Shown in pieces: positions 1 to 64,000 of a stretch of 64,000 nt of DNA. Position 1 is the first letter of the stretch. Each line of letters begins with the position of its first letter. The notes below the pieces were generated by a model. The model saw only the letters and a list, made by a program, of their open reading frames with translations. It did no database searches and was not told the DNA's origin. Source of the DNA: Arthrobacter sp. TMP15 (GTDB lineage Bacteria; Actinomycetota; Actinomycetes; Actinomycetales; Micrococcaceae); contig NZ_CP154262.1 in the NCBI RefSeq assembly GCF_039529835.1, positions 3,410,001 through 3,474,000 on the forward strand, in the 5' to 3' direction. A program made the position numbers and the translations under genes.

Positions 1-61
1 GGATGCCAGACATGGCAACTTGGCGTAGGTTTTGTCACAACCGGTGCCCTTTTGAACACTC

Positions 62-129
62 GGGGGTAGCTAATACTTTTCGCACGTGGCAGACGTACTG
101 CACAGAGTATTAGCTACCCCCGAGCACCA
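62..129. repeat. Hairpin repeat A, copy 1 (left of the AbiEi-like gene)
   Basis: This 68-bp element has a perfect 16-bp inverted repeat: GGGGGTAGCTAATACT at 62-77 pairs with its complement at 106-121, around a 28-nt loop. It ends with GAGCACCA. The same element recurs at 1217-1284 with three substitutions (65 of 68 identical). There is no T-run after the stem, so it is not a standard intrinsic terminator. It lies about 110 bp before the first gene. Confidence 0.9.
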
Positions 130-237
130 AGGCGGCTCTGTGGAATCACTCCTCCACACTCCGGACAGCGGGCAAGGTTTTCCACATTCGTGTGGGTCTC
201 CATGTTCCGCCGGCCAGGCGCCTCCCATTCTTGAGAC

Positions 238-1224
238 ATGACGAACTTTCTACTGCCCCCGTTTATTACTGCCTCAAGTAAATACACCGACGAATATTCC
301 ACCAGGCGTCTTGCTCAGCAAGCTAAGAAAGGCTCCTTGATCCGCGTACGGCGCGGGTGCTATCTCCCCACGGAGGTGTGGGAGTCATTAAGACCTTGGG
401 AAAAATACCGCATGAAAATTCAAGCCGTCCATGAATTGGCTCAGTATCCGCCGGTTTTTGCCAGAGAGTCTGCCGCCCAGATTATGGGTCTTCCACTGGT
501 ACGCATTCCCCAAGAAGTCCAAACGGTGATCTCCCCCAATAACAATGGTGGGCAGAGTAACTACGGAGTTCACCGGATCAGTGCCGTTGCCGGCGATCCT
601 CCACCGTGGGAGATGTTCGGTCTGCTGGTAACGCCACCGCCGCAAACAGTGCGTGATTTGGCCGTGCGTTTACCACTGAGTGAATCGCTTCCAGCCATGG
701 ACTACCTCCTGCAACGAAAGATCCTGCCGGGCTCCCCCATCAACACCCAGCTGACCTTTTCCGAAACCAGCGTTCAGGACAGCCTGGCCCCGCTGCTCTA
801 CGGCGTCCAACGTCGCCGAGTTCTGCGGGTATTGGAGGTGGCAAACCCACACTCCGAGTCGCCTGGCGAATCTGTCAGCCGGGCCTTCATGATCGAGTAT
901 GGTTTCCCACTCCCAGTCCTGCAGAGTCTCTTTACAGATCGAGAAGGACTCATCGGAAGAACAGATTTCCATTGGGAAGAATATAGGTTGATAGGTGAAT
1001 TCGATGGCTACGAAAAGTACTCAGATCAACGATTCCTCCGAGGCAGGACGCCATCTGAAGTGGTTGTTACTGAAAAGAACCGTGAGAACCGCCTGCGCGC
1101 CAAAGGCTACAACGTGGTTCGGTGGGTTTGGCGTGACCTCAAAGATCCACGGAGGCTGGCTCAGCTCCTCTCCGAGGCCGGGTTGCCCTCAACAATCCGG
1201 GCAACGACAGGGGCTAGGGGGTAG
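238..1224 (+). CDS. AbiEi-like N-terminal domain protein with restriction-endonuclease-like (DUF559-type) C-terminus
   Basis: This 328-residue protein appears to have two parts. Residues 1-60 resemble the winged-helix N-terminal domain of AbiEi-type antitoxins, with the typical basic stretch ending RVRRGCYLP. The last 100 residues resemble the DUF559/Vsr-like nuclease fold: GEFDGYEKY followed by NRENRLRAKGYNVVRW. The Asp/Glu and Lys spacing fits a PD-(D/E)XK core, but catalysis is inferred. Such fusions are common in actinobacteria and usually lack known function. No AbiEii toxin gene is adjacent. The gene is bracketed by the two copies of hairpin repeat A, and its TAG stop (1222-1224) lies inside the second copy. 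The ATG at 238 has no clear ribosome-binding site. Confidence 0.7.
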   Translation: MTNFLLPPFITASSKYTDEYSTRRLAQQAKKGSLIRVRRGCYLPTEVWESLRPWEKYRMKIQAVHELAQYPPVFARESAAQIMGLPLVRIPQEVQTVISPNNNGGQSNYGVHRISAVAGDPPPWEMFGLLVTPPPQTVRDLAVRLPLSESLPAMDYLLQRKILPGSPINTQLTFSETSVQDSLAPLLYGVQRRRVLRVLEVANPHSESPGESVSRAFMIEYGFPLPVLQSLFTDREGLIGRTDFHWEEYRLIGEFDGYEKYSDQRFLRGRTPSEVVVTEKNRENRLRAKGYNVVRWVWRDLKDPRRLAQLLSEAGLPSTIRATTGARG

Positions 1225-1284
1225 CTAGTACTTTTCGCCCGTGGCAGACGTACTGCACAAAGTATTAGCTACCCCCGAGCACCA
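1217..1284. repeat. Hairpin repeat A, copy 2 (right of the AbiEi-like gene)
   Basis: This is the second 68-bp copy, in the same orientation as 62-129, differing at three positions. Its left arm carries one A-to-G change that still allows a G-U pair in RNA. The right arm, AGTATTAGCTACCCCC, and the GAGCACCA tail are unchanged. The upstream gene stops inside the left arm and the convergent iclR-type gene stops 4 nt after the element. Confidence 0.9.
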
Positions 1285-1287
1285 GGC

Positions 1288-2166
1288 TTACTCCTCGCGG
1301 CGCCCGTAAATGCGGATTGAGAGCTCAGCAGCAACCTTCTTTGCCCTCTCAGCCAGGGCAGGCCACTTCTCAACGGGCACCTTTTCTTCTAAAAATGTGA
1401 CGGCCACCGCGGCAACCGGCCAACCGAGGTGATCGGTCACCACGGCCGCAACGGAACCAAAACCATCGCTAACTTCACCGTGCTCAGTGGAGTAGCCCCG
1501 GATCCGCACCTGATCGAGGTGGGCGGAGAGGGTGGAATATTTACTGATGGGCTCTGGAACATCGGTCAATGAACTGAACGCCGCAACATTCGGGTAGAGC
1601 ACCCTGACCTGGGACTTTGGCAGCGCCGCAAGGATGGCCCGACCGCTAGCTGTGAGGTGACTGGGCAAGCGGACCCCAACATCTGTCACAAGAGATGGCC
1701 GGTTCTTTGCTCGTTCCTCTGCAATATAGACCACATCGCGCCCATGTAGCACGGCAAGATGGGCACTTTCACCAATCTTATCCACCAGCGCCACCAGCAG
1801 GGGCCGGCCAAGCCGAGACAAGGGTTCCTGCCGCGAATACGCGCTGCTGAGCTCAAAAGCGGCTACGCCCAGTCCATAGCGCTGCTCTTCATGCAAGTGC
1901 ATGACAAAGCCACTTTGCTCCATAACATTTAGGAGGTGATAGACGCTTGAACGCGGAAGTTTCAATGTGCTGGCTATGGTCGACGCCGCCAGCGGTCCAC
2001 GCTTGGAGGACAACAACTTCAAGATTCGCAGCGTATTTTCTGCTGCAGGAACCTTGGAAGGCGTCTTGGCCGAGGTCGCTGGCGCGGACCGTGCCAGATG
2101 GTCCCCTTCGAATGTCCGGGGAGGACTTGTCGTGGTGCCTTGGGATGGTTCCGGAATCGCGATCAC
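1288..2166 (-). CDS. IclR-family transcriptional regulator
   Basis: This 292-residue protein has an N-terminal winged helix-turn-helix (RILKLLSSKRGPL, then STLKLPRSSVYHLL) followed by an IclR effector domain ending in TFLEEKVPVEKW. IclR proteins bind small metabolites and control neighbouring catabolic or transport genes. I chose the GTG at 2166. The reading frame stays open upstream to 2385, but that part is antisense to permease-derived DNA beginning near 2198, so it is unlikely to be native protein. The gene is divergent from a wrecked amino-acid permease, which may once have been its target; the effector is unknown. The start codon is uncertain. Confidence 0.8.
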   Translation of the reverse strand: MIAIPEPSQGTTTSPPRTFEGDHLARSAPATSAKTPSKVPAAENTLRILKLLSSKRGPLAASTIASTLKLPRSSVYHLLNVMEQSGFVMHLHEEQRYGLGVAAFELSSAYSRQEPLSRLGRPLLVALVDKIGESAHLAVLHGRDVVYIAEERAKNRPSLVTDVGVRLPSHLTASGRAILAALPKSQVRVLYPNVAAFSSLTDVPEPISKYSTLSAHLDQVRIRGYSTEHGEVSDGFGSVAAVVTDHLGWPVAAVAVTFLEEKVPVEKWPALAERAKKVAAELSIRIYGRREE

Positions 2167-2197
2167 AGCACCAACACTATAGAATATTGCAGTCTGA

Positions 2198-3288
2198 AAT
2201 CCCAGATTCCTCTGGGTCCTCGCCATCATCTTCTTCTTGGCTGCCATCAACCTGCTCAGCGTGAGAGTTTTTGGTGAGCTGGAGTTTTGGTTCTCCCTTA
2301 TCAAGGTCGCAGCCATCATGGCCATGATCGCAGGCGGCCTTGCCATCATTGTCCTGGGCTTCCATCTGGACACTGGTTCAGCCACCCCGGGATTGGGAAA
2401 CTTGGTGGATTACGGCGGCTTCGTGCCCAACGAAGGGGTGGGCTTACTGGCCTCATTTGCTGCGGTCATGTTTGCTTTTGGTGGCATCGAGACCATCGGT
2501 GTCAGCGCCGGTGAGGCAGAAAATCCTGGCCGGTCGATCCCTTCTGCCATCAACACCGTTCCGGTTCGCATCCTGCTTTTTTACGTGCTGACAATCGGCA
2601 TACTTATGAGCTTGGTCCCGTGGAATGAAATCATCGGCGAAACCAGCCCCTTTGTACAGATCTTTGATTCGTTGGGCATCCCCTTGCCGCACATATCCTC
2701 AACGCGGTGGTGATCACCGCCGCTCTTTCCGCTGTCAATAGCGATACCTTTGGTGCCGGCCGCGTCCTCCTCGGGCTCCCCGAGCAGGGTCGCGCCCGCA
2801 GCGTATTTGGCAGAATTTCGCGTTCAGGGGTTCCGTGGATGAGAGTTGTGCTCATGACGGGGGTGTTGCTTGCCGGCGTGGTTCTCAACGCCGCCATCCC
2901 TCACGAGATGTTCCTACTCATCGCCTCGATCGCCACGTTTGCCACTGTTTGAGTCTGGCTGATGATTTTGGCCTCCCATGTGGCTATGAAGCGTGAAGTC
3001 AGCCGTAAGCGCCTTGCCCCATCGAATTTTCCAACCCCTTTTTGGCCCCCGGCATCGATACTGAACGGGGCATTCATGCTTGGCGTGATCGTTTTGTTGG
3101 GCTTGTTCTCCGATACACGGGTGGCCCTGTATGTGGGAGGTGTCTGGCTAGTGCTGCTAACCATCGCGTACAAAATATGGGTGCGCGGCGAGGGTCGGGA
3201 ACGTGCTGTTCTCGTGGATGAATCCAGCGTCCGCGTGAGCAAGCGCGGGCGCCTTTCACCAAGTACGACGACGGACACCCGCCCCTGA
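2198..3288 (+). pseudogene. Decayed amino-acid permease (APC superfamily)
   Basis: Three stretches together resemble the C-terminal two-thirds of a GabP/AnsP-type permease. The first runs to 2713 (INLLSVRVFGELEFWF, then FAFGGIETIGVSAGEAENPG). Homology then continues in another frame from about 2685 ([24 protein letters not shown]), consistent with a one-base loss in GIPxAAHIL. A TGA at 2950-2952 stands where family members have Trp (ATV-stop-VWLMILASHVAMKR), and the frame then runs to 3288. The first roughly 130 residues (the first transmembrane helices) are missing. In-frame codons upstream of 2198 end at a TGA at 2195-2197. At least three lesions make a working transporter very unlikely. 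Confidence 0.85.
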
Positions 3289-3326
3289 CGCTTGGCTAGC
3301 CTTGCGCTAGTTTATGGGCAAACGAT

Positions 3327-4187
3327 TCATGACCCGGCGGCATCGGTAAGGACCGCGGAAGCACGAGCAAACTGGCGCACTTGAGCATCGTTCCAGATGT
3401 GCGCCGGCATGGCGCCGCCAAGTAATGCTCTGGGTAGCCCTGCACCGTCCCCCAAAGGCAGGTCACTTCCGGCGATGATGACGTTACCTGAGCGTCGGCC
3501 CTTGAGCATGGGCGGGTCAGCAACGATAGCTGTGTACTTAAACACTGCGGCAATCGTGGCAGCCTCACTCCGGGCATTAGTGAGGGCACGAGAGTCACCA
3601 CAATTAACCATATATATCCCACCGGGAATAAGAACTTTGTGGGCGGATGCTGTGAACTCTGCCGTTGTTAGCGCGTGTGGGGTTTGGGCGCCGGCAAAAA
3701 CGTCGCGAATGATTAAATCCCGGCTTCCCTCGGTGAGCGATTCTGTGACCTCACGGGCCTCCCCCACCCGAATCTTCAGCAGCGGCGCCCGCGGCAGGTC
3801 AAACCAATCCCGCACGTAACTGGCCAATTTGCCATCTATCTCCACCACAACGTTCCGGGAACTCGGGTACGCGGCAACCAAATAACGGGGCATTGCACAG
3901 GCCGCTCCGCCCAGGCTCAGCGTGCGCAGCTTTTCCGCCCCCGTCCACCTGTCCTGCACAAGTGCCATGATCCAGCGCATATATTCAAACTCAAGGCGGA
4001 GCGGGTCAACCAGATCCACGTGCGAGCTTTGCACCCCATTGAGCATGAGCAGCCAACCATGGGGGTTGTCACCGTCGGGAATCAGCTCGGCCAGGCCGGT
4101 GTCAGTTTGGAATGTGCCTGCCACGGGCCCGGTAGTGGTTGCACCCAGCTGTGCAACCACATTTTTCGGCACGCGTTTGCGTCCCAT
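3327..4187 (-). CDS. Spermidine synthase-like methyltransferase-fold protein
   Basis: This 286-residue protein has a Rossmann-like core: TLSLGGAACAMPRYLVAAYP (nucleotide-binding loop), VVEIDGKLASYVRDWF (acidic residue after strand 2), and DLIIRDVFAGAQTPHAL, which corresponds to the D-containing strand of spermidine synthases. Actinobacterial genomes carry many such SpeE-like proteins whose substrate is unknown, so polyamine synthesis should not be assumed. It lies 95 nt downstream of the thiamine-binding protein gene on the same strand and may share its transcript. ATG start at 4187. Confidence 0.75.
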   Translation of the reverse strand: MGRKRVPKNVVAQLGATTTGPVAGTFQTDTGLAELIPDGDNPHGWLLMLNGVQSSHVDLVDPLRLEFEYMRWIMALVQDRWTGAEKLRTLSLGGAACAMPRYLVAAYPSSRNVVVEIDGKLASYVRDWFDLPRAPLLKIRVGEAREVTESLTEGSRDLIIRDVFAGAQTPHALTTAEFTASAHKVLIPGGIYMVNCGDSRALTNARSEAATIAAVFKYTAIVADPPMLKGRRSGNVIIAGSDLPLGDGAGLPRALLGGAMPAHIWNDAQVRQFARASAVLTDAAGS

Positions 4188-4282
4188 TAGAAACCCTCAA
4201 GGGGCGGGACGCGGACATCATGGAGGCGAATAATCACCCTGTCAGCGTAGTCCAGAGCTGCGGTAGCTGCTGTACGGCGCTC

Positions 4283-4615
4283 TCACTGACCGAGCTTCTC
4301 GAGGGCGTGTTCCAGCCTAGAAACTTTGCCAGTAAGTTCACCGGTATGGCCGGGGCGGATATCTGCCTTTAAGACCAGGGAAACGCGGGAGCCGTAGCGT
4401 CCAACTGCTTCTGTTGCGCGTTTAACTACGTCCATAACCTCATCCCATTCACCCTCAATTTCGGTGAACATGGAACTTGTATTGTTTGGCAGCCCCGACT
4501 CGCGGACCACTTTTACTGCTGCCGCAACAGCGGTGTGCACTGAGGCGTCCTCGCCTGTCCCGGCGGCCACATCACCGGGTGTCCCACTGGGAGCCACTGA
4601 AAATGCCACGATCAT
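4283..4615 (-). CDS. Thiamine-binding protein (MTH1187/YkoF family)
   Basis: This 110-residue protein matches the small ferredoxin-like MTH1187 family: an N-terminal strand MIVAFSVAPSGTP, a central NTSSMFTEIEGEWDEVMDVV and a late RVSLVLKADIRPGHTG. Members bind thiamine or hydroxymethylpyrimidine as tetramers in the cytoplasm and may sequester or deliver these compounds; that role is taken from the family. Length is normal. It is divergent from the DUF5684-like gene across an A+T-rich 132-bp gap that probably contains both promoters. Confidence 0.8.
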   Translation of the reverse strand: MIVAFSVAPSGTPGDVAAGTGEDASVHTAVAAAVKVVRESGLPNNTSSMFTEIEGEWDEVMDVVKRATEAVGRYGSRVSLVLKADIRPGHTGELTGKVSRLEHALEKLGQ

Positions 4616-4747
4616 GAGTATCTCCCGTTGGATATAAATATTGACGGCTATAGATATTGCCTATTTTGGTATTATTTCTGCTACTTCTTCCATTATGGGC
4701 AGTTCACCCCATTGGGATCTACCCACTGGTGCATATAACGTTGCACC

Positions 4748-5380
<633 letters not shown>

Positions 5381-5404
<24 letters not shown>

Positions 5405-5692
5405 CCCGGCGGCGGCGCCCGCACCTGCCAGCACCACTAGGAGAAACGGCGCCTTGAGCCAGAGGGCGATTGCCGCCCCTGCCAGGGCGCCGACTCGAGC
5501 ATCCAGCACCACACTTGTACCGCTTGCTGCCGCATTAACAACGGTGAGCGAAGCCAGAAGCCCTATTGTTAGGGTTCCTGCCACGCGGGACATTCGCGGG
5601 TTGGCCAGTACTTTCGCTGGCACAAGGTAGCCCAGCAATTTGGTGGCATAGGAAACTGCGGCCGCCACCAGTAGCCAAACCCACATGTTCAT
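5381..5692 (-). CDS. azlD: AzlD-family branched-chain amino acid export subunit
   Basis: This 103-residue, very hydrophobic protein has three to four predicted helices and the AzlD hallmark near the N-terminus (AAAVSYATKLLGYLVP). AzlD works with AzlC to export branched-chain amino acids or azaleucine. Its start overlaps the azlC stop by 4 nt, so the pair is translationally coupled. The 3' end overlaps the convergent gene ending at 5404. Confidence 0.85.
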
Positions 5693-6519
5693 GCCCTGCT
5701 CCCCTGTGCGCTGTCATCGACAGTGCCAGTAGTGCCGTCGTTAGCGCTCTGACTGGTGCCTATGGGATCGCGGGTGCCGGGGTGGTTTTGGTATGGATCA
5801 ATATCGGGTTCCAAGCCGTCCTGGACGTGACCTAGTGCATGAGCAGGTGAGTTCCCGCTTCTGAACCAGCCAATCAGTCCAGCTACCAGGGCAGCCACCA
5901 AAATGGGCACGCCCGGGGGCACAAGCGGCACGGCCAGCAGTGTTACAACGGCGCAGACCACAGCGATCGCAGCCGGTTGGAATGCCCTGATTCGCGGCCA
6001 CAACAAGCCTAGGAATGCCGCCACTGCGGCCCCGTCCAGTCCCCACTGTTTGGGGTCTCCCAAGGCGTCACCGATGACGGCACCCACAGCAGTCATGAGG
6101 TTCCACAAAAGGAAAATTCCTAGCCCTGCCACCCAGAATCCGCGTTTTTGTTCGTCGGGATCCGTTTGTCCGGTAGCTGTTGCAGTTGATTCGTCGATGG
6201 TGATGTGGGCGGCAGCCAGACGGAGCCATCCTTTGGGACCCAACAGAGCGTTCAGCTGCATCCCGTAAACACCATTGCGGATACCCAATAGTGCCGAAGC
6301 GCTCATTGCGGCTACGCCAGTACCACCGGCAGCCACCACACCAATGAACGCAAACTGTGAACCCCCGCTAAAGAGCAACAAACTCAGCACCATTGTCTGC
6401 CAAAAGCTCAGACCGGAGGCTACTGAAAGCGCACCAAAAGATACCCCGTACAGCCCGGTGGCTACGGCAATCGAGACCCCGATTTTGGCGGCCGGTGAAT
6501 CTCTAAGTTTCATCTCCAT
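5689..6519 (-). CDS. azlC: AzlC-family branched-chain amino acid exporter
   Basis: This 276-residue protein carries the AzlC pattern: GVSFGALSVASGLSFWQTMVLS, then GGSQFAFIGVVAAGG and LLGIRNGVYGMQLN. It forms the larger subunit of a two-component inner-membrane exporter with AzlD. A polar tail of about 45 residues (after FRSGNSPAHAL) extends beyond the last helix and is not part of the core domain. It is transcribed with azlD (4-nt overlap) and begins 26 nt downstream of the GH15 gene stop. Confidence 0.88.
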   Translation of the reverse strand: MEMKLRDSPAAKIGVSIAVATGLYGVSFGALSVASGLSFWQTMVLSLLLFSGGSQFAFIGVVAAGGTGVAAMSASALLGIRNGVYGMQLNALLGPKGWLRLAAAHITIDESTATATGQTDPDEQKRGFWVAGLGIFLLWNLMTAVGAVIGDALGDPKQWGLDGAAVAAFLGLLWPRIRAFQPAAIAVVCAVVTLLAVPLVPPGVPILVAALVAGLIGWFRSGNSPAHALGHVQDGLEPDIDPYQNHPGTRDPIGTSQSANDGTTGTVDDSAQGSRA

Positions 6520-6544
6520 AGATTTTCAGGCTGCAGGGATGTCC

Positions 6545-8398
6545 TCACGTCTGAAGAATGTCTGCGGGCTCAGTTTCGGCCACTGTGCTGTTCGGATCGC
6601 TGGACAAGCACAGATTCTCGGTACCGTGCAGCGCATCTGCTGCCCGGACCAAGGCCAGGTGCGAGAAGGCTTGCGGAAAGTTCCCGGCCATTCTGCCCTG
6701 GTCCATGTCATATTCCTCGCTGAGCAGGCCCACCTCATTGGCCAATCCCACCAAAGTGTCCATCAACGCTACGGCCTCATCCCGCCGTCCCGTGTGCGCA
6801 TATTGTTCCACCAGCCAGAAAGAACAGGCAAGGAAGGGGTGTTCCCCCGGCGCCAGTCCGTCCAGACCCGCAGATGTCTCATAGCGCAGAATCAGGCCGT
6901 GCTTATCCACAAGCTCGTTTTCCAAAGCAGTGACGGTACCGCGCATCTCGGGTGAGTTGTAGTGAACAAACCCGACCTGAGGAATAACAAGCAACGATGC
7001 GTCGGTAACTTTTCCGCCATAAGTTTGAGTGAACGTGTTGAGTTCCTTATTGAACCCGTGCTCCATGATTTCAGCGTGGAGCTGTTCCCTAATGCTCTCC
7101 CAGAGCTCCACCCTTCCTTCCAAACCATGATTGCGAACAGCTCGGACTCCACAGTCAAAGGCCGCCCACATCATGACCCGCGAGTGCGTGAAGTACAGCA
7201 GGTCCCCGCGCATTTCCCAGATGCCGTGGTCCTTTGCTTGCAAATTCTTTTCAATGAAGCCAAGCATTGCTTGTTGCAGCGGCCACGAGAAATGGTCCTC
7301 GTGTCCACCGGCTAGGCGCAGTTTTTCAAGAGCCACCATGACTTCGCCAACCACATCGGCTTGGTACTGTCCCACTGCCCCATTGCCGATCCGGACCGGC
7401 AGGGCACCCTCGTAGCCGGACAAATGCGAAAGCTCGCCCTCAGAAAGGTCCCGTTCCCCTGCCAGTCCATACATGATCTGCAAGTCTTCGGGGTCTCCTG
7501 CAACAGCCCGCAACAACCAGTCACGCCATTTCAGAGCCTCGTCCGCGTAGCCGTGCGTGAGCATGGCTTCAAGCGTCAGCGCAGCGTCCCGCAACCAGCA
7601 GAATCTGTAGTCCCAGTTCCGTGCCCCACCAAAATCCTCCGGTAGCGAAGTGGTTGGCGCTGCCACGATGCCACCAGTGTCTTCATGCGTCAGCGCACGC
7701 AGGACCAACAGCGAACGCTCCACAATGCTGGCATATTTCCCGTCCTTGTTATAACGGGCCGCCCAGTCCTCCCAGTACGCACAGGTTTGTTCCAGCGCCA
7801 GATCGGTGTCAATGGCGGTGGGGACCGGGCGGTGGGAGGGGTACCACATCAATTCCTGTTCCACTCTGGCCCCGGCGGCCACGGTGAACTTTCCTGCGTG
7901 TTCACGGTCGACGGCGTGAGGCAGCTCATCGCCGCGAAGAACCAGGGCGTCTGGTCCGGCAACTGCAACGATGGCTTCCGTATCATTGCCGTCATCAACG
8001 CGTCGCACCCAGGGCAAGACTTTGCCATAGCCAGGGCGCATGGTGATCGTCTGACCAAACTCAACGTTGCCGCTTAAACCTTCGATCCGGCGCACAATGG
8101 AAGCTCGGCGGTCTCCCACGGGCATGTAGTCGGTAATGCGTGCCGTGCCCTCTGGTGTTTGCCATTCGCTCTCCAGCACAAAAGTTCTGCCACGATAGGA
8201 CCGATGCGCTACCTTCGCATCCGCATGGGTTGGCGCTATGAGCCACCGTCCGTTGTCGGAGTTGCCCAATAGGGCGGTGAACACCGCAGGCGAATCAAAG
8301 CGGGGAAAGCACAGCCAGTCAATGCTTCCGTCACGGCCCACCAGGGCTCCCGTGTGCAGGTCGGAAAGCAGTGCATAGTCTTCAATTCTTGATGCCAT
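6545..8398 (-). CDS. Glycoside hydrolase family 15 protein (glucoamylase/trehalase type)
   Basis: This 617-residue protein starts MASRIEDYALLSDLHTGALV, the standard beginning of actinobacterial GH15 proteins. It contains GRDGSIDWLCFPRFDSP and the catalytic-domain motif NWDYRFCWLRDAALTLEAML of the (alpha/alpha)6 barrel. Family members hydrolyse starch-like glucans or trehalose with inversion; mycobacterial relatives of this architecture act on trehalose, so the substrate is uncertain. There is no signal peptide, so it should be cytoplasmic. The frame is open upstream to 8515, but that part overlaps the glycerophosphodiesterase gene; ATG 8398, 32 nt after that gene's stop, is preferred. Confidence 0.85.
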   Translation of the reverse strand: MASRIEDYALLSDLHTGALVGRDGSIDWLCFPRFDSPAVFTALLGNSDNGRWLIAPTHADAKVAHRSYRGRTFVLESEWQTPEGTARITDYMPVGDRRASIVRRIEGLSGNVEFGQTITMRPGYGKVLPWVRRVDDGNDTEAIVAVAGPDALVLRGDELPHAVDREHAGKFTVAAGARVEQELMWYPSHRPVPTAIDTDLALEQTCAYWEDWAARYNKDGKYASIVERSLLVLRALTHEDTGGIVAAPTTSLPEDFGGARNWDYRFCWLRDAALTLEAMLTHGYADEALKWRDWLLRAVAGDPEDLQIMYGLAGERDLSEGELSHLSGYEGALPVRIGNGAVGQYQADVVGEVMVALEKLRLAGGHEDHFSWPLQQAMLGFIEKNLQAKDHGIWEMRGDLLYFTHSRVMMWAAFDCGVRAVRNHGLEGRVELWESIREQLHAEIMEHGFNKELNTFTQTYGGKVTDASLLVIPQVGFVHYNSPEMRGTVTALENELVDKHGLILRYETSAGLDGLAPGEHPFLACSFWLVEQYAHTGRRDEAVALMDTLVGLANEVGLLSEEYDMDQGRMAGNFPQAFSHLALVRAADALHGTENLCLSSDPNSTVAETEPADILQT

Positions 8399-8430
8399 GG
8401 TTCTATGGTTCCACATGGCACCAATAGCTG

Positions 8431-9276
8431 CTAAATACGCCGCTCTGCGGCCAGCCGTGAGCGAATCTCTCGTGGCTTGTTGGTTGTTAGTTCTCTCACC
8501 CCTGCGCTCAGGCACAACTGCACGTCATCTGCCGTGTCAATAGTCCACACTCGGAAGGTTCTGCCACTGGCAAGCCACCGTGCTGCTTTTTCCGGGAAAG
8601 TGCGCAGGTACTCGACGCCGGGCCCGGCCAGGTGCGCAACGCCGTCGTCCAATAATTGTTCCCCTTCAGCCATGGCAGCTCGCATGAGGGAGACCAACTC
8701 CTGGTTGGCGTAGGCGTCCTGGCCATCAATCAGTTCCAACAGCTGGCATAAGTGTTTTGCTGGCACATGCACGGCCAAATACTTCACCGCTGCAGGGTGA
8801 AAACTCATAAATGAAATCATCACATTGCCGGCGGTGGAGTTCTCGGGGGACCAACCGTGGCGACGCAGCGTTTTGAAAGTGGCCTCAATGAGCACGGGAT
8901 CGAACACGGCCCCGTACTTGAATTCAATGGCTAAGCCGATAGTCCTGCCCGCCCCGCCAAGTATCTTTAGCAGCTCAGGAAGCGTTAACAATTGTGTGCT
9001 CGTAGTCCCGTAGCTGGGCGGAATGGACGCCCCATGCCACGAGCTGAAATCCAATCCACGCAGCTCGGCAAGCGTCAATGCCGCTACCGCACCGGAGCCG
9101 TTGGAGGTCCGGCTCACCTCGTCGTCATGAATCAGAACAAGTTCGCCATCAGCCGTGAGGTGAAGATCGCATTCAACCCCGTCTGCGCCCTCGGCAAGAG
9201 CCTGAAGATAGGCTGCCCGGGTGTGTTCGGCATACATCTCGCTCGCCCCACGGTGGGCGTAGATCTGAACTGTCAT
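8431..9276 (-). CDS. Glycerophosphodiester phosphodiesterase
   Basis: This 281-residue protein has the GDPD TIM-barrel signature: HRGASEMYAEHT at the N-terminus, GADGVECDLHLTADGELVLIHDD with the metal-binding Glu and Asp, and the C-terminal VWTIDTADDVQLCLSAGV. It hydrolyses glycerophosphodiesters from lipid turnover to glycerol-3-phosphate and an alcohol. There is no signal sequence. The ATG at 9276 overlaps an ATG of the divergent DUF445 gene (9275), so one of the two starts is probably further downstream. It precedes the GH15 gene by 32 nt on the same strand. Confidence 0.88.
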   Translation of the reverse strand: MTVQIYAHRGASEMYAEHTRAAYLQALAEGADGVECDLHLTADGELVLIHDDEVSRTSNGSGAVAALTLAELRGLDFSSWHGASIPPSYGTTSTQLLTLPELLKILGGAGRTIGLAIEFKYGAVFDPVLIEATFKTLRRHGWSPENSTAGNVMISFMSFHPAAVKYLAVHVPAKHLCQLLELIDGQDAYANQELVSLMRAAMAEGEQLLDDGVAHLAGPGVEYLRTFPEKAARWLASGRTFRVWTIDTADDVQLCLSAGVRELTTNKPREIRSRLAAERRI

Positions 9277-9298
9277 GGCATCACGTTACGCTTACTTC

Positions 9299-10588
9299 AT
9301 GGCGCAGACAGAACAACTTGGCCCGGTTGGCACCTCACCGGTACCGCATCCTGACATTCAAAAAGCTGCGGCCTTGCGACGCATGAAGAACATTGCCCTG
9401 GGGCTACTGCTGTTCATGGCTGTTGTTTTCTGCTTTGCCTTTGCACTGCAACACCACTACCCGTGGCTTGTATACGTCCGGGCAGCCGCAGAGGGTGGCA
9501 TGGTGGGCGCGCTTGCCGACTGGTTTGCCGTCACAGCATTGTTTAAGCACCCCATGGGAATCAAAATCCCACACACTGCCATTATTCCCAACCGCAAGGA
9601 TGAGATTGGCGCATCCTTGGCGGAGTTTGTGGAAACCAACTTCCTCTCGGAAACTGTTGTTGCCCAGAAACTGGCAACGATCGAAATTGCGCAGAAAGTC
9701 GGCACCTGGCTGACAAAGCCTGCGAGCGCCGAACGTGTTGCCACGGAGGGCGCGGCTGCGTTGCGCGGTGCTATTGCGGTGCTTAAAGATGAAGACGTCC
9801 AGGACATCATTGAGTCCATGGTGCGCAAGCACTTGCTCGAACCGCCGTGGGGACCACCCATCGGGAAACTGGCTGAGCGGATATTTGCCGAAGGCCACCA
9901 CCATTCACTTGTGGATTTGTTGATTGACCGCTCCGCAACGTGGATCCGGGCAAACCACACAACCATTAGTGGTCTTGTCTCAGACCGCTCCCCCGGTTGG
10001 GTCCCACAATTTGTTGACGGACTGGTGGGAGACAAGATTTACAACGAGATCTACAAGTTTGCCCGCGCAGTTCAGGAAGACCCAGACCACCAGGTTCGCC
10101 AACAACTGGATAGCTATTTGAAGGAACTGGCTCAAGAGCTGCAGCATGACCCCGCCATGATCGCCAAGGCTGAGTCCATCAAGGCCCAGGTGCTGGGGGA
10201 TCCGGAAGTTCGCGAACTGGCAGGGCGTACCTGGGAAACAATCAAGTCAGCTCTCACAGAAGCCGTTGAAGACCCCAACTCAGAGCTGCGGATAAAATTC
10301 ACGGCAGCCGTCCGGGACTTCGGCACCCGGCTTGTCCAGGACATTGAACTGTCGGCCAAGGTCAACAAGTGGATTTCAGATGCTGCGGCCTACCTTGTGG
10401 GAACCTACAAGCACGAGATCACCTCACTGATCACAGATACGGTTGAGCGTTGGGATGCTGAGGAGACAAGCCAGAAGATTGAACTGCAAGTGGGCAAGGA
10501 TCTGCAGTTCATCCGCATTAACGGCACAGTGGTTGGTTCACTGGCTGGGCTGGCCATCTTCACAGTTGCAACGCTGGTGTTCGGTTAA
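9299..10588 (+). CDS. DUF445 family membrane protein
   Basis: This protein of about 429 residues has an N-terminal helix (NIALGLLLFMAVVFCFAFAL) followed by the DUF445 signature AAAEGGMVGALADWFAVTALFKHPMGI and IPHTAIIPNRKDEIGASL. A long helical soluble region follows, and a C-terminal transmembrane segment ends the protein (VGSLAGLAIFTVATLVF). The family resembles E. coli YjiN and its function is unknown. I prefer the ATG at 9299; the ATG at 9275 overlaps the start of the divergent glycerophosphodiesterase gene. Two copies of GCACGGATTTGG follow the stop (around 10597-10627). Confidence 0.82.
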   Translation: MAQTEQLGPVGTSPVPHPDIQKAAALRRMKNIALGLLLFMAVVFCFAFALQHHYPWLVYVRAAAEGGMVGALADWFAVTALFKHPMGIKIPHTAIIPNRKDEIGASLAEFVETNFLSETVVAQKLATIEIAQKVGTWLTKPASAERVATEGAAALRGAIAVLKDEDVQDIIESMVRKHLLEPPWGPPIGKLAERIFAEGHHHSLVDLLIDRSATWIRANHTTISGLVSDRSPGWVPQFVDGLVGDKIYNEIYKFARAVQEDPDHQVRQQLDSYLKELAQELQHDPAMIAKAESIKAQVLGDPEVRELAGRTWETIKSALTEAVEDPNSELRIKFTAAVRDFGTRLVQDIELSAKVNKWISDAAAYLVGTYKHEITSLITDTVERWDAEETSQKIELQVGKDLQFIRINGTVVGSLAGLAIFTVATLVFG

Positions 10589-10741
10589 AGAGCGCGCACG
10601 GATTTGGAAAGAGCACGCACGGATTTGGCCACGCCTGCCACAGCCCACCATCCACCGAAGTGCGCCCGCAACCAAGAAGCTGGTCTGAGAACGGTCCAAG
10701 GTATGGTAAGGGTGTAAGCCAACTCGAACGCAGGAGGACTC

Positions 10742-11893
10742 GTGGATCTGTTGACAAGCGCCGATATCGCAGCACTGGCGGAACCGGGACAAGGGGGCCT
10801 AAACATCTCTCTATTCATGCCCACACACAGGTTTGGCCGGGGTGTGGATGCGGACCGGCTGCGATTTAAAAATCTTGTGGCGGGAGTCGAAGCGTCCCTC
10901 GGAAAACGGATGAAGCAGGCAGAGATCGATGATCTGCTTGCTCCGGCACATCAGCTGCGTGATGACGCCATGGAGTGGCAGTACATGAGTGATGGTCTGG
11001 CCATGTTTTTGAGCAAGGATCGCCAGCGCACCTTCCGGGTAGCAGCGCCCATGCCCACCCTGGCGACAGTTGGTGACAAAGCAGTCCTTGGCCCAATGTT
11101 GCGACTCCTCTCCGGTGACGGAGCGTTCCTCGTTTTAGCCCTGAGCCAGCGCGAAATCCGATTGATGGAAGGAAGCCGCAACACCGTGGAAGATCTACAG
11201 CTCACGGATGTCCCCACCAGTTCGAAGGATGCCAGCATCCCCAGAGACCCCCGATCAGACACTATGGCTAGGCCTGCCGCCTCGGCCGGTCGCGGAAGCT
11301 CTGCCGTATTCTACGGACACGGCGCAGGAGATCGGCATGTGAAGGACATTGAGGTCCAGCAGTTCCTTCGCAGTGTGTCCACGGGCTTGAAGGACATTCT
11401 GGCCGGTCAAACAATTCCAATGGTGCTTGTGGGCTTGGAACACCTCGTTACCGCCTATCGAGAGGTCAACACGTACTCAAACGTCATTGATGAGGCGATC
11501 GAGCACAACCCCGATCAGCTCTCCAAGGATGAGCTGCACAAGATGGCGTGGCCGCTAATCGAGAGCCGGCTACGCGCAGAGCGTGCCCGGGTGATCGGGC
11601 GATTCCAGGAACTTAACGGAACTGGACGTGTTTCCGGCGATCTGCGCACGATCCTCGAGGCGGCTACAGCGGGCCGGGTAGAAACTCTCTTCGTTAAAGC
11701 CGATCCTTGGTGTTGGGAAAGAGCCACGGATGAAGACGCCCCGGTTGTGGAGCTCGGTGCTGATGAAAGATTCGCCGATTGCGAGCTTGTTGATGCGGCG
11801 GCAGTGGCGACGCTACACACGAACGGACTGATCTTTGCGACTTCCCAAACTGTTGCGCCCAACAGCGAGGTTGCCGCGATCCTAAGGTATTAA
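10742..11893 (+). CDS. baeRF (bacterial/archaeal release-factor-like) family protein
   Basis: This 383-residue protein resembles the bacterial eRF1-like (baeRF) family, with NISLFMPTHRFGRGVDADRLRFKNL near the N-terminus and a C-terminal domain with VETLFVKADPWCW and ATLHTNGLIFATSQ. Members share the eRF1 core fold and are thought to act at ribosomes, but no activity has been shown for this branch. The GTG start follows GGAGG at a good distance. It stands alone, 153 nt after the DUF445 gene. Confidence 0.75.
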   Translation: MDLLTSADIAALAEPGQGGLNISLFMPTHRFGRGVDADRLRFKNLVAGVEASLGKRMKQAEIDDLLAPAHQLRDDAMEWQYMSDGLAMFLSKDRQRTFRVAAPMPTLATVGDKAVLGPMLRLLSGDGAFLVLALSQREIRLMEGSRNTVEDLQLTDVPTSSKDASIPRDPRSDTMARPAASAGRGSSAVFYGHGAGDRHVKDIEVQQFLRSVSTGLKDILAGQTIPMVLVGLEHLVTAYREVNTYSNVIDEAIEHNPDQLSKDELHKMAWPLIESRLRAERARVIGRFQELNGTGRVSGDLRTILEAATAGRVETLFVKADPWCWERATDEDAPVVELGADERFADCELVDAAAVATLHTNGLIFATSQTVAPNSEVAAILRY

Positions 11894-11936
11894 CCATTGG
11901 TCGAAGAGCTCTAACGGTTCAGGGAACTGGAAAGAT

Positions 11937-12866
11937 TTAACGTACCTTCGGCGGTTTGGGTCCCTTAGGCATTTTCGGCACTCTAGGGGCCTTGGCGGCT
12001 TTGAGCGCCTTCGGGACTTTAGGGGCCTTGGCGGCTTTAGGTGCCTTGGCCGTGGCATTCAGTTCGGCCAGTAGTTCATGCGGGATTTCCAGCGGAGCCG
12101 GTCCAAAAGCACGGTTGGCCGAGGCAATGACAGCTTTCCCCATCATGTAGTTGCCCACCCCGCCAACGGCTGCGCCGATACCAAACGGCAATGCCCGTCC
12201 CACAACGGAGGCGCTTCCCTTGAGCGCGAATTTCTTGAGGAATTTTTTCCGCATGGGTGCAAGAAGGCTGCGGACAGTTGTCAGTGGAATACTTTTGCTG
12301 ACAGTTTTCCCCCAGGCCTGCATGGGCGTTTTGCCTGACCCCAGCGCATGTCCCGTCAGGCCAGCCAACATGGCTTGCCCCTCATCACCTAAAATGACGG
12401 CCATGACAGTGAGCTGGGCACTTTCCGGATTCGCCAATCTGACGCCGTGGAGTTCGGCGATAGATTGCGCGTAAAGCGCGGTGGCTTCCAAGAACACAAC
12501 TGTTGCTGCGGCAGAGATGGACAGGGCAGCGATGGTTCCAACGCCCGGAATAATGGCTGTGGCCCCAATGGCAGCACCTCCCGTACCAACGCCGTTGAGA
12601 AAATCCCGCTCTAGACGCTGGCTTAGCTCAAACGCTGTGGCGTTCGGGTGCCGCTTGCGCAACCTCCGCAAATTAGCCAGCACCAACGGGCGCTGAACTT
12701 CAACTGCTCGCAGCAGCATGCCGTGTACGGCTGGGGCGGGAGCGCCCTGCTCGTCAAAAGCTGCCCCGGCCACCATTTTCACGGCCGGGTTGGGCTTGCC
12801 TGCAGATTTTGCGAATCCCGGACCGGACGGAATGCCTACGTGGTTGAGATCTTTGCGTGCCATCAT
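11937..12866 (-). CDS. Membrane protein (EcsC-like) with Lys/Pro/Ala-rich tail
   Basis: I do not firmly recognise this 309-residue protein. A glycine-rich hydrophobic hairpin (GTGGAAIGATAIIPGVGTIA, then ALSISAAATVVFLEATALYA) and a second one (GIGAAVGGVGNYMMGKAVIA) suggest an EcsC-like membrane-associated protein. The last 40 residues are made of AKAPK, KVPKALK and MPKGPKPPK units, a tail like that of histone H1 or HU-like proteins. Two adjacent ATGs (12866, 12863) follow a GGGGAGGGG stretch; the second has better spacing. Function unknown. Confidence 0.65.
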   Translation of the reverse strand: MMARKDLNHVGIPSGPGFAKSAGKPNPAVKMVAGAAFDEQGAPAPAVHGMLLRAVEVQRPLVLANLRRLRKRHPNATAFELSQRLERDFLNGVGTGGAAIGATAIIPGVGTIAALSISAAATVVFLEATALYAQSIAELHGVRLANPESAQLTVMAVILGDEGQAMLAGLTGHALGSGKTPMQAWGKTVSKSIPLTTVRSLLAPMRKKFLKKFALKGSASVVGRALPFGIGAAVGGVGNYMMGKAVIASANRAFGPAPLEIPHELLAELNATAKAPKAAKAPKVPKALKAAKAPRVPKMPKGPKPPKVR

Positions 12867-12983
12867 TTCCCCTCCCCTTCTGTGTTTAATAGGGTAACCG
12901 GCAACTGTGCCAGAAACCTGGAGTTCACTGTAGGAGAACTAAGCGGCTTCAGTGGACCCAGCGGTTCGGGCTGAATTGTGCCC

Positions 12984-13625
12984 CTAGACACCTGGCACAA
13001 AAGAACCAGACACGTGGCCAGTGAGAAAAGCGGAAACATCACTTAGCTCCTCGGCGCCCATACCGTGGCCAATGCCTGCGTAGCGAGCCTTCGTCAGCTC
13101 AGTGTTAGCGGCAAGCCATTGAGCGCTGAATTCCGTGGCATCCGGGTTAATCACAAGATCCTCTGGATCCCGGGCCCAGAAAAAGGGTATCTTTACCGCC
13201 AATGGTTCCATGGCAGCGAGCAGTTCATTCTCCAGTACAAAGCCTGAGAGCCCAACGCCGGCAGTGAACATCTCCGGGCGCAGCCGCATCAAAGTGGTGG
13301 CCATGGCCATACCCTGTGAGAAACCAAGAACCGAGACAGAACTGAACTTATATTTTTTCATGAGGGTGTCTAACCAGCCAAGAACGCTCGATGCGGCACC
13401 AACCACCTCGGCAAAGTCGTTTGTCAGAAAATAATCCAGCAGGAACCAGCCGCGATCGCCTGCGATCTCCCTCGGTGCCCGCGGGGCCGCGCACGTGAAC
13501 CCTTTTGGCATGCAATTAAAGAGCGCCGCCATTCGATTTTCATCCGAGCCATACCCGTGCAGCAACAATAAAAGCGGTGTGCCCTCACGTGCGTCTTCCG
13601 TCCGCGAGAATAAAACGGTATCCAT
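12984..13625 (-). CDS. Alpha/beta-hydrolase, phospholipase/carboxylesterase family
   Basis: This 213-residue protein has a classic small carboxylesterase layout: LLLLLHGYGSDEN (oxyanion region), the nucleophile elbow VLGFSQGMAMA with Ser, the acidic residue in FFWARDPEDLVINPDAT, and a C-terminal GIGHGMGAEEL that carries the His. It probably hydrolyses short-chain esters in the cytoplasm; the substrate is unknown. The frame is open further upstream to 13670, but MDTVLFSRTEDAREG at 13625 matches the family start. It is divergent from ptsI. Confidence 0.85.
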   Translation of the reverse strand: MDTVLFSRTEDAREGTPLLLLLHGYGSDENRMAALFNCMPKGFTCAAPRAPREIAGDRGWFLLDYFLTNDFAEVVGAASSVLGWLDTLMKKYKFSSVSVLGFSQGMAMATTLMRLRPEMFTAGVGLSGFVLENELLAAMEPLAVKIPFFWARDPEDLVINPDATEFSAQWLAANTELTKARYAGIGHGMGAEELSDVSAFLTGHVSGSFVPGV

Positions 13626-13753
13626 ACGGCCAAGCCTAGAGCAGACACGTCTCCTTGCCGGGGAGACCATAAGAAATGCGTTGATACGCTTGCATCAGCG
13701 CAGCTTGCAAGCGAGACCAGCCAGGTCCTGAAATTGAGTTCGAAGGAGCACCT

Positions 13754-15472
13754 ATGCAAAATTTTGTTGGAGTTGGCGTCTTCCGCGGCCGCGTCATTGG
13801 CCCCGTCCGGCACATGCCACCGGCCCTGGCAGAGCCGCCCGCAGGTGAACAGTTGGAAAGTTCGACGACGCCCGAGGCTGCTGCGGCAAACCTCAAGGAC
13901 GCTGGGGCAGCAGTGAAAGCTCAGCTCCAGGACCGCGCCAGCCGTGCAACCGGTGCTGGCAAGGACGTGCTCGAAGCCACCGCGCTCATGGCCACCGATC
14001 CTATGTTGATCAAAGCAGCTATCAAGCTCATCAACGCCGGAAGTTCTGCCGAAAGGGCCATTTGGGAAGCTGGCGAGTCGGTGGCACAATTGCTGCATGA
14101 CCTTGGCGGCATGATGGCTGAACGTTCACACGACGTCCACGACGTAAAGTTGCGCATTATTGCCGTATTGCGCGGGGTTCACGTGCCGGAGATTCCAGAC
14201 TTCCCTGAACCGTTCATTTTGGTGGCAGAAGATCTGGCCCCGGCAGACACAGCAACACTTGACCCGGAAAAGGTCATCGCCTTGGTTACCGCCGGCGGTG
14301 GTCCGCAGTCACACACAGCCATCATTGCCCGCGCGCTGGGCCTGCCGGCCGTTGTTGCTGCCGCAGGTGCCTATGAACTCGTTGAGGATTCGCTAATATT
14401 CGTTGACGGTTCAACCGGAGTGGTGAGCACCGAGCCTGGCGAAAATGAACGGTCAGCCGTGGCTCTCTGGCAGGAGAAAGCCGCCCTGCTCAGCGTCTTC
14501 GACGGGAACGGACAGCTTGGCTGTGGCACATTGCTGCCTCTTCTTGCAAATGTTGGTGGCGCTAAGGATGCACAGGAAGCAGCAGAAGCTAAGGCCCAAG
14601 GTGTTGGTCTGCTGCGCACGGAATTCTGTTTTCTTGGCAATAGCACCGAGCCCAGCCATGACGATCAAGTGGCCGCCTATAAGGGAGTTTTTGACGCGTT
14701 CCCCGGACAAAAAGTTGTTATACGGACTTTGGATGCGGGCGCGGATAAACCGCTACCGTTCCTGACTGATTCCACAGAGCCAAACCCCGCACTGGGTGTT
14801 CGCGGGTACCGTACTGAGACCACCACCCCCGGGGTTCTCCTCCGGCAGCTTGGCGCCATTGCAGACGCGGCAGCTCAGAGTGAAGCCGTGGTCTGGGTCA
14901 TGGCTCCCATGATTTCAACACCGGCCGAGGCCGCAGATTTTGCTGCCCAATGCGCGGAGGCCGGGCTGCAAATTCCAGGGGTCATGGTTGAGGTTCCCTC
15001 CGCGGCACTGACCTCACGGCATATTCTTGACCGAGTGGAATTTGCCAGCTTGGGCACCAACGATCTCACGCAGTACACCATGGCAGCCGACAGGCAGCTT
15101 GGCCCACTAGCCGCGTTGAACGATCCCTGGCAGCCTGCCGTCCTAGCTTTGATCCAAGCAACTGTAGAAGGCGCCATTTCCCAGGCGAAACATTCAGCTT
15201 CCCTGGCGGTTGAAGACTCACTACCTAAGCCGGTGGGCGTGTGCGGTGAGTCGGCAGCTGACCCTGTCCTCGCCGTGGTCCTTGCGGGCCTGGGTGTTTC
15301 TTCACTGTCGATGACTGCGCGAGCGCTTCCGGCCGTCGCCGCAGTTCTGCGCACAGTCACGTTGGCACAGGCCCGCCAACTCGCCCATAAGGCGGTTGCT
15401 GCGTCATCGGCAACCGAGGCTCGCGACCTCGTCCGCGATGCACTTCCTGCCCTAAAAGAACTAGGCCTCTGA
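13754..15472 (+). CDS. ptsI: Phosphoenolpyruvate-protein phosphotransferase (PTS Enzyme I)
   Basis: This 572-residue Enzyme I takes phosphate from phosphoenolpyruvate and passes it to HPr. Visible domains are the N-terminal HPr-binding region, the phosphohistidine domain with GGGPQSHTAIIAR (His187), and the PEP-binding barrel (GLLRTEFCFLGN, GVRGYR, then LGTNDLTQYTMAADR and GVCGES with the catalytic Cys). GAAGGAGCACCT precedes the ATG. No ptsH lies next to it. The only HPr domain in the window is the one fused in DhaM (35037-35723), a likely partner. A strong intrinsic terminator follows. Confidence 0.95.
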   Translation: MQNFVGVGVFRGRVIGPVRHMPPALAEPPAGEQLESSTTPEAAAANLKDAGAAVKAQLQDRASRATGAGKDVLEATALMATDPMLIKAAIKLINAGSSAERAIWEAGESVAQLLHDLGGMMAERSHDVHDVKLRIIAVLRGVHVPEIPDFPEPFILVAEDLAPADTATLDPEKVIALVTAGGGPQSHTAIIARALGLPAVVAAAGAYELVEDSLIFVDGSTGVVSTEPGENERSAVALWQEKAALLSVFDGNGQLGCGTLLPLLANVGGAKDAQEAAEAKAQGVGLLRTEFCFLGNSTEPSHDDQVAAYKGVFDAFPGQKVVIRTLDAGADKPLPFLTDSTEPNPALGVRGYRTETTTPGVLLRQLGAIADAAAQSEAVVWVMAPMISTPAEAADFAAQCAEAGLQIPGVMVEVPSAALTSRHILDRVEFASLGTNDLTQYTMAADRQLGPLAALNDPWQPAVLALIQATVEGAISQAKHSASLAVEDSLPKPVGVCGESAADPVLAVVLAGLGVSSLSMTARALPAVAAVLRTVTLAQARQLAHKAVAASSATEARDLVRDALPALKELGL

Positions 15473-15492
15473 GGTAAACGCCCGGACGTTGA

Positions 15493-15540
15493 AAAATACC
15501 GGTGGAGAGGGCTGTCAGAGGTATTCTCCACCGGTATTTT
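15493..15540 (+). terminator. Intrinsic terminator after ptsI
   Basis: A perfect 16-bp stem (AAAATACCGGTGGAGA at 15493-15508, complement at 15525-15540) with a 16-nt loop ends in TTTT. It lies 20 nt after the ptsI stop. The A-run before and T-run after the stem would let it work in both directions. Confidence 0.85.
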
Positions 15541-15659
15541 CACGGTTGACATTGTCTGATCTAAAGGTCCGCAATGTCCCATCTGCTAGAATTTGTGGTC
15601 TGCCCGTAGCGATGTTGTAGTAAGTCGCAAGCAAATGACCTCCTTAAGGGAATGAACAA

Positions 15660-17267
15660 ATGCCCAAAGATCCAAGCTTGGCTCAACCGGAAACGGGTAC
15701 AAAAGACACCCCGACCCGAGCGCAGCCCCGGGGTAAGAAACCCCGGATGCCTAAACTTAAAAAGCGCAGACTCGGTGTTGACGATGTAAATATTGTTGAT
15801 GGCCCCATGCTCAAAAAGGCACTGGGTGGCACCGTTGTTGGAAACACCATGGAATGGTACGACGTCGGTGTGTTCGGCTACTTGATCGCCACCATGGGTC
15901 CAGTCTTCCTCCCAGATGCAGACCCGGACGTTCAGACGCTCTTCTTACTTGGTACCTTTGCTGCCACGTTCATAGCGCGCCCTCTGGGTGGCGTGGTCTT
16001 TGGTTGGCTCGGTGACAAAGTTGGGCGCCAAAAGGTACTGGCCCTGACGCTGATAGTCATGGCTGCCTCCACATTCGCCGTTGGTCTTCTGCCAGGCTAT
16101 GCACAGATCGGAATCTGGGCTGCAGTGCTTCTGGTCGTGGTTAAGCTCGTCCAAGGCTTTTCAACAGGTGGCGAGTACGCAGGCGCTACAACGTTCGTCA
16201 GCGAATACGCCCCAGATAAGCGCCGCGGCTACTTTGCCAGCATCTTGGACCTCGGCAGCTACATGGGCTTTGCAATTGGCGCCTCGCTGGTCTCGGTGAT
16301 GCAGCTAACTCTTGGCCAGGAAGCCATGGAGGCGTGGGGCTGGCGCGTCCCATTCTTGATCGCCGGTCCGTTGGGCCTGATTGCCATCTACTTCCGCCTC
16401 AAAATCGAGGAATCCCCCCAGTTCCAGGCAACTCTTGACGCCAACGAGGAGAAGTCAAAGTCTGCCGCCGCTGGCGACGAGAACACCTCAAACGGCCCCG
16501 TCCAACTGGTCAAGGTGTATTGGCGCCAGGTCCTGCTGGCGATGATCCTGGTGGCCGCAGCCAACACAGCGGGTTACGCTCTCACGTCCTACATGCCGAC
16601 CTACCTGACCGAATCAAAGGGCTACGACCCCGTCCACGGAACCATACTCACCATCCCCATCTTGGTGGCGATGGCTCTGTGCATACCCCTGGCCGGACGT
16701 CTCTCCGATAGAATCGGACGCCGTCCCGTGCTGTGGATTGGTGCGCTGAGCACAGTGGTGCTGGCAACCCCAGCCTTCATGTTCATCAGCCTGGGGCATA
16801 TCTGGTCCACTTTGCTCGGTTTGGCGCTCATCGCCTTCCCTGTAACGTTCTACGTCTCCAACCTGGCGTCCTCGCTGCCGGCACTGTTTCCGACCTCAAG
16901 CCGCTACGGTGGCATGGGCATCTCATACAACTTTGCCGTTGCAATTTTCGGTGGCACAGCACCCTTCGTCATGAAGGGTCTGATCACACTTACCGGCAAC
17001 GACATGATGCCTGCCTACTATTTGATGTTGACATCAACAGTTGGTGCCATCGGCATTTACTTCCTGCGTGAATCCTCACAAAAGCCGCTACCTGGCTCCA
17101 TGCCCAGCGTGGCTTCGGAAGCAGAAGCACGTGAGCTGGTTGAGACGCAGGATGAAAATCCATTGTTGGATATGGACTACTTGCCTTTCGATGAAACCTA
17201 CGAGCCGCCAACTCCTGGCACAGGCATCCCGATCACCGTGGGCCGCCCGGAGAACTCCGAGAACTGA
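15660..17267 (+). CDS. MFS transporter, metabolite:H+ symporter (ProP-like)
   Basis: This 535-residue, 12-helix transporter is of the metabolite:H+ symporter branch. Evidence is NTMEWYDVGVFGYL in helix 1, WLGDKVGRQKVL in the loop between helices 2 and 3, and LVQGFSTGGEYAGATTFVSEYAP, typical of ProP/ShiA/KgtP proteins. Substrates in this branch include proline, betaine and dicarboxylates; ProP-type osmoprotectant uptake is plausible but not proven. About 45 basic residues (KKPRMPKLKKRR) precede helix 1 and an acidic, proline-rich tail follows helix 12. A 190-bp leader separates it from ptsI. Confidence 0.85.
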   Translation: MPKDPSLAQPETGTKDTPTRAQPRGKKPRMPKLKKRRLGVDDVNIVDGPMLKKALGGTVVGNTMEWYDVGVFGYLIATMGPVFLPDADPDVQTLFLLGTFAATFIARPLGGVVFGWLGDKVGRQKVLALTLIVMAASTFAVGLLPGYAQIGIWAAVLLVVVKLVQGFSTGGEYAGATTFVSEYAPDKRRGYFASILDLGSYMGFAIGASLVSVMQLTLGQEAMEAWGWRVPFLIAGPLGLIAIYFRLKIEESPQFQATLDANEEKSKSAAAGDENTSNGPVQLVKVYWRQVLLAMILVAAANTAGYALTSYMPTYLTESKGYDPVHGTILTIPILVAMALCIPLAGRLSDRIGRRPVLWIGALSTVVLATPAFMFISLGHIWSTLLGLALIAFPVTFYVSNLASSLPALFPTSSRYGGMGISYNFAVAIFGGTAPFVMKGLITLTGNDMMPAYYLMLTSTVGAIGIYFLRESSQKPLPGSMPSVASEAEARELVETQDENPLLDMDYLPFDETYEPPTPGTGIPITVGRPENSEN

Positions 17268-17299
17268 ACAAAAGCCAACAACGCCGGCTGAGCCTGGCA

Positions 17300-18061
17300 C
17301 TAGCGGCCGCGGTTTCCCGCGGCCGCTAGAGCTTTGTCAGGAAGCAGTTTGGCCAAGCCCATCAGCGTTGCATAACGCCTTGACGGGATTGACACTGCTT
17401 TGCCGGCTGCATTGTCAATGAGCCCTTCACGCACCACTTGATCCGCGTTGAGCCACATCCAGGAACGAACCCCGCCCATGTTGGCACCCATGCGTTGGTG
17501 GAATTCGGTGTGCACAAATCCGGGGCACACGGCGCTCACTTTTACGCCCTGGGCACCGTATCTCAGGTTCGCGAAGCGGTTAAAGTTGATTACCCAAGCT
17601 TTCGCTGCACCGTAGCTGCCTCTGGGGATGAACCCCGCAATGCTGGAAACATTGATAATTCTCCCGTTGCCGCGTTCCAACATCCCGGGGAGCACAGCAT
17701 GCATCAGCTCCATGGGAGTTTGGGCCAGAATGCGTAGGTGCGCGATCTCATCCTGGATGCTGTTGACTTCAAATGGTTTAAGTAAACTGAAGCCTGCATT
17801 GTTCACGAGCACCGAGACGGGCCGGGCAGGGTCCGCCAGCCGGGCTCTAACGGAGGCAACGCCGTCGTCCGTCACTAAATCCGCTGGCAAAACCTCCACG
17901 TGAACGCCAAAGTCATTTCGCAGCCGTACAGCCTTCGCTTCAAGGCGCGGCACATCCCTGGCAACCAGCACTAAATCGTGCTGGGCACGGCCAAGCTGTT
18001 GGGCAAACTCGGCACCCAAGCCCGAGGTGGCACCTGTAATGAGCGCGGTTGGCCGGTTCAC
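17300..18061 (-). CDS. Short-chain dehydrogenase/reductase
   Basis: This 253-residue classical SDR has TGATSGLG (residues 10-17) for NAD(P) binding, NNAG, and the catalytic Ser (NVSS), Tyr150 and Lys154 in YGAAK. It resembles actinobacterial short-chain reductases of the DltE/YqjQ type; the substrate is unknown. The GTG start follows the TAA of the acetyltransferase gene with no gap, so the two are probably co-translated. Its 3' end forms a perfect 12-bp hairpin (17301-17328). Confidence 0.88.
   Translation of the reverse strand: MNRPTALITGATSGLGAEFAQQLGRAQHDLVLVARDVPRLEAKAVRLRNDFGVHVEVLPADLVTDDGVASVRARLADPARPVSVLVNNAGFSLLKPFEVNSIQDEIAHLRILAQTPMELMHAVLPGMLERGNGRIINVSSIAGFIPRGSYGAAKAWVINFNRFANLRYGAQGVKVSAVCPGFVHTEFHQRMGANMGGVRSWMWLNADQVVREGLIDNAAGKAVSIPSRRYATLMGLAKLLPDKALAAAGNRGR
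17301..17328. terminator. G+C-rich hairpin between convergent genes
   Basis: TAGCGGCCGCGG at 17301-17312 pairs perfectly with 17317-17328 around a TTTC loop. It overlaps the last codons of the SDR gene and lies 34 nt after the transporter stop. There is no T-run, so it is at most a weak or Rho-assisted terminator. Confidence 0.5.
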
Positions 18062-18397
18062 TTATGCCTCCTGGGGAAGGTCGGTGTACTGCGTGTAGAG
18101 ATCGGGATGCTTTTGGATGAAGTGAGCCACATACGAGCAGTGCACAATGATTCTCTTCCCCGAAGCCACTACGTCATCGAGCGCGTACCGGACCAGCACT
18201 TTGGCCAGACCCCGGCCTTCGAAGCCCGTTTGGGCCACCGTATGGGTGAGATCTACGTGCCCTGGTAAATCCTCGAAGGTGATGACCACGGCTAAATCGT
18301 TGGCCGCAAAAAGTTCATACTGGTGCAAAGAATCATTGCGGGTCATCCGCACCGTTGCATCAAAGGGGTCAGAATCTGGGGCTGCATTCACACTCAT
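18062..18397 (-). CDS. GNAT-family N-acetyltransferase (YjdJ-like, short)
   Basis: This 111-residue protein belongs to the small GNAT subgroup. The motif GFEGRGLAKVLVRYALDDVVASGKRIIVHCSYVAHFIQ splits into the acetyl-CoA loop (FEGRGLA) and the CSYVAHFIQKHP signature. Substrate unknown. ATG 18397 fits the family; an in-frame start at 18415 adds six residues. It is immediately upstream of the SDR gene with no intervening bases. Confidence 0.82.
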   Translation of the reverse strand: MSVNAAPDSDPFDATVRMTRNDSLHQYELFAANDLAVVITFEDLPGHVDLTHTVAQTGFEGRGLAKVLVRYALDDVVASGKRIIVHCSYVAHFIQKHPDLYTQYTDLPQEA

Positions 18398-18451
18398 AAA
18401 GTGAGCTTGGCACACTGAGCAGGTACTGGCAACAACCCTTTGCTGATGTCC

Positions 18452-19285
18452 CTACGCTCCGGCGCCACCCTGCCACAAAGCAGTGAACGGAGCGCCGGAT
18501 ACAACCCGGTTCTTGATACCTTCTGTAACAAACGCCTTGGCCGTGCGCGCAGCCTCCAAAGGTGTAGCACCCCTGGCCAATTCAGCACTCACAGCGGCGG
18601 CCAGTGAGCAACCGGCACCGGATACGGCTACGTTGCCAACCTTCGGGGCAGAGAGGACTTCCAGAGTTTCACCATCAAAGAAGACGTCGACGGCGTCAGC
18701 ACCTTCCAGCCGCACCCCACCCTTGGCGAGCACCGCTGCTCCACTGATCTCATGGATCTTCCGGGCCGCATCTTTTAGATCCTGAACGTTGTTAATCTTC
18801 AGACCGGACAGCGATTCCGCCTCAAAATGGTTAGGTGTGACGAAGGTTGCCAGCGGCAGGATCTGATTTTTCAGGGCCTGATCGGTGTCAAGGGCATGCC
18901 CGGGCTCCTGGCCCTTGCAAATCAGAACCGGGTCAAGGACAACATTCTTGAAAGACGCAGCTTTAAGCGCAGTTTCAACCGTGCTGATAGTGGCGGGGCT
19001 GCCCAACATACCTATCTTCACCGTCTGAAGCAGTGCAGGCGCCCCGGAGCCGGCACCATAGGCCGCCAGCGTTGCCTCTAACTGGTCGGCAATAACCTGC
19101 TGGTCAACCGGCACAAAGCGGTGGTTCCAATTGTCCTTAGGGTCAAAGGAAACAATGCAGGTGAGATTAACAATGCCGAATACACCCAGTTCTTGGAACG
19201 TTTTAAGATCGGCCTGGGCTCCGGCACCGCCGGTTGCTTCGGAGCCGGCGATGGTCAGGGCAAGTGCGGGGGCATGTTTGGTCAT
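18452..19285 (-). CDS. Hydroxymethylpyrimidine/pyridoxine kinase (ThiD/PdxK type)
   Basis: This 277-residue ribokinase-fold kinase has [20 protein letters not shown] at the N-terminus, [15 protein letters not shown] and the anion-hole region [17 protein letters not shown]. ThiD proteins phosphorylate hydroxymethylpyrimidine for thiamine synthesis. The GAGCS active-site Cys and FQELGVFG are characteristic of the Bacillus-type enzymes that also phosphorylate pyridoxine, so vitamin B6 salvage is equally possible. The ATG at 19285 begins [15 protein letters not shown]. Upstream in-frame sequence is repetitive ([12 protein letters not shown], from a 15-bp tandem) and unlikely to be translated. Confidence 0.83.
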
Positions 19286-19381
19286 AGAACTATCTTGCCA
19301 CCTCATCAGCGCCCAGCAGTGCCTTCCCCTGCCGTCCCGTGGCCTGCCGTCCCGTGGCCTGCCAGGGCTCCTCAAAAGAAC

Positions 19382-19432
19382 TTAAAAAAGAGCCGCAGTT
19401 CAAAACCATAAAATATGGTTTTGAACTGCGGC
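19382..19432 (-). terminator. Intrinsic terminator after tRNA-Lys
   Basis: A perfect 19-bp stem (19392-19410 with 19414-19432) closes a 3-nt loop. On the minus strand it is followed by CTTTTTT, the classic layout. It lies just downstream of the tRNA gene. Confidence 0.92.
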
Positions 19433-19440
19433 ATTGTCGG

Positions 19441-19513
19441 TGGGCCCTGCGGGGCTCGAACCCGCGACCCACGGATTAAAAGTCCGATGCTCTACCAACT
19501 GAGCTAAAGGCCC
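19441..19513 (-). tRNA. tRNA-Lys (anticodon TTT)
   Basis: This 73-nt gene folds as a complete cloverleaf. The acceptor begins GGGCCTT and ends AGGGCCC followed by discriminator A. The D arm contains AGCTCAGTTGGTAGAGC, the anticodon loop is CTTTTAA (anticodon TTT) and the T arm contains GGTTCGAGCC. The CCA end is not encoded. It decodes AAA and AAG lysine codons, and a strong terminator follows. Confidence 0.97.
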
Positions 19514-19736
19514 GACCTAATGACAACCGCGCAGCGATGAATTCATCTCTGCAAAAGTTGACGCATATTAGACTACCGCACCACCGCCACCAGAATGCAA
19601 TTTCGCCACGGATCCTACCCACCGTTTTACTCACAGAACCCCAGCCGCATGTGTCTGCACCGATGAAATCGAACGATTTGAGTGCGCTCGCTTTGTCTCT
19701 CTCGACCACACCGGACAGCAGGGGTAGTGTCGTGTC

Positions 19737-20384
19737 ATGAATGATCGACCAGCCAGCAACACCCCCCGACCGCATAAGCCTGTCCCATTTGCTCCTATTG
19801 ACTTTGAGCAGTATGCAGGCGGCACCGACCCGGCACGCGTTTCAGAAGCGGCTCACCTTGCCGCCCGTGCCCTTGTCCATAGCGGCCGTGCAAGCAATGA
19901 CCCCGCGGTCACCAAACGGCTAGTGAAGCTTGCAGATAAGCAAGGACTGGAAGCCATCGCGGAGATGTGGGCGGCCAGCCCTGCCCGTTCCCTCCCCGGC
20001 GCCCTGTGGCGGCTCTACGCACTGCGAGCAGCAACACTGCAGGATCCAGAAGGCATCAGCGTATTCTTCCGAGCAGGGCAGCACACCGCGCAGGTCTCCA
20101 ACGCAGTCGCCGGTGTGGCCGAGCCGCCGGGTGCTGAAGAGATCACCGTCATGGCTGATGCGATCTTATCTGGCGCCTTTGACGGCGATTTCGATGTTGC
20201 CTTGGAACGTTCAGCCGCATTTTGCCGCGTCATCGCGCTAGGTCAGGCCACCATGGCCGGCGAGCGTGAAGTGGCTCACCCGGAGCACTCGGCCACACTG
20301 ACGAAAAAGGCTCACCAGCTGGTTCGGACAGCTGAAGACTTGGAGGGCGCCGCCAGATCCTGGCGTAAAGGCGAACTGGACTAA
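19737..20384 (+). CDS. Conserved hypothetical protein (215 aa)
   Basis: I do not recognise this protein. It is soluble and largely helical, with LAARALVHSGRASNDPAVTKRLVKLADKQGL early, then AASPARSLPGALWRLYALR, and a C-terminal TKKAHQLVRTAEDLEGAARSWR. It has no signal peptide, membrane segment or obvious catalytic motif. The tandem helical, Ala-rich character suggests a scaffold or partner-binding protein. It lies upstream of the structured RNA and phosphate-transport genes on the same strand, so it could be part of that transcription unit. Confidence 0.7.
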   Translation: MNDRPASNTPRPHKPVPFAPIDFEQYAGGTDPARVSEAAHLAARALVHSGRASNDPAVTKRLVKLADKQGLEAIAEMWAASPARSLPGALWRLYALRAATLQDPEGISVFFRAGQHTAQVSNAVAGVAEPPGAEEITVMADAILSGAFDGDFDVALERSAAFCRVIALGQATMAGEREVAHPEHSATLTKKAHQLVRTAEDLEGAARSWRKGELD

Positions 20385-20441
20385 TCCACTGATCCACAGA
20401 CCCCAGTTGACAGTCGGGGCAGGACGTAGAAGACTGAAAGC

Positions 20442-20525
20442 GGTGTCGAACCGTGGAACCCCCGGGCTCCATTTTATAGCCGCTACGAGCGGCCCAGTGC
20501 CGAGAGGCGCTCCCGGTTCGGCACC
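20442..20525 (+). ncRNA. Predicted four-way-junction RNA element upstream of the pit operon
   Basis: The sequence folds into a cloverleaf. Outer stem P1 pairs 20442-20453 (GGTGTCGAACCG) with 20514-20525 (12 bp, one G-U). Inside are three hairpins: 20454-20471 (TGGA/TCCA plus inner C-G pairs), 20479-20493 (GCCGC, loop TACGA, GCGGC), and 20496-20511 (AGTGCC, loop GAGA, GGCGCT). ACTTTT follows P1. It could be a leader element of the DUF47-pit transcript, a small RNA, or an elaborate terminator of the preceding gene. It does not match tRNA: there is no T-arm or anticodon arm. Prediction is by eye only. Confidence 0.5.
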
Positions 20526-20586
20526 ACTTTTATGCCGTGAATCTAACCGGGCACTCCGTTCGATCCGCTAACAAAAAGGCCTCATC

Positions 20587-21204
20587 GTGAAGTTTCGACT
20601 TTTCCCTCAGGAGACTGCCGGCCTTCAGGCTCTGGTAAGCATGGCCGAGCACGTCCTCGCCGGAACTCACACGTTGGCCGAACTCCTTGGGGCCGGGAGG
20701 TCCAATTTTTCCTCCCTCACGGAATCCTTGCGCCAGCACGAGGCCGCCTCCTCAGCCAATTTCGCCACCCTGCTGACCACCATGCGCACAAGTTTCATCA
20801 ACCCACTGCCGCGTGAGGACCTCTACGCACTGGGACGGCTGCTGAACGAAACCACCGAAGTCCTCACAGGTGCTGGAGAAATCGTGGAGCTGTACACCCT
20901 GGACCGTGTTCCGTCCCGAGTCAGCGACCAGCTTGAGATCTTAGCGCGGCAGTGCGAACTGACCTTGACTGCCATGAAGTCCCTTAACGACTTGGACAGC
21001 CTGGAGGACTATTGGCTGGAGGTCTTGCGGCTATCCAAGCGGGCTGACCACACTCACCGCGCCGTTGTTTCTGAATTGCTTGCCGCTCACAGTCCCACAA
21101 CTTTTACCAAGTACAGGATGCTGACAGACCAGTTCGCAGCAGCCAGCCACCGAATTCGTGCAGTGGCCACACAGGTCGGTAGCATCATCGTCAAGGAATC
21201 CTAA
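20587..21204 (+). CDS. DUF47/PhoU-like Pit accessory protein
   Basis: This 205-residue, all-helical protein belongs to the DUF47 (PhoU-like) family: FRLFPQETAGLQALVSMAEH at the N-terminus, then FINPLPREDLYALGRLLNET and LYTLDRVPSRVSDQ. Such proteins are encoded next to Pit transporters and are thought to regulate phosphate flux. It is translationally close to the transporter gene (3 nt between stop and start). The start is GTG at 20587. A structured RNA element lies 62-145 bp upstream. Confidence 0.88.
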   Translation: MKFRLFPQETAGLQALVSMAEHVLAGTHTLAELLGAGRSNFSSLTESLRQHEAASSANFATLLTTMRTSFINPLPREDLYALGRLLNETTEVLTGAGEIVELYTLDRVPSRVSDQLEILARQCELTLTAMKSLNDLDSLEDYWLEVLRLSKRADHTHRAVVSELLAAHSPTTFTKYRMLTDQFAAASHRIRAVATQVGSIIVKES

Positions 21205-21207
21205 GCG

Positions 21208-22218
21208 TTGATCACCGTCCTGCTCAGTGCTGTGATCGTCACTGCAGCAATATTCGCGTTCCTGAACGGTTTTCGCGATGCCTCATCCGCCGTCGCACTT
21301 TCAGTGCGAACCCGCGCGCTAACGCCCACCGTGGCGCTGCTCTTGGCTGGTTTATTCAACTGTCTGGGTGCTATAGCTAGCGTGGCGCTGACGGCTACGT
21401 TCGCCGAGAAGCTGTTCTCGGTACCTGAAGGCCGCAGTGGTCTGATCCTGCTACTTGCAGCACTTATTGGCGCCAATTTATGGGGTGTCTACCTATGGTG
21501 GCGCGGCTTCCCATCATCCTCAACGCACGCCCTGATCAGTGCGCTCGTCGGGGCTTCCTTGGGTTCAACCATTATTGGGCAACCCCCGCTTGAAGGCATT
21601 TACGCCACCATGCTGATTTTGGTGCTGGTGCCGCTGCTGGTCTCCCCCGTCGTTGCTTTCATCCTTGGTTTCCTGGCTGTTTACCCCACATCTTGGGCCG
21701 CACGAAACACCGCACCCAACAAAGTAAACCAACGCACCCGGCAGTTACAGTCAGTTGCTGGAGCCTCAGTGGCATTTGGGCATGGGCTTCAGGACGGCCA
21801 ACGCACGACGGCGGTTGTCTTGTTTGCCCTCATAGCCGCCGGCACCATCGGGGCTGGCGAAATACCCCTGTGGGTGCCGATCTTCACCGCCGCGTTTCTG
21901 ACAATAGGCACACTATTTGGTGGCTGGCGGATCTCCTACACGCTGGGACACCGACTTGTCCGCATCGACCCCATGCGTGGATTTGTCGCCCAGCTGGTGG
22001 GCGCCGGGCTATTGTTCATTGGCGCCATTGGACTTCATATGCCCTTGTCCACAACCCACACTGTTACTGCCGCCATTGTCGGCGCCGGGGGGAATCAGCG
22101 CTTTGCAGCCACCAACGGACGGGTGCTGACCCGGATTGCCGGGGCCTGGGTAGCAACTCCCATTGCCTGCCTGCTCCTGGGCGCGCTGTTCTTCCTGGCC
22201 CTGGCACCACTGGCGTAA
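21208..22218 (+). CDS. pit: Inorganic phosphate transporter, PiT family
   Basis: This 336-residue membrane protein has the two inverted PiT signatures: AFLNGFRDASSAVALSVRTRAL near the N-terminus and VAFGHGLQDGQRTTAVV in the second half, plus WWRGFPSSSTHALISALVGA and the matching STTHTVTAAIVGAG. It is a proton-coupled, low-affinity phosphate (metal-phosphate) carrier. The TTG start lies 3 nt after the DUF47 gene. It converges on the high-affinity pstSCAB operon, so both uptake routes sit side by side. Confidence 0.92.
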   Translation: MITVLLSAVIVTAAIFAFLNGFRDASSAVALSVRTRALTPTVALLLAGLFNCLGAIASVALTATFAEKLFSVPEGRSGLILLLAALIGANLWGVYLWWRGFPSSSTHALISALVGASLGSTIIGQPPLEGIYATMLILVLVPLLVSPVVAFILGFLAVYPTSWAARNTAPNKVNQRTRQLQSVAGASVAFGHGLQDGQRTTAVVLFALIAAGTIGAGEIPLWVPIFTAAFLTIGTLFGGWRISYTLGHRLVRIDPMRGFVAQLVGAGLLFIGAIGLHMPLSTTHTVTAAIVGAGGNQRFAATNGRVLTRIAGAWVATPIACLLLGALFFLALAPLA

Positions 22219-22338
22219 AACCGCACCACTGGCGTAAAACTACGCCCAGGCTTTCAGGCTGTGTTGCGGGAGAAAAATGAGCCGTTAACGTTCGGCGGCG
22301 ACCCCACCGTTATGGTGAGCGTCGCCGTCGTACATTAT

Positions 22339-22523
22339 GTGAACATGGACCGGTGTGGGTGGGCCCACGCGCCCGAGGGCCCCGCTGTGAACATGGACCG
22401 GTGTGGGTGGGCCCACACGCCCGAGGGCCCCGCTGTGAACTTGCGAACAGGGGGAGGGCGTGGGTGGGCCCACACGCCCGAGGGCCCCGCTGTGAGCTTG
22501 CGAACAGGGGGAGGGCGTGGGGA
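22339..22523. repeat. Tandem repeat (48/48/57-bp units) between pit and pstB
   Basis: Units start at 22339, 22387, 22435 and 22492 (last one partial). Each begins GTGAAC or GTGAGC and shares GTGGGTGGGCCCAC and GCCCGAGGGCCCCGCT. The first two carry ATGGACCGGTGTGG; the third and fourth carry TTGCGAACAGGGGGAGGGCG. Unit 2 can form GTGTGGG/CCCACAC hairpins. All periods are multiples of three, so reading frames through it stay open on both strands. The array fills the convergent gap and ends at the pstB stop. Confidence 0.9.
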
Positions 22524-23303
22524 CTAACCGAAGCGGCCGGAGACGTAGTCTTCGGTTGACTTCTCGCTCGGGTTATTGAAGATCGCTGCCGTCTCGGCGA
22601 ACTCGATGAGCTTGCCCGGTTTCCCGGTGCCTGCAATGTTGAAGAACGCTGTCTTGTCAGAAACACGGGCGGCCTGCTGCATATTGTGCGTCACGATCAC
22701 CACCGTGTACTCGTCCTTGAGCTCGTTAATGAGGTCCTCAATAGCGAGCGTGGAGATGGGGTCAAGGGCCGAGCAGGGCTCGTCCATCAGGATTACATCC
22801 GGTGATACCGCTATGGCGCGGGCGATGCACAGGCGCTGCTGCTGACCACCGGAGAGGCCGGAGCCGGGCTTCTCCAGACGATCCTTGACCTCGTTCCACA
22901 GGTTGGCGCTGCGGAGGGATTTCTCCACGAGTGCATCGGCATCGGATTTGGGCATGCGGCGGCTGTTCAACTTGACCCCTGCCAGCACGTTGTCACGGAT
23001 GCTCATGGTGGGAAACGGGTTGGGTCGCTGGAACACCATGCCGATCTGGCTGCGCACGGTCACTGGGTCGACGCCGTCGGCGTAGAGGTTGTCCCCGTCG
23101 AGCAGAACCTTCCCCTCTACGCGCGCACCCGGGATGACCTCGTGCATGCGGTTTAAGGTGCGCAGGAACGTTGACTTGCCGCAGCCTGACGGGCCAATGA
23201 ATGCTGTGACGCTCTTGGCGTCGAGAGTGATGCTGACGTCCTCCACGGCACGGAAATCACCGTAGTAGACGTTCAAATCGCTGACATCAATACGTTTGGA
23301 CAT
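22524..23303 (-). CDS. pstB: Phosphate ABC transporter ATP-binding protein
   Basis: This 259-residue ATPase has Walker [10 protein letters not shown] (37-45), the Q-loop in [14 protein letters not shown], signature [14 protein letters not shown] and Walker [14 protein letters not shown], the standard PstB sequence. It powers high-affinity phosphate import through PstC/PstA. It is the last gene of the pstS-pstC-pstA-pstB operon, 25 nt after pstA. No phoU follows; the convergent pit locus does instead. Confidence 0.97.
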
Positions 23304-23328
23304 AGCTAGAGTTCCATTTCAGAATAAT

Positions 23329-24435
23329 TTAGCGGCCGGTTTTCGGCGCAAAGAGGCGGGCCACCAGGCGGGCACCAAGGTTCAGGAGCATGACAAGGAT
23401 GATCAACAACAGCGCCGCAGCCCAGGCACGCTGCGTGGAGGGATCCGAGTTTGACGGCGAGGTGGGCGTCATGATCTGCGTGTAGATAAACGTGGGCAGG
23501 GATGACATCCAACCGGCAAAAACGTTCATGTTGATGGAGGAGGCGAACCCGGCCGTGACAAGTAGTGGTGCTGTTTCCCCAATGACCCGGGCGATCGCCA
23601 AGGTCACACCGGAAGCGATACCCGAGATCGCCGTCGGAATGACGATCTTGAGAATGGTGCGCCACTTGCGCACACCCAGTGCATACGCCGCTTCCCGAAG
23701 TTCGTTGGGCACGATTTTAAGCATTTCCTCGCTCGAGCGAACAACCACAGGGATCATGAGCACTGAAAGGGCGACTGCGGCCACGAACCCGGTCTTGGTC
23801 CCCGGCCCCATGATCATGGCGAAGAAGGCCGCGGCGAACAAGCCGGCAACGATCGAAGGAATCCCTGTCATGACGTCTACCAGGAAGGTGATGACCTTTG
23901 AGAAATAGTTGTCGCCGCTGTATTCCACAAGATAGATGGCTGTCAGCAGCCCTACAGGCACCGAGATCAAAGTTGCCCAGAGAGTGATCAGAACCGAGCC
24001 GATCAGGGCGTGGTAGACACCACCAAGGACGGGAGTACCGTCCTTGACCGAGGCATTATCCACGGCACCTGTCACGCCATTCATTGAGGTGCTCAGGAAT
24101 CCAGGTGTCAGCAGGCCCGGCACACCGTTGATAAGTACCGTCCAGATGACTGAGATAAGCGGCAGTAACGCCACCAGGAATGCGCCCACAACAAGTGAGG
24201 TGGCTAGTTTGTCTGTTGCCTTCCGGCGGCCTTCAACAACTGCAGCGCTGGTGACGTTTCCTGCAGCAAACAGCACCGCCGAAAGCACGGCCCAGCCAAA
24301 GACGTTGAATCCGATCAGTGACATGAGTGCTGCGGCCACCACAATGGCGCTGCCGCCGATCACATAAGGGGTGTAGCGCGGCAAGTGACCGCGGGTCAGC
24401 GCCGATCGTTTGCGTTCGGTCATGAGCGTGGCCAT
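23329..24435 (-). CDS. pstA: Phosphate ABC transporter permease PstA
   Basis: This 368-residue permease has an actinobacterial N-terminal extension with two extra hydrophobic stretches (GGSAIVVAAALMSLIGFNVF, AVLSAVLFAAGNVTSAAVV), then the six-helix permease domain with the EAA-type loop EAAYALGVRKWRTILKIVIP. Its ATG at 24435 overlaps the pstC stop (ATGA), showing coupled translation. The C-terminus NLGARLVARLFAPKTGR is typical of PstA. Confidence 0.95.
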   Translation of the reverse strand: MATLMTERKRSALTRGHLPRYTPYVIGGSAIVVAAALMSLIGFNVFGWAVLSAVLFAAGNVTSAAVVEGRRKATDKLATSLVVGAFLVALLPLISVIWTVLINGVPGLLTPGFLSTSMNGVTGAVDNASVKDGTPVLGGVYHALIGSVLITLWATLISVPVGLLTAIYLVEYSGDNYFSKVITFLVDVMTGIPSIVAGLFAAAFFAMIMGPGTKTGFVAAVALSVLMIPVVVRSSEEMLKIVPNELREAAYALGVRKWRTILKIVIPTAISGIASGVTLAIARVIGETAPLLVTAGFASSINMNVFAGWMSSLPTFIYTQIMTPTSPSNSDPSTQRAWAAALLLIILVMLLNLGARLVARLFAPKTGR

Positions 24436-25379
24436 CAGTTGGCTCCCGAGAATTCTTTGTGACGGTTGATGATCCATCGAGCCACCATGTTAACCACCAG
24501 CGTAATGAGGAACAATACGAGTCCGGCAGCGATGAGTTCGTGCATGCGCAGACCGAAGGCTTCAGGAAAGTTCAGTGCGATCTCAGCGGCAATTGTTTGG
24601 TTGCCGGAACGGATCAAGGAGGCGATCAACGGGCCGGAGGAGAGGACAAGCGCCACGGCCATGGTTTCACCCAGTGCACGGCCCAGACCCAGCATGACGG
24701 CGCTAATGATGCCGCCGCGAGCAAAGGGAAGAACAGCCATACGGACCATTTCCCACCGTGTTGCCCCCAACGCCAACGCCGCTTCCTGATGCAGCATTGG
24801 TGCCTGCAGGAAAATTTCGCGGGTTAGTGAGGCAATGATGGGAAGCACCATGACAGCCAGGACGATACCGGCCGTCAGGATAGTTTTTCCAGTTCCAGAT
24901 GCAGGCCCGCCAAAGATTGGAATCCAGCCGGCGTTTTCAGCCAACCACGCGTACGGTGTCTTTAGTTGGGATGCCAAGAAACTGGCACCCCAGGCGCCGT
25001 AGATAACTGATGGGATGGCCGCCAGAAGGTCCACCACATATCCCAACCCTCGAGCGAGACTGCGCGGAGCGTAGTGGGAGATGAACAATGCCACAGCCAC
25101 CCCAATGGGTGTGGCAATGAGCAGGGCGATCGTGGCTGCGATGAGCGTACCAATAACGATCGGGTAGATGTAGGAGAAGAACCCCTCACCACCGCTGATA
25201 TCGGAGGATGGTGCGCTAAAGGTTGGCAGTGCCTGAACAACAAGGAACAGGGCTACGGCAAACAGCACGGCAACAATCAGCGCGCCCGCGGCTAGGGCCG
25301 CACTGGAGAAAACCTTGTCTCCAATGCGGCCCGTCCGGGCTTGCCCAGCTGCTTTCGGTTCGAGCTTTGTGGTGGACAA
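24435..25379 (-). CDS. pstC: Phosphate ABC transporter permease PstC
   Basis: This 314-residue permease has a short cytoplasmic N-terminus, a first helix (AALAAGALIVAVLFAVALFL) and the permease domain with EAALALGATRWEMVRMAVLP facing PstB. With PstA it forms the membrane channel for phosphate. It lies 21 nt after pstS and overlaps pstA by one base of the ATGA junction. Confidence 0.95.
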   Translation of the reverse strand: MSTTKLEPKAAGQARTGRIGDKVFSSAALAAGALIVAVLFAVALFLVVQALPTFSAPSSDISGGEGFFSYIYPIVIGTLIAATIALLIATPIGVAVALFISHYAPRSLARGLGYVVDLLAAIPSVIYGAWGASFLASQLKTPYAWLAENAGWIPIFGGPASGTGKTILTAGIVLAVMVLPIIASLTREIFLQAPMLHQEAALALGATRWEMVRMAVLPFARGGIISAVMLGLGRALGETMAVALVLSSGPLIASLIRSGNQTIAAEIALNFPEAFGLRMHELIAAGLVLFLITLVVNMVARWIINRHKEFSGAN

Positions 25380-25400
25380 TCTAGTGCTTTCTACTGATGC

Positions 25401-26519
25401 TTACTTGGCGACGCTGATAGAGTCGATTGCTGCTTTGGCCTTGCCGGCCAGCTCAGCGGACAGTGGCGCACTCTTAGCCGCAGCTGCGGACTGCTTCTGA
25501 CCCTCATCGCTAAGGACAAAGTTGCCAAAGGCTTTCACCAGATCGGTGGTGGCGGCGTCCGGGTAATGGGCGCAGAACACACCGTAGGAGACCAGGATTG
25601 CGGGGTAAGCGCCCGGAGCAGTTGTCTTGCGGTCCAGCTTCAGGGACAGATCGTTAGCAGAGCGTCCTTCAACCATCTTGGCTGCGTCTACTGCCTTGGC
25701 TGCTGCCTCGGCGGTGACGGCAACGAAGGAGTCTCCAACCTTCAGTTCGGCCTTGCCAAGAGCATCGGTTACAGCGGAGTCATCAGCGTATGTGATGGCA
25801 CCAGCGGTTTCAGTAACAGTCTTGACAACGCCCGAGGTGCCCTTGGCATTCTCACCGGGTAGCGATGCGGGCCAGTCGCCGGACTTCTTATCGGTCCATA
25901 CGCTGTCAGCTGCTGCCGCCAGGTAGTCAGTGAAGTTCTCGGTGGTGCCCGAGTTATCGGAGCGGTGCACGGGCGTGATGGCCAGGTCGGGCAGAGTTGC
26001 CTCTGGGTTGGCGGCCTTGATGGCTTCGTCATTCCAGTTCTTGATGTCCCCGCGGAAGATCTTCGCAATGGTGCCGGCGTCGAGCTTGAGCGTCTTGACG
26101 CCTTCAACGTTGAACGCGACAGCGATCGGTGAGATGTACCAGGGGATGTTTATGGCGCCGTCCGGACCACACTTTTCCTGTGCGGAGACTAGCTCTTCAT
26201 CCTTCAGATACGCATCCGAGCCAGCGAACTGCACGGCTCCTGCGATCAAGGCTTTGCGCCCGGCGCCGGAGCCTTCCGGGGAGTACTGGATCTTGGCATT
26301 TGAGTTCGAGGACTCGAAGCCGGCCTTCCAGGCGTCCATGGCTGCGGAGATGGAGCTTGCGCCGGTGCCGGTCAGAGTGCCGGTGACGGAGGGGCCAGCG
26401 TTTGCCGGAGTCGTTGCTCCGCTGCCGGAGTCCACCACTGCGTCGGTACCGCAAGCTGTCAGTGCCAATGCGCCAACAGTGAGAACTGCTGCCACGCGGC
26501 CAATGTGAAGTGACTTCAC
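25401..26519 (-). CDS. pstS: Phosphate-binding lipoprotein PstS
   Basis: This protein of about 372 residues is a lipoprotein: GRVAAVLTVGALALTACG gives a signal peptide ending in lipobox LTAC. The mature part has phosphate-binding motifs, including GTGASSISAAMDAW, GSGAGRKALIAGAVQFAGSD and HRSDNSGTTENFTDYL. I chose GTG 26519, which has AGAGG eight bases upstream. ATG 26564 (15 residues earlier) follows AGGAG too closely but remains possible. It heads the pst operon and is divergent from the efflux-pump gene. Confidence 0.95.
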   Translation of the reverse strand: MKSLHIGRVAAVLTVGALALTACGTDAVVDSGSGATTPANAGPSVTGTLTGTGASSISAAMDAWKAGFESSNSNAKIQYSPEGSGAGRKALIAGAVQFAGSDAYLKDEELVSAQEKCGPDGAINIPWYISPIAVAFNVEGVKTLKLDAGTIAKIFRGDIKNWNDEAIKAANPEATLPDLAITPVHRSDNSGTTENFTDYLAAAADSVWTDKKSGDWPASLPGENAKGTSGVVKTVTETAGAITYADDSAVTDALGKAELKVGDSFVAVTAEAAAKAVDAAKMVEGRSANDLSLKLDRKTTAPGAYPAILVSYGVFCAHYPDAATTDLVKAFGNFVLSDEGQKQSAAAAKSAPLSAELAGKAKAAIDSISVAK

Positions 26520-26726
26520 GCTTTTTACCTCTTCTACGTCTTCGTTGCGCTGCTTTCGATTCATTACTCCTTGAGCCTAAGAGCCGGAAGTGACTCAACG
26601 GCCGCCGCCAAGTGAACGGAAGGTTAACGCTGCGGGGATTCTTGGAAACCTGGTAGGACGCGAGTCACATTTTTGAACGAATCCGGGGCGTCGGCGAAAA
26701 ATTTGAGGCAGCTCACACGAGAGATG

Positions 26727-26770
26727 GTTGTCCTGGGACAACTTAAAATATATAGTTGATACACATCAAC
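26727..26770 (+). promoter_or_regulatory. Efflux-pump promoter with two palindromes (putative MarR operators)
   Basis: A -35-like TTGTCC (26728-26733) and -10-like TATAGT (26751-26756) are spaced by 17 bp. The -35 lies inside the perfect palindrome GTTGTCCTGGGACAAC (26727-26742), and the -10 overlaps the start of GTTGATACACATCAAC (26755-26770). Both half-sites begin GTTG. The layout suggests repression by the MarR-family protein encoded after the pump gene; this is inference. Confidence 0.55.
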
Positions 26771-26797
26771 CATTCGTAAGTATTTTTTGGAGCTCTT

Positions 26798-28513
26798 TTG
26801 TCCCACGCACCAACCACCGCACAGCCAGCCTCGGCGCCACCTGAATCCGGCATGTCCCATCGTCAGGTGATGCAGTCACTGACAGGTCTGCTCATGGGAA
26901 TGTTCGTCTCAATCCTTGCTGGAACGGTTGTCTCCACTTCACTTCCCGTCATTCTTTCGGATTTGAACGGCACTCAGACCGCCTACACCTGGGTGGTCAC
27001 GGCCACTTTGCTGGCCACGACAATTTCAACGCCCATCTGGGGCAAGCTTGCCGACCTCTCGAACCGAAAGCTGCTGCTGCAGATCTCCTTACTGGTGTTT
27101 GTCATCTCCTCAGCTATCGCTGGGTTCTCCCAAGACACCACCATGTTGATCACCATGCGCGTTTTTCAGGGGTTGGGCGCTGGCGGGTTGACGGCACTGA
27201 CCCAGATTGTCATGGCAGACATCATTTCTCCGCGTGAGCGCGGCAAGTACATGGGATTGTTTGGCGCCGTGATGGCTTTGGGCACCGTGGGTGGGCCGCT
27301 GATCGGCGGGTTCATCACCGACGCCATCAACTGGCGTTGGAACTTCTTTGTAGCCCTGCCCTTTGCGGCTCTTGCCATCATCTTGATTCAAAAGACTCTC
27401 CACCTCCCTGCTCAGCCCAAACGCAAAGTCTCCATCGACTACGCCGGGATCGCTTTGCTTTCGGCAGGAGTTTCACTGCTGTTGATTTGGGTTTCGCTGG
27501 CCGGAAGCCAGTTTGAATGGGCCAGCATCAACACTTATGTCATGGTTGGTGGCGCAGTCGTATCCCTGATCGCGTTCGTGATTGTGGAATTCAAGGCAGC
27601 TGAGCCGATTATCCCACTGACAATGTTTAAGAACCCCACATTCACGCTGTCAGTGCTTGCTTCCATCTCCGTGGGAGTATCAATGTTTGGCACCTCAGTC
27701 TTCTTGGCCCAATACATGCAGCTGGCTCGCGGCGCCAACGCCACACAGTCCGGACTCATGACCATCCCCATGATGGCCGGACTGTTGATTGTTTCTACCG
27801 TTGCCGGGGCCTTGATTTCCAAGCACGGTAAGTGGAAAGCCATTATGGTGACGGGATCAGTGCTCCAGCTACTTGGTTTGTTCCTACTGGGCACCATTCA
27901 TTACGACACAAATTTTGCACTTGTCTCCCTCTACATGTTCGCGCTCGGAGCGGGCTTGGGCATGGTCATGCAGAACCTGGTGCTGATTGTGCAAAACGCC
28001 GTCACCCCTGCCGAAATCGGCGTGGCGAGCTCGGGGATTGCGTTCTTCCGCTCACTTGGCGGCACCATCGGGGTCTCCGTATTGGGCGCCCTGATGGCCA
28101 CCAAGGTCATGGACTTGATGTCAAGTAAATCAGCCGAACTTCAAACGGCCATCGCCGCCCTGGGGGACAAGGGCAAGGACATCGGTGCGGCTCTGGCCAG
28201 CGGGAACATCCCTGCCGTACATAACCTCCCGGACTCGGTACGCACCATCATCGAATCAAGCTATGGTGATTCTGTGGCCTACATTTTCATGATCGCCGCG
28301 CCGCTGAGCATCCTAACAATCTTGGCCGTCGCGTTCCTTCCCAACCTTGAGCTGAGCGCTCAGACCCGCGACGAACGAGCTAAAAGCGACATAGCCGCAG
28401 AGAATTCAAGCCAAGCACTAGAGGCTGCTGAACAAAATCTTGTTGAGGTTAGCGAAGCGCTCGTTGCGATCACCCCAACTCTTAATAAAGAAGACACAGG
28501 GGTACGAAGCTGA
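26798..28513 (+). CDS. MFS multidrug efflux transporter (DHA2, EmrB/QacA type)
   Basis: This 571-residue protein has about 14 hydrophobic helices. Motifs include TVVSTSLPVILSDLNGTQ in helix 1, WGKLADLSNRKLLL after helix 2, and VFQGLGAGGLTALTQIVMADIISPRERGKYMG with GAVMALGTVGGPLIGGFI (drug:H+ antiporter motifs A to C). The substrate cannot be read from sequence. Start is TTG 26798 with GGAG upstream. The marR-type gene begins 2 nt after its stop, a common repressor-pump pairing. Confidence 0.9.
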   Translation: MSHAPTTAQPASAPPESGMSHRQVMQSLTGLLMGMFVSILAGTVVSTSLPVILSDLNGTQTAYTWVVTATLLATTISTPIWGKLADLSNRKLLLQISLLVFVISSAIAGFSQDTTMLITMRVFQGLGAGGLTALTQIVMADIISPRERGKYMGLFGAVMALGTVGGPLIGGFITDAINWRWNFFVALPFAALAIILIQKTLHLPAQPKRKVSIDYAGIALLSAGVSLLLIWVSLAGSQFEWASINTYVMVGGAVVSLIAFVIVEFKAAEPIIPLTMFKNPTFTLSVLASISVGVSMFGTSVFLAQYMQLARGANATQSGLMTIPMMAGLLIVSTVAGALISKHGKWKAIMVTGSVLQLLGLFLLGTIHYDTNFALVSLYMFALGAGLGMVMQNLVLIVQNAVTPAEIGVASSGIAFFRSLGGTIGVSVLGALMATKVMDLMSSKSAELQTAIAALGDKGKDIGAALASGNIPAVHNLPDSVRTIIESSYGDSVAYIFMIAAPLSILTILAVAFLPNLELSAQTRDERAKSDIAAENSSQALEAAEQNLVEVSEALVAITPTLNKEDTGVRS

Positions 28514-28514
28514 C

Positions 28515-29003
28515 GTGAATCGTGTCAATGAACAGTGTGAGTCGCCACCATCTCTACCCGACTCCGATCAGCATATGATCGATGCCATTGCGGACGTGGA
28601 GAAACAGTTTGGCACCATGGTCATCAGGACCCGAAATGCCATCCGGAAACGTGCAGCAGCCATCCACCCGGAATTACAGCCTACGGGCTTCAAGGTGCTG
28701 ACTATCCTCTCGCAACTGGGGCCTTCCCAGCAGGTGACGCTGGCGGAGGAGATGGGGGTCGATAAGGCCCTCATGAGCCGCACAGTCAAGCATTTGGAAG
28801 TGCTCAAGTTGGTCCACCGCACCGCGGATCCCGATGACGGGCGGGCCATGCTGGTTGCCATGACAGAGGAAACCCACACCCGTTACAGCGCCTCGCTAGC
28901 CAACACCCGGCGCGTGCTCTACGACAGACTCTCGACGTGGGACCCCGTGGAAGTCCGCCGCTTTGCCGACCTGCTTGGCCGTCTCAATGAGAACGCGGAC
29001 TAA
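28515..29003 (+). CDS. MarR-family transcriptional regulator
   Basis: This protein of about 162 residues is a winged helix protein: TGFKVLTILSQLGPSQQVTLAEEMGVDKALMSRTVKHLEVLKLVHRTADPDDGRA splits into the recognition helix (MGVDKALMSRTVKHLE) and the wing (RTADPDDGRAMLVAM). MarR proteins usually repress an adjacent efflux gene until a phenolic or drug ligand binds. The GTG at 28515 lies 2 nt after the pump gene stop; ATG 28575 is an alternative. Likely binds the palindromes at 26727-26770. Confidence 0.88.
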   Translation: MNRVNEQCESPPSLPDSDQHMIDAIADVEKQFGTMVIRTRNAIRKRAAAIHPELQPTGFKVLTILSQLGPSQQVTLAEEMGVDKALMSRTVKHLEVLKLVHRTADPDDGRAMLVAMTEETHTRYSASLANTRRVLYDRLSTWDPVEVRRFADLLGRLNENAD

Positions 29004-29051
29004 CGTTTCCGGTGGCTCGCGCAGGTGCCGCCCTGGCATAGACTGGTGCCC

Positions 29052-30170
29052 ATGTCAGAGCTGGATCGGTCCGCCAAAACCGTCATCTTTCTGAAGCGGC
29101 GTGTCCGTTTGGGCTTGCGCCGAAGCTGGAGCTCCATTCTCCCCGCGCTGTTGATGGCCGTTTGTGCCGTGGGCGCTTACTATTTCTCTGAGCTGGTTTT
29201 GGGGCATCACGGCCCATTGTTTGCGGCAACCAGTGCAATTATCGCTTTGGGGTTCTCCAGAGATCCGCGCCTGCGCCGTGTGCTCGAGGTGGGGTTGGGC
29301 TGCACCATTGGCATTGCTGTGGGAGACCTGCTTCTGCACTTCCTTGGTTCCGGCATCTGGCAGGCGGCACTGGTACTTTTCCTATCCATTCTGCTGGCAC
29401 GGTTCCTTGACAGCGGCGCTATTTTCACCACCCAGTTGGCCTTACAGTCCCTGCTTGTAGTGTTGCTGCCAATTCCTGTGGGCGGCCCTTTCACTCGCAG
29501 CCTGGACGCCGTCGTCGGTGGATGCTTTGCGTTGGCCGCAACATTTCTACTGCCACGGGATCCTCGCCGGCAACCCAAAGACGACCTTAAAGAGGTCCTT
29601 GGCGAGCTCTCCCTTGTCCTGCGTGAATGTGCCTCTGCACTCTCATACAACGACTCAACCACCGCTTGGCACGCCCTTGTCAGAGCCCGCAATCAACAGA
29701 CCCGCATTGACGCCATGCGCCAAGGCCTGCGAGGCTCAGTTGAAATTGCCAGGCTTTCCCCCGTGTACAGGCAACATTTGCAGGAAGTTGAGGGGTTGAC
29801 GAAACTGATGGTGCACGTGGATTACGCCATGCGTTCAAGTCGGGTACTCGCCAGACGGCTTGCAAGCGTGATCAACAATGCAGCACTTTCAGACACCGGC
29901 ACAGTTCATCTTGCCGATGCACTCAGCGATACGGCTGCAGCCGTGGATGAGCTAGGTGCCGCCCTTTCCGACACAACTTCTCACTCCATGCTCAGCCATG
30001 CCCGCCACACCCTGGCAGACATTGCTACCCGACTGCACCCCACAAAATTGGAAATCACCCGAATGGAAGGTGAAGCTGTGGTGCTGTTATTCCGCACGCT
30101 GATGGTTGATCTTCTTGAGACGGCCAAAATGACACCCTCCGAAGCCAGATCCATGCTGCCCAAGCTGTAG
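29052..30170 (+). CDS. FUSC-family (aromatic acid exporter-like) membrane protein
   Basis: This 372-residue protein has an N-terminal bundle of about six helices (SILPALLMAVCAVGAYYFSE; LFAATSAIIALGFSRDPRLRRVLEVGLG; LLVVLLPIPVGGPFTRSLDAVVGGCFALAATFLLP) and then a helical cytoplasmic domain. This is the FUSC/ArAE layout, linked in other bacteria to export of aromatic acids. Substrate unknown. The ATG at 29052 is preferred over a GTG at 29025. It stands 48 nt after the marR-type gene, possibly in the same transcription unit. Confidence 0.82.
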   Translation: MSELDRSAKTVIFLKRRVRLGLRRSWSSILPALLMAVCAVGAYYFSELVLGHHGPLFAATSAIIALGFSRDPRLRRVLEVGLGCTIGIAVGDLLLHFLGSGIWQAALVLFLSILLARFLDSGAIFTTQLALQSLLVVLLPIPVGGPFTRSLDAVVGGCFALAATFLLPRDPRRQPKDDLKEVLGELSLVLRECASALSYNDSTTAWHALVRARNQQTRIDAMRQGLRGSVEIARLSPVYRQHLQEVEGLTKLMVHVDYAMRSSRVLARRLASVINNAALSDTGTVHLADALSDTAAAVDELGAALSDTTSHSMLSHARHTLADIATRLHPTKLEITRMEGEAVVLLFRTLMVDLLETAKMTPSEARSMLPKL

Positions 30171-30174
30171 CCAG

Positions 30175-30253
30175 CCTCACCACCCCACCCTCATCTATCC
30201 CTCTCCCTCACCACCCCACCCTCATCTATCCCTCTCCCTCACCACCCCGCCCT
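30175..30253. repeat. 31-bp C-rich minisatellite (about 2.5 copies)
   Basis: A 31-bp unit containing CACCACCCCACCCTCATC starts at 30175, 30206 and 30237 (last one partial and diverged). It fills the gap between the FUSC gene and radA. Confidence 0.9.
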
Positions 30254-30254
30254 C

Positions 30255-30280
30255 GTGAGATTGGAGATAATGACACCTCC
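30255..30280 (+). repeat. Half-copy of hairpin repeat B, upstream of radA
   Basis: The 26-bp stretch GTGAGATTGGAGATAATG plus ACACCTCC resembles one arm of the long hairpins at 47707-47767 and 49852-49917 (core TTGGAGATGATGACACCCC). The complementary arm is absent here. It lies 60 bp before the radA start. Confidence 0.7.
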
Positions 30281-30340
30281 GCGCGAACGAATCGATCAGC
30301 AACTAATACCGTTGTCAGTACCCGGCGATAGTGTTGAACC

Positions 30341-31750
30341 ATGGCAACAAAGAGTGCAAAGACGAACGCTGGGAAAAACTTCCGCTGTGCCGAATGTGGC
30401 TGGAGCGCTGTCAAATGGGTAGGGCGCTGTGGCGAGTGTCAGGCGTGGGGCACATTGGAGGAAATCGGGACAGTTGTTGTGCGGACAACAGCGGCCACTA
30501 CAGTGGTGCGCCCAGCCCAGCTCATCTCCGAAGTTGATGCCTCTCACGCTGCCCACAATCTCACAGGTGTCCCCGAGCTCGACCGCGTTCTAGGCGGTGG
30601 CATGGTTCCGGGCGCCGTAATCCTGCTGGCAGGGGAACCCGGCGTCGGCAAATCCACCCTGCTACTGGACGTGGCAGCTAAATTTGCCCGCAACGAACAT
30701 GGACGCGAACCAAAAGTAGTGCTTTATTTGACGGGTGAAGAATCCGCCGCGCAGGTGAAGCTGCGTGCAGAACGCATTAGCGCCGTTGCGGACACTCTTT
30801 ATCTCAGTGCTGAAACTGACCTTGGCACGGCTCTTGGCCAGGTCGAGGCGGTGCAACCAGCTCTGTTGATTGTGGACTCTGTGCAGACCTTCAGCAGTGC
30901 AATGGTCGATGGCAGCGCTGGTGGCGTGTCACAGGTCCGTGAGGTGGCAGCCTCGCTTATTGCTGCTGCCAAGCGTCTGAATATGACGACCCTACTGGTT
31001 GGGCATGTCACAAAGGATGGCTCCATTGCCGGGCCACGCCTGCTGGAACACCTGGTGGATGTTGTGTGTCAGTTCGACGGCGAACGTCACTCCCGATTAC
31101 GCCTGTTGCGGGCTGTGAAAAACAGATACGGCCAAACTGACGAGGTCGGCTGTTTTGATCTGACCGATGATGGCATTGAGGGGCTTGCCGATCCCAGCGG
31201 ACTTTTCACCTCCAGAACGTCCCAACCGGTGTCCGGAACCTGCATCACAGTGACAATGGAAGGCCGCCGCCCACTGCTGGCTGAGGTTCAAGCGTTGCTG
31301 ACACCGGCTCTAGGTTCCCAGCCCCGTCGCACGGTTAGCGGTTTAGACTCCACCCGCATTGGCATGCTGCTTGCGGTCCTTCAGCAACGGGCCGGACTAC
31401 GCCTCGATGCTGACGACAGTTATGTGGCAACAGTAGGCGGGGCCCGGTTGAGCGAGCCAGCCATGGATCTGGCCGTGGCACTGTCAATAGTTTCCGCCAA
31501 AACCAACAAACCCGTCCATACCAAGATGGTTGCGTTTGGCGAGGTTGGACTAGCCGGTGAGGTACGCCCGGTACCGGGCATTAACCAACGAATTCACGAG
31601 GCCAGCCGGCTTGGGTACTCCTATGCCCTTGTCCCTCGCAGCCCGGCCGGGCCTGGCATCATCCCCCCTGATTTCACCGTAAAGGAGATTGAACATATCG
31701 CCGAAGCCACTGAACTCATCCTCCATGGCTCACCAGAGCCTCGAATCTAA
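30341..31750 (+). CDS. radA: DNA repair protein RadA (Sms)
   Basis: This 469-residue protein has a C4 zinc finger (Cys16, 19, 30, 33), Walker A GEPGVGKST (98-106), the diagnostic KNRYG motif (near residue 257) and a C-terminal Lon-like domain (KMVAFGEVGLAGEVRPVPGI). RadA is a hexameric helicase that drives branch migration during recombinational repair. It precedes disA on the same strand, as in many Gram-positives; DisA and RadA interact in B. subtilis and mycobacteria. Confidence 0.97.
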   Translation: MATKSAKTNAGKNFRCAECGWSAVKWVGRCGECQAWGTLEEIGTVVVRTTAATTVVRPAQLISEVDASHAAHNLTGVPELDRVLGGGMVPGAVILLAGEPGVGKSTLLLDVAAKFARNEHGREPKVVLYLTGEESAAQVKLRAERISAVADTLYLSAETDLGTALGQVEAVQPALLIVDSVQTFSSAMVDGSAGGVSQVREVAASLIAAAKRLNMTTLLVGHVTKDGSIAGPRLLEHLVDVVCQFDGERHSRLRLLRAVKNRYGQTDEVGCFDLTDDGIEGLADPSGLFTSRTSQPVSGTCITVTMEGRRPLLAEVQALLTPALGSQPRRTVSGLDSTRIGMLLAVLQQRAGLRLDADDSYVATVGGARLSEPAMDLAVALSIVSAKTNKPVHTKMVAFGEVGLAGEVRPVPGINQRIHEASRLGYSYALVPRSPAGPGIIPPDFTVKEIEHIAEATELILHGSPEPRI

Positions 31751-32066
31751 CGCTGCCCATCATCGTGGTGCCCCTTCGGAGCGTCACGGCTTCCTCATCT
31801 TTGGCACGGGGTGCCCAGTTGCGGGGTTTCCAGCTACGGTGTTTCCAGATACGGAACGAGCGGCTACGGGGCGTGGCGACGGGGCGTGGCGAGGAGTTAA
31901 CGGCTCCTGACACCAAGCAGTAATGGCCATGTATCAGCCCAAAAGACACAGATCGGTCACGATGCCCTGTCCATTTGGGCATGCAAGCCCATAAATACGC
32001 GGAATTCCCACTATTATGGGAAGTGATACCTGCGCGGATTCCCGTGCGTGAAAAGAAGGAGCTTCC
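31751..32066. other. Intergenic region radA-disA (316 bp)
   Basis: No gene is supported here. It contains short direct repeats: GTTTCCAG twice near 31825-31850 and ACGGGGCGTGGCGA-like units near 31865-31895. AAGGAG lies just before the disA ATG (32067). No clear terminator or riboswitch is visible, so disA may have its own promoter or read through from radA. Confidence 0.6.
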
Positions 32067-33137
32067 ATGCTTCGCAGTCCCGAAGAGGCCCTCAAGGCCA
32101 CGCTTGCTCGAGTCGCACCGGGGACACCCCTGCGTGACGGGCTGGAACGGATTCTTCGCGGGCGCACTGGGGCACTGATTGTGCTTGGTTCAGATAAAAC
32201 AATTGAGAGCCTGTGCTCCGGTGGCTTTGAAATTGACATAGATTTTGCTCCCACAAGTTTGCGCGAATTAGCGAAAATGGACGGCGCCATTGTCTGCGAT
32301 AAGGACGTAACCAAGATCCTGCGTGCCGCCGTCCAGCTGGTACCAGACCCAAGCATTGAAACTCAGGAATCAGGAACTCGGCACCGTACGGCAGAGCGCG
32401 TCGCCATCCAGACTGGGGTGCCGGTTGTATCCGTGAGCCAGTCCATGCAGATCATTGCCTTGTACGTGGATGGCTTGCGTTACGTTTTGGAAGGCTCGGA
32501 AAAAGTCTTGGCCCGCGCTAACCAGGCTTTGGCCACCTTGGAACGTTACCGAGCCCGCCTGGATCAGGTAACAAACTCCCTCTCTGCCCTAGAGATTGAG
32601 GCGATGGTCACCGTTCGCGACGTGGCCGTCACCTTGCAACGCCATGAAATGGTACGCAGAATTTCGGAAGAAATTGCCCAATACGTCCTTGAACTTGGTG
32701 TTGACGGGCGCTTGCTGTCCCTGCAATTGGAAGAACTCTCAACTGCCCGCGGGTCGGGTGCAGATATGGTCATCCGCGATTACACAGACGGCGGCTCAAC
32801 CGATGTTGACGGTGCCGTTGCCGCCCTGCAGGAGATCGATCAAGCTGACCTGATCGATCTGAGTCTCATTGCGCGAATTGTGGGGCTGACCAGTGGAAAC
32901 GACTCACTCGACGCCATCATTCAACCCCGTGGGTACCGCTTGGTGTCAGGACTGAAGGCGGTTCCGCGCGCAGTTGCGGGACGCCTTGTTGACCACTTTG
33001 GCGGACTACAGAATTTGATGGCAGCAACCATTGATGAGCTCATGCGGGTAGACGGTATTGGCGAACTTCGTGCCCGTAATGTCCGGGAGGGCCTGTCTCG
33101 GATTGCAGAAGCCAGCCTGCTGGACCGTTTCCTTTAA
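32067..33137 (+). CDS. disA: Diadenylate cyclase / DNA integrity scanning protein DisA
   Basis: This 356-residue protein has the DAC domain with active-site DGA (72-74 in MDGAIVCDKD) and RHR (105-107 in GTRHRTAER), a central helical spine, and a C-terminal HhH domain (FGGLQNLMAATIDELMRVDGIGELRARNVREGLSR region). It makes c-di-AMP from two ATP and binds branched DNA. Length and domain order are normal. AAGGAG precedes the ATG. Confidence 0.97.
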   Translation: MLRSPEEALKATLARVAPGTPLRDGLERILRGRTGALIVLGSDKTIESLCSGGFEIDIDFAPTSLRELAKMDGAIVCDKDVTKILRAAVQLVPDPSIETQESGTRHRTAERVAIQTGVPVVSVSQSMQIIALYVDGLRYVLEGSEKVLARANQALATLERYRARLDQVTNSLSALEIEAMVTVRDVAVTLQRHEMVRRISEEIAQYVLELGVDGRLLSLQLEELSTARGSGADMVIRDYTDGGSTDVDGAVAALQEIDQADLIDLSLIARIVGLTSGNDSLDAIIQPRGYRLVSGLKAVPRAVAGRLVDHFGGLQNLMAATIDELMRVDGIGELRARNVREGLSRIAEASLLDRFL

Positions 33138-33185
33138 TCCGTAGGCTTACGCGTTGCCTTGAATGAGAGGTCCGCACTAGTGCTG

Positions 33186-33839
33186 TCACTGCAAGGTGAA
33201 GGTGACCTTCTCACTTGACCACTTACCTAGCGTTGCCACAAACATGTAGGTTGCCCCGCCCCGGCCTGGCTTGCTCTGAACCTCGGCGCATTCAGGTGCG
33301 TTTCTGTTGACTTTCCAGACAAAATTCGCTGACTCTGAGGCCCCCGGTTTGAGGTTTTTCACCAGATCACTCGGATCCAGCTGGCAGTTCCTGGAGTTGA
33401 AGATGATGTCATCTCCGCTGGTGATTTGATACTCCATTTGGCTTGTTCCCACGTTGATATCGCAAGATGTTTTGCCGGAGTTTGTCACCTGCAATGTCAG
33501 AATAGGTGTTTCCTCCGGCCCGTAGGCCGGTTTATCTACAGCGGCCGTTACCTTGATGCCAGCTTCATCGCAAACGGCCGACGGCGGTGTGCCGGGTTTC
33601 GGCGCACTCTTCGGATTCGCTGTGCCTGAATCGAGGCCGGGGGAATCCTGGGTACTGCTGCCTGTTCCAAGCAAGCCCGCGATGAAGAACCCACCAACAA
33701 CAAGTCCAACAATGACGCCCATCAGCAAAATAAGAGCCACCAACCGGCGCCGTCGGTACACTTTGGCCGAAACTCTGGGTTTGGATCGAGGCGCGGAGGA
33801 AGGACCCCTGCCCGCTCCGGACTTCCCTTTTGTTCCCAC
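33186..33839 (-). CDS. Membrane-anchored extracellular protein of unknown function
   Basis: This 217-residue protein has a basic N-terminus (KVYRRRRL), one transmembrane segment (VALILLMGVIVGLVVGGFFI, about residues 34-54), a Ser/Pro-rich linker and an extracellular domain of about 125 residues. That domain looks beta-rich, with ILTLQVTNSGKTSCDINVGT resembling CARDB/DUF4232-like folds. Two or more Cys could form disulfides (CDEAG, SCDINV, NCQLDP, PECAEV). I do not recognise a specific function. It is convergent with disA. Confidence 0.72.
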   Translation of the reverse strand: MGTKGKSGAGRGPSSAPRSKPRVSAKVYRRRRLVALILLMGVIVGLVVGGFFIAGLLGTGSSTQDSPGLDSGTANPKSAPKPGTPPSAVCDEAGIKVTAAVDKPAYGPEETPILTLQVTNSGKTSCDINVGTSQMEYQITSGDDIIFNSRNCQLDPSDLVKNLKPGASESANFVWKVNRNAPECAEVQSKPGRGGATYMFVATLGKWSSEKVTFTLQ

Positions 33840-34043
33840 ATCCTCAGCTTATCTAAATCGTGCTCCACCCATCGCTAACCACGCCGCCAAATGATGTCGT
33901 GGGATGGATCAACGCAGCGCCCAGCCCGCATGATGAGGCGGCCTGGGCGCCACTGAGCCGTGGGTAATCTACAGTGGAACTGCCACTGCGCCATGGTATC
34001 CACCAGCAGCGACATGAGAAACAGCAAGCTACAAGGAGTTTGG

Positions 34044-34952
34044 GTGTACAAAGAAATCCAGGAGTGGTTCAGCCGCGAGGCTAGAGACCTGCCGTGGCGT
34101 GGGGATTGTTCAGCGTGGGGAATCTTTGTCAGTGAAATAATGCTCCAACAGACTCCCGTAGTGAGGGTACGGCCAGTGTGGGAGCAGTGGTTGGAGCGCT
34201 GGCCCACCCCTTCTGATTTCGCCGCCGCACCCGCAGCTGATGTGCTTCGCGCCTGGGGCAAACTAGGTTATCCACGCAGAGCACTGCGATTGCATTCCGC
34301 CGCGCAACAGATTGTTCAACAGCACAATGGTGCCGTGCCAGGTACCTACGCGGAACTGTTAGCCCTTCCAGGCGTGGGCACCTACACGGCCGCCGCAGTT
34401 GCCGCCTTCGCTTTCGGTCAGCGGAGCACAGTTGTTGATACAAATATCCGCCGTGTACACGCCCGGCTCGTTATTGGACAAGCCCTGCCGGCGCCCACTC
34501 TCACAGCTGCCGAGATGGCTTTGGCCACTAAGCTGCTGCCCCAAGACACCCAAGAATCGGTGCTCTGGAATGCGGGTGTGATGGAGTTGGGTGCACTAAT
34601 TTGCACTGCCCGCAATCCAAAGTGCCAGAGTTGCCCGGTGTTAGATAAGTGTGCTTGGATCGCGGCCGGCCAGCCCGAACCCACATACATTCCCAAGGGG
34701 CAGCCTTGGGCAGGCACCGACAGGCAAGTTCGTGGCGCGGTCATGGCCGTGCTGCGCGCCGCAAGCTCCCCGGTGCACGCGGATCTCTTCTGGGACGCGG
34801 CGGCAGCCTTGGTGCATGCTGAGGTCGGTTCCGAGTTAAGCAAGCTACATAGTTTGAACACACACGCCCCCCAGCTGCAACGTGCCCTAACCGGGCTGGT
34901 GGCAGATGGTTTGGCAGAGCTCTCCGACGCCGGCTATCACCTACCGCATTGA
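34044..34952 (+). CDS. mutY: A/G-specific adenine glycosylase
   Basis: This protein of about 302 residues has SEIMLQQTPV with catalytic Glu31, the helix-hairpin-helix LPGVGTYTAAAVAAFAF, catalytic Asp132 in VVDTNIRRVHAR, and a 4Fe-4S cluster loop with Cys spacing 6-2-5 (CTARNPKCQSCPVLDKC). It removes adenine mispaired with 8-oxoguanine. The C-terminal region (DRQVRGAVMAVLRAASSPV) replaces the MutT-like domain, as in other short actinobacterial forms. I chose GTG 34044, which follows AAGGAG by 5 nt; upstream in-frame codons look non-coding. Confidence 0.92.
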   Translation: MYKEIQEWFSREARDLPWRGDCSAWGIFVSEIMLQQTPVVRVRPVWEQWLERWPTPSDFAAAPAADVLRAWGKLGYPRRALRLHSAAQQIVQQHNGAVPGTYAELLALPGVGTYTAAAVAAFAFGQRSTVVDTNIRRVHARLVIGQALPAPTLTAAEMALATKLLPQDTQESVLWNAGVMELGALICTARNPKCQSCPVLDKCAWIAAGQPEPTYIPKGQPWAGTDRQVRGAVMAVLRAASSPVHADLFWDAAAALVHAEVGSELSKLHSLNTHAPQLQRALTGLVADGLAELSDAGYHLPH

Positions 34953-34965
34953 CCTGACTCTCCTT

Positions 34966-35007
34966 TTGCTCCTGATCCCCCCAGTAAAGACGGGGGATCA
35001 GGAGCAA
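34966..35007. terminator. Strong hairpin between mutY and dhaM
   Basis: TTGCTCCTGATCCCCC (34966-34981) pairs perfectly with 34992-35007 around a 10-nt loop. It sits between convergent mutY and dhaM. A-runs lie on the outer side of the right arm and T-runs precede the left arm, so the expected T-run follows neither strand. It may still stop both transcripts. Confidence 0.6.
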
Positions 35008-35036
35008 GAAAAAATTCTCCCCTGGAAAGCGGGCCC

Positions 35037-35723
35037 TCAGAGCTCTCCGAAACCAGCGGCAACTTCGCTGCGCACCAGATCAACCGCACGCTGCGCATCC
35101 GGTCCAGTGGCAGAAACGTTCAGCTCGGTCCCCTGCCCTGCGCCCAGGGTCATCAGCATCATGACCGATTGGCCATCCACATCGTTGATATCGATCTGAA
35201 CATCCATGGCACCCAACTTTCCCGCTAAGACCGCAGCCGGCCGTGCATGCAAGCCCATCGGGTTCAGCAATGTCAGAACGGCACTTACTGCGCCATCACC
35301 ATCTAGATCCGAACCGTTTTCCTCCGCTGGCAGCGTTGCCACCGCGCTTGGTTGCAACGCCGTCTCAGCGGCTTTACATACATCGGCTAGGGAGGCGCCC
35401 GATTCAGCCGCTACGGCGGCTGCAACCGCACCCTCCACTAATGGAGCCTCTGCCAGTTTTAGCTCCTCGGGGTTGCCCATGAACTCAAGAGCCGCTTCGG
35501 CAGTCATAACGGCTGACCCTAGGTCGGTCAGCACCACGGCACCACTGCCGGTATCTGCTCGCGACAGCGCCGTCATGACCTTTTCCAGGGAAGTTCCAAT
35601 GCCGCCGTCGTCCATGCCGCCGGCAGGAACCAGAACAACATTCGGGGCCATCTGGGCGGCCAACTCAACCACCCCGGCAGCTAGCTGGGCGCTGTGCGAG
35701 ATGATCACTAATCCAACGTTCAT
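35037..35723 (-). CDS. dhaM: PTS-dependent dihydroxyacetone kinase phosphoryl donor DhaM (EIIA-HPr fusion)
   Basis: This 228-residue protein has an EIIA-mannose-like domain (VIISHSAQLAAG, active His10; VLTDLGSAVMTAEAAL) and a C-terminal HPr domain with GLHARPAAV (active His159). It lacks the Enzyme I-like third part of E. coli DhaM. It receives phosphate from Enzyme I through its HPr domain and hands it to DhaL-bound ADP. Its start overlaps dhaL by 4 nt. The HPr domain is the only one in this window, so ptsI at 13754 is the likely donor. Confidence 0.93.
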   Translation of the reverse strand: MNVGLVIISHSAQLAAGVVELAAQMAPNVVLVPAGGMDDGGIGTSLEKVMTALSRADTGSGAVVLTDLGSAVMTAEAALEFMGNPEELKLAEAPLVEGAVAAAVAAESGASLADVCKAAETALQPSAVATLPAEENGSDLDGDGAVSAVLTLLNPMGLHARPAAVLAGKLGAMDVQIDINDVDGQSVMMLMTLGAGQGTELNVSATGPDAQRAVDLVRSEVAAGFGEL

Positions 35724-36367
35724 GCGCTAACCCCTGCCGCTTGCGCTGCAGCACGCAAAATGAGCGCCGACGAGGCCGCTCCGGGATCCCTATGCCCGAT
35801 TGCCCGCTCCCCCAAATAGCTGGCCCGCCCCTTTCGCGCGATCAGCGGGTCGGTAGATACTGCGCCGGCTTCGGCCGCCGCGGCAGCGTTCTCCAGCAAC
35901 ACCGCCGGCGAAGCCCCGGCAGAGGAAGCAGCTGCTGCCGCATCCACGGCGGGGCTCCAGGCATCGATCATCGTTTTCTCTCCCACAGCAGCCTTGCCGC
36001 GGGCAACAACTCCATCGCGGGCAGCTCCCAGTGCCGCAGCAAGCATGCCGGAATCAATATCAGTGGCATCCCCCACTGCGGTTGCCGCGCGCAGGAAGGC
36101 TGTGCCAAACAACGGTCCGGCCGCCCCGCCCACCTTGGACATCAAGGTCATGGCAGCAAGTTTGAATGCAGCTCCCGGCGTGGCAGGAGGCTCGGCGTCC
36201 AGCTTTTGGAGGATGGCACTGAATCCACGATCCATATTTTCACCGTGGTCTCCATCTCCAATGGCCCTGTCCAGCTCACTCAGTGCCACCCGGTTTTCGC
36301 CCACTACTGCTGCACTGCGGCGGAGCCAGTCCACGGCCCACGCCACATCAAGTGTTGTCTCTGACAT
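35720..36367 (-). CDS. dhaL: Dihydroxyacetone kinase subunit DhaL
   Basis: This 215-residue, all-helical subunit has ALSELDRAIGDGDHGENMDRGF (the Asp residues bind Mg-ADP), then LMSKVGGAAGPLFGTAFLRA and ARKGRASYLGERAIGHRDPGA. It carries the nucleotide that is phosphorylated by DhaM and donates phosphate to DhaK-bound dihydroxyacetone. The start abuts dhaK directly, with no gap, and the stop overlaps dhaM by 4 nt. Confidence 0.95.
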   Translation of the reverse strand: MSETTLDVAWAVDWLRRSAAVVGENRVALSELDRAIGDGDHGENMDRGFSAILQKLDAEPPATPGAAFKLAAMTLMSKVGGAAGPLFGTAFLRAATAVGDATDIDSGMLAAALGAARDGVVARGKAAVGEKTMIDAWSPAVDAAAAASSAGASPAVLLENAAAAAEAGAVSTDPLIARKGRASYLGERAIGHRDPGAASSALILRAAAQAAGVSA

Positions 36368-37369
36368 TTACATCCCCCAACGCAGTGCCGGCGTGTTCAC
36401 CGGAGCATCCCATAGTTTGGTCATTTCATCATCCAGCCGAAGCACTGTGATGGAACAGCCCTGCATTTCAAGGGCCGTGATGTAGTTGCCCACCAGTGAG
36501 CGTTCAACCACCAGGCCGGCCTGCGCCAGAACTTTGGCAGCATGGCGGTAAACGATGTAAAGCTCGCTTGTTGGTGTACCACCCATCCCGTTGACGAACA
36601 GCAGTACTTTATCCCCCGCTTTTGGCTTGAGGTCGGCCAGAATGGGTTCAAGCAGTCTTTCGGTGATCCCGTCCGCGTTCTCCATCGGTATTTTGTGCCG
36701 GCCCGGTTCGCCGTGGATGCCAATGCCGATCTCAATCTCGTCCTCTGCCAGCTCAAAGCTGGGGACACCCGCGTGCGGGACTGTGCACGCTGATAGTGCG
36801 ACCCCCATGCTGCGCACATTATCATTGACCCTGTTACCAATAGCTGCGACGGCGTCCAGATCGTCTCCGCGTTCCGCGGCTGCCCCGGCGATCTTCTCTA
36901 CAAGAACCGTGCCCGCAACCCCGCGCCGGCCAGCCGTGTACAGCGAATCTTCCACGGCTACGTCGTCGTTCACTAAAATGGTGCGCACTAAGACACCTTC
37001 AGCTTCAGCCATTTCCGCCGCCGTCTCAAAATTAAGTACGTCACCGGTGTAGTTCTTCACAATATGGACGACGCCGGCGCCCGCGTTCGCTGCGAGGGTT
37101 GCCGGAATGATCGCATCCGGCGTGGGTGAGGTGAACATGGCCCCCGGCACAGCCGCATCCAACATGCCGTAACCAACATACCCGGCGTGCAAGGGCTCAT
37201 GCCCGCTACCGCCACCGGAGACCAGGCCAACCTTGCCCTCCCTGGGCGCATCTTTGCGCGTAATGAACAACGGGTCCGGATGAACTTTTACATGGTCTGC
37301 GTGGGCCTGACCAAACCCCTCCACAGATTCATCGACAACTGTTTTGGGATCATTGATGAGCTTTTTCAA
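36368..37369 (-). CDS. dhaK: Dihydroxyacetone kinase subunit DhaK
   Basis: This 333-residue protein starts at TTG (KKLINDPKTVVDESVEG), with GGAAGG 7 nt upstream; a longer frame to 37429 is not needed. It has GLVSGGGSGHEPLHAGYVG and the substrate-binding His219 in GIHGEPGRHKI, which forms a covalent hemiaminal with dihydroxyacetone. With DhaL and DhaM it converts dihydroxyacetone to its phosphate using PEP. It is the first gene of the dhaKLM operon. Confidence 0.94.
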   Translation of the reverse strand: MKKLINDPKTVVDESVEGFGQAHADHVKVHPDPLFITRKDAPREGKVGLVSGGGSGHEPLHAGYVGYGMLDAAVPGAMFTSPTPDAIIPATLAANAGAGVVHIVKNYTGDVLNFETAAEMAEAEGVLVRTILVNDDVAVEDSLYTAGRRGVAGTVLVEKIAGAAAERGDDLDAVAAIGNRVNDNVRSMGVALSACTVPHAGVPSFELAEDEIEIGIGIHGEPGRHKIPMENADGITERLLEPILADLKPKAGDKVLLFVNGMGGTPTSELYIVYRHAAKVLAQAGLVVERSLVGNYITALEMQGCSITVLRLDDEMTKLWDAPVNTPALRWGM

Positions 37370-37436
37370 GGCAAAACCTTCCGAATCGCACAGCGGTGAA
37401 TGGCAAACCAGTTTCAGTCTGGCTCCCATCCGAACC

Positions 37437-37991
37437 TTACCCCGGAGAGTTCCCTGCTGGTAAGGCCGGAAGCGTCCGGATCATGCGTGTGTTGCCTAAA
37501 GTGTTGGGCTTGACCCTAGCCAGGTCAAGGAACTCGGCAATACCCTCATCTGCCGAGCGCAACAGTTCAGAATAAACAGCAGGGTCCACAACACTTTGGT
37601 CGGCCATGACTGCGAATCCGTTGCGAAGAAAAAAGTCCACCTCAAAGGTCAGGCAAAATACCCGTCCCACACCCAACTCTTGAGCGTTTGCAAGTAGTTG
37701 ATCAACCAGCGCCCGGCCAACCCCATGCCCTCGCCATCCATCATCGGTGGCCAATGTGCGGATTTCCGCCAAATCTTCCCACATGATGTGTAACGCCCCG
37801 CAGCCAACGATCTTCCCGTCAACCTCAGCGATAAGGAATTCCTGGATAGCTTCAAAGTAGGTGACTGATTCTTTGGAAATCAAGATTCGTTTTTCCGCCA
37901 AGGGCGCCACAAGTTCCTTGATGGCATGAACGTCGGAAGTGCGGGCGGCCCGCAGTGAAATAGCTGGGTTGGAGGTATTGGTAGTCACCAT
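37437..37991 (-). CDS. argA: N-acetylglutamate synthase, short mycobacterial type
   Basis: This 184-residue GNAT protein resembles the stand-alone actinobacterial ArgA: RAARTSDVHAIKELVAPLAE, CGALHIMWEDLAEIRTLA, acetyl-CoA loop GWRGHGVGRALVDQLL, and LDLARVKPNTLGNTRM at the C-terminus. It makes N-acetylglutamate from glutamate and acetyl-CoA, the first step of arginine synthesis. It lies 67 nt before dhaK on the same strand and after the clpC terminator. Confidence 0.86.
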   Translation of the reverse strand: MVTTNTSNPAISLRAARTSDVHAIKELVAPLAEKRILISKESVTYFEAIQEFLIAEVDGKIVGCGALHIMWEDLAEIRTLATDDGWRGHGVGRALVDQLLANAQELGVGRVFCLTFEVDFFLRNGFAVMADQSVVDPAVYSELLRSADEGIAEFLDLARVKPNTLGNTRMIRTLPALPAGNSPG

Positions 37992-38057
37992 TTCAGTCTA
38001 CGACCCTTGGCCGGAGTTTTTCGACGTCGCAAATCCGGCCTGCGTAATAAACCAGCA

Positions 38058-38097
38058 CGCAAAAAGGGCACACAACCCATTCAGGTCATGCGCCCTT
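38058..38097 (-). terminator. Intrinsic terminator after clpC
   Basis: On the minus strand, AAGGGCGCATGACC (38097-38084) pairs with 38077-38064 over 14 bp, counting G-U pairs, around a 6-nt loop. It is followed by TTTTT minus the paired bases. It lies 18 nt after the clpC stop. Confidence 0.85.
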
Positions 38098-38114
38098 CGC
38101 TGTACTTTGGTGCT

Positions 38115-40628
38115 TTAGTGCTTTACTACATCGATTGCTTCAGCTGAGGCAGTGATGGCCTCCGGAACATTCGGTTTGGTTGCGCCCACAAAAGTGAATT
38201 TTGCCTCGTCACCTTCGCCTTCAACGTCCACGGTGACAATGTCGCCATCCTTGAGTTCCCCGAACAGGATCTTCTCGGAGAGGTGATCTTCGATCTCGCG
38301 CTGGATGGTGCGGCGCAGCGGCCGTGCACCCATAGCGGGGTCGTAGCCCTTGGTGGCGAGCAAAATCTTGGCTGCCGGTGTGAGCTCAATGCCCATACCT
38401 TTATCTGCAAGACGAGACTCCAAACGTGCAATCATCAGGTCAACGATCTCGATGATCTCATCCTGGGTGAGCTGCGGGAAGACCACAACGTCATCAACAC
38501 GGTTCAGGAACTCGGGGCGGAAGTGCTGCTTGAGCTCCTCTGTTACCCGTGCTCGCATCCGGTTGTAACCGGTCTGAGTATCTGAACCTGACTGGAACCC
38601 GGTGGCGATCGACTTGGAAATATCGCGCGTGCCCAAGTTCGTGGTCATGATGATGATGGTGTTCTTGAAGTCCACAACCCTGCCCTGGCTGTCTGTGAGA
38701 CGGCCATCTTCAAGGATCTGCAGCAGTGAGTTGAACAGGTCGGCGTGGGCCTTTTCAACCTCATCGAACAGAACCACGGAGAACGGACGACGGCGGACCT
38801 TTTCGGTCAGCTGCCCACCTTCTTCATAGCCAACGTAGCCCGGAGGAGCACCGAAGAGTCGAGACACTGTGTGCTTCTCTGAATATTCGGACATATCCAG
38901 CGTGATGAGCGCATCTTCATCGCCAAAGAGGAAGTCAGCAAGCGCCTTGGCCAGCTCAGTCTTACCAACACCTGTGGGGCCGGCAAAAATGAACGAGCCG
39001 CCTGGACGCTTGGGATCCTTCAACCCCGAACGCGTCCGGCGAATGGCCTGCGAAATTGACTTGATGGCCTCATTCTGGCCAATCACGCGCTTGTGGATTT
39101 CATCTTCCATCTTCAGCAGACGCGTGGACTCGGCCTCGGTCAGCTTGAAGACAGGGATACCTGTGGAGTTGGCAAGAACTTCGGCGATGAGTTCTTCATC
39201 CACCTCGGATATCTCATCCAATCCACCGGACTTCCAAAGACGTTCCTTTTCGGCACGGGCAGTGATGATTTTCTGCTCGTCATCTCGCAAGGATGCGGCA
39301 CCCTCAAAGTCCTGGGCGTCGATGGCGTCTTCCTTGCGCTTTTTCACGGCAGCAATTTCACCATCCATGGCCTTGAGCTCCGGCGGAGCCGTCATGCGGC
39401 GGATACGCAGACGCGCACCTGCCTCATCAATCAAGTCAATGGCCTTATCTGGCAGGAACCGATCGCTGATGTAACGATCTGCCAAGGTGGCAGCCGCGGT
39501 CAGTGCACCGTCGGTGATGGAGACACGGTGATGTGCCTCGTAACGGTCGCGCAGGCCCTTGAGGATTTCAATGGTCAACGGAACCGTTGGTTCCTGCACC
39601 TGAATGGGCTGGAACCGACGCTCCAGGGCGGCATCTTTCTCAATGTGCTTGCGGTACTCATCCAGTGTTGTGGCACCGATGGTCTGCAGCTCACCGCGGG
39701 CCAGCATGGGCTTCAGAATAGAAGCGGCATCGATGGCGCCCTCGGCGGCACCTGCCCCCACCAACGTGTGGATTTCATCGATGAACAAGATAATGTCTCC
39801 GCGGGTGCGGATCTCCTTGAGCACCTTCTTCAGACGTTCCTCGAAGTCACCTCTGTACCGAGAACCTGCCACGAGGGAGCCCAAGTCAAGGGTGTACAGC
39901 TGCTTGTCTTTGATGGTCTCAGGGACGTCTCCGCGCACAATGGCCTGGGCCAAACCTTCAACAACTGCAGTCTTGCCAACGCCGGGCTCACCGATGAGAA
40001 CAGGGTTGTTCTTGGTGCGGCGGGAGAGGATCTGCATGACGCGTTCCATCTCATGCTCGCGTCCGATGACAGGGTCAAGCTTATTTTCCCGTGCAGCCTG
40101 TGTCAGATTACGGCCGAACTGGTCAAGAACAGCCGAGCCCGCGGGCTGCCCTTCAGGCTGGCCGCCACCACTGGCCACTGGTTCCTTGCCTTGGTAACCG
40201 GAGAGCAGCTGGATGACTTGCTGGCGCACACGGCCCAGATCAGCGCCGAGCTTCACTAGTACCTGAGCGGCAACGCCTTCGCCTTCACGGATCAGTCCAA
40301 GCAGAATGTGCTCAGTGCCAATGTAGTTGTGGCCCAGTTGTAGGGCCTCCCGCAGTGAAAGTTCAAGAACTTTCTTGGCGCGCGGGGTGAAGGGAATATG
40401 CCCGCTAGGAGCCTGTTGCCCCTGCCCAATGATCTCCTGAACTTGTTCCCGGACACCGTCAAGGGAAATGTTCAAGGACTCTAGGGCCTTGGCGGCAACA
40501 CCTTCACCCTCGTGGATGAGGCCGAGCAGAATATGCTCCGTGCCAATGTAATTGTGGTTGAGCATGCGGGCCTCTTCTTGGGCCAGCACAACAACACGTC
40601 GGGCTCGATCAGTAAATCGCTCAAACAT
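38115..40628 (-). CDS. clpC: ATP-dependent Clp protease ATP-binding subunit ClpC
   Basis: This 837-residue AAA+ unfoldase has two N-terminal Clp repeats ([40 protein letters not shown]), Walker A motifs [10 protein letters not shown] and [10 protein letters not shown] in its two ATPase modules, a middle coiled domain, and [19 protein letters not shown] in module 2. It feeds proteins into ClpP and is essential in many actinobacteria. Length is normal. A terminator follows, and a ClgR-like site lies upstream. Confidence 0.97.
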
Positions 40629-40691
40629 TTCGCCACACTCCTCTTACTGCGTACTTTGATGCTACGCAGTGCCCGGCCGTTATGGGGGCAT

Positions 40692-40709
40692 GTTCGCCAC
40701 AGGGGAAAT
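40692..40709 (-). promoter_or_regulatory. Candidate ClgR-like site upstream of clpC
   Basis: TTCGCCACAGGGGAA is close to the ClgR operator of Corynebacterium (CGCY-NAN-RGCG core, with flanking T and A), with one mismatch (GGGG for RGCG). It lies about 65 bp before the clpC start. ClgR is known to activate clp genes in actinobacteria; binding here is unproven. Confidence 0.35.
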
Positions 40710-40752
40710 AGCAAGTTTGCATCCGGGCGCGGCACTGTGTTCTTAAAGTACG

Positions 40753-40786
40753 ACGGCGGGACCACCATCTCAGGTGATCCCGCCGT
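40753..40786. terminator. Hairpin between lsr2 and clpC
   Basis: ACGGCGGGACCACC (40753-40766) pairs with 40773-40786 over 14 positions with one mismatch (a G-U pair in the minus-strand RNA), loop ATCTCA. It lies 138 nt after the lsr2 stop on the minus strand. The T-run is weak (CGTACTTTAAG), so it may be a terminator or processing signal. Confidence 0.55.
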
Positions 40787-40923
40787 TGATCTATGGTAAT
40801 TGGCTCCCCAAACGGGTGCTGATTCAACACCCACCAGATACCTCAGAAACTTCTTTAACTTCCGGCCGACTTCTGGCCAACTTCCAAAAAATCGATTTAC
40901 CGATTTATGGGATCACGCAAGTA

Positions 40924-41256
40924 TTAGCCCTGCGCCGCGTAGTAAGCATCGCGAATTTCAGCTTGAATGCGGCCACGTTCTTGCACTGTGTAGCCGTTCT
41001 CACGCGCCCAGGCGCGAATCTGTGCCACATCGCTGCTGGACTTTGTTGCGGTTGCCGGGCCGCGGCCGCGAACAGCTCTGCCACCTACGCGACGGCCTGC
41101 GCCAACGTACGTGGCCAAGGCTTCGCGCAATGAGTTCGCATTCTCTGCAGACAGATCAATCTCGTAATTGATTCCGTCTAAACCGAACGTGACATTTTCA
41201 TCTGCAGGGCTCTGATCAATATCGTCCACGAGTGTGATGTGAATTTTTTGTGCCAT
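40924..41256 (-). CDS. lsr2: Lsr2 nucleoid-associated protein
   Basis: This 110-residue protein has the Lsr2 dimerisation half (KIHITLVDDIDQSPADENVTFGLDG) and the AT-hook-like DNA-binding half (IRAWARENGYTVQERGRIQAEI, RGRI being the minor-groove motif). Lsr2 silences A+T-rich DNA and compacts the chromosome, acting like H-NS. It has its own promoter and lies between clpC and the lysS small gene, as in other actinobacteria. Confidence 0.96.
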   Translation of the reverse strand: MAQKIHITLVDDIDQSPADENVTFGLDGINYEIDLSAENANSLREALATYVGAGRRVGGRAVRGRGPATATKSSSDVAQIRAWARENGYTVQERGRIQAEIRDAYYAAQG

Positions 41257-41301
41257 GGGGGTTATCGCCTCACATTAGATTTAATGAATGCTACATAACA
41301 A

Positions 41302-41330
41302 ATTATGGTTCTAAAATTCATTTACGTCAA
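41302..41330 (-). promoter_or_regulatory. lsr2 promoter (-35 TTGACG, -10 CATAAT)
   Basis: On the minus strand TTGACG (41330-41325) and CATAAT (41307-41302) are separated by exactly 17 bp, close to the housekeeping sigma consensus. The transcript would begin about 40 nt before the lsr2 ATG. The surroundings are A+T-rich, a typical Lsr2 target, so autoregulation is possible. Confidence 0.65.
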
Positions 41331-41349
41331 AGAACGATCAGTGTAATGA

Positions 41350-41505
41350 CTATTGCGCTGCGTGGTCCTGGTCGCTATCCGCATCCTGTTCAGCCCGCGC
41401 TAGCGCATCACGTTCAGACCTATCAGCATTAAATATCGCCTTCATTGCGAAGTAGAAAAGGGCTCCTACACCTAAAGAAGGCAGGATAACCGCAACATAT
41501 TCCAT
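41350..41505 (-). CDS. Small membrane protein (51 aa) downstream of lysS
   Basis: This 51-codon reading frame begins ATG at 41505, 13 nt after the lysS stop, and ends TAG at 41350. The N-terminal half is a transmembrane helix (EYVAVILPSLGVGALFYF), followed by MKAIFNADRSERDALARAEQ and an acidic tail (DADSDQDHAAQ). The layout (one helix, then charged, coiled) and its place directly behind lysS suggest a real gene. Function unknown. Translation may be coupled to lysS. Confidence 0.7.
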   Translation of the reverse strand: MEYVAVILPSLGVGALFYFAMKAIFNADRSERDALARAEQDADSDQDHAAQ

Positions 41506-41518
41506 AATTTCGCCGTTC

Positions 41519-43018
41519 CTACTCGGGTTTCATCAAAGGAAAGAGAATGGCTTCGCGGATTCCAACACCCGTGAAGAGCATCACTAGTCTGTCCACGCCC
41601 AACCCGAGTCCACCCATGGGCGGGGCGCCGTATTCCAAGGCACGCAAAAAATCTTCATCAAGTTGCATTGCCTCAGGATCTCCGGCCGCGGCCGCAAGAG
41701 ATTGCTGTGTGAGACGGTTACGCTGAACAACTGGATCAATGAGTTCAGAAAAAGCGGTTCCCGTTTCGCGACCGTCAATAACAAGATCCCAGGCTTCAAT
41801 CAGATCAGGCTTTTCACGGTGCTGACGCGCCAGCGGCTGAGCCGACGGAGGATAATCGCAAACAAATGTTGGTTGAATAAGTGTTGGCTCAACAATTTCA
41901 CCGAATAGTTCGGTTACCAGTTTCTCCGCATCCCAGGCCGAATCAATTCCGATTTCCTGCTTGGCTGCAATATCCCGTAATTCTTGTGCTGTGGTGGCCG
42001 GAGTAATTTCAACTCCAACAGCATCCGAAAGTCCCTTGTAGACAGGAAGCCAAGGCCATTCGCCGTCGAGATTAATCTGTCCGCGAGCCGTTTCAATGAC
42101 TCGCGAACCAGTTGCGTCTGCTGCGGCAAGAATAATTCGCTGCATGGTTGCAGCCATGGTGAATTGGTCACCATACGCTTCATACGCTTCAAGCATGGTG
42201 AATTCGGGACTATGCGTGGAATCAACACCCTCATTGCGGAAGATTCGGCCAACTTCAAAGACTTTGTCCATACCGCCAACAACGGCCCGTTTAAGGTAAA
42301 GCTCAATAGCAATACGCAACGTCATCGGTTGGTCGAACGCATTAAGATGTGTGTGGAACGGTCGGGCGGAGGCTCCACCGTGGACGAGCTGCAAAATGGG
42401 TGTTTCCAGCTCAATGTACTCCTCGCCATGAAGAGTGTCCCTGATTGCTTTGACAATAGCGGAGCGCGTTTTGACTTGTTCACGGGCAGCGTCACGGACA
42501 ATCAAGTCCACATAGCGCCTGCGTACGCGCATCTCCTCGGACAGCTCCGCATGCAACACCGGCAACGGCCGTAGCGCCTTGGAGGCCATGGCCCACTCTG
42601 TGGCCATAATGGAAAGCTCGCCGGTGCGGGAGCTGATGACTTCACCCTTGATAAAGACGTGGTCACCAAGATCCACAAGTGACTTCCAGTCAACCAGGGC
42701 ATCTTCGCCAACGTTGGCAAAAGAGAGCATTACCTGCAGGCGTGTTCCCGCGCCTGACTGCAATGTGCCAAAGCAGAGCTTTCCCTTGTTCCGCACAAAA
42801 ACAACGCGTCCTGTGACTCCTGCGATCTCGCCTGTCGCGGAATCCGCTTCCAAATCCGGGTATTTGGCCCGAATTTCTTCTAACGTGTGGGTTCGTGCCA
42901 CCCCAACCGGGTAGGCCTGGTCACCTCGCTCAAGCAATTTGGCACGCTTGTCCATGCGGACGAGCATCTGCTCGGAGGCGTCACTGGGCTCGGGGGTGGG
43001 GTTATTTTCTGCGCTCAC
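41519..43018 (-). CDS. lysS: Lysyl-tRNA synthetase (class II)
   Basis: This 499-residue enzyme has an OB-fold anticodon domain (GRVVFVRNKGKLCFGTLQSG) and class II motifs: FEVGRIFRNEGVDSTHSPEFT (motif 2) and GLGLGVDRLVMLF (motif 3). It charges tRNA-Lys, the gene for which is at 19441-19513. I chose GTG 43018; the in-frame extension to 43075 lacks family resemblance. No ribosome-binding site is evident, so it may be leaderless or nearly so. Confidence 0.95.
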   Translation of the reverse strand: MSAENNPTPEPSDASEQMLVRMDKRAKLLERGDQAYPVGVARTHTLEEIRAKYPDLEADSATGEIAGVTGRVVFVRNKGKLCFGTLQSGAGTRLQVMLSFANVGEDALVDWKSLVDLGDHVFIKGEVISSRTGELSIMATEWAMASKALRPLPVLHAELSEEMRVRRRYVDLIVRDAAREQVKTRSAIVKAIRDTLHGEEYIELETPILQLVHGGASARPFHTHLNAFDQPMTLRIAIELYLKRAVVGGMDKVFEVGRIFRNEGVDSTHSPEFTMLEAYEAYGDQFTMAATMQRIILAAADATGSRVIETARGQINLDGEWPWLPVYKGLSDAVGVEITPATTAQELRDIAAKQEIGIDSAWDAEKLVTELFGEIVEPTLIQPTFVCDYPPSAQPLARQHREKPDLIEAWDLVIDGRETGTAFSELIDPVVQRNRLTQQSLAAAAGDPEAMQLDEDFLRALEYGAPPMGGLGLGVDRLVMLFTGVGIREAILFPLMKPE

Positions 43019-43086
43019 GATATAACAGCTTAGTTGGTGAATCTGAGTGAACCCTCCGTGCCCTTTACTAAACACTCAGTTGGTGA

Positions 43087-44136
43087 CTAATCACTGTGCA
43101 AAGTTGCGCGTGTGGACCCCCGAATGACGAGGGTGGCTTCTAGAGTCAAATGTGTGCCGGTGGTATCTTCCCCGGATATTATTTTCAGCAATTCCCCTCC
43201 TGCCAAACTTCCCATTTCCCCGGCGGGCAGGTGCACGGATGTGAGTCCCGGGTTGGATGTTTCTGAATACGGCAAGTCATCAAACCCTGTAACGGCCAAA
43301 GATTCCGGTACCGCAACTCCTGCCACACGAGCTTCTTGCAAGATCCCATAAGCCTGAGTGTCCGTGGCACATACGAGAGCGGTCACCCCCTGAGCTGACC
43401 AGGCTGGCCAGTGACTGGTGAACGCCAGCGCCGCCGTGCCAACATCGACGGTTGTGGACGCCGTGGCGACAACAGCAATCCCCCGCAGCTGTGCTTCTTC
43501 ACAAAAAGCTTCCCGGCGGACCCGGAAGGTCCCAGTACCTGTTGAACTATCCAGATAGCAGACTGTGTTATGTCCCTGCTCGGCCAAATGCACCGCCAAC
43601 ATCCGTGCCCCATGGGCCACATCAAAGTTTACGGAAGGGACTTCACTTTCAATCCCGGCAGCGTCCAAGAGCACCATGGGATCGCTGGCCCGCAGCTCTG
43701 TGAGGAACTCCGCGCTGGGCGCGTCAATGAGTAGTCCCGCCGGTCGCAGTGCAAGCAGCCTTCGCACGTCCTGCGGTTTCGGTGTCTGCCCAGCCTCGGT
43801 AACGGAGAGCAATAGCTGAAAGTCTTTGCCAATGGCTTCCTTGACACCCGCAATGACCTTTGCATAAAACGGGTTGGAGACATCTGGAGCCACGAGAAAC
43901 ACTATGTTGCTGCGACCTTTGGCCAGAGAACTGCCCAACCCATTGACCACATAGCCCAACTCTGCGACGGCGGCATCAACCTTGGCGATGTTCTCAGCGG
44001 AGACCCGCCCGGCGGTCTTGCCGCTTGTCACAAGGGAGACGGTTGCCGCTGAAACACCCGCCCGGGTGGCGACCATTGCTGCAGTGACGCGTGGCCTCAC
44101 GGCACTGCCGGACTGTTGTGTTGTTGGCAGCTGCAT
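43087..44136 (-). CDS. LacI-family transcriptional regulator
   Basis: This 349-residue protein has a LacI DNA-binding domain (VTAAMVATRAGVSAATVSLVTSG, hinge AGRVSAENIAKVDAAVAELGY) and a periplasmic-binding-like effector domain ending SLAVTGFDDLPYSETSNPGLTSV. It is divergent from a nucleoside hydrolase-MFS-ribokinase operon and two LacI-type operators lie between (44182-44222), so ribose or a nucleoside is the likely effector. The start is the ATG at 44136; an in-frame extension to 44178 overlaps the operator region. Confidence 0.88.
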   Translation of the reverse strand: MQLPTTQQSGSAVRPRVTAAMVATRAGVSAATVSLVTSGKTAGRVSAENIAKVDAAVAELGYVVNGLGSSLAKGRSNIVFLVAPDVSNPFYAKVIAGVKEAIGKDFQLLLSVTEAGQTPKPQDVRRLLALRPAGLLIDAPSAEFLTELRASDPMVLLDAAGIESEVPSVNFDVAHGARMLAVHLAEQGHNTVCYLDSSTGTGTFRVRREAFCEEAQLRGIAVVATASTTVDVGTAALAFTSHWPAWSAQGVTALVCATDTQAYGILQEARVAGVAVPESLAVTGFDDLPYSETSNPGLTSVHLPAGEMGSLAGGELLKIISGEDTTGTHLTLEATLVIRGSTRATLHSD

Positions 44137-44181
44137 GAATCGATCGTATCGGTGCGTTGAGCACGCTGCGTCAACCAACGG

Positions 44182-44222
44182 ACGTCAAGCGCTTAACGTG
44201 AACCGCGTTAAGCGCTTGACGT
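44182..44222. promoter_or_regulatory. Double LacI-type operator (17-bp inverted repeat)
   Basis: ACGTCAAGCGCTTAACG (44182-44198) and its exact complement (44206-44222) are separated by 7 bp. Each half contains the palindromic core AAGCGCTT with central CG, the hallmark of LacI/GalR operators. The site lies between the lacI-type start and the nucleoside hydrolase GTG (44300), so one protein could control both directions. Confidence 0.75.
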
Positions 44223-44299
44223 ACGTAAGACCTCAATGTCAGACTGAATCCTGCGCACGGTCCCTGGACCCTGAATCGCCCCAACGACGTGGAGAAAAA

Positions 44300-45301
44300 G
44301 TGAATCCGGAACAAATCCTCAGCCAGCCAGTTGACGCCGCACATGCGCTCACAACACCTCGCAAGATCATTCTGGATTGCGATCCCGGCCATGATGACGC
44401 AGTTGCGCTCCTGCTAGCGCACGGCAACCCAAACATTGAACTATTGGCAGTAACAACTGTTGTGGGCAACCAGACCTTGGAAAAAGTAACGCGCAACGCG
44501 CTCAGCGTAGGCACAATTGCCGGGATCACAGGAGTGCCGTTTGCCGCCGGCTGCGACCGCCCCTTGGTGCGCAGTATTGAAACCGCCGCCGACATCCATG
44601 GAGATTCCGGCATGGACGGACCAGCCCAGCCTGAGTCGAGCATCACTCTTGACCCTCGTCACGCCGTCGACCTCATCATTGAAACCATCATGACGCACGA
44701 GCCCGGCACTGTGACCCTTGTCCCCACTGCGGGGCTAACAAACATTGCCATGGCTGCCCGCAAGGAGCCGCGCATTGTTCAGCGCGTGAAGGAAGTTGTC
44801 CTCATGGGCGGCGGCTACCACGTGGGCAACTGGTCCCCCGTGGCTGAATTCAACATCAAGATCGATCCCGAAGCTGCCCATATCGTGTTCAACGCCGGGT
44901 GGGAAGTAGTGATGGTGGGCCTTGACCTCACGCACCAGGCGCTGGCAACCCCTGAGGTTGTTGCCGCGATCGAGGCAGTGGGCACCAAACCGGCCAAGTT
45001 CGTCATGGAATTGATGGAGTTCTTCACCAAAACATACAAGGACATCCAGGGCTTCGACTACCCGCCCGTCCATGACCCTTGCGCCGTCGCCTATGTCATT
45101 GACCCCACAGTCATGACAACGCACAAGGTGCCCGTTGACATTGAGCTGACCGGCACCCTGACCCTCGGCATGACAGTAGCTGACTTCCGCGCACCAGCTC
45201 CTGTTGACTGCAAAACCTCCGTGGCTGTGAGCCTTGACCACAAAAAGTTCTGGAACCTGATCACAGACGCTCTTGTACGCATTGGCGAGGTTGAACTTTG
45301 A
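44300..45301 (+). CDS. Inosine/uridine-preferring nucleoside hydrolase
   Basis: This 333-residue enzyme has the family signature KIILDCDPGHDDAVALLLA (Asp cluster at 26-33 binds Ca and ribose), VVLMGGGYHVGNWSPVAEFNI and DPCAVAYVIDP. It hydrolyses nucleosides to base plus ribose. GTG 44300 has GGAG five nt upstream. The stop overlaps the transporter start by 4 nt. It is under the LacI-type double operator. Confidence 0.93.
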   Translation: MNPEQILSQPVDAAHALTTPRKIILDCDPGHDDAVALLLAHGNPNIELLAVTTVVGNQTLEKVTRNALSVGTIAGITGVPFAAGCDRPLVRSIETAADIHGDSGMDGPAQPESSITLDPRHAVDLIIETIMTHEPGTVTLVPTAGLTNIAMAARKEPRIVQRVKEVVLMGGGYHVGNWSPVAEFNIKIDPEAAHIVFNAGWEVVMVGLDLTHQALATPEVVAAIEAVGTKPAKFVMELMEFFTKTYKDIQGFDYPPVHDPCAVAYVIDPTVMTTHKVPVDIELTGTLTLGMTVADFRAPAPVDCKTSVAVSLDHKKFWNLITDALVRIGEVEL

Positions 45302-46734
45302 GCCGGCCATCCCAGCTAGCAAAGTCCGGAGCACTAACCAAGCCCGGTAACGTCACGGCTTTAATGATTGCATTATTGACGGCCTGTGTGGCTTTCCAGC
45401 TAAACGCCTCAATGCTCAGCCCGGCACTTGTGACAATGGGTGAGGAACTGCGAACCGATCAGGCATCGATTGGCCTTTCCCAGACCTGGTTCTTCACAGC
45501 GGCAGCCGTCTTCTCACTATTTTTGCCGCGCTTGAGCGACATCATCGGGCGCAAGAAGGTGCTCATCGCCATGATGGTCCTGATGGGCATTGGCTCGGTC
45601 ATTTCCGCCATGGCACCGGATATCACGTGGCTGTTTGTTGGCCGCATCATCCAAGGCATTAGCGGACCCACCGTTCCGCTGTGCCTGATCATGCTGCACT
45701 CAGCCGTTAAGGATCCCAAAAAGTACGGCGCACTCATGGGCCTGATCACGGCCGTCAACGGAGGCATCGCTGGCATTGATTCTTTTGTGGGCGGCTACTT
45801 TGCCGAACACTTTGGTTTCCGGAGTATTTTCTGGCTGATGGTTGTCATTGCCGCGATCGCCACCGTCTTGATCGCCGTTTTGGCAGGAGAGAGCAAACCC
45901 GGCGAAGGCACCACAATGGACTGGCTTGGCGTGTTCTTCATTGTTGTTGCCGTCGGCGCCCTTCTGACTGCTTTGAATGAGGCCACCAAATTGGTTGGTG
46001 GCATGGAAACCGGTCCACTGCTCAGTGCACTGGCACTGGGCGTGCTTGCCGTTATTGCTTTCATGGCCTTCTGGGCTGTGGAAAAACGCTCCACACATCC
46101 CATGGTTGAGACAGTACATCTGCGCCAACGTTCCACCTGGGCCCCACTTCTAACAACAACACTGACAATGACAGGCATCTTTGCCGTAATCAACGGAATT
46201 GTTCCGGCGTTCGTCCAAGCAGTGGACCCCGGCTTTGGAATTGGCGCAACCCAGATGAGTTTGTTGATCCTGACTCCCTACGCGTTGCTGGGGTGGCTCT
46301 TTGGACCTATTACCGGCCGGATCGCACCCGTCTTTGGCTATACCAAGATGTTGCGGGTTGGGCTGCTGGGTAGCATCGCAGCGCTGGCCATCATCGGATT
46401 CTTGGGCCTGCATAGCTTGCCATGGATGATTACGGGCACCGTCTTGCTGGGAATCATGTACGCCGGTACCGTGAACATCATGCTCAATGGCCTTGGCGTG
46501 GTCCTCTCCCCCGAGGGCAACCCCGGTTTCCTGCCCGGCATGAACGCCGGAGCCTTCAACCTGGGTGCCGGCCTGAGCTTTTTGGTTCTACCGGCGATTC
46601 TGGTGGCGACCGGCCCGCTCAATGGCCATGGCTCTTATCTAAGCGTAGTTCTCGTGGCGATCGCCATCACGGCGGCAGCTTTTGCCGCCTCCCTGCTAGT
46701 GCCCAAACCCCTTGATGCGGAGGTTGCACCATGA
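45298..46734 (+). CDS. MFS transporter, probable nucleoside or ribose uptake
   Basis: This 478-residue, about 14-helix transporter has MFS motif A (LPRLSDIIGRKKVLIAMMVL) and GRIIQGISGPTVPLCLIML. It lies between the nucleoside hydrolase and ribokinase genes, overlapping both by 4 nt, so it probably imports the nucleoside or ribose; the substrate is inferred from context only. Start is TTG 45298. Confidence 0.85.
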   Translation: MSRPSQLAKSGALTKPGNVTALMIALLTACVAFQLNASMLSPALVTMGEELRTDQASIGLSQTWFFTAAAVFSLFLPRLSDIIGRKKVLIAMMVLMGIGSVISAMAPDITWLFVGRIIQGISGPTVPLCLIMLHSAVKDPKKYGALMGLITAVNGGIAGIDSFVGGYFAEHFGFRSIFWLMVVIAAIATVLIAVLAGESKPGEGTTMDWLGVFFIVVAVGALLTALNEATKLVGGMETGPLLSALALGVLAVIAFMAFWAVEKRSTHPMVETVHLRQRSTWAPLLTTTLTMTGIFAVINGIVPAFVQAVDPGFGIGATQMSLLILTPYALLGWLFGPITGRIAPVFGYTKMLRVGLLGSIAALAIIGFLGLHSLPWMITGTVLLGIMYAGTVNIMLNGLGVVLSPEGNPGFLPGMNAGAFNLGAGLSFLVLPAILVATGPLNGHGSYLSVVLVAIAITAAAFAASLLVPKPLDAEVAP

Positions 46735-47663
46735 CCACAAAGAAAATAGTGGTGGCGGGTTCGCTCAATGCCGACCTCACCATATATTGTGAACGGCTCC
46801 CTTCTCCGGGAGAAACTCTGCACGGCAATGGTTTTGCCGTCAATCCCGGCGGCAAGAGCGCCAACCAGGCTGTTGCCGCCGCCAAGTTGGGCGGCACTGT
46901 CACCTTGCTTGGCGCCGTTGGGCGCGATGACAATGGCCGGATGTTACTTGCTTCAACGGCCGGCGCTGGCGTTGATGTCAGCCATGTTCAGCAGGTCGTT
47001 GAGCCCACAGGTGTTGCCGTGATTTCCGTGGATGCCAACGGCGAGAACACCATCATTATCTCCGCCGGAGCCAACGGAACACTGTCCGCTGACCACATGT
47101 CTCCAGCCGTGTTTGCTGATGCGGGGGTGGTTTGTCTATGCCTGGAGGTTCCCCTGGATACCGTCCAAGCCGCCGCACAGGCCGGGCACTACGCCGGAGC
47201 AACAGTGTTGCTAAACCTTTCGCCTTACGCTCCCATCACCCAGGAACTGGCCGAGCTTACCGATGTTTTGCTCGTCAACTCCCACGAGGCTTCCCAGTTC
47301 CTTGACGGCTTTGACATGCCTGCCCAGGACGCCCCGGTCACTGACTGGCATGGTGCAATAGCGCAGTTTGGCCAGCGCGGGCTGCACAAGGTTCTTCTCA
47401 CTTTAGGAGCTGCCGGATCCGTTGTGCTGGATTCGCTGAACACCTCCGAGCAGGTGGTTCGGATATCGCCAACCAAGGTTGACGCTGTAGACACCACCGG
47501 GGCCGGAGATGCCTTTACCGGCGCTGTTGCCGCGCGATTGGCAGCTGGGGACAGCCTGATTGAAGCCGCCCGCTACGCATCAGTTGCCGCAGCATTGGCC
47601 GCAACAAAGAAGGGCACTCAAGCCGCTTACCCAACGGCAGATCAGCTCCAGGCGCACCTCTAA
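46731..47663 (+). CDS. rbsK: Ribokinase
   Basis: This 310-residue PfkB-family kinase has VAGSLNADLTIYCERLPSPGETLHG, the glycine-rich GFAVNPGGKSANQAVAAAKLGG and the active-site DTTGAGDAFTGAVAARL. It phosphorylates ribose to ribose-5-phosphate. It is the last gene of the nucleoside hydrolase operon, overlapping the transporter stop (ATGA), and gives a complete route from nucleoside to the pentose phosphate pathway. Confidence 0.93.
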   Translation: MTTKKIVVAGSLNADLTIYCERLPSPGETLHGNGFAVNPGGKSANQAVAAAKLGGTVTLLGAVGRDDNGRMLLASTAGAGVDVSHVQQVVEPTGVAVISVDANGENTIIISAGANGTLSADHMSPAVFADAGVVCLCLEVPLDTVQAAAQAGHYAGATVLLNLSPYAPITQELAELTDVLLVNSHEASQFLDGFDMPAQDAPVTDWHGAIAQFGQRGLHKVLLTLGAAGSVVLDSLNTSEQVVRISPTKVDAVDTTGAGDAFTGAVAARLAAGDSLIEAARYASVAAALAATKKGTQAAYPTADQLQAHL

Positions 47664-47706
47664 CCGCCTCATCCACCGCCACTGCCCCCTGCCGCCTGCC
47701 CCACCC

Positions 47707-47767
47707 CGGTGAGGTTGGAGATGATGACACCCCGGAGGATGGGGTGTCATCATCTCCAACCTCACCG
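47707..47767. repeat. Hairpin repeat B, copy 1 (27-bp perfect stem)
   Basis: Positions 47707-47733 pair perfectly with 47741-47767 around the loop GGAGGAT. The inner 19 bp of the stem, TTGGAGATGATGACACCCC, also form the core of the hairpin at 49852-49917. The outer 8 bp (CGGTGAGG) differ from that copy. It lies 43 nt after rbsK and overlaps the only start codons of the tetR-type gene. Confidence 0.93.
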
Positions 47768-48401
47768 AACACCTAAAGAACACCGTTCACTATGTAGTCG
47801 AGCGTTCTCATACCGCTACGCTAAATCCACGACTGCATCTGGAACCGCGCGCGCTAGAGCTCGCACTGCCCTGACCCAAGAAATCCTGGACGTGGCTCAC
47901 CGCCAACTAGCCACTGTCGGGGCTAGTGAGTTATCCCTTCGAGCGGTGGCACAGGAGTTGGAGATGGTGCCCTCTGGGCTCTATCGGTACTTTGAGAACC
48001 GCGATGCTTTGCTCACAGCGTTGATCATTGGGGCCTACGACGCCCTGGGCGAGCAGGCAGAACAAGCAGTCAAAAACACGCCTAGAGGCGATCACAGCGG
48101 CCGGTGGCGTGCCGTATGCCAGTCGGTCCGAGATTGGGCGGTAGCGCACCCACGAGAGTTCACCCTGATTTACGGCTCGTTCGTCACGGACTACCGGGCC
48201 ACTGCCGACACAGTTGCCCCTGCCGGCACAGTTGCCCCTGCCACTCTCATTCGTGCCCTCACCGCCTGGAGCCAAGTGCTGGGCATCATCAGCCAAGAAG
48301 TGTTTGGTCACTTGGAAGGGGCCTTCAGCAATTACGCGGAACTCTTCGATCAGAGTGTTGAGCTGATGGAAGATATGCTTGGTCTCCCGCCCCATCCCTA
48401 G
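47721..48401 (+). CDS. TetR-family transcriptional regulator (start uncertain)
   Basis: The protein has a TetR helix-turn-helix (LRAVAQELEMVPSGLYRYFENRDALLTALI) and a C-terminal domain with HPREFTLIYGSFVTDY, as in the WHG group of TetR regulators. The only ATG, GTG or TTG codons in frame before the helix-turn-helix lie inside hairpin B (GTG 47709, ATG 47721, ATG 47724). The usual start near KSTTASGTARARARTALTQ has none. So the native start may have been lost or the hairpin may provide it. It is convergent with the symporter gene. Confidence 0.72.
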   Translation: MMTPRRMGCHHLQPHRTPKEHRSLCSRAFSYRYAKSTTASGTARARARTALTQEILDVAHRQLATVGASELSLRAVAQELEMVPSGLYRYFENRDALLTALIIGAYDALGEQAEQAVKNTPRGDHSGRWRAVCQSVRDWAVAHPREFTLIYGSFVTDYRATADTVAPAGTVAPATLIRALTAWSQVLGIISQEVFGHLEGAFSNYAELFDQSVELMEDMLGLPPHP

Positions 48402-48449
48402 GCCGCCCATCTCTAGGCCACCCCACCTCTAGGCCCCCACCTCTAGGCC
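48396..48449. repeat. Short tandem repeat (CTCTAGGCC units) between tetR and symporter genes
   Basis: Four units of CTCTAGGCC (first is CCCTAGGCC) start at 48396, 48411, 48427 and 48441 with C-rich spacers. The TAG of unit 1 ends the tetR-type gene; the complement of unit 4 supplies the TAG of the symporter gene. Confidence 0.88.
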
Positions 48450-49723
48450 AGAGCGTGTGAGGTGGCCGTGCCGCCTTCTCCAGCTTCCACATTTTCATCT
48501 GCCGGATCCTGCGCCTGGCTACCCAAGTGCCCCCGCGTGAGCTTGTTCATTATCAAGGCAATGGCGCCATCGCCTGTCACGTTCGTGGCCGTGCCGAAGC
48601 TGTCCAGCGCGATGTACGCCGCAAACATGAGCCCCACCTCGGCCTCGCCAAACCCAAGCATCTGCGAAAGTAGTCCCGCGGCAGCAGCGATCGCACCGCC
48701 AGGAACGCCCGGCGCGGCAATCATCATCACTCCGAGCATCAGGATAAACGGCAGGTAAGAGCCTAAGGTGACGCTGCCGCCCGTGAGCAATAGGACGGCG
48801 ATTGAGAAACAGGTAATCTTCACCATCGAACCCGACAGGTGGATGGTGGCACACAGCGGCACGACAAAGCCCGATACCGAGTCCGAAACTCCATTCTTCT
48901 TGGTAGAGGCAAGCGTCACAGGAATTGTCGCAGCTGAGGATGAGGTACCCAATGCTGTGAAATACGCATCACGCATGTTCCATAGTGCTTTGAACGGGTT
49001 AAGGCCGGACATTGCCCCCGCCACGGAGTACTGCGCAAGCAGCACCACGAACGTCAGGGCAAAGGAAACAACGGCTACGAGCAGGAACTTTGTTACAACG
49101 GTAACGGCGGAGCCACTGGCTGAAAGATCCATGAAGATGCCAAAGATAAATAGCGGCAGTGCTGGCACAATAATGCGCCGGATCACTGACTCAATGACTG
49201 TGCGGAATTCGACGGCTCCGCGAAAGAGCACCTTGCTGTGGAAAGCTGTGAGTCCAATGCCAAGTATGAACGCGAGCACCAGAGCACTCATGACGCCGAT
49301 CACGGGAGGCAGGACAATCTCTGTCGCCGAGTCACTGGCACTGGCCACCACCGTCAGGTAGGGACTGAACCCCGAGCCGGACTCATCACCAAACGCATCA
49401 AGCCCACCCCCTGAGAGGGTCGAGGTGAACAGCCACCTGCTCACGAAGTACGCGAGCAGTCCCGCCAGGACAGTGGACCCGTAGGCGATCAAGGCCGTAA
49501 TCCCTAGCCACTTGCCGGCGCCTTTGCCAAGCTCGGCAATGGCTGGCATGACAAGCCCCAAAATGATCAGTGGGACAACGAAGCCCAGGAAACCCGAGAA
49601 GATCGAGTTGTAAGTCATGAATACGCTGCCGAGCCATACGGGCATCACCGGGCCCGTAAGAATACCTAGGACGATGGCTAGGATAATCCAGCCAAGTAGC
49701 GGGATTGATTTCAACAGTTTCAT
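48443..49723 (-). CDS. Dicarboxylate/amino acid:cation symporter (DAACS family)
   Basis: This 426-residue protein of about eight helices and two hairpins has SSSAATIPVTLAST (serine-rich hairpin 1) and IHLSGSMVKITCFSIAVLLL, close to the GltP/DctA/SstT family. It probably imports a C4-dicarboxylate or acidic/hydroxy amino acid with sodium or protons; SstT-like serine/threonine uptake is another option. ATG 49723 has GAGG upstream; the in-frame extension reaches into the hairpin at 49852 and is not credible. Confidence 0.85.
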   Translation of the reverse strand: MKLLKSIPLLGWIILAIVLGILTGPVMPVWLGSVFMTYNSIFSGFLGFVVPLIILGLVMPAIAELGKGAGKWLGITALIAYGSTVLAGLLAYFVSRWLFTSTLSGGGLDAFGDESGSGFSPYLTVVASASDSATEIVLPPVIGVMSALVLAFILGIGLTAFHSKVLFRGAVEFRTVIESVIRRIIVPALPLFIFGIFMDLSASGSAVTVVTKFLLVAVVSFALTFVVLLAQYSVAGAMSGLNPFKALWNMRDAYFTALGTSSSAATIPVTLASTKKNGVSDSVSGFVVPLCATIHLSGSMVKITCFSIAVLLLTGGSVTLGSYLPFILMLGVMMIAAPGVPGGAIAAAAGLLSQMLGFGEAEVGLMFAAYIALDSFGTATNVTGDGAIALIMNKLTRGHLGSQAQDPADENVEAGEGGTATSHALA

Positions 49724-49851
49724 GGTGATCCTCGGGTCGAAGCAGTTGCAAAAACGCGAGAATACGGACCACGATTGTGGCGCAGGGCACGCTTGAGCAA
49801 TGTTAGACGGAGCGGGAGGAAAACACGTAATCGGGTGTGCGTGATCTGGAA

Positions 49852-49917
49852 CTTCCGTTGATATTGGAGATGATGACACCCCCTCCGGGGTGTCATCATC
49901 TCCAATATCAACGGAAG
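49852..49917. repeat. Hairpin repeat B, copy 2 (31-bp perfect stem)
   Basis: Positions 49852-49882 pair perfectly with 49887-49917 around loop CTCC. The inner 19 bp are TTGGAGATGATGACACCCC, as in 47707-47767, while the outer 12 bp (CTTCCGTTGATA) are different yet still self-complementary. It lies between panC (36 nt after its stop) and the symporter gene (129 nt upstream of its start). Confidence 0.93.
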
Positions 49918-49952
49918 CGGCGGGAAAAATCGTGGTCCGCGAGTTTTAGAGA

Positions 49953-50897
49953 TCAGCCCAGGAGCATGTTATCGATCAGCCGGACAGCCCCCACTTTGGC
50001 CGCGATAAGGGCTAATGCCTCTCCAGTGAACGGGGTGTCTTGGCAGTTCTCACCACGCGCGGCAAGTGTCTGCGGATCCACAACTTCCAAATAATCCAGC
50101 TCCACCCCGGGCGCGCTACGGACCAATTCCTCGGCTGAGAAGATATCAAGTGGCTCATGGGCATCGGCACGCTGCTTTAAAAGCCGTAACGCACGTGAAA
50201 GTACCAGAGCTGCCTCCCGTTCCTGCGTTGAGAGAAAGCGATTCCGGCTGGAGGAGGCAAGCCCATCCGCGTCACGCACTGTTGGCACGGCCACGATGTC
50301 AACAGGAAAATTCAGGTCCTTCACCATTGTGCGCACCAAGGTCAATTGCTGCGCATCCTTCTGGCCAAAATACGCCCGGTAAGCCGGACGCCCAGACAGC
50401 TCGGGGGCGCCCAGGCCGCCGTCGGGCAACCCCACATGCAGCAGCTTCGAGACAACTGTCAGTGCACCGTCGAAGTGTCCAGGACGTGAGGCACCCTCAT
50501 AAATCTCCCCCATTTTTCCAGCAGTCACTCTAACCATCGGCTCACCACCGGGATACATTTGCGCCACGGACGGGCAGAACATGAAGTCAACGCCGGCCTG
50601 ATCCAACAGGGCAAGATCGGCTTCAGTGCTCCGGGGGTAACGGGCCAGATCCCCGGCATCACCAAACTGCAGAGGGTTGATAAACACCGAAGCAACCACC
50701 ACCGAGTTTTCCGCAACGGCAGTGCCGGCCAGTTCGCTGTGTCCGTGGTGCAGCGCCCCCATCGTAGGAACCAACCCAAGCGTGCCCGGGCGAATCGCCG
50801 TTTCTGCGCTTAAGCCCTGGCTCTGCGCGCGAGAGTGCAGCAGCTGCGCCGTCCTAGCCTTGAGTTCGGCGATGGTTTTCACTAGGGCAATACTCAT
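49953..50897 (-). CDS. panC: Pantoate-beta-alanine ligase
   Basis: This 314-residue enzyme has [16 protein letters not shown] (HIGH-like ATP site), [15 protein letters not shown], and [14 protein letters not shown]. It joins pantoate and beta-alanine with ATP to give pantothenate, the coenzyme A precursor. ATG 50897 fits the family; a TTG at 50915 is alternative. It lies 52 nt after the DUF2520 gene; in related genomes these genes are commonly adjacent. Confidence 0.94.
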
Positions 50898-50949
50898 GAT
50901 CTTCACTTTCGGCAAGGTCTGAAAAACACTTGTTCACTTGTATCAATGA

Positions 50950-51882
50950 CTAGCTAAGCGGTGCCCCGGGGTCCGTTTCAGCGTCGTCGTTGGCCAAAGC
51001 TGCTTGGACTCCTAAATACGCTTCGGCGGACAAGAGCCGGCGTCTTGCCGCGCGGGCCGCCGTTGCACCTGACATGGCCAGATAAGCATCCAGTACGTCA
51101 CGCGAGCCCGTGTCAAGAGCGTGTTCTCGCAGCGCGGCTGAATGGGCCGCGATTGTCCCAACATCGCCCCGGGCTACCGGGCCCGTCAGTGCCGATTCAC
51201 CCGAAGTGAGAGCGTTTTCCAAGGCGGCCCGCAGCAGCGGTCCCAGGACCTGGTTGGGCGATTCCACACCAATATCACCCAAAATTTGTGCTGCCTGGGC
51301 TACAAGTGTGACCATATGGTTCGCTGAGTGGGCTAATGCGCCGTGGTACAGGACCCGATCAGCTTCGGCGATGACCACCGGCTCGGCACCCATCTCAACC
51401 ACAAGGGCTTGGGCGATGGGCAGCATGGCCGGGTCCGCAGTGACCCCGAAGCAACAATCGGAGAGCCGGGATAAATCCAGGCTCATTCCGGTAAACGTCA
51501 TGGCGGGGTGCAGCGCCAACGCAATTCCACCGGCCGCTTTTACCGGAGCCAAAACGCCGGTGCCAAAACGACCCGAGGTGTGAGCCACCAGCTGGCCCAC
51601 CTGCCAGGCACCCATGGCCCCAAGACCAGCCACCAAGTCAGCCAACACATCATCCGGAACGGCAAGTAGAACCAGTTCCGCGCGTTCAACAATGTCAGAG
51701 ACCTCAAGCACCGGAACCCCAGGCAGCAGCAGTTCAGCACGCTCTAAAGACGCCTCCGAAACAGCTGACACTCCTACAACAGCATGCCCGGCGGAGCGCA
51801 GTGCCGCACCCAATACGGCACCTACCTTGCCCGCACCGATGATTCCTATGCCAAGGCGGCCTGGCTTAATGGCCACGTTCAT
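50950..51882 (-). CDS. Rossmann-like protein with DUF2520 domain
   Basis: This 310-residue protein has a nucleotide-binding loop (GIGIIGAGKVGAVLGAALRSAGH) and a C-terminal helical DUF2520 domain with VLYHGALAHSANHMVTLV. It resembles NADP-dependent ketopantoate reductase-like or pyrroline-5-carboxylate reductase-like folds. Its place next to panC suggests a link to pantothenate synthesis, for example as a ketopantoate reductase, but this is inference. It overlaps the upstream PH-domain gene by 17 nt. Confidence 0.85.
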   Translation of the reverse strand: MNVAIKPGRLGIGIIGAGKVGAVLGAALRSAGHAVVGVSAVSEASLERAELLLPGVPVLEVSDIVERAELVLLAVPDDVLADLVAGLGAMGAWQVGQLVAHTSGRFGTGVLAPVKAAGGIALALHPAMTFTGMSLDLSRLSDCCFGVTADPAMLPIAQALVVEMGAEPVVIAEADRVLYHGALAHSANHMVTLVAQAAQILGDIGVESPNQVLGPLLRAALENALTSGESALTGPVARGDVGTIAAHSAALREHALDTGSRDVLDAYLAMSGATAARAARRRLLSAEAYLGVQAALANDDAETDPGAPLS

Positions 51883-53407
51883 GCTCCTCTGGGAAGAATT
51901 TTTGCTCGTCAGCTGTCTTCACTAAACGCGGCGGCTGCGTGGAGATCCCCGGAAAAGGGTCTACCTCAGATTCAAGCCATCTCTCGTTGCGATGCAAACG
52001 CCGTGCCGTGGCAGCCCGGACGGCCTGTTCATCGAATAGCTGCAGAGCGTTTGCCACCGACATGTGGTGCACCAGTGGACGGATAGGGCCCACTGTTGAA
52101 TGCAGTTCAAAGTCGACCAAACCAAGTGCTGCCATAAGTGGTCCCTGGCGCAGGCCCAGCGACTGGGTGCGCTCATGGGGCACAACCTGGAGCCTTCTAA
52201 AAAGTACTCCGTGACGGCAAAGCAGAGCCGTCTGCGTAGCCCGGAAAGCGTTATAGCGCCATGCCAAAGGGTCGATCCAACGAGCCGAGCGCGGCGAGTG
52301 AACAAATCCTTCGGTGTTACCCGGCCCGCGCAGCCCGGCGGTGAAGACGTCAAAGGGATTTTCAACTCCCGGATCCGGAAACACCAGCGAAAGCACCGTC
52401 ATGACTTCCTCAAGCGTTCCAGCCGGCAACAGCACCGTCCGTGAACCATTATCCGAGGCATCAGCGCCATAGCCGGCAACATTCACATGTACCCGATACC
52501 AACCAAATGGGCGCCATATAGGTCCTTGGCTGATACCAACAGCTTGAACTCGGCCAGGGGGAATAGTCTGGGAACGGGTTTCCAGCATGCCATAGTGGAG
52601 CCGCACACCATCCGGGGAAACCGCAACCCTGAAATTAAAATCTGTCGTGATGGATTTCCAGTACGCCGCCCCAATACCGATAAAAATGGGGATAGCGGCA
52701 ACGAGGATTCCGGGGCTCCCACTCCAGACAACGGCCACCACGGCTGCGGCAATGACAAGCAGGGCAAACACTGTTGTGCTGCTGATAACTGCCGCACCAA
52801 TAATCCGGCCTGTATTCAGACTAAGCACGTGATGCTCTGGGGCCTCCTGGACCTGCTCCGGGGCTTGCGGATCAACGCTCACCCCTGCCGCACGGGCAAG
52901 AATTGCTGCCCGCAGCCGCTTGGCCTCGGTGAGCTTAAGGAAGGAGAGTTTCATAGCCGACTTCCCGCCGTCGGCCACTTCAAATTTCAGTTCCGCAAGC
53001 CCAAACATCCTTGCCACCAGCGGTTGCACCACATCGATCGCCTGTACCCGATCAATGCGGGCCCTGCGCTGTTGCCGGAACACCACACCGGAGTTAATGT
53101 GCACGTGCTGATCGGTTACTTGGTAGCGGGTGAAGCGCCACGACAGGAAGAACGCCACACCAAAAATGACTATGGCAGCACCTACAACCATCGCAATAAA
53201 TAACGCTGGAGCGCCACCAGTGGGGGAACCACCGCCGCCCCAATCCTCGCTAAATAGAGAACTCAGCGAGTTCCTGCCAAAAACGAAAATAACGGCAACG
53301 ATGGCAACCCAGCCGCGGACAAAGGGCGAGACAGGGTGTACTCGATGCCAGGAGTCCTCGGCGTCGGTCCGGAAAAACTGCTCATGAGCGCGAGCTTCCT
53401 CGTTCAC
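51866..53407 (-). CDS. Bacterial PH-domain (YdbT-like) membrane protein, large
   Basis: This 513-residue protein has an N-terminal pair of helices (GWVAIVAVIFVFG, MVVGAAIVIFGVAFFLSW) then repeated PH-like modules (YQVTDQHVHINSGVVFRQQRRARIDRVQAIDVVQPLVARMFGL; later RHGVLFRRLQVVPHERTQSLGLRQGPL). A second helix pair lies mid-protein (AAVISSTTVFALLVIAAAVVAVVW). Function unknown; a role in envelope maintenance is often suggested. It overlaps the small PH gene by 4 nt and the DUF2520 gene by 17 nt. Confidence 0.85.
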   Translation of the reverse strand: MNEEARAHEQFFRTDAEDSWHRVHPVSPFVRGWVAIVAVIFVFGRNSLSSLFSEDWGGGGSPTGGAPALFIAMVVGAAIVIFGVAFFLSWRFTRYQVTDQHVHINSGVVFRQQRRARIDRVQAIDVVQPLVARMFGLAELKFEVADGGKSAMKLSFLKLTEAKRLRAAILARAAGVSVDPQAPEQVQEAPEHHVLSLNTGRIIGAAVISSTTVFALLVIAAAVVAVVWSGSPGILVAAIPIFIGIGAAYWKSITTDFNFRVAVSPDGVRLHYGMLETRSQTIPPGRVQAVGISQGPIWRPFGWYRVHVNVAGYGADASDNGSRTVLLPAGTLEEVMTVLSLVFPDPGVENPFDVFTAGLRGPGNTEGFVHSPRSARWIDPLAWRYNAFRATQTALLCRHGVLFRRLQVVPHERTQSLGLRQGPLMAALGLVDFELHSTVGPIRPLVHHMSVANALQLFDEQAVRAATARRLHRNERWLESEVDPFPGISTQPPRLVKTADEQKFFPEEHERGH

Positions 53408-53925
53408 AAGCCAGCCAATTTTGCCTCACCACGGGCAGAGAGCTGCTCACGGAGGCGTGCGGCCTCAACTGCCGGCAGACCATTGATCAGGGCATTAGTG
53501 CCAGGGGATGCCGTGTGGAGGTGGATGGTGCTGAGCCCGAGCAAGCGTTCCAATGGCCCCATGGTCACGTCCACATACTGCATGCGACCGTAGGGCACAA
53601 CCATGACCCGGTGGAACATGATGCCACCGCGGATCAGTAGGTCCTCGTTACGTTCCGCATAGCCAATAGCACGCACCTGTCGGGGGATGAGGATCATTTC
53701 CCACACAATGATGATGACAACTACTGCAGGGGCTGCCCATGCTAACCATGCCGGGTAGCCGCTCCAGACTCCTGTCAGCTTTAGCGTCAGCGGCACTGCT
53801 GTCACGGCCAAAAATATCAGGGCGCCAATACCACTGGAAATGAAGCGTGCCGTGATGAGCCTGTCAGAGACGCGCAGAAAGGTAACGTCTTGCGGGTCAA
53901 TCAGACTGCTTTTTTGCTTACGCAA
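53404..53925 (-). CDS. Bacterial PH-domain (YdbS-like) membrane protein, small
   Basis: This protein of about 173 residues has two helices (IGALIFLAVTAVPLTLKL; AWAAPAVVVIIIVWEMIL) and a bPH2 module (AIGYAERNEDLLIRGGIMFHRVMVVPYGRMQYVDVTMGPLERLLGL). It is the usual partner of the larger PH-domain protein. TTG 53925 has GGAGAGGAAG upstream and overlaps the DUF3180 stop by 8 nt; ATG 53949 and 53979 are longer alternatives. Confidence 0.82.
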   Translation of the reverse strand: MRKQKSSLIDPQDVTFLRVSDRLITARFISSGIGALIFLAVTAVPLTLKLTGVWSGYPAWLAWAAPAVVVIIIVWEMILIPRQVRAIGYAERNEDLLIRGGIMFHRVMVVPYGRMQYVDVTMGPLERLLGLSTIHLHTASPGTNALINGLPAVEAARLREQLSARGEAKLAGL

Positions 53926-54433
53926 ATTCTTCCTCTCCTCGCCCCTCATGTTTGGGGCGGGGTTTTGCTGTGGGTTCACTGTCCTCGGGCGGAACTTTAC
54001 AAAAACGCTCTACGATAACGCCCACGGCAACCATCACCAGGGCACCCGCTATCAGGGCAACCATCTGCCAGATCACGGCCAGATCTGCGCGCATGGCAAT
54101 GGTGGGCAGCTGATCAACTAAAATGCCCAGGTGCCAGCCAAGAAGCACGGCTCCAGCATAAGCGCAGGCTTGGGCCAGCACCACTGTGCGGGCTGCCATC
54201 AGCGGATCCAGGGCTTTATCTCGATTTCCGTCCCGCCAGCGACGGACCTTCAAGCCAAGGACCAGGGACACTACGGCGATCAGGGCCATGGTGATCAAGG
54301 AACTCAAAGGTAGAACCGGCAGGGCCAGGCTGGCGCGTGAGGTCAGCTCGGTGGTGGCCCACCCAACCGCGGCCACAATAACCGTCACCGTCACCAGCCA
54401 CGCAGGCCTGATGGTCCGCATTGTGCTTCTCAT
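53918..54433 (-). CDS. DUF3180 membrane protein
   Basis: This 171-residue protein has four hydrophobic helices (WLVTVTVIVAAVGWATTEL; SSLITMALIAVVSLVLGL; VVLAQACAYAGAVLLGW; WQMVALIAGALVMVAVGV) and a charged tail. DUF3180 proteins sit next to folK in actinobacteria and have no assigned function. ATG 54433 has GAGG five nt upstream; an in-frame extension to 54466 is not needed. Confidence 0.82.
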   Translation of the reverse strand: MRSTMRTIRPAWLVTVTVIVAAVGWATTELTSRASLALPVLPLSSLITMALIAVVSLVLGLKVRRWRDGNRDKALDPLMAARTVVLAQACAYAGAVLLGWHLGILVDQLPTIAMRADLAVIWQMVALIAGALVMVAVGVIVERFCKVPPEDSEPTAKPRPKHEGRGEEEFA

Positions 54434-54527
54434 TGTTGCCTCTTCGATTCGCGTTGGACTACACATTCAACCGTACCGGTTTTTCCCATTTTGGGATTTT
54501 TACTGACGGTGGTTCGCCCGTTGCCGT

Positions 54528-55052
54528 TTAGGAGTCTTGGTTCGCGGAGTTATCTGGCTCAACGCTGATGCCGGGCATGTCTGGTGCCGCGGCCGCCAGT
54601 TCTGCCACCGAAGAGCCACTGAGTTTGGCATTGGGCTCCATCAACGACCACGGGTACAGCACGAAGGCCCGACCGGCAGCGCGTGGATGAGGCAGGGTTA
54701 GCACTGGATCCACACTGCTTTCTTCCCCATACGTGATGATGTCGACGTCTAGGGTTCGCGCACCCCAACGAACAGTCCGGGTTCTGTGGTGGGAGAGCTC
54801 AACCGCTTGGCAATGGGCCAAAAGTTCTGTTGATGTCAGCGCCGTTTCAATGGCGATGACCATGTTCAGAAAATCTGGTTGCCCCTCGGGCCCACCCACT
54901 GCTTTGGTGGTCACAACAGGTGAAACGTTTAATAGCCGAACTTCGGGTGGATCAACTAGGTCCCCAACGGCACTCTGCAGTGTGCCTGCACGCTCACCTA
55001 GGTTACTTCCCAATGCCAGGATGGCTCGAGTAAGTGGGTGGAGCGCAGTCAC
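54528..55052 (-). CDS. folK: Hydroxymethyl-dihydropterin pyrophosphokinase
   Basis: This 174-residue enzyme has ALGSNLGERAGTLQSAVGDL, the Mg/ATP motif RTVRWGARTLDVDIITYG and LTLPHPRAAGRAFVLYPW. It transfers pyrophosphate from ATP to 6-hydroxymethyl-7,8-dihydropterin. Its start overlaps folB by 4 nt; it is the last gene of the folE-folP-folB-folK run. Confidence 0.95.
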   Translation of the reverse strand: MTALHPLTRAILALGSNLGERAGTLQSAVGDLVDPPEVRLLNVSPVVTTKAVGGPEGQPDFLNMVIAIETALTSTELLAHCQAVELSHHRTRTVRWGARTLDVDIITYGEESSVDPVLTLPHPRAAGRAFVLYPWSLMEPNAKLSGSSVAELAAAAPDMPGISVEPDNSANQDS

Positions 55053-55507
55053 GCTTTACCCGCCAGGACGGCTTTGCTTTCACTGGTGACAGACTCGATT
55101 TCCTTGACTTTTCCGGCCTCGAGCTCGCTTGCGCGGAGTTGTTCACGGGACCTAAAAACAGTGACGCTCACGTCACCAAAAGGTACCTGAATCGGAGCCT
55201 TGGGTTTGTGAATTGTCACTTCAACGGCGTTGAGGATGGGGAAGTCGATGAGGATTTTCTCAACCATGCGAACACTCAATGTCTCAATCAAATCAAATGC
55301 TTGCCCTGTCACCATAGCCACAATGGTCTCAGCGACAGCGCCGTAGTTTGCTGTTTTGTGCAGATCATCCGTGGCAGCTGCGGCGGAGACATCCAAATGC
55401 AACACAGCGTCAGTGATGAACGGCTGACCGTCACGTTTCTCATGCTCAAAAACGCCGTGATAGCCGATGGCGGTCACGCTTGTCAGCTTGATGCTGTCTT
55501 GGCCCAT
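55049..55507 (-). CDS. folB: Dihydroneopterin aldolase
   Basis: This protein of about 152 residues has the FolB motif VTAIGYHGVFEHEKRDGQPF and the C-terminal EVTIHKPKAPIQVPFGDVSVTV. It cleaves dihydroneopterin to hydroxymethyl-dihydropterin and glycolaldehyde. The ATG at 55507 overlaps the folP stop (ATGA); a GTG one codon upstream is possible. Confidence 0.95.
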   Translation of the reverse strand: MGQDSIKLTSVTAIGYHGVFEHEKRDGQPFITDAVLHLDVSAAAATDDLHKTANYGAVAETIVAMVTGQAFDLIETLSVRMVEKILIDFPILNAVEVTIHKPKAPIQVPFGDVSVTVFRSREQLRASELEAGKVKEIESVTSESKAVLAGKA

Positions 55508-56481
55508 CACTGTGTATCCACACAGGAGGGTTCTGTCTGGCGCGCCGCCGCCAACCGGGCGTTGCGGTTAGCGTTGCCAACTAGGAGCCGGGCGGCAACC
55601 TTCGCGGCGTCAAGGCTCGCTCCAACGTCGTGCACGCGAACACCCCAAATACCCTGGGTACCGGCAAGTGCTGTGGTTGCCGATGTAGCGTCGTCACGTT
55701 CCTTGGGTGCGGCAGCCTTTCCGGCACTTGTCAGCAAAGAACCCAGGAAGCGTTTGCGAGAGGTCCCCACCAATACCTTGTTGCCCATGTCAGCCACACG
55801 ATGCAGGTTAGCCAGCAATTCCCAATTCTGATCGGCGTTCTTGGAGAAGCCAATGCCCGGATCAAGGATCAAATTTTCAGGGCTAACTCCTGCTGCATAG
55901 AACTTCTCGCGCACCTCGCCCAGCTCACGCACCACGTCATCAACTACATCCGTGTACTGAGTCAGGGAGTCCATGGAACGGGAGTTCCCACGGCTGTGCA
56001 TCAAGACGTAGGGGACCGCACGCTGCGCAATCAGCGCGATCATGTCCTCATGGACGCGGGCACCAGAAACATCATTGATCAACCCGGCGCCGGCATCCAG
56101 TGCCAGTGCAGCTGTTGAGGCGTGACGTGTGTCCACACTGATCAACGCCCCAGCCTTTGCAAGGGTTGAAATGACGGGCAGGATGCGCCGTTGCTCCTCG
56201 AGCTCATCGACCTCGAGGGAGCCGGGGCGGGTGGACTCGCCACCCACATCAATAATGTCTGCGCCACCGTAAAACATCCGCAGTCCGTGCGCAATGGCAG
56301 TCTCTGTGGAGTCATAATCGCCACCGTCGCTGAAGGAATCCGGGGTGCAGTTCAATATCCCCATCACCACCAGACGGTCCGTCGGCAAGGCCGCAAATGT
56401 TGCATTTGACCGCCGGGCGCGAAGGACAGGCAAAGGAGAAGTGGCCGGCCCCGTGCCGGGTGCCGCTGCGAGAGAATCCAT
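55507..56481 (-). CDS. folP: Dihydropteroate synthase
   Basis: This 324-residue enzyme has MGILNCTPDSFSDGGDY (pyrophosphate-binding Asn), DVGGESTRPGSLEV, LILDPGIGFSKNADQNWELL and LVGTSRKRFLGSLL. It joins p-aminobenzoate to the pterin pyrophosphate and is the sulfonamide target. An N-terminal extension of about 35 residues precedes the barrel. It lies 11 nt after folE and overlaps folB. Confidence 0.95.
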   Translation of the reverse strand: MDSLAAAPGTGPATSPLPVLRARRSNATFAALPTDRLVVMGILNCTPDSFSDGGDYDSTETAIAHGLRMFYGGADIIDVGGESTRPGSLEVDELEEQRRILPVISTLAKAGALISVDTRHASTAALALDAGAGLINDVSGARVHEDMIALIAQRAVPYVLMHSRGNSRSMDSLTQYTDVVDDVVRELGEVREKFYAAGVSPENLILDPGIGFSKNADQNWELLANLHRVADMGNKVLVGTSRKRFLGSLLTSAGKAAAPKERDDATSATTALAGTQGIWGVRVHDVGASLDAAKVAARLLVGNANRNARLAAARQTEPSCVDTQ

Positions 56482-56492
56482 TGTGTGTCTAG

Positions 56493-57131
56493 TTACCTTC
56501 CAAGAATCAGGCTCATGGCTTCGGCCCGGGTGGCAGGCTCGTGAAGCAGACCGCGGACAGCGCTTGTGACTGTTTTGGCCCCTGGTTTACGCACGCCACG
56601 CATGGACATGCACATGTGCTCACACTCAACGACAACAATGGCGCCGCGGGGCTTGAGGTGTTCGATCAAAGCATCAGCAATTTGGCTCGTGAGCCGTTCT
56701 TGCACCTGTGGACGTTTGGCAAATATATCCACCAGCCGCGCGAGCTTGCTTAACCCGGTGACTTTGCCGTCCGACGACGGGATGTAACCTACGTGCGCAC
56801 TGCCATGAAATGGCACCAGGTGGTGTTCACACGTTGAATAAAACGGGATGTCTTTGACAAGCACCATTTCCTCATGGGCAATATCAAAAGTTGTACCTAA
56901 AACATCGGCTGGGTCTTGGTGCAGGCCGGCAAACATTTCTCGGTAGGCCTTGGCTACACGTTTGGGAGTGTCGAGGAGTCCACTGCGTTGCGGGTCCTCA
57001 CCAATAGCTAAAAGTATCTCCCGGACTGCCGCCTCAATACGTGGCAGATCCATCCCAGCTTCGTCACCCGCGAGGGCGGCGCCATTGGCACCGCCCTGCT
57101 GGAAGTCGAGTTCGTCGTCGTAATCAGTCAC
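56493..57131 (-). CDS. folE: GTP cyclohydrolase I
   Basis: This 212-residue enzyme has [22 protein letters not shown] and [27 protein letters not shown], giving the zinc ligands (Cys, His, Cys). It converts GTP to dihydroneopterin triphosphate, the first step of folate synthesis. It lies 20 nt after ftsH. Confidence 0.96.
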
Positions 57132-57151
57132 GGATGTGATTCTATCGCCGA

Positions 57152-59227
57152 TTATGACTGTCCTGGCAGTTGCGGGGTATCGCCCTTGCCAAGATTGATG
57201 CCTTGCTGGGAGTTTGGCGCATCTACTTCACCGTCCAGGTGGGCGTTGGCAAGCTGGTCCTGAGGGGAGGTAGCATCCGGAGCAGGGACACCCGCTTCCA
57301 GCGCCTGACGGCGTTCCTTGTCGGTAATGACAGGGGGCAGATCAGAGACGGGGCGGGAATCCTTAGATAGCCACACCTTGCGCTGGGGCGGCCTGCGCAG
57401 ATTCGTGAAAATCTCCGCGATCTCAGCCTGGTTCAGGGTCTCACGCTCAAGGAGTTCAAGAGCCAAACGGTCAAGGACATCGCGGTTGGCTATCAACGCC
57501 TCATAGGCGTCGTCGTGCGCCTGATCAATAAGCTTGCGAACCTCTTCATCCACAACCCCGGCAACAGACTCCGAGTAGCCCCTATCCTGGCCAGCGTCAC
57601 GACCCATGAACGGCTCGCCTGCGCCGGAGCCAAGCTTCACGGCACCAATCCGCTCACTCATCCCGTACTGGGTAACCATGGCACGGGCGGTGGCGGTGGC
57701 TTTCTCAATATCGTTTGAGGCGCCGGTTGAGGGATCGTGGAACACGATCTCCTCAGCGACACGGCCACCCATCGCGTACGCCATCTGATCGAGCAGTTCA
57801 TTACGCGTGATTGAGTACTTGTCATCCTCGGGAACAACCATCGTGTAGCCCAACGCACGGCCACGAGGCAGAATGGTGATCTTGGTGACGGGGGCAGTAT
57901 TGTGCATGGCCGCAGCCACCAATGCGTGACCACCCTCGTGGTAGGCGGTGATCTTGCGTTCCAGTTCCTTCATGACGCGGGTGCGCTTCTGCGGCCCGGC
58001 CATAACCCTGTCAATTGACTCATCCAAGGCACGGTCATCAATGAGCTGCGCGTTGGAGCGGGCAGTCAACAGTGCGGCCTCGTTAAGAACGTTCGCCAGG
58101 TCAGCACCCGTGTAACCGGGTGTCTTCTTGGCAACGGCGTTCAAGTCCACACCGGGCGCCATGGGCTTGCCCTTGGAGTGAACGTTCAGGATTTGTTCGC
58201 GGCCCAAACGATCGGGCGCCTCAACAGGAATTTGACGGTCAAAGCGGCCTGGCCGCAGCAGGGCGGGGTCCAGGACATCCGGACGGTTGGTGGCGGCAAT
58301 CAAGATGACGTTGGTTTTTACATCAAAGCCGTCCATTTCAACCAGCAGCTGGTTCAGCGTCTGCTCGCGCTCGTCATTGCCGCCGCCAATCCCGGCACCA
58401 CGGTGACGGCCCACGGCGTCGATCTCGTCAACGAAGATGATGGCTGGGGCGTTGGTTTTGGCCTGCTCAAAGAGGTCACGGACACGGGAGGCACCCACAC
58501 CAACAAACATCTCAACAAAGTCAGATCCGGAGATGGAGTAGAACGGTACGCCGGCTTCGCCTGCCACGGCACGGGCCAGAAGGGTTTTACCGGTTCCGGG
58601 AGGCCCGTACAGAAGAACACCCTTGGGAATCTTGGCGCCAACGGCGGTGAACTTGTCAGGGTTCTGCAGGAAGTCTTTAATTTCGTGGAGTTCTTCCACC
58701 GCTTCATCCGCGCCCGCAACGTCATTGAACGTCACCTGCGGGTGGTCTTTGGTGAGCAGCTTGGCCTTTGACTTGCCAAATTGCATGACCTTGTTGCCGC
58801 CGCCTTGCATGCGGGAGAACAGGAACCAGAAAATCAGGCCGATCAGCACGAAAGGGATCAGCAAGGAAAGCATGCTTGACCAGAAGTTATTGGACGCCGG
58901 CTGGTCGTCAAATTTTTCCAGTTTGGCATTGTCAATAGCATCAACCATGGTGGTTGCCCGGTAGCCGCCGTAGTAGAACTGGACGTTCTTGCCAGCCTTG
59001 CGGTCATCGAGCGTTGTGTAGTCGTCCTTGAGGACCAAGTCCACGCGGCCTTCGGACCCAAAAATCTTGGCCGAGACAACTTTGTCATTCTTGAGCAGGT
59101 CCAAGGCTTCAGAAGTGCCGACGCGGCTCTGCCCTGTGCCAGTCAACGTGAATAGGCCGGCCCCAATGAGCACAACCACCACAATGATCCAGACAAATGG
59201 ACCTTTGAAGAGTTTTTTGACTTTCAT
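57152..59227 (-). CDS. ftsH: ATP-dependent zinc metalloprotease FtsH
   Basis: This 691-residue membrane AAA+ protease has two transmembrane segments ([17 protein letters not shown] near 12-28 and [17 protein letters not shown] near 121-137), Walker A GPPGTGKT (208-215), Walker B FVDEID (265-270) and the zinc site HEGGH (430-434). A polar tail of about 80 residues follows. It degrades misassembled membrane proteins. It heads the fol genes and lies downstream of hpt across a 318-nt gap. Confidence 0.97.
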
Positions 59228-59545
59228 GTGTTCGAGGCTAGGCCTCGTCCCTCCCGCTCAACCAATTCATACCTGTACAAGACGCTGCGAGACGTCCTCG
59301 AGTAATAGCTTTACACCGTTCGCCTAAGTACACGTACAGGAATTGCCTTTAGTTCCCTGTGGGCATAAAGATTTCCCGCTAAACGGTGCCTTAGACGCAA
59401 ACAGCCCGCCCTGGGGCCGAGATTTCCTTGGCAAATCTGCGACCCGTCAGCCACCAACGGCTTGAGGGTCTGCTGTTCCTCACCTACAAAAAATATCGCC
59501 CCCAAGGGCAGGCTCATGCCCACATCCGCTCACGCGCGGATGTGA
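59228..59545. other. Intergenic region ftsH-hpt (318 bp)
   Basis: No gene is supported here. A 9-bp perfect hairpin (CACATCCGC / GCGGATGTG, 59521-59544) follows the hpt stop directly and may act as a terminator, though it has no T-run. CGAGGC/GCCTCG (59233-59247) forms a small hairpin just upstream of ftsH. The rest probably holds the ftsH promoter. Confidence 0.6.
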
Positions 59546-60100
59546 CTACTCGTAAATGTGCGGAGCCAAGGTGCCGATGAAGTCCAGGTTGCGGTACTTT
59601 TCAGCAAAATCAAGGCCATAACCAACAACAAATTCGTTGGGAATCTCGTAGCCAACGTATTTAACGTCAATCTCAACTTTTGCGGCTTTTGGTTTACGCA
59701 ATAAAGTACAAATTTCAACGGATGCCGGTCCACGTGACATCAGGTTGGCTCGCAGCCATGACAAGGTCAGACCGGAATCAATGATGTCTTCAACGATGAG
59801 TACGTGCTTGCCCATGAGGTCCGTTTCAAGGTCCTTCAGGATACGCACAACACCTGAGGACTGGGTGCCGGAGCCGTAGGAGGAAACCGCCATCCAATCC
59901 ATGGTGACGTGACTGTGCAAGGCCCGGGACAAATCCGCCATAACCATGACAGCACCCTTGAGTACGCCGACCAAGAGGACGTCACGGCCCTGGTAGTCAG
60001 CATCAATCTGTGCGGCCAGCTCGGCTACGCGGGTTTGAATTTGTTCTGTTGTATAGAGAACGTGCTTAAGATCGGCTTGGACGTCTTGTGAATCCACCAA
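59546..60100 (-). CDS. hpt: Hypoxanthine phosphoribosyltransferase
   Basis: This 184-residue enzyme has the PRPP motif VLIVEDIIDSGLTL (about 100-113), VLKGAVMVMADLSRAL and FVVGYGLDFAEKYRNLDFIG at the C-terminus. It salvages hypoxanthine and guanine to IMP and GMP. It follows tilS by 50 nt; the tilS-hpt-ftsH order is widely conserved. Confidence 0.95.
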   Translation of the reverse strand: MVDSQDVQADLKHVLYTTEQIQTRVAELAAQIDADYQGRDVLLVGVLKGAVMVMADLSRALHSHVTMDWMAVSSYGSGTQSSGVVRILKDLETDLMGKHVLIVEDIIDSGLTLSWLRANLMSRGPASVEICTLLRKPKAAKVEIDVKYVGYEIPNEFVVGYGLDFAEKYRNLDFIGTLAPHIYE

Positions 60101-60150
60101 TGACTCCTGATTGTGAAGGTTTTGGTACTGGTTTTAGTACTATTGGGCGC

Positions 60151-61338
60151 TTACGTGTTGCGTCTAAGAACTAGCTTCCCATAGCCGGGGCCCTCGTGGG
60201 GAACACTCTGGTTGCGGGAGATTCTGTAGGCACTGACTTTTCCTGCGAGTTGAACGGGCCCGGCAGAGCCTGTTCGGTCCAGCAATTTTTCGGCCGCACC
60301 GAGTCGCTCAAGGCTTGGCTGGACTCCGCCAAGTTCGACGACGGCCAGCGCCAACATTCTCATCCTCAGGGCCGGAGCCGCTGATCTGAGCGCATCTTCG
60401 GACAGGATGATCTCATCAGCGCCACTGTCATCAGCATGGTTTTTCCGGCAGTTGTCAGCACGGTTTTCCGCAAGTTTCCCCGGAGAATCACCCGTGTCTC
60501 TGGCTATGCTGGTGTGGTTGGCCGCGCTGGTCCGGATGGCAATTTTGTTGTATTCGGTTGCGGCAAGCTCATCAAGAAAGTCCGCGTCATGACCCAAAAT
60601 GTTCGCTGATCTGGCCAGGGATTCGGTGATCCCGGGGCCCAGCTCGGCCCGTAGTTGGGGGATCAGCTCGTTTCGGACCCTGACCCGTAGGTATGCCGGG
60701 TCTTGATTGGCCGGGTCATGCCATGGCGTGAGTTCTAACGCATCACATATGGCCAAAGTCTCACTTCTGCGCAGTCCCAAAAAGGGTCGTAGATAGATCC
60801 CCCGGCGTGCCCGCATGCCGGCCAACGAACGCGTCCCTGACCCTCTGGCGAGTCCCAGCAACACCGATTCGGCTTGGTCATCGAGGGTATGTCCCAACAA
60901 CACACTGTGAGCACCCACTTCATGCGCCGCGGCCTCAAGCGCCCCAAAGCGAGCAGCCCGGGCAGCCGCTTCCGGGCCGGCGCCGTCATAGTCCAGCTCA
61001 ACTTCGCGCACAAGTACGGGGTTCAGTCCCAGCGTGCGGAGCTGGAGCGCAGTAGCCTGAGCAACCTCGGCGCTGCCGGCTTGCATCTGATGGTCAACCA
61101 CGACGGCGCCAACACGAACTTCCCCACGTTTGGCAAAGAACGCGCAAACAGCAGCCAACGCAAGCGAGTCCGGCCCGCCGCTGCAACCAACCAAGATTAG
61201 GGGCGGGTTCTGAACCTCGCGGTTTTTACCTGTGGTTTTCAGTCCCAAAAGTTCCCCCACCATGGCCCGAGCCTTGCCAACGGTGGGGTCAAGGCGGCGG
61301 CGCGGTTGAGGGCTTCTTGTTCTCGTTTCGGGACGCAA
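60151..61338 (-). CDS. tilS: tRNA(Ile)-lysidine synthetase
   Basis: This 395-residue protein has the N-type ATP pyrophosphatase loop LVGCSGGPDSLALAAVC (SGGPDS at 53-58), VVVDHQMQAGS and LLGHTLDDQAESVLLGLARGSG. It changes the wobble C of tRNA-Ile(CAT) to lysidine, which is essential. The TTG at 61338 directly abuts the stop of the metalloprotease gene; ATG 61263 is a shorter alternative. The region from about 285 to 325 is a polar, low-complexity insertion before the C-terminal domain. Confidence 0.92.
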   Translation of the reverse strand: MRPETRTRSPQPRRRLDPTVGKARAMVGELLGLKTTGKNREVQNPPLILVGCSGGPDSLALAAVCAFFAKRGEVRVGAVVVDHQMQAGSAEVAQATALQLRTLGLNPVLVREVELDYDGAGPEAAARAARFGALEAAAHEVGAHSVLLGHTLDDQAESVLLGLARGSGTRSLAGMRARRGIYLRPFLGLRRSETLAICDALELTPWHDPANQDPAYLRVRVRNELIPQLRAELGPGITESLARSANILGHDADFLDELAATEYNKIAIRTSAANHTSIARDTGDSPGKLAENRADNCRKNHADDSGADEIILSEDALRSAAPALRMRMLALAVVELGGVQPSLERLGAAEKLLDRTGSAGPVQLAGKVSAYRISRNQSVPHEGPGYGKLVLRRNT

Positions 61339-62535
61339 TTACAAACCCATCCGCTCAACCCAAAGCCGGGCGTTGTGGATTTCTTTTTCTGTGGGCAGGT
61401 TCTCCGCCTGCGTCCACACATGATTGAACCCCTCCATGCCAACCACTGCCACAGCATCCCGGACAAACTTGGCACCGTCACTGTACTGGCGCATTTTTGC
61501 GTCCAGACCTAGAAGGTTTCGGAAGAATTTTTCAACAACGCCTCGGTCCTTTCCTCGGCTGTTGAAGCGTTGGCGGATAGTACGCACTGTAGGAACAATG
61601 CTTTGGTCAACACCGTCCATCACAACGTTGGCGTGTCCTTCAAGCAGGCTCATAACAGCCGTCAGGCGTGAAAGTGCCGCTTTTTGCTCAGGATTCTGAA
61701 GCAAATCCAGAACCCCGCCACGAGGTTGATCTTCCAATGGCAAACCCTCACCCGGTTTCGCCAACTCTTTGGGCTTGCTGGACTTGCTGCCAAGCTGCTT
61801 GGCGGATTGCATAATGCGTTCCCCAAAGTTCTCCGAATCCCCCACTAACAGTGCCCCCAGTTTTTCAATCTCACTGAGCATGTGGTGGCGAAGCCAGGGT
61901 GCAGCGGCGAATTGCACCCTATGGGTTTGCTCATGAAGGCACACCCAAAGGCGGAAATCGGCCGGTGCCACCTTCAGTTCGCGTTCGATGGTGATGATAT
62001 TTGGCGCCACGAGAAGAAGGCGCCCACCCGCTGCCTGCTCTCGATCGGAAGTAGCTGGCGCCAGCGCGGAGAAAGGATCATACTGCCCAAGCACTTTACT
62101 AGAGAGAAACGCCAGGGCGCCGCCCAGCTGTGCACCAGTGACGGTGGCACTCACGGCCGTGCTTGAGCCCCCGGGGACCGGTTTCCCCCCGGCTTCTTGT
62201 GCACTCTGGGCCTGCTTGGCTGCCACGGCACGCAGCACGGGGTCCATCATGACGGCGAAACTTTGCGTATTGGCCTTGGCCCATGAGGCCCGGTCTACCA
62301 CCAGTACCTCGGAGTCATGCAAGTCCTTGGCGGCCTCAAGCCGACTGATTTCATGCACGTATGGAACTGAGCGTTCAGCCATCAGGCGCAGGTTGTCCAC
62401 GGCTGCGGAGATTTCGGAACCGGTCAGCGCCGGACCGGCCGGTGCCAAGTTGGCGGCCGTCTTAGCGGCCAACTCCCAATTGACCATGCTGGGAGAAGTG
62501 GACGGTGTCGTTGCGGAGTTGCTCTGCGGAGTCAT
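61339..62535 (-). CDS. Zinc-dependent metalloprotease-like protein (F420-biosynthesis-associated family)
   Basis: This 398-residue protein belongs to an actinobacterial family with HEQTH (201-205 in VCLHEQTHRVQF) and a downstream Glu-rich segment (SLLEGHANVVMDGVD) typical of gluzincin-like enzymes. It is often named as linked to coenzyme F420 synthesis, but proof is lacking. ATG 62535 is chosen; the longer frame to 62652 runs into the dacB 3' end. It immediately precedes tilS with no gap. Confidence 0.85.
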   Translation of the reverse strand: MTPQSNSATTPSTSPSMVNWELAAKTAANLAPAGPALTGSEISAAVDNLRLMAERSVPYVHEISRLEAAKDLHDSEVLVVDRASWAKANTQSFAVMMDPVLRAVAAKQAQSAQEAGGKPVPGGSSTAVSATVTGAQLGGALAFLSSKVLGQYDPFSALAPATSDREQAAGGRLLLVAPNIITIERELKVAPADFRLWVCLHEQTHRVQFAAAPWLRHHMLSEIEKLGALLVGDSENFGERIMQSAKQLGSKSSKPKELAKPGEGLPLEDQPRGGVLDLLQNPEQKAALSRLTAVMSLLEGHANVVMDGVDQSIVPTVRTIRQRFNSRGKDRGVVEKFFRNLLGLDAKMRQYSDGAKFVRDAVAVVGMEGFNHVWTQAENLPTEKEIHNARLWVERMGL

Positions 62536-62590
62536 GGAACCATCAGACCACAAAACCCTGACTGCCTGCTGGCCCCTGCGCCCTGCGCCC

Positions 62591-64000
62591 CTAGCTTGAC
62601 GCCAAGACGCTCGCGGCTCTGTCAACCACTGACCGGGCGGGGATGGGGCCACCGGTCAATCCGTTAGCCATCATTGAAAAGACAAGTATGCGCCCTTGTG
62701 AGTTCACTACGTAGCCTGACAGCGATGTGACAAGGTTCAAGGATCCGGTCTTGGCGCGGACCAACCCTGCTCCGTCAAGCGATGGTGCTGAAACAAAACG
62801 GTGCGCCAAAGAACCTGTGAGCCCTGCGATGGGAAGGCCAGGCAGGGCCTGGCCAATCTCTGCTGCCGGGTCCGCCAACATCAGAGACAGCATCTGAACT
62901 AGCTGCTGGGAGCTGATCAAGTTCCCGGCTGCCAGACCGGAATTATCTGTGATGGAAATACCTGTCATCTCCAGCCCCAGCTCCTGAACCACCTGTCGAA
63001 CCGCGGCCACTGCCCCAGAGTTACTGGCTTCCTTGCCCAGTTTCGCCGCCGTCATACGGCCAAGAACTTCGGCTACGTAATTATCCGACTCTTCAAGCAT
63101 GTACCTGACCTGTTCGGTGACACTGGCCGATTTCACGGTCCCAAGTACCGCACCAGGCTGATTTGTCCCCGCACCATCAGCCGGAGGAGGTGCCTTGCCT
63201 CGGGTGATGGCCCCGGTTGTTTTAACTCCTGCATCCTCCAACGCCTGTGCAAACGCTTCCGCCACGGCAACAGCCGAATCTTGGGGACGAGGACCCGATA
63301 AAACTCCCGGGATATAGCGTCCTGCATAAAGTGCCATGGGGAAAATGGGGGCAATCTCGCCTACCTCAACATCACCATCACCCCACTTGGGGTTCAATGC
63401 AGGTCCCGTGAACAAAGTGTCATCAATGCTCAGCGTTGCTGGACCTGTGACTCCCGCCGTTGCCAGAGTTTTAGCGGTTTGCTGCGCCAAGGTGGCCAGT
63501 CCAGCGTGCCCCATCGTTGAGTCCGCTCGGCTGGCACCTGCTGTCAGCAGCGAATCACCACCGGCTAATAACACAATCTCATTGGCCTTGGACCCTGCTA
63601 TGGCTTGGGTACTGAACTGTGTGCTTGGTCCGAGCGTTTTAAGAACGGCACCCGCTGTCAAAAGTTTCAGGTTAGAGGCAGGAGTCCTGGCTTTTTCGCC
63701 GTCCTGGGAGAACAGCGTCTCGCCTGTCAGCGCATCGGTGACGTACATGCTGAAGGTTCCCTCGCCGTCGAACATCAAGGCTTTCTTCAACCCGGCAGAA
63801 AGCGCACCAGGATCGGGGATGGGCGCGGTGGCCGCAAGCGGGGAGACACCGGAAATTTCGCCAAGTGATGTGGGTGCCTGCTGTGCCGCCGGCAGCACAA
63901 CTACCGAGCCCGGGTCAAGCGGGAAGAACGCCGGGATCACTTGCAGGCCCACGGGAACACTCACAGCGGCGAGTGCACATACGAGCAGGCCGCTCGTCAC
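62591..64000 (-). CDS. dacB: D-alanyl-D-alanine carboxypeptidase/endopeptidase (PBP4 family), 5' end outside window
   Basis: At least 469 residues are visible. The PBP4 motifs are SNLK (in TPASNLKLLTAGA), SDN (in EESDNYVAEVLGRM) and KTG (in VRAKTGSLNLVTSLSGY). A hydrophobic N-terminal segment (GLLVCALAAVSVPVGLQVIP) suggests a signal anchor. It trims or cleaves peptidoglycan peptides outside the cell. The window ends at a possible GTG codon; the true start may be further upstream. It precedes the metalloprotease gene by 55 nt. Confidence 0.88.
   Translation of the reverse strand: MTSGLLVCALAAVSVPVGLQVIPAFFPLDPGSVVVLPAAQQAPTSLGEISGVSPLAATAPIPDPGALSAGLKKALMFDGEGTFSMYVTDALTGETLFSQDGEKARTPASNLKLLTAGAVLKTLGPSTQFSTQAIAGSKANEIVLLAGGDSLLTAGASRADSTMGHAGLATLAQQTAKTLATAGVTGPATLSIDDTLFTGPALNPKWGDGDVEVGEIAPIFPMALYAGRYIPGVLSGPRPQDSAVAVAEAFAQALEDAGVKTTGAITRGKAPPPADGAGTNQPGAVLGTVKSASVTEQVRYMLEESDNYVAEVLGRMTAAKLGKEASNSGAVAAVRQVVQELGLEMTGISITDNSGLAAGNLISSQQLVQMLSLMLADPAAEIGQALPGLPIAGLTGSLAHRFVSAPSLDGAGLVRAKTGSLNLVTSLSGYVVNSQGRILVFSMMANGLTGGPIPARSVVDRAASVLASS

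Follow-up and report, generated by a model that had tools for sequence, protein, structure and literature searches.

A probable stress-response small RNA of Actinomycetes adjoining the phosphate-transport genes of Arthrobacter sp. TMP15

Introduction

RsaE and FsrA types are C-rich base-pairing small RNAs (sRNAs) of Gram-positive bacteria and resemble the RNA described here in that a C-rich strand could mask G-rich ribosome-binding sites. Among the actinobacterial RNAs a close comparison is Ms1, named scr3559 in Streptomyces coelicolor, an sRNA that binds the RNA polymerase core and that, like the present RNA, is structured and stands alone; it has been found in 824 species of Actinobacteria (PMC9130861). 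Ms1 is about 230 nt long in Streptomyces, where an oxidoreductase gene lies on one side of it, the other flank being occupied in most species by a HAD hydrolase gene (PMC9130861). The RNA analysed here, of 85-100 nt, differs from Ms1 in size, fold and neighbours, and an assignment to Ms1 or 6S RNA (about 160-230 nt, with a 6S-like bulged helix) was rejected, the conserved unit measuring 82-94 nt between the stem ends in 70 aligned sequences and containing two short hairpins. The 6C RNA (RF01066) is likewise an actinobacterial sRNA, of about 100 nt and with C-runs (PMC4046766), but it carries two hairpins with C-loops, and no match to RF01066 was obtained either in the stretch of 64,000 nt analysed here (the window) or in the genome from which it comes (no match at E ≤ 0.001, a search in which the control gave a match in Corynebacterium glutamicum, below the cut-off).

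Control by stress provides another term of comparison. SigR of S. coelicolor and SigH of Mycobacterium tuberculosis are extracytoplasmic function (ECF) sigma factors of thiol-oxidative stress, with published consensus sequences GGGAAT[G/C]-16 nt-[C/G]GTTG and [G/T]GGAA[C/T]A-16 nt-[C/G]GTT, respectively (PMC3489674). An RNA gene, that of tmRNA, is counted in the SigR regulon of Streptomyces (PMC4921905); however, its fold is unrelated to that of the present RNA and the window contains no tmRNA match. Here, the analysis of a structured element located between a gene without family assignment and the DUF47-pit genes of Arthrobacter sp. TMP15 leads us to propose that it probably represents a stress-response RNA overlooked so far, which does not belong to the adjoining phosphate-transport genes, a reading based on the thiol-stress-type promoter sequence that precedes the RNA in many relatives.

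Results

The window corresponds to positions 3410001-3474000 of contig C1 in a genome of 3.7 Mb and two contigs. The structured RNA occupies positions 20442-20525 of the plus strand, exactly as an earlier note on this DNA had placed it, with predicted mature ends. Its folding energy is -45.1 kcal/mol against a mean of -29.2 for shuffled sequences (z = -4.90), and none of 200 shuffles folded as well. Two covariance models match at 20432-20534 on the same strand: R1, built from 44 sequences of the family (alignment A1, from which identical rows had been removed), and R2, built from 70 class-wide sequences (alignment A5). The outer stem, supported by fold and covariation, is formed by the 5′ strand at 20442-20453 and the 3′ strand at 20514-20525 and comprises 12 bp with one G-U pair. 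It encloses the C-rich strand CCCCCGGGCTCCA (20459-20471), the proposed contact site, whose CCCC and GG are invariant and whose CA is nearly so among the 70 sequences; hairpin 2, GCCGC-TACGA-GCGGC (20479-20493); and hairpin 3, with a GAGA tetraloop (20496-20511). The stem is followed by ACTTTT (20526-20531), a possible weak termination signal to which, as to the stem, a terminator scan around the element gave no score; the T-run is absent in Sinomonas and many other relatives. The stem, the GAGA hairpin and ACTTTT had all been described correctly in the earlier note.

The alignment A5 consists of 63 matches of set A4 (from which weak antisense matches of R1 had been excluded through an E-value limit) minus one with a long insertion (L102), plus the window copy (L001) and seven weaker matches (L168 and L181-L186); L187, weak and probably spurious, was kept out and was later not matched by R2. 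In this alignment, made with MAFFT and not fitted to a structure, 93.5% of the base-pair cells pair under a structure written by hand from its R1-found sequences. Cells with double changes number 165 against 53 in shuffles, none of 500 shuffles reached any of the five measures used, and sliding the register by one to three columns lowers pairing to 29-47%. The earlier note had allowed for an element devoid of covariation; in fact 14 of the 22 pairs show double changes. Support by covariation comes mainly from the outer stem, where 11 of the 12 pairs undergo double-sided changes somewhere among the 70 sequences. Hairpin 2, with 98% of its cells paired, has a single double-change pair (C-G/U-A) and three invariant pairs out of five. 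In hairpin 3 (89% of cells paired) two of the five pairs are invariant; the pair modelled at its outer end does not form in 32 of the 70 rows. The loops are strongly constrained, that of hairpin 2 being YNNGA in 69 rows and that of hairpin 3 GAGA, GTGA or GCGA in 65. Conservation within the RNA is highest in the C-rich strand and in hairpins 2 and 3 with their loops.

Hairpin 1 behaves differently. The fold of the single sequence draws it as a short stem with an internal loop and leaves 7+2+2 unpaired bases at the junction, at variance with the earlier description of a junction almost free of single-stranded bases. In the 45 rows nearest to the window its two GG/CC pairs are possible in 38-39, and in equally many this GG could instead pair with the 3′ side; in the other 25 rows the corresponding pairs can be formed in three at most. 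A class-wide hairpin 1 was dropped because its pairs are not kept beyond the window-like rows, and the rival pairing together with the low count in the distant rows favours the view that CCCC(C)GG..CA is, across the class, a conserved strand lacking any conserved partner. From the cloverleaf of three hairpins that had been proposed, hairpins 2 and 3 stand, while hairpin 1, and hence the four-way junction, is less certain.

No family of Rfam 15 exceeded its gathering threshold at the element or at the RNA in 18 plus 13 loci of relatives, in agreement with the earlier remark that the element matches no nameable family. Specifically, tRNA, tmRNA, SRP RNA, 6C and riboswitch models gave no match at the element; the RF00169 match of the genome, SRP RNA, lies elsewhere (C1:3319244-3319339), and the sole find of ARAGORN was a tRNA-Lys at 19439-19513. 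A relaxed scan of the window element returned three matches with E values of 2.5-7, the best of them, to Deinococcus Y RNA, falling on the minus strand with 15.5 bits against a threshold of 80, and a bacterial Y RNA was dismissed as chance. A Thr_leader match overlapping the RNA in one relative (L153; E 0.057, 29.5 bits against a threshold of 55), with nothing in L152, was also taken as chance. Near the RNA of Arthrobacter sp. H14 (L042), SAM-IV and SAM riboswitch models match the minus strand at 1056-1180 and 2531-2619.

The RNA is widely distributed. Within the genus, blastn with positions 20400-20590 as query found it in 23 of 23 genomes, including the source and one other of the same species; most matches begin at 20401-20406, immediately 5′ of a TTGACA described below, and 15 end between 20534 and 20543. 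With 20400-20545 as query it was present, nearly always in single copy, in 195 of 197 genomes of the family and in all 189 good ones. R1 matched 244 of the 248 genomes of the order, representing 85 of 86 genera, and 231 of the 233 with a completeness of at least 90% and a contamination of at most 5%, and the sequences therefore suggest that the RNA is nearly universal in the order of the source bacterium. Two genomes of the order without R1 match (G258 and G376; 0.8-0.9 Mb, 99-100% complete) are perhaps cases of loss in reduced genomes. In the class, R1 matched 145 of 246 genomes (101 missed) and R2 244 of 393, own order included (149 missed); the misses may reflect loss or model sensitivity, the large searches having had stricter filters. 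In a sample of the phylum R2 matched 30 of 296 genomes, one of the 30 lying outside the class (E 0.004); this single outside match, with misses counted among the genomes listed, speaks for the specificity of R2. A family that we take to be Mycobacteriaceae has the RNA in 73 of 121 genomes, some with two or three matches. The RNA is probably ancestral to the class Actinomycetes. A repeat element was rejected, as the source genome holds a single copy and its second R1 match (28 bits) is the antisense of the same site. A record bearing a name of the Bacillota, Sporosarcina beigongshangi (L032), carries both the DUF47 gene (80% identity) and the RNA (95% identity) and is probably a misnamed Arthrobacter-like genome.

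Copies are also carried by plasmids. The window RNA used as query matches two large Arthrobacter plasmids, one of them with DUF47 and pit behind the RNA as in the window. A query of the Streptomyces type found 29 Rhodococcus plasmids, with 38-55% of its length aligned in each of the matches listed. Streptomyces-like genomes contain a second form of the RNA in which hairpin 2 is about 25 nt longer; it was found near 5001-5131 of loci L227-L232, from Streptomyces-like genomes and from a genome of another family (f53) with two copies, and no Rfam model matched it in the two loci scanned. This second form as query matches 60 plasmid records, 45 of them from Streptomyces and 40 over at least 80% of the query length, and a Streptomyces-type extended copy is 98% identical to a copy on a Streptomyces chartreusis plasmid. 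Of these plasmids, 10 of the 29 from Rhodococcus and 8 of the 60 from the second-form search were examined, and R2 matched all 18 with 31-67 bits. No constant gene neighbours the RNA among them (the stretch of L261 being unannotated), and no pit gene is near it in the annotated stretches of the Rhodococcus and Streptomyces plasmids examined; a phoU gene lies about 2.5 kb from the RNA in L266. Genes for DNA ligase, lsr2 or mihF lie close to seven of the ten Rhodococcus copies (L262, L263, L265, L266, L269, L270 and L271), and a sigma factor gene lies close to two of the eight Streptomyces-type copies (L257 and L273). Carriage by phages was considered and rejected: in the single IMG/VR contig matched, judged by eye, the RNA adjoins a homologue of the upstream host gene and the phage-like genes are farther away, and the only match among GenBank phages is a record that has no annotation and is labelled UNVERIFIED.

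In the window the RNA is preceded by a promoter-like element made up of TTGACA (-35-like; 20407-20412) and AAGACT (-10-like; 20430-20435) with a spacer of 17 nt. In 30 Micrococcaceae loci, those chosen for a search with R2 and used for the promoter and neighbour counts in this family, TTGAC occurs in every upstream sequence (25 times as TTGACA) against a shuffle mean of 1.1, and AAGACT, AAAACT or AACACT follows at the same spacing in 19. A simple sigma-70 scan around the element returned no promoter and did not score the pair, because AAGACT agrees with TATAAT at three of six positions. By its sequence the Micrococcaceae element is of the housekeeping type, and we infer a transcription start around 20440-20443, next to the base with which the stem opens. 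This promoter-like sequence, together with an outer stem and two hairpins kept with covariation, argues for the small RNA that the earlier note had offered as one possibility.

Other lineages carry a different sequence at this place. Among 135 distinct upstream sequences from outside the Micrococcaceae (duplicates and those shorter than 76 nt left out), GGAAY-N18-GTT occurs in 58 and GGAAY-N19-GTT in 14, the shuffle means being 0.12 and 0.14 (at most 2); the two are thus present in 72 and absent in 63, and neither precedes the RNA in any of the 30 Micrococcaceae loci. Allowing spacers of 16-20, the element was found in 75 of the 135 (shuffle mean 0.7, at most 4), against 3 of 532 control windows located farther upstream. 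The published SigR and SigH consensus sequences have the same 18-nt distance (PMC3489674). Given that 60 of the 135 upstream sequences lack the element, the ECF link would apply to part of the lineages. In 63 of the 75 element-bearing sequences the last base of GTT lies at most 5 nt from the model start; in 10 it lies 23-29 nt 5′ of that start, and there the RNA may possess an extra 5′ part. An apparent additional hairpin before the stem was observed in L133, L142, L143, L154 and L155, and all of these except L154 have an ECF-type promoter farther upstream. In L164 (5001-5287) two tandem copies of the RNA start 182 bases apart, each with its own ECF-type promoter. The second form also has an ECF-type promoter in four Streptomyces-like copies, and GGAAY-N17-19-GTT precedes 15 of the 18 plasmid copies.

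The gene upstream of the RNA (19737-20384, plus strand) encodes a protein of 215 aa without match to any Pfam, NCBIfam or PHROGs family above cut-off, a neighbour and not a part of the RNA; a homologue lies within 400 nt upstream in 24 of the 30 Micrococcaceae loci and in 61 of 144 other loci. Downstream on the same strand are the DUF47 gene (20587-21204) and the gene for a Pit-type phosphate transporter (21208-22218; PF01384, E 1e-63). The DUF47 assignment has a PF01865 match below the curated cut-off (E 8e-4), and an Arthrobacter plasmid has at the corresponding position a homologue annotated as DUF47 family; the window protein shares 99% identity with its counterpart in Arthrobacter sp. H35-MC1. 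Between the stem and the DUF47 start there are 61 bases. Positions 22261-22527, which separate pit from an ABC transporter gene, contain short in-frame repeats (MDRCGWAHTPEGPAV-like). All 30 Micrococcaceae loci have DUF47 downstream on the same strand, 29 of them within 400 nt (19-213 nt away). Outside the family it was found within 400 nt downstream in 9 of 144 loci, a count obtained with Micrococcaceae queries only that may have missed some. This scarcity of DUF47 outside the family and the other neighbours present elsewhere argue that the RNA is not in general a member of the pit operon.

At three probable Streptomyces loci the RNA lies before a malic-enzyme-like gene, and at two of the three it clearly follows a gene for a HelD-like helicase, names that the protein sequences suggest. 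An RNA of S. coelicolor, scr2952, was reportedly described by Vockenhuber et al. in 2011, and its name and place in the SCO numbering would presumably fit the interval between helicase and malic-enzyme genes that holds the RNA in L152 and L153. It may be the Streptomyces counterpart of the present RNA. In contrast, the one paper that the literature searches gave for scr2952 states that it is in Rfam (PMC8388888), and the only Rfam match with E ≤ 1 in these two loci is the sub-threshold Thr_leader of L153. The main text of PMC3765725 mentions neither SCO2951 nor SCO2952 and that of PMC11678152 does not contain '2952'; the Bifidobacterium breve RNAs given in the relevant part of PMC5746004 are Rfam-based only. 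No published description was found in Rfam 15 or in literature searches that covered main texts, mostly of open-access papers.

Discussion

Taking into account that the RNA has a promoter-like sequence of its own, a covarying stem and a conserved C-rich strand, we propose that it is a stand-alone sRNA gene of about 85-100 nt, often controlled by stress and acting in trans through its C-rich strand, a proposal from sequence comparison that we hold with evenly balanced confidence. In the model, the RNA would be made on its own from the promoter-like element that ends just 5′ of the outer stem; stress would trigger its synthesis wherever a lineage has the ECF-type promoter, and in Micrococcaceae synthesis would be constitutive. 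The covarying stem closes two conserved hairpins, with a YNNGA pentaloop and a mostly GNGA tetraloop, and the resulting scaffold would present CCCC(C)GG to G-rich sites, for instance the ribosome-binding regions of target mRNAs; the composition of this strand suggests such pairing. Action would be in trans, as the neighbours differ among families and replicons.

A second explanation, possible although held with less confidence, is that the RNA works in a ribonucleoprotein in which the C-rich strand, together with hairpins 2 and 3, would bind a conserved actinobacterial protein and mRNAs would not be paired. Candidates for the partner are an RNA chaperone, a nuclease and components of the transcription or translation apparatus, and the RNA could be a sponge, a scaffold or a regulator. 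Hairpins 2 and 3 are conserved like the C-rich strand, beyond what a base-pairing RNA needs, and this favours a protein partner; invariant positions are spread over three distinct elements, among them parts of both hairpins and of their loops. Presence in 231 of the 233 good genomes of the order is the pattern of a housekeeping RNA, and the plasmid copies near DNA ligase, lsr2, mihF or sigma factor genes are placed as one might expect of plasmid genes interacting with the machinery of the host, although the plasmid neighbours are not constant. We rank pairing to mRNAs slightly ahead of a protein partner.

More tentatively still, the RNA could be an undescribed core ribonucleoprotein RNA of Actinomycetes, tied to thiol stress in many lineages, constitutive in Micrococcaceae and used by plasmids to tune their hosts. 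If this doubtful picture were correct, the RNA would be perhaps as universal across the order as SRP RNA or tmRNA; Streptomyces would hold a duplicate with an enlarged hairpin, and large plasmids of Rhodococcus and Streptomyces would have picked the RNA up, sometimes beside nucleoid or sigma genes.

To the earlier note the compact design had suggested a regulatory leader, such as one sensing a ligand or ion for phosphate uptake. As a general function this is not supported: a cis-acting leader or attenuator of the DUF47-pit operon, responding to phosphate, a metal ion or another ligand, would agree with the constant position of DUF47 in Micrococcaceae and could use the outer stem and T-run as a conditional terminator, but it is an unlikely explanation in view of the rarity of DUF47 behind the RNA in other families, of a distance to DUF47 that varies even within Micrococcaceae, and of the absence of a shared downstream gene among the other chromosomal and plasmid copies. 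An added leader role within Micrococcaceae is possible, given that DUF47 follows in every locus of this family. It is very improbable that the element is an intrinsic terminator of the upstream gene and nothing more. A strong stem followed by ACTTTT does stand 57 bases past the upstream stop codon; however, conservation peaks inside the stem, the T-run is neither conserved nor scored, and a promoter-like element intervenes between that gene and the stem. The suggestion that only the outer stem might be conserved, as a terminator, does not fit an RNA whose hairpins 2 and 3, loops and C-rich strand are its most conserved parts. Finally, a leaderless mRNA whose small protein would begin with the stem GTG (20443) can be practically discarded, for even with GTG as first codon in 37 of the 44 family rows and a predicted transcription start adjacent to it, 11 rows have an in-frame stop inside the RNA, 7 lack the GTG and 3 have a changed length, the variable sites number 12, 10 and 9 over the three codon positions (41 ungapped rows), and class-wide lengths fall in all three frames.

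Present in all but two of the 233 good genomes sampled from the order and matching no Rfam 15 family, the RNA would rank among the most widely kept unlisted sRNAs of Actinobacteria, and the R2 covariance model is enough to begin annotating it. The promoter evidence predicts when the RNA is made in many lineages. The plasmid copies, if this were confirmed, point to a use in plasmid-host biology and, again if confirmed, the RNA would add an RNA arm to the thiol-stress response of antibiotic producers and other actinobacteria.
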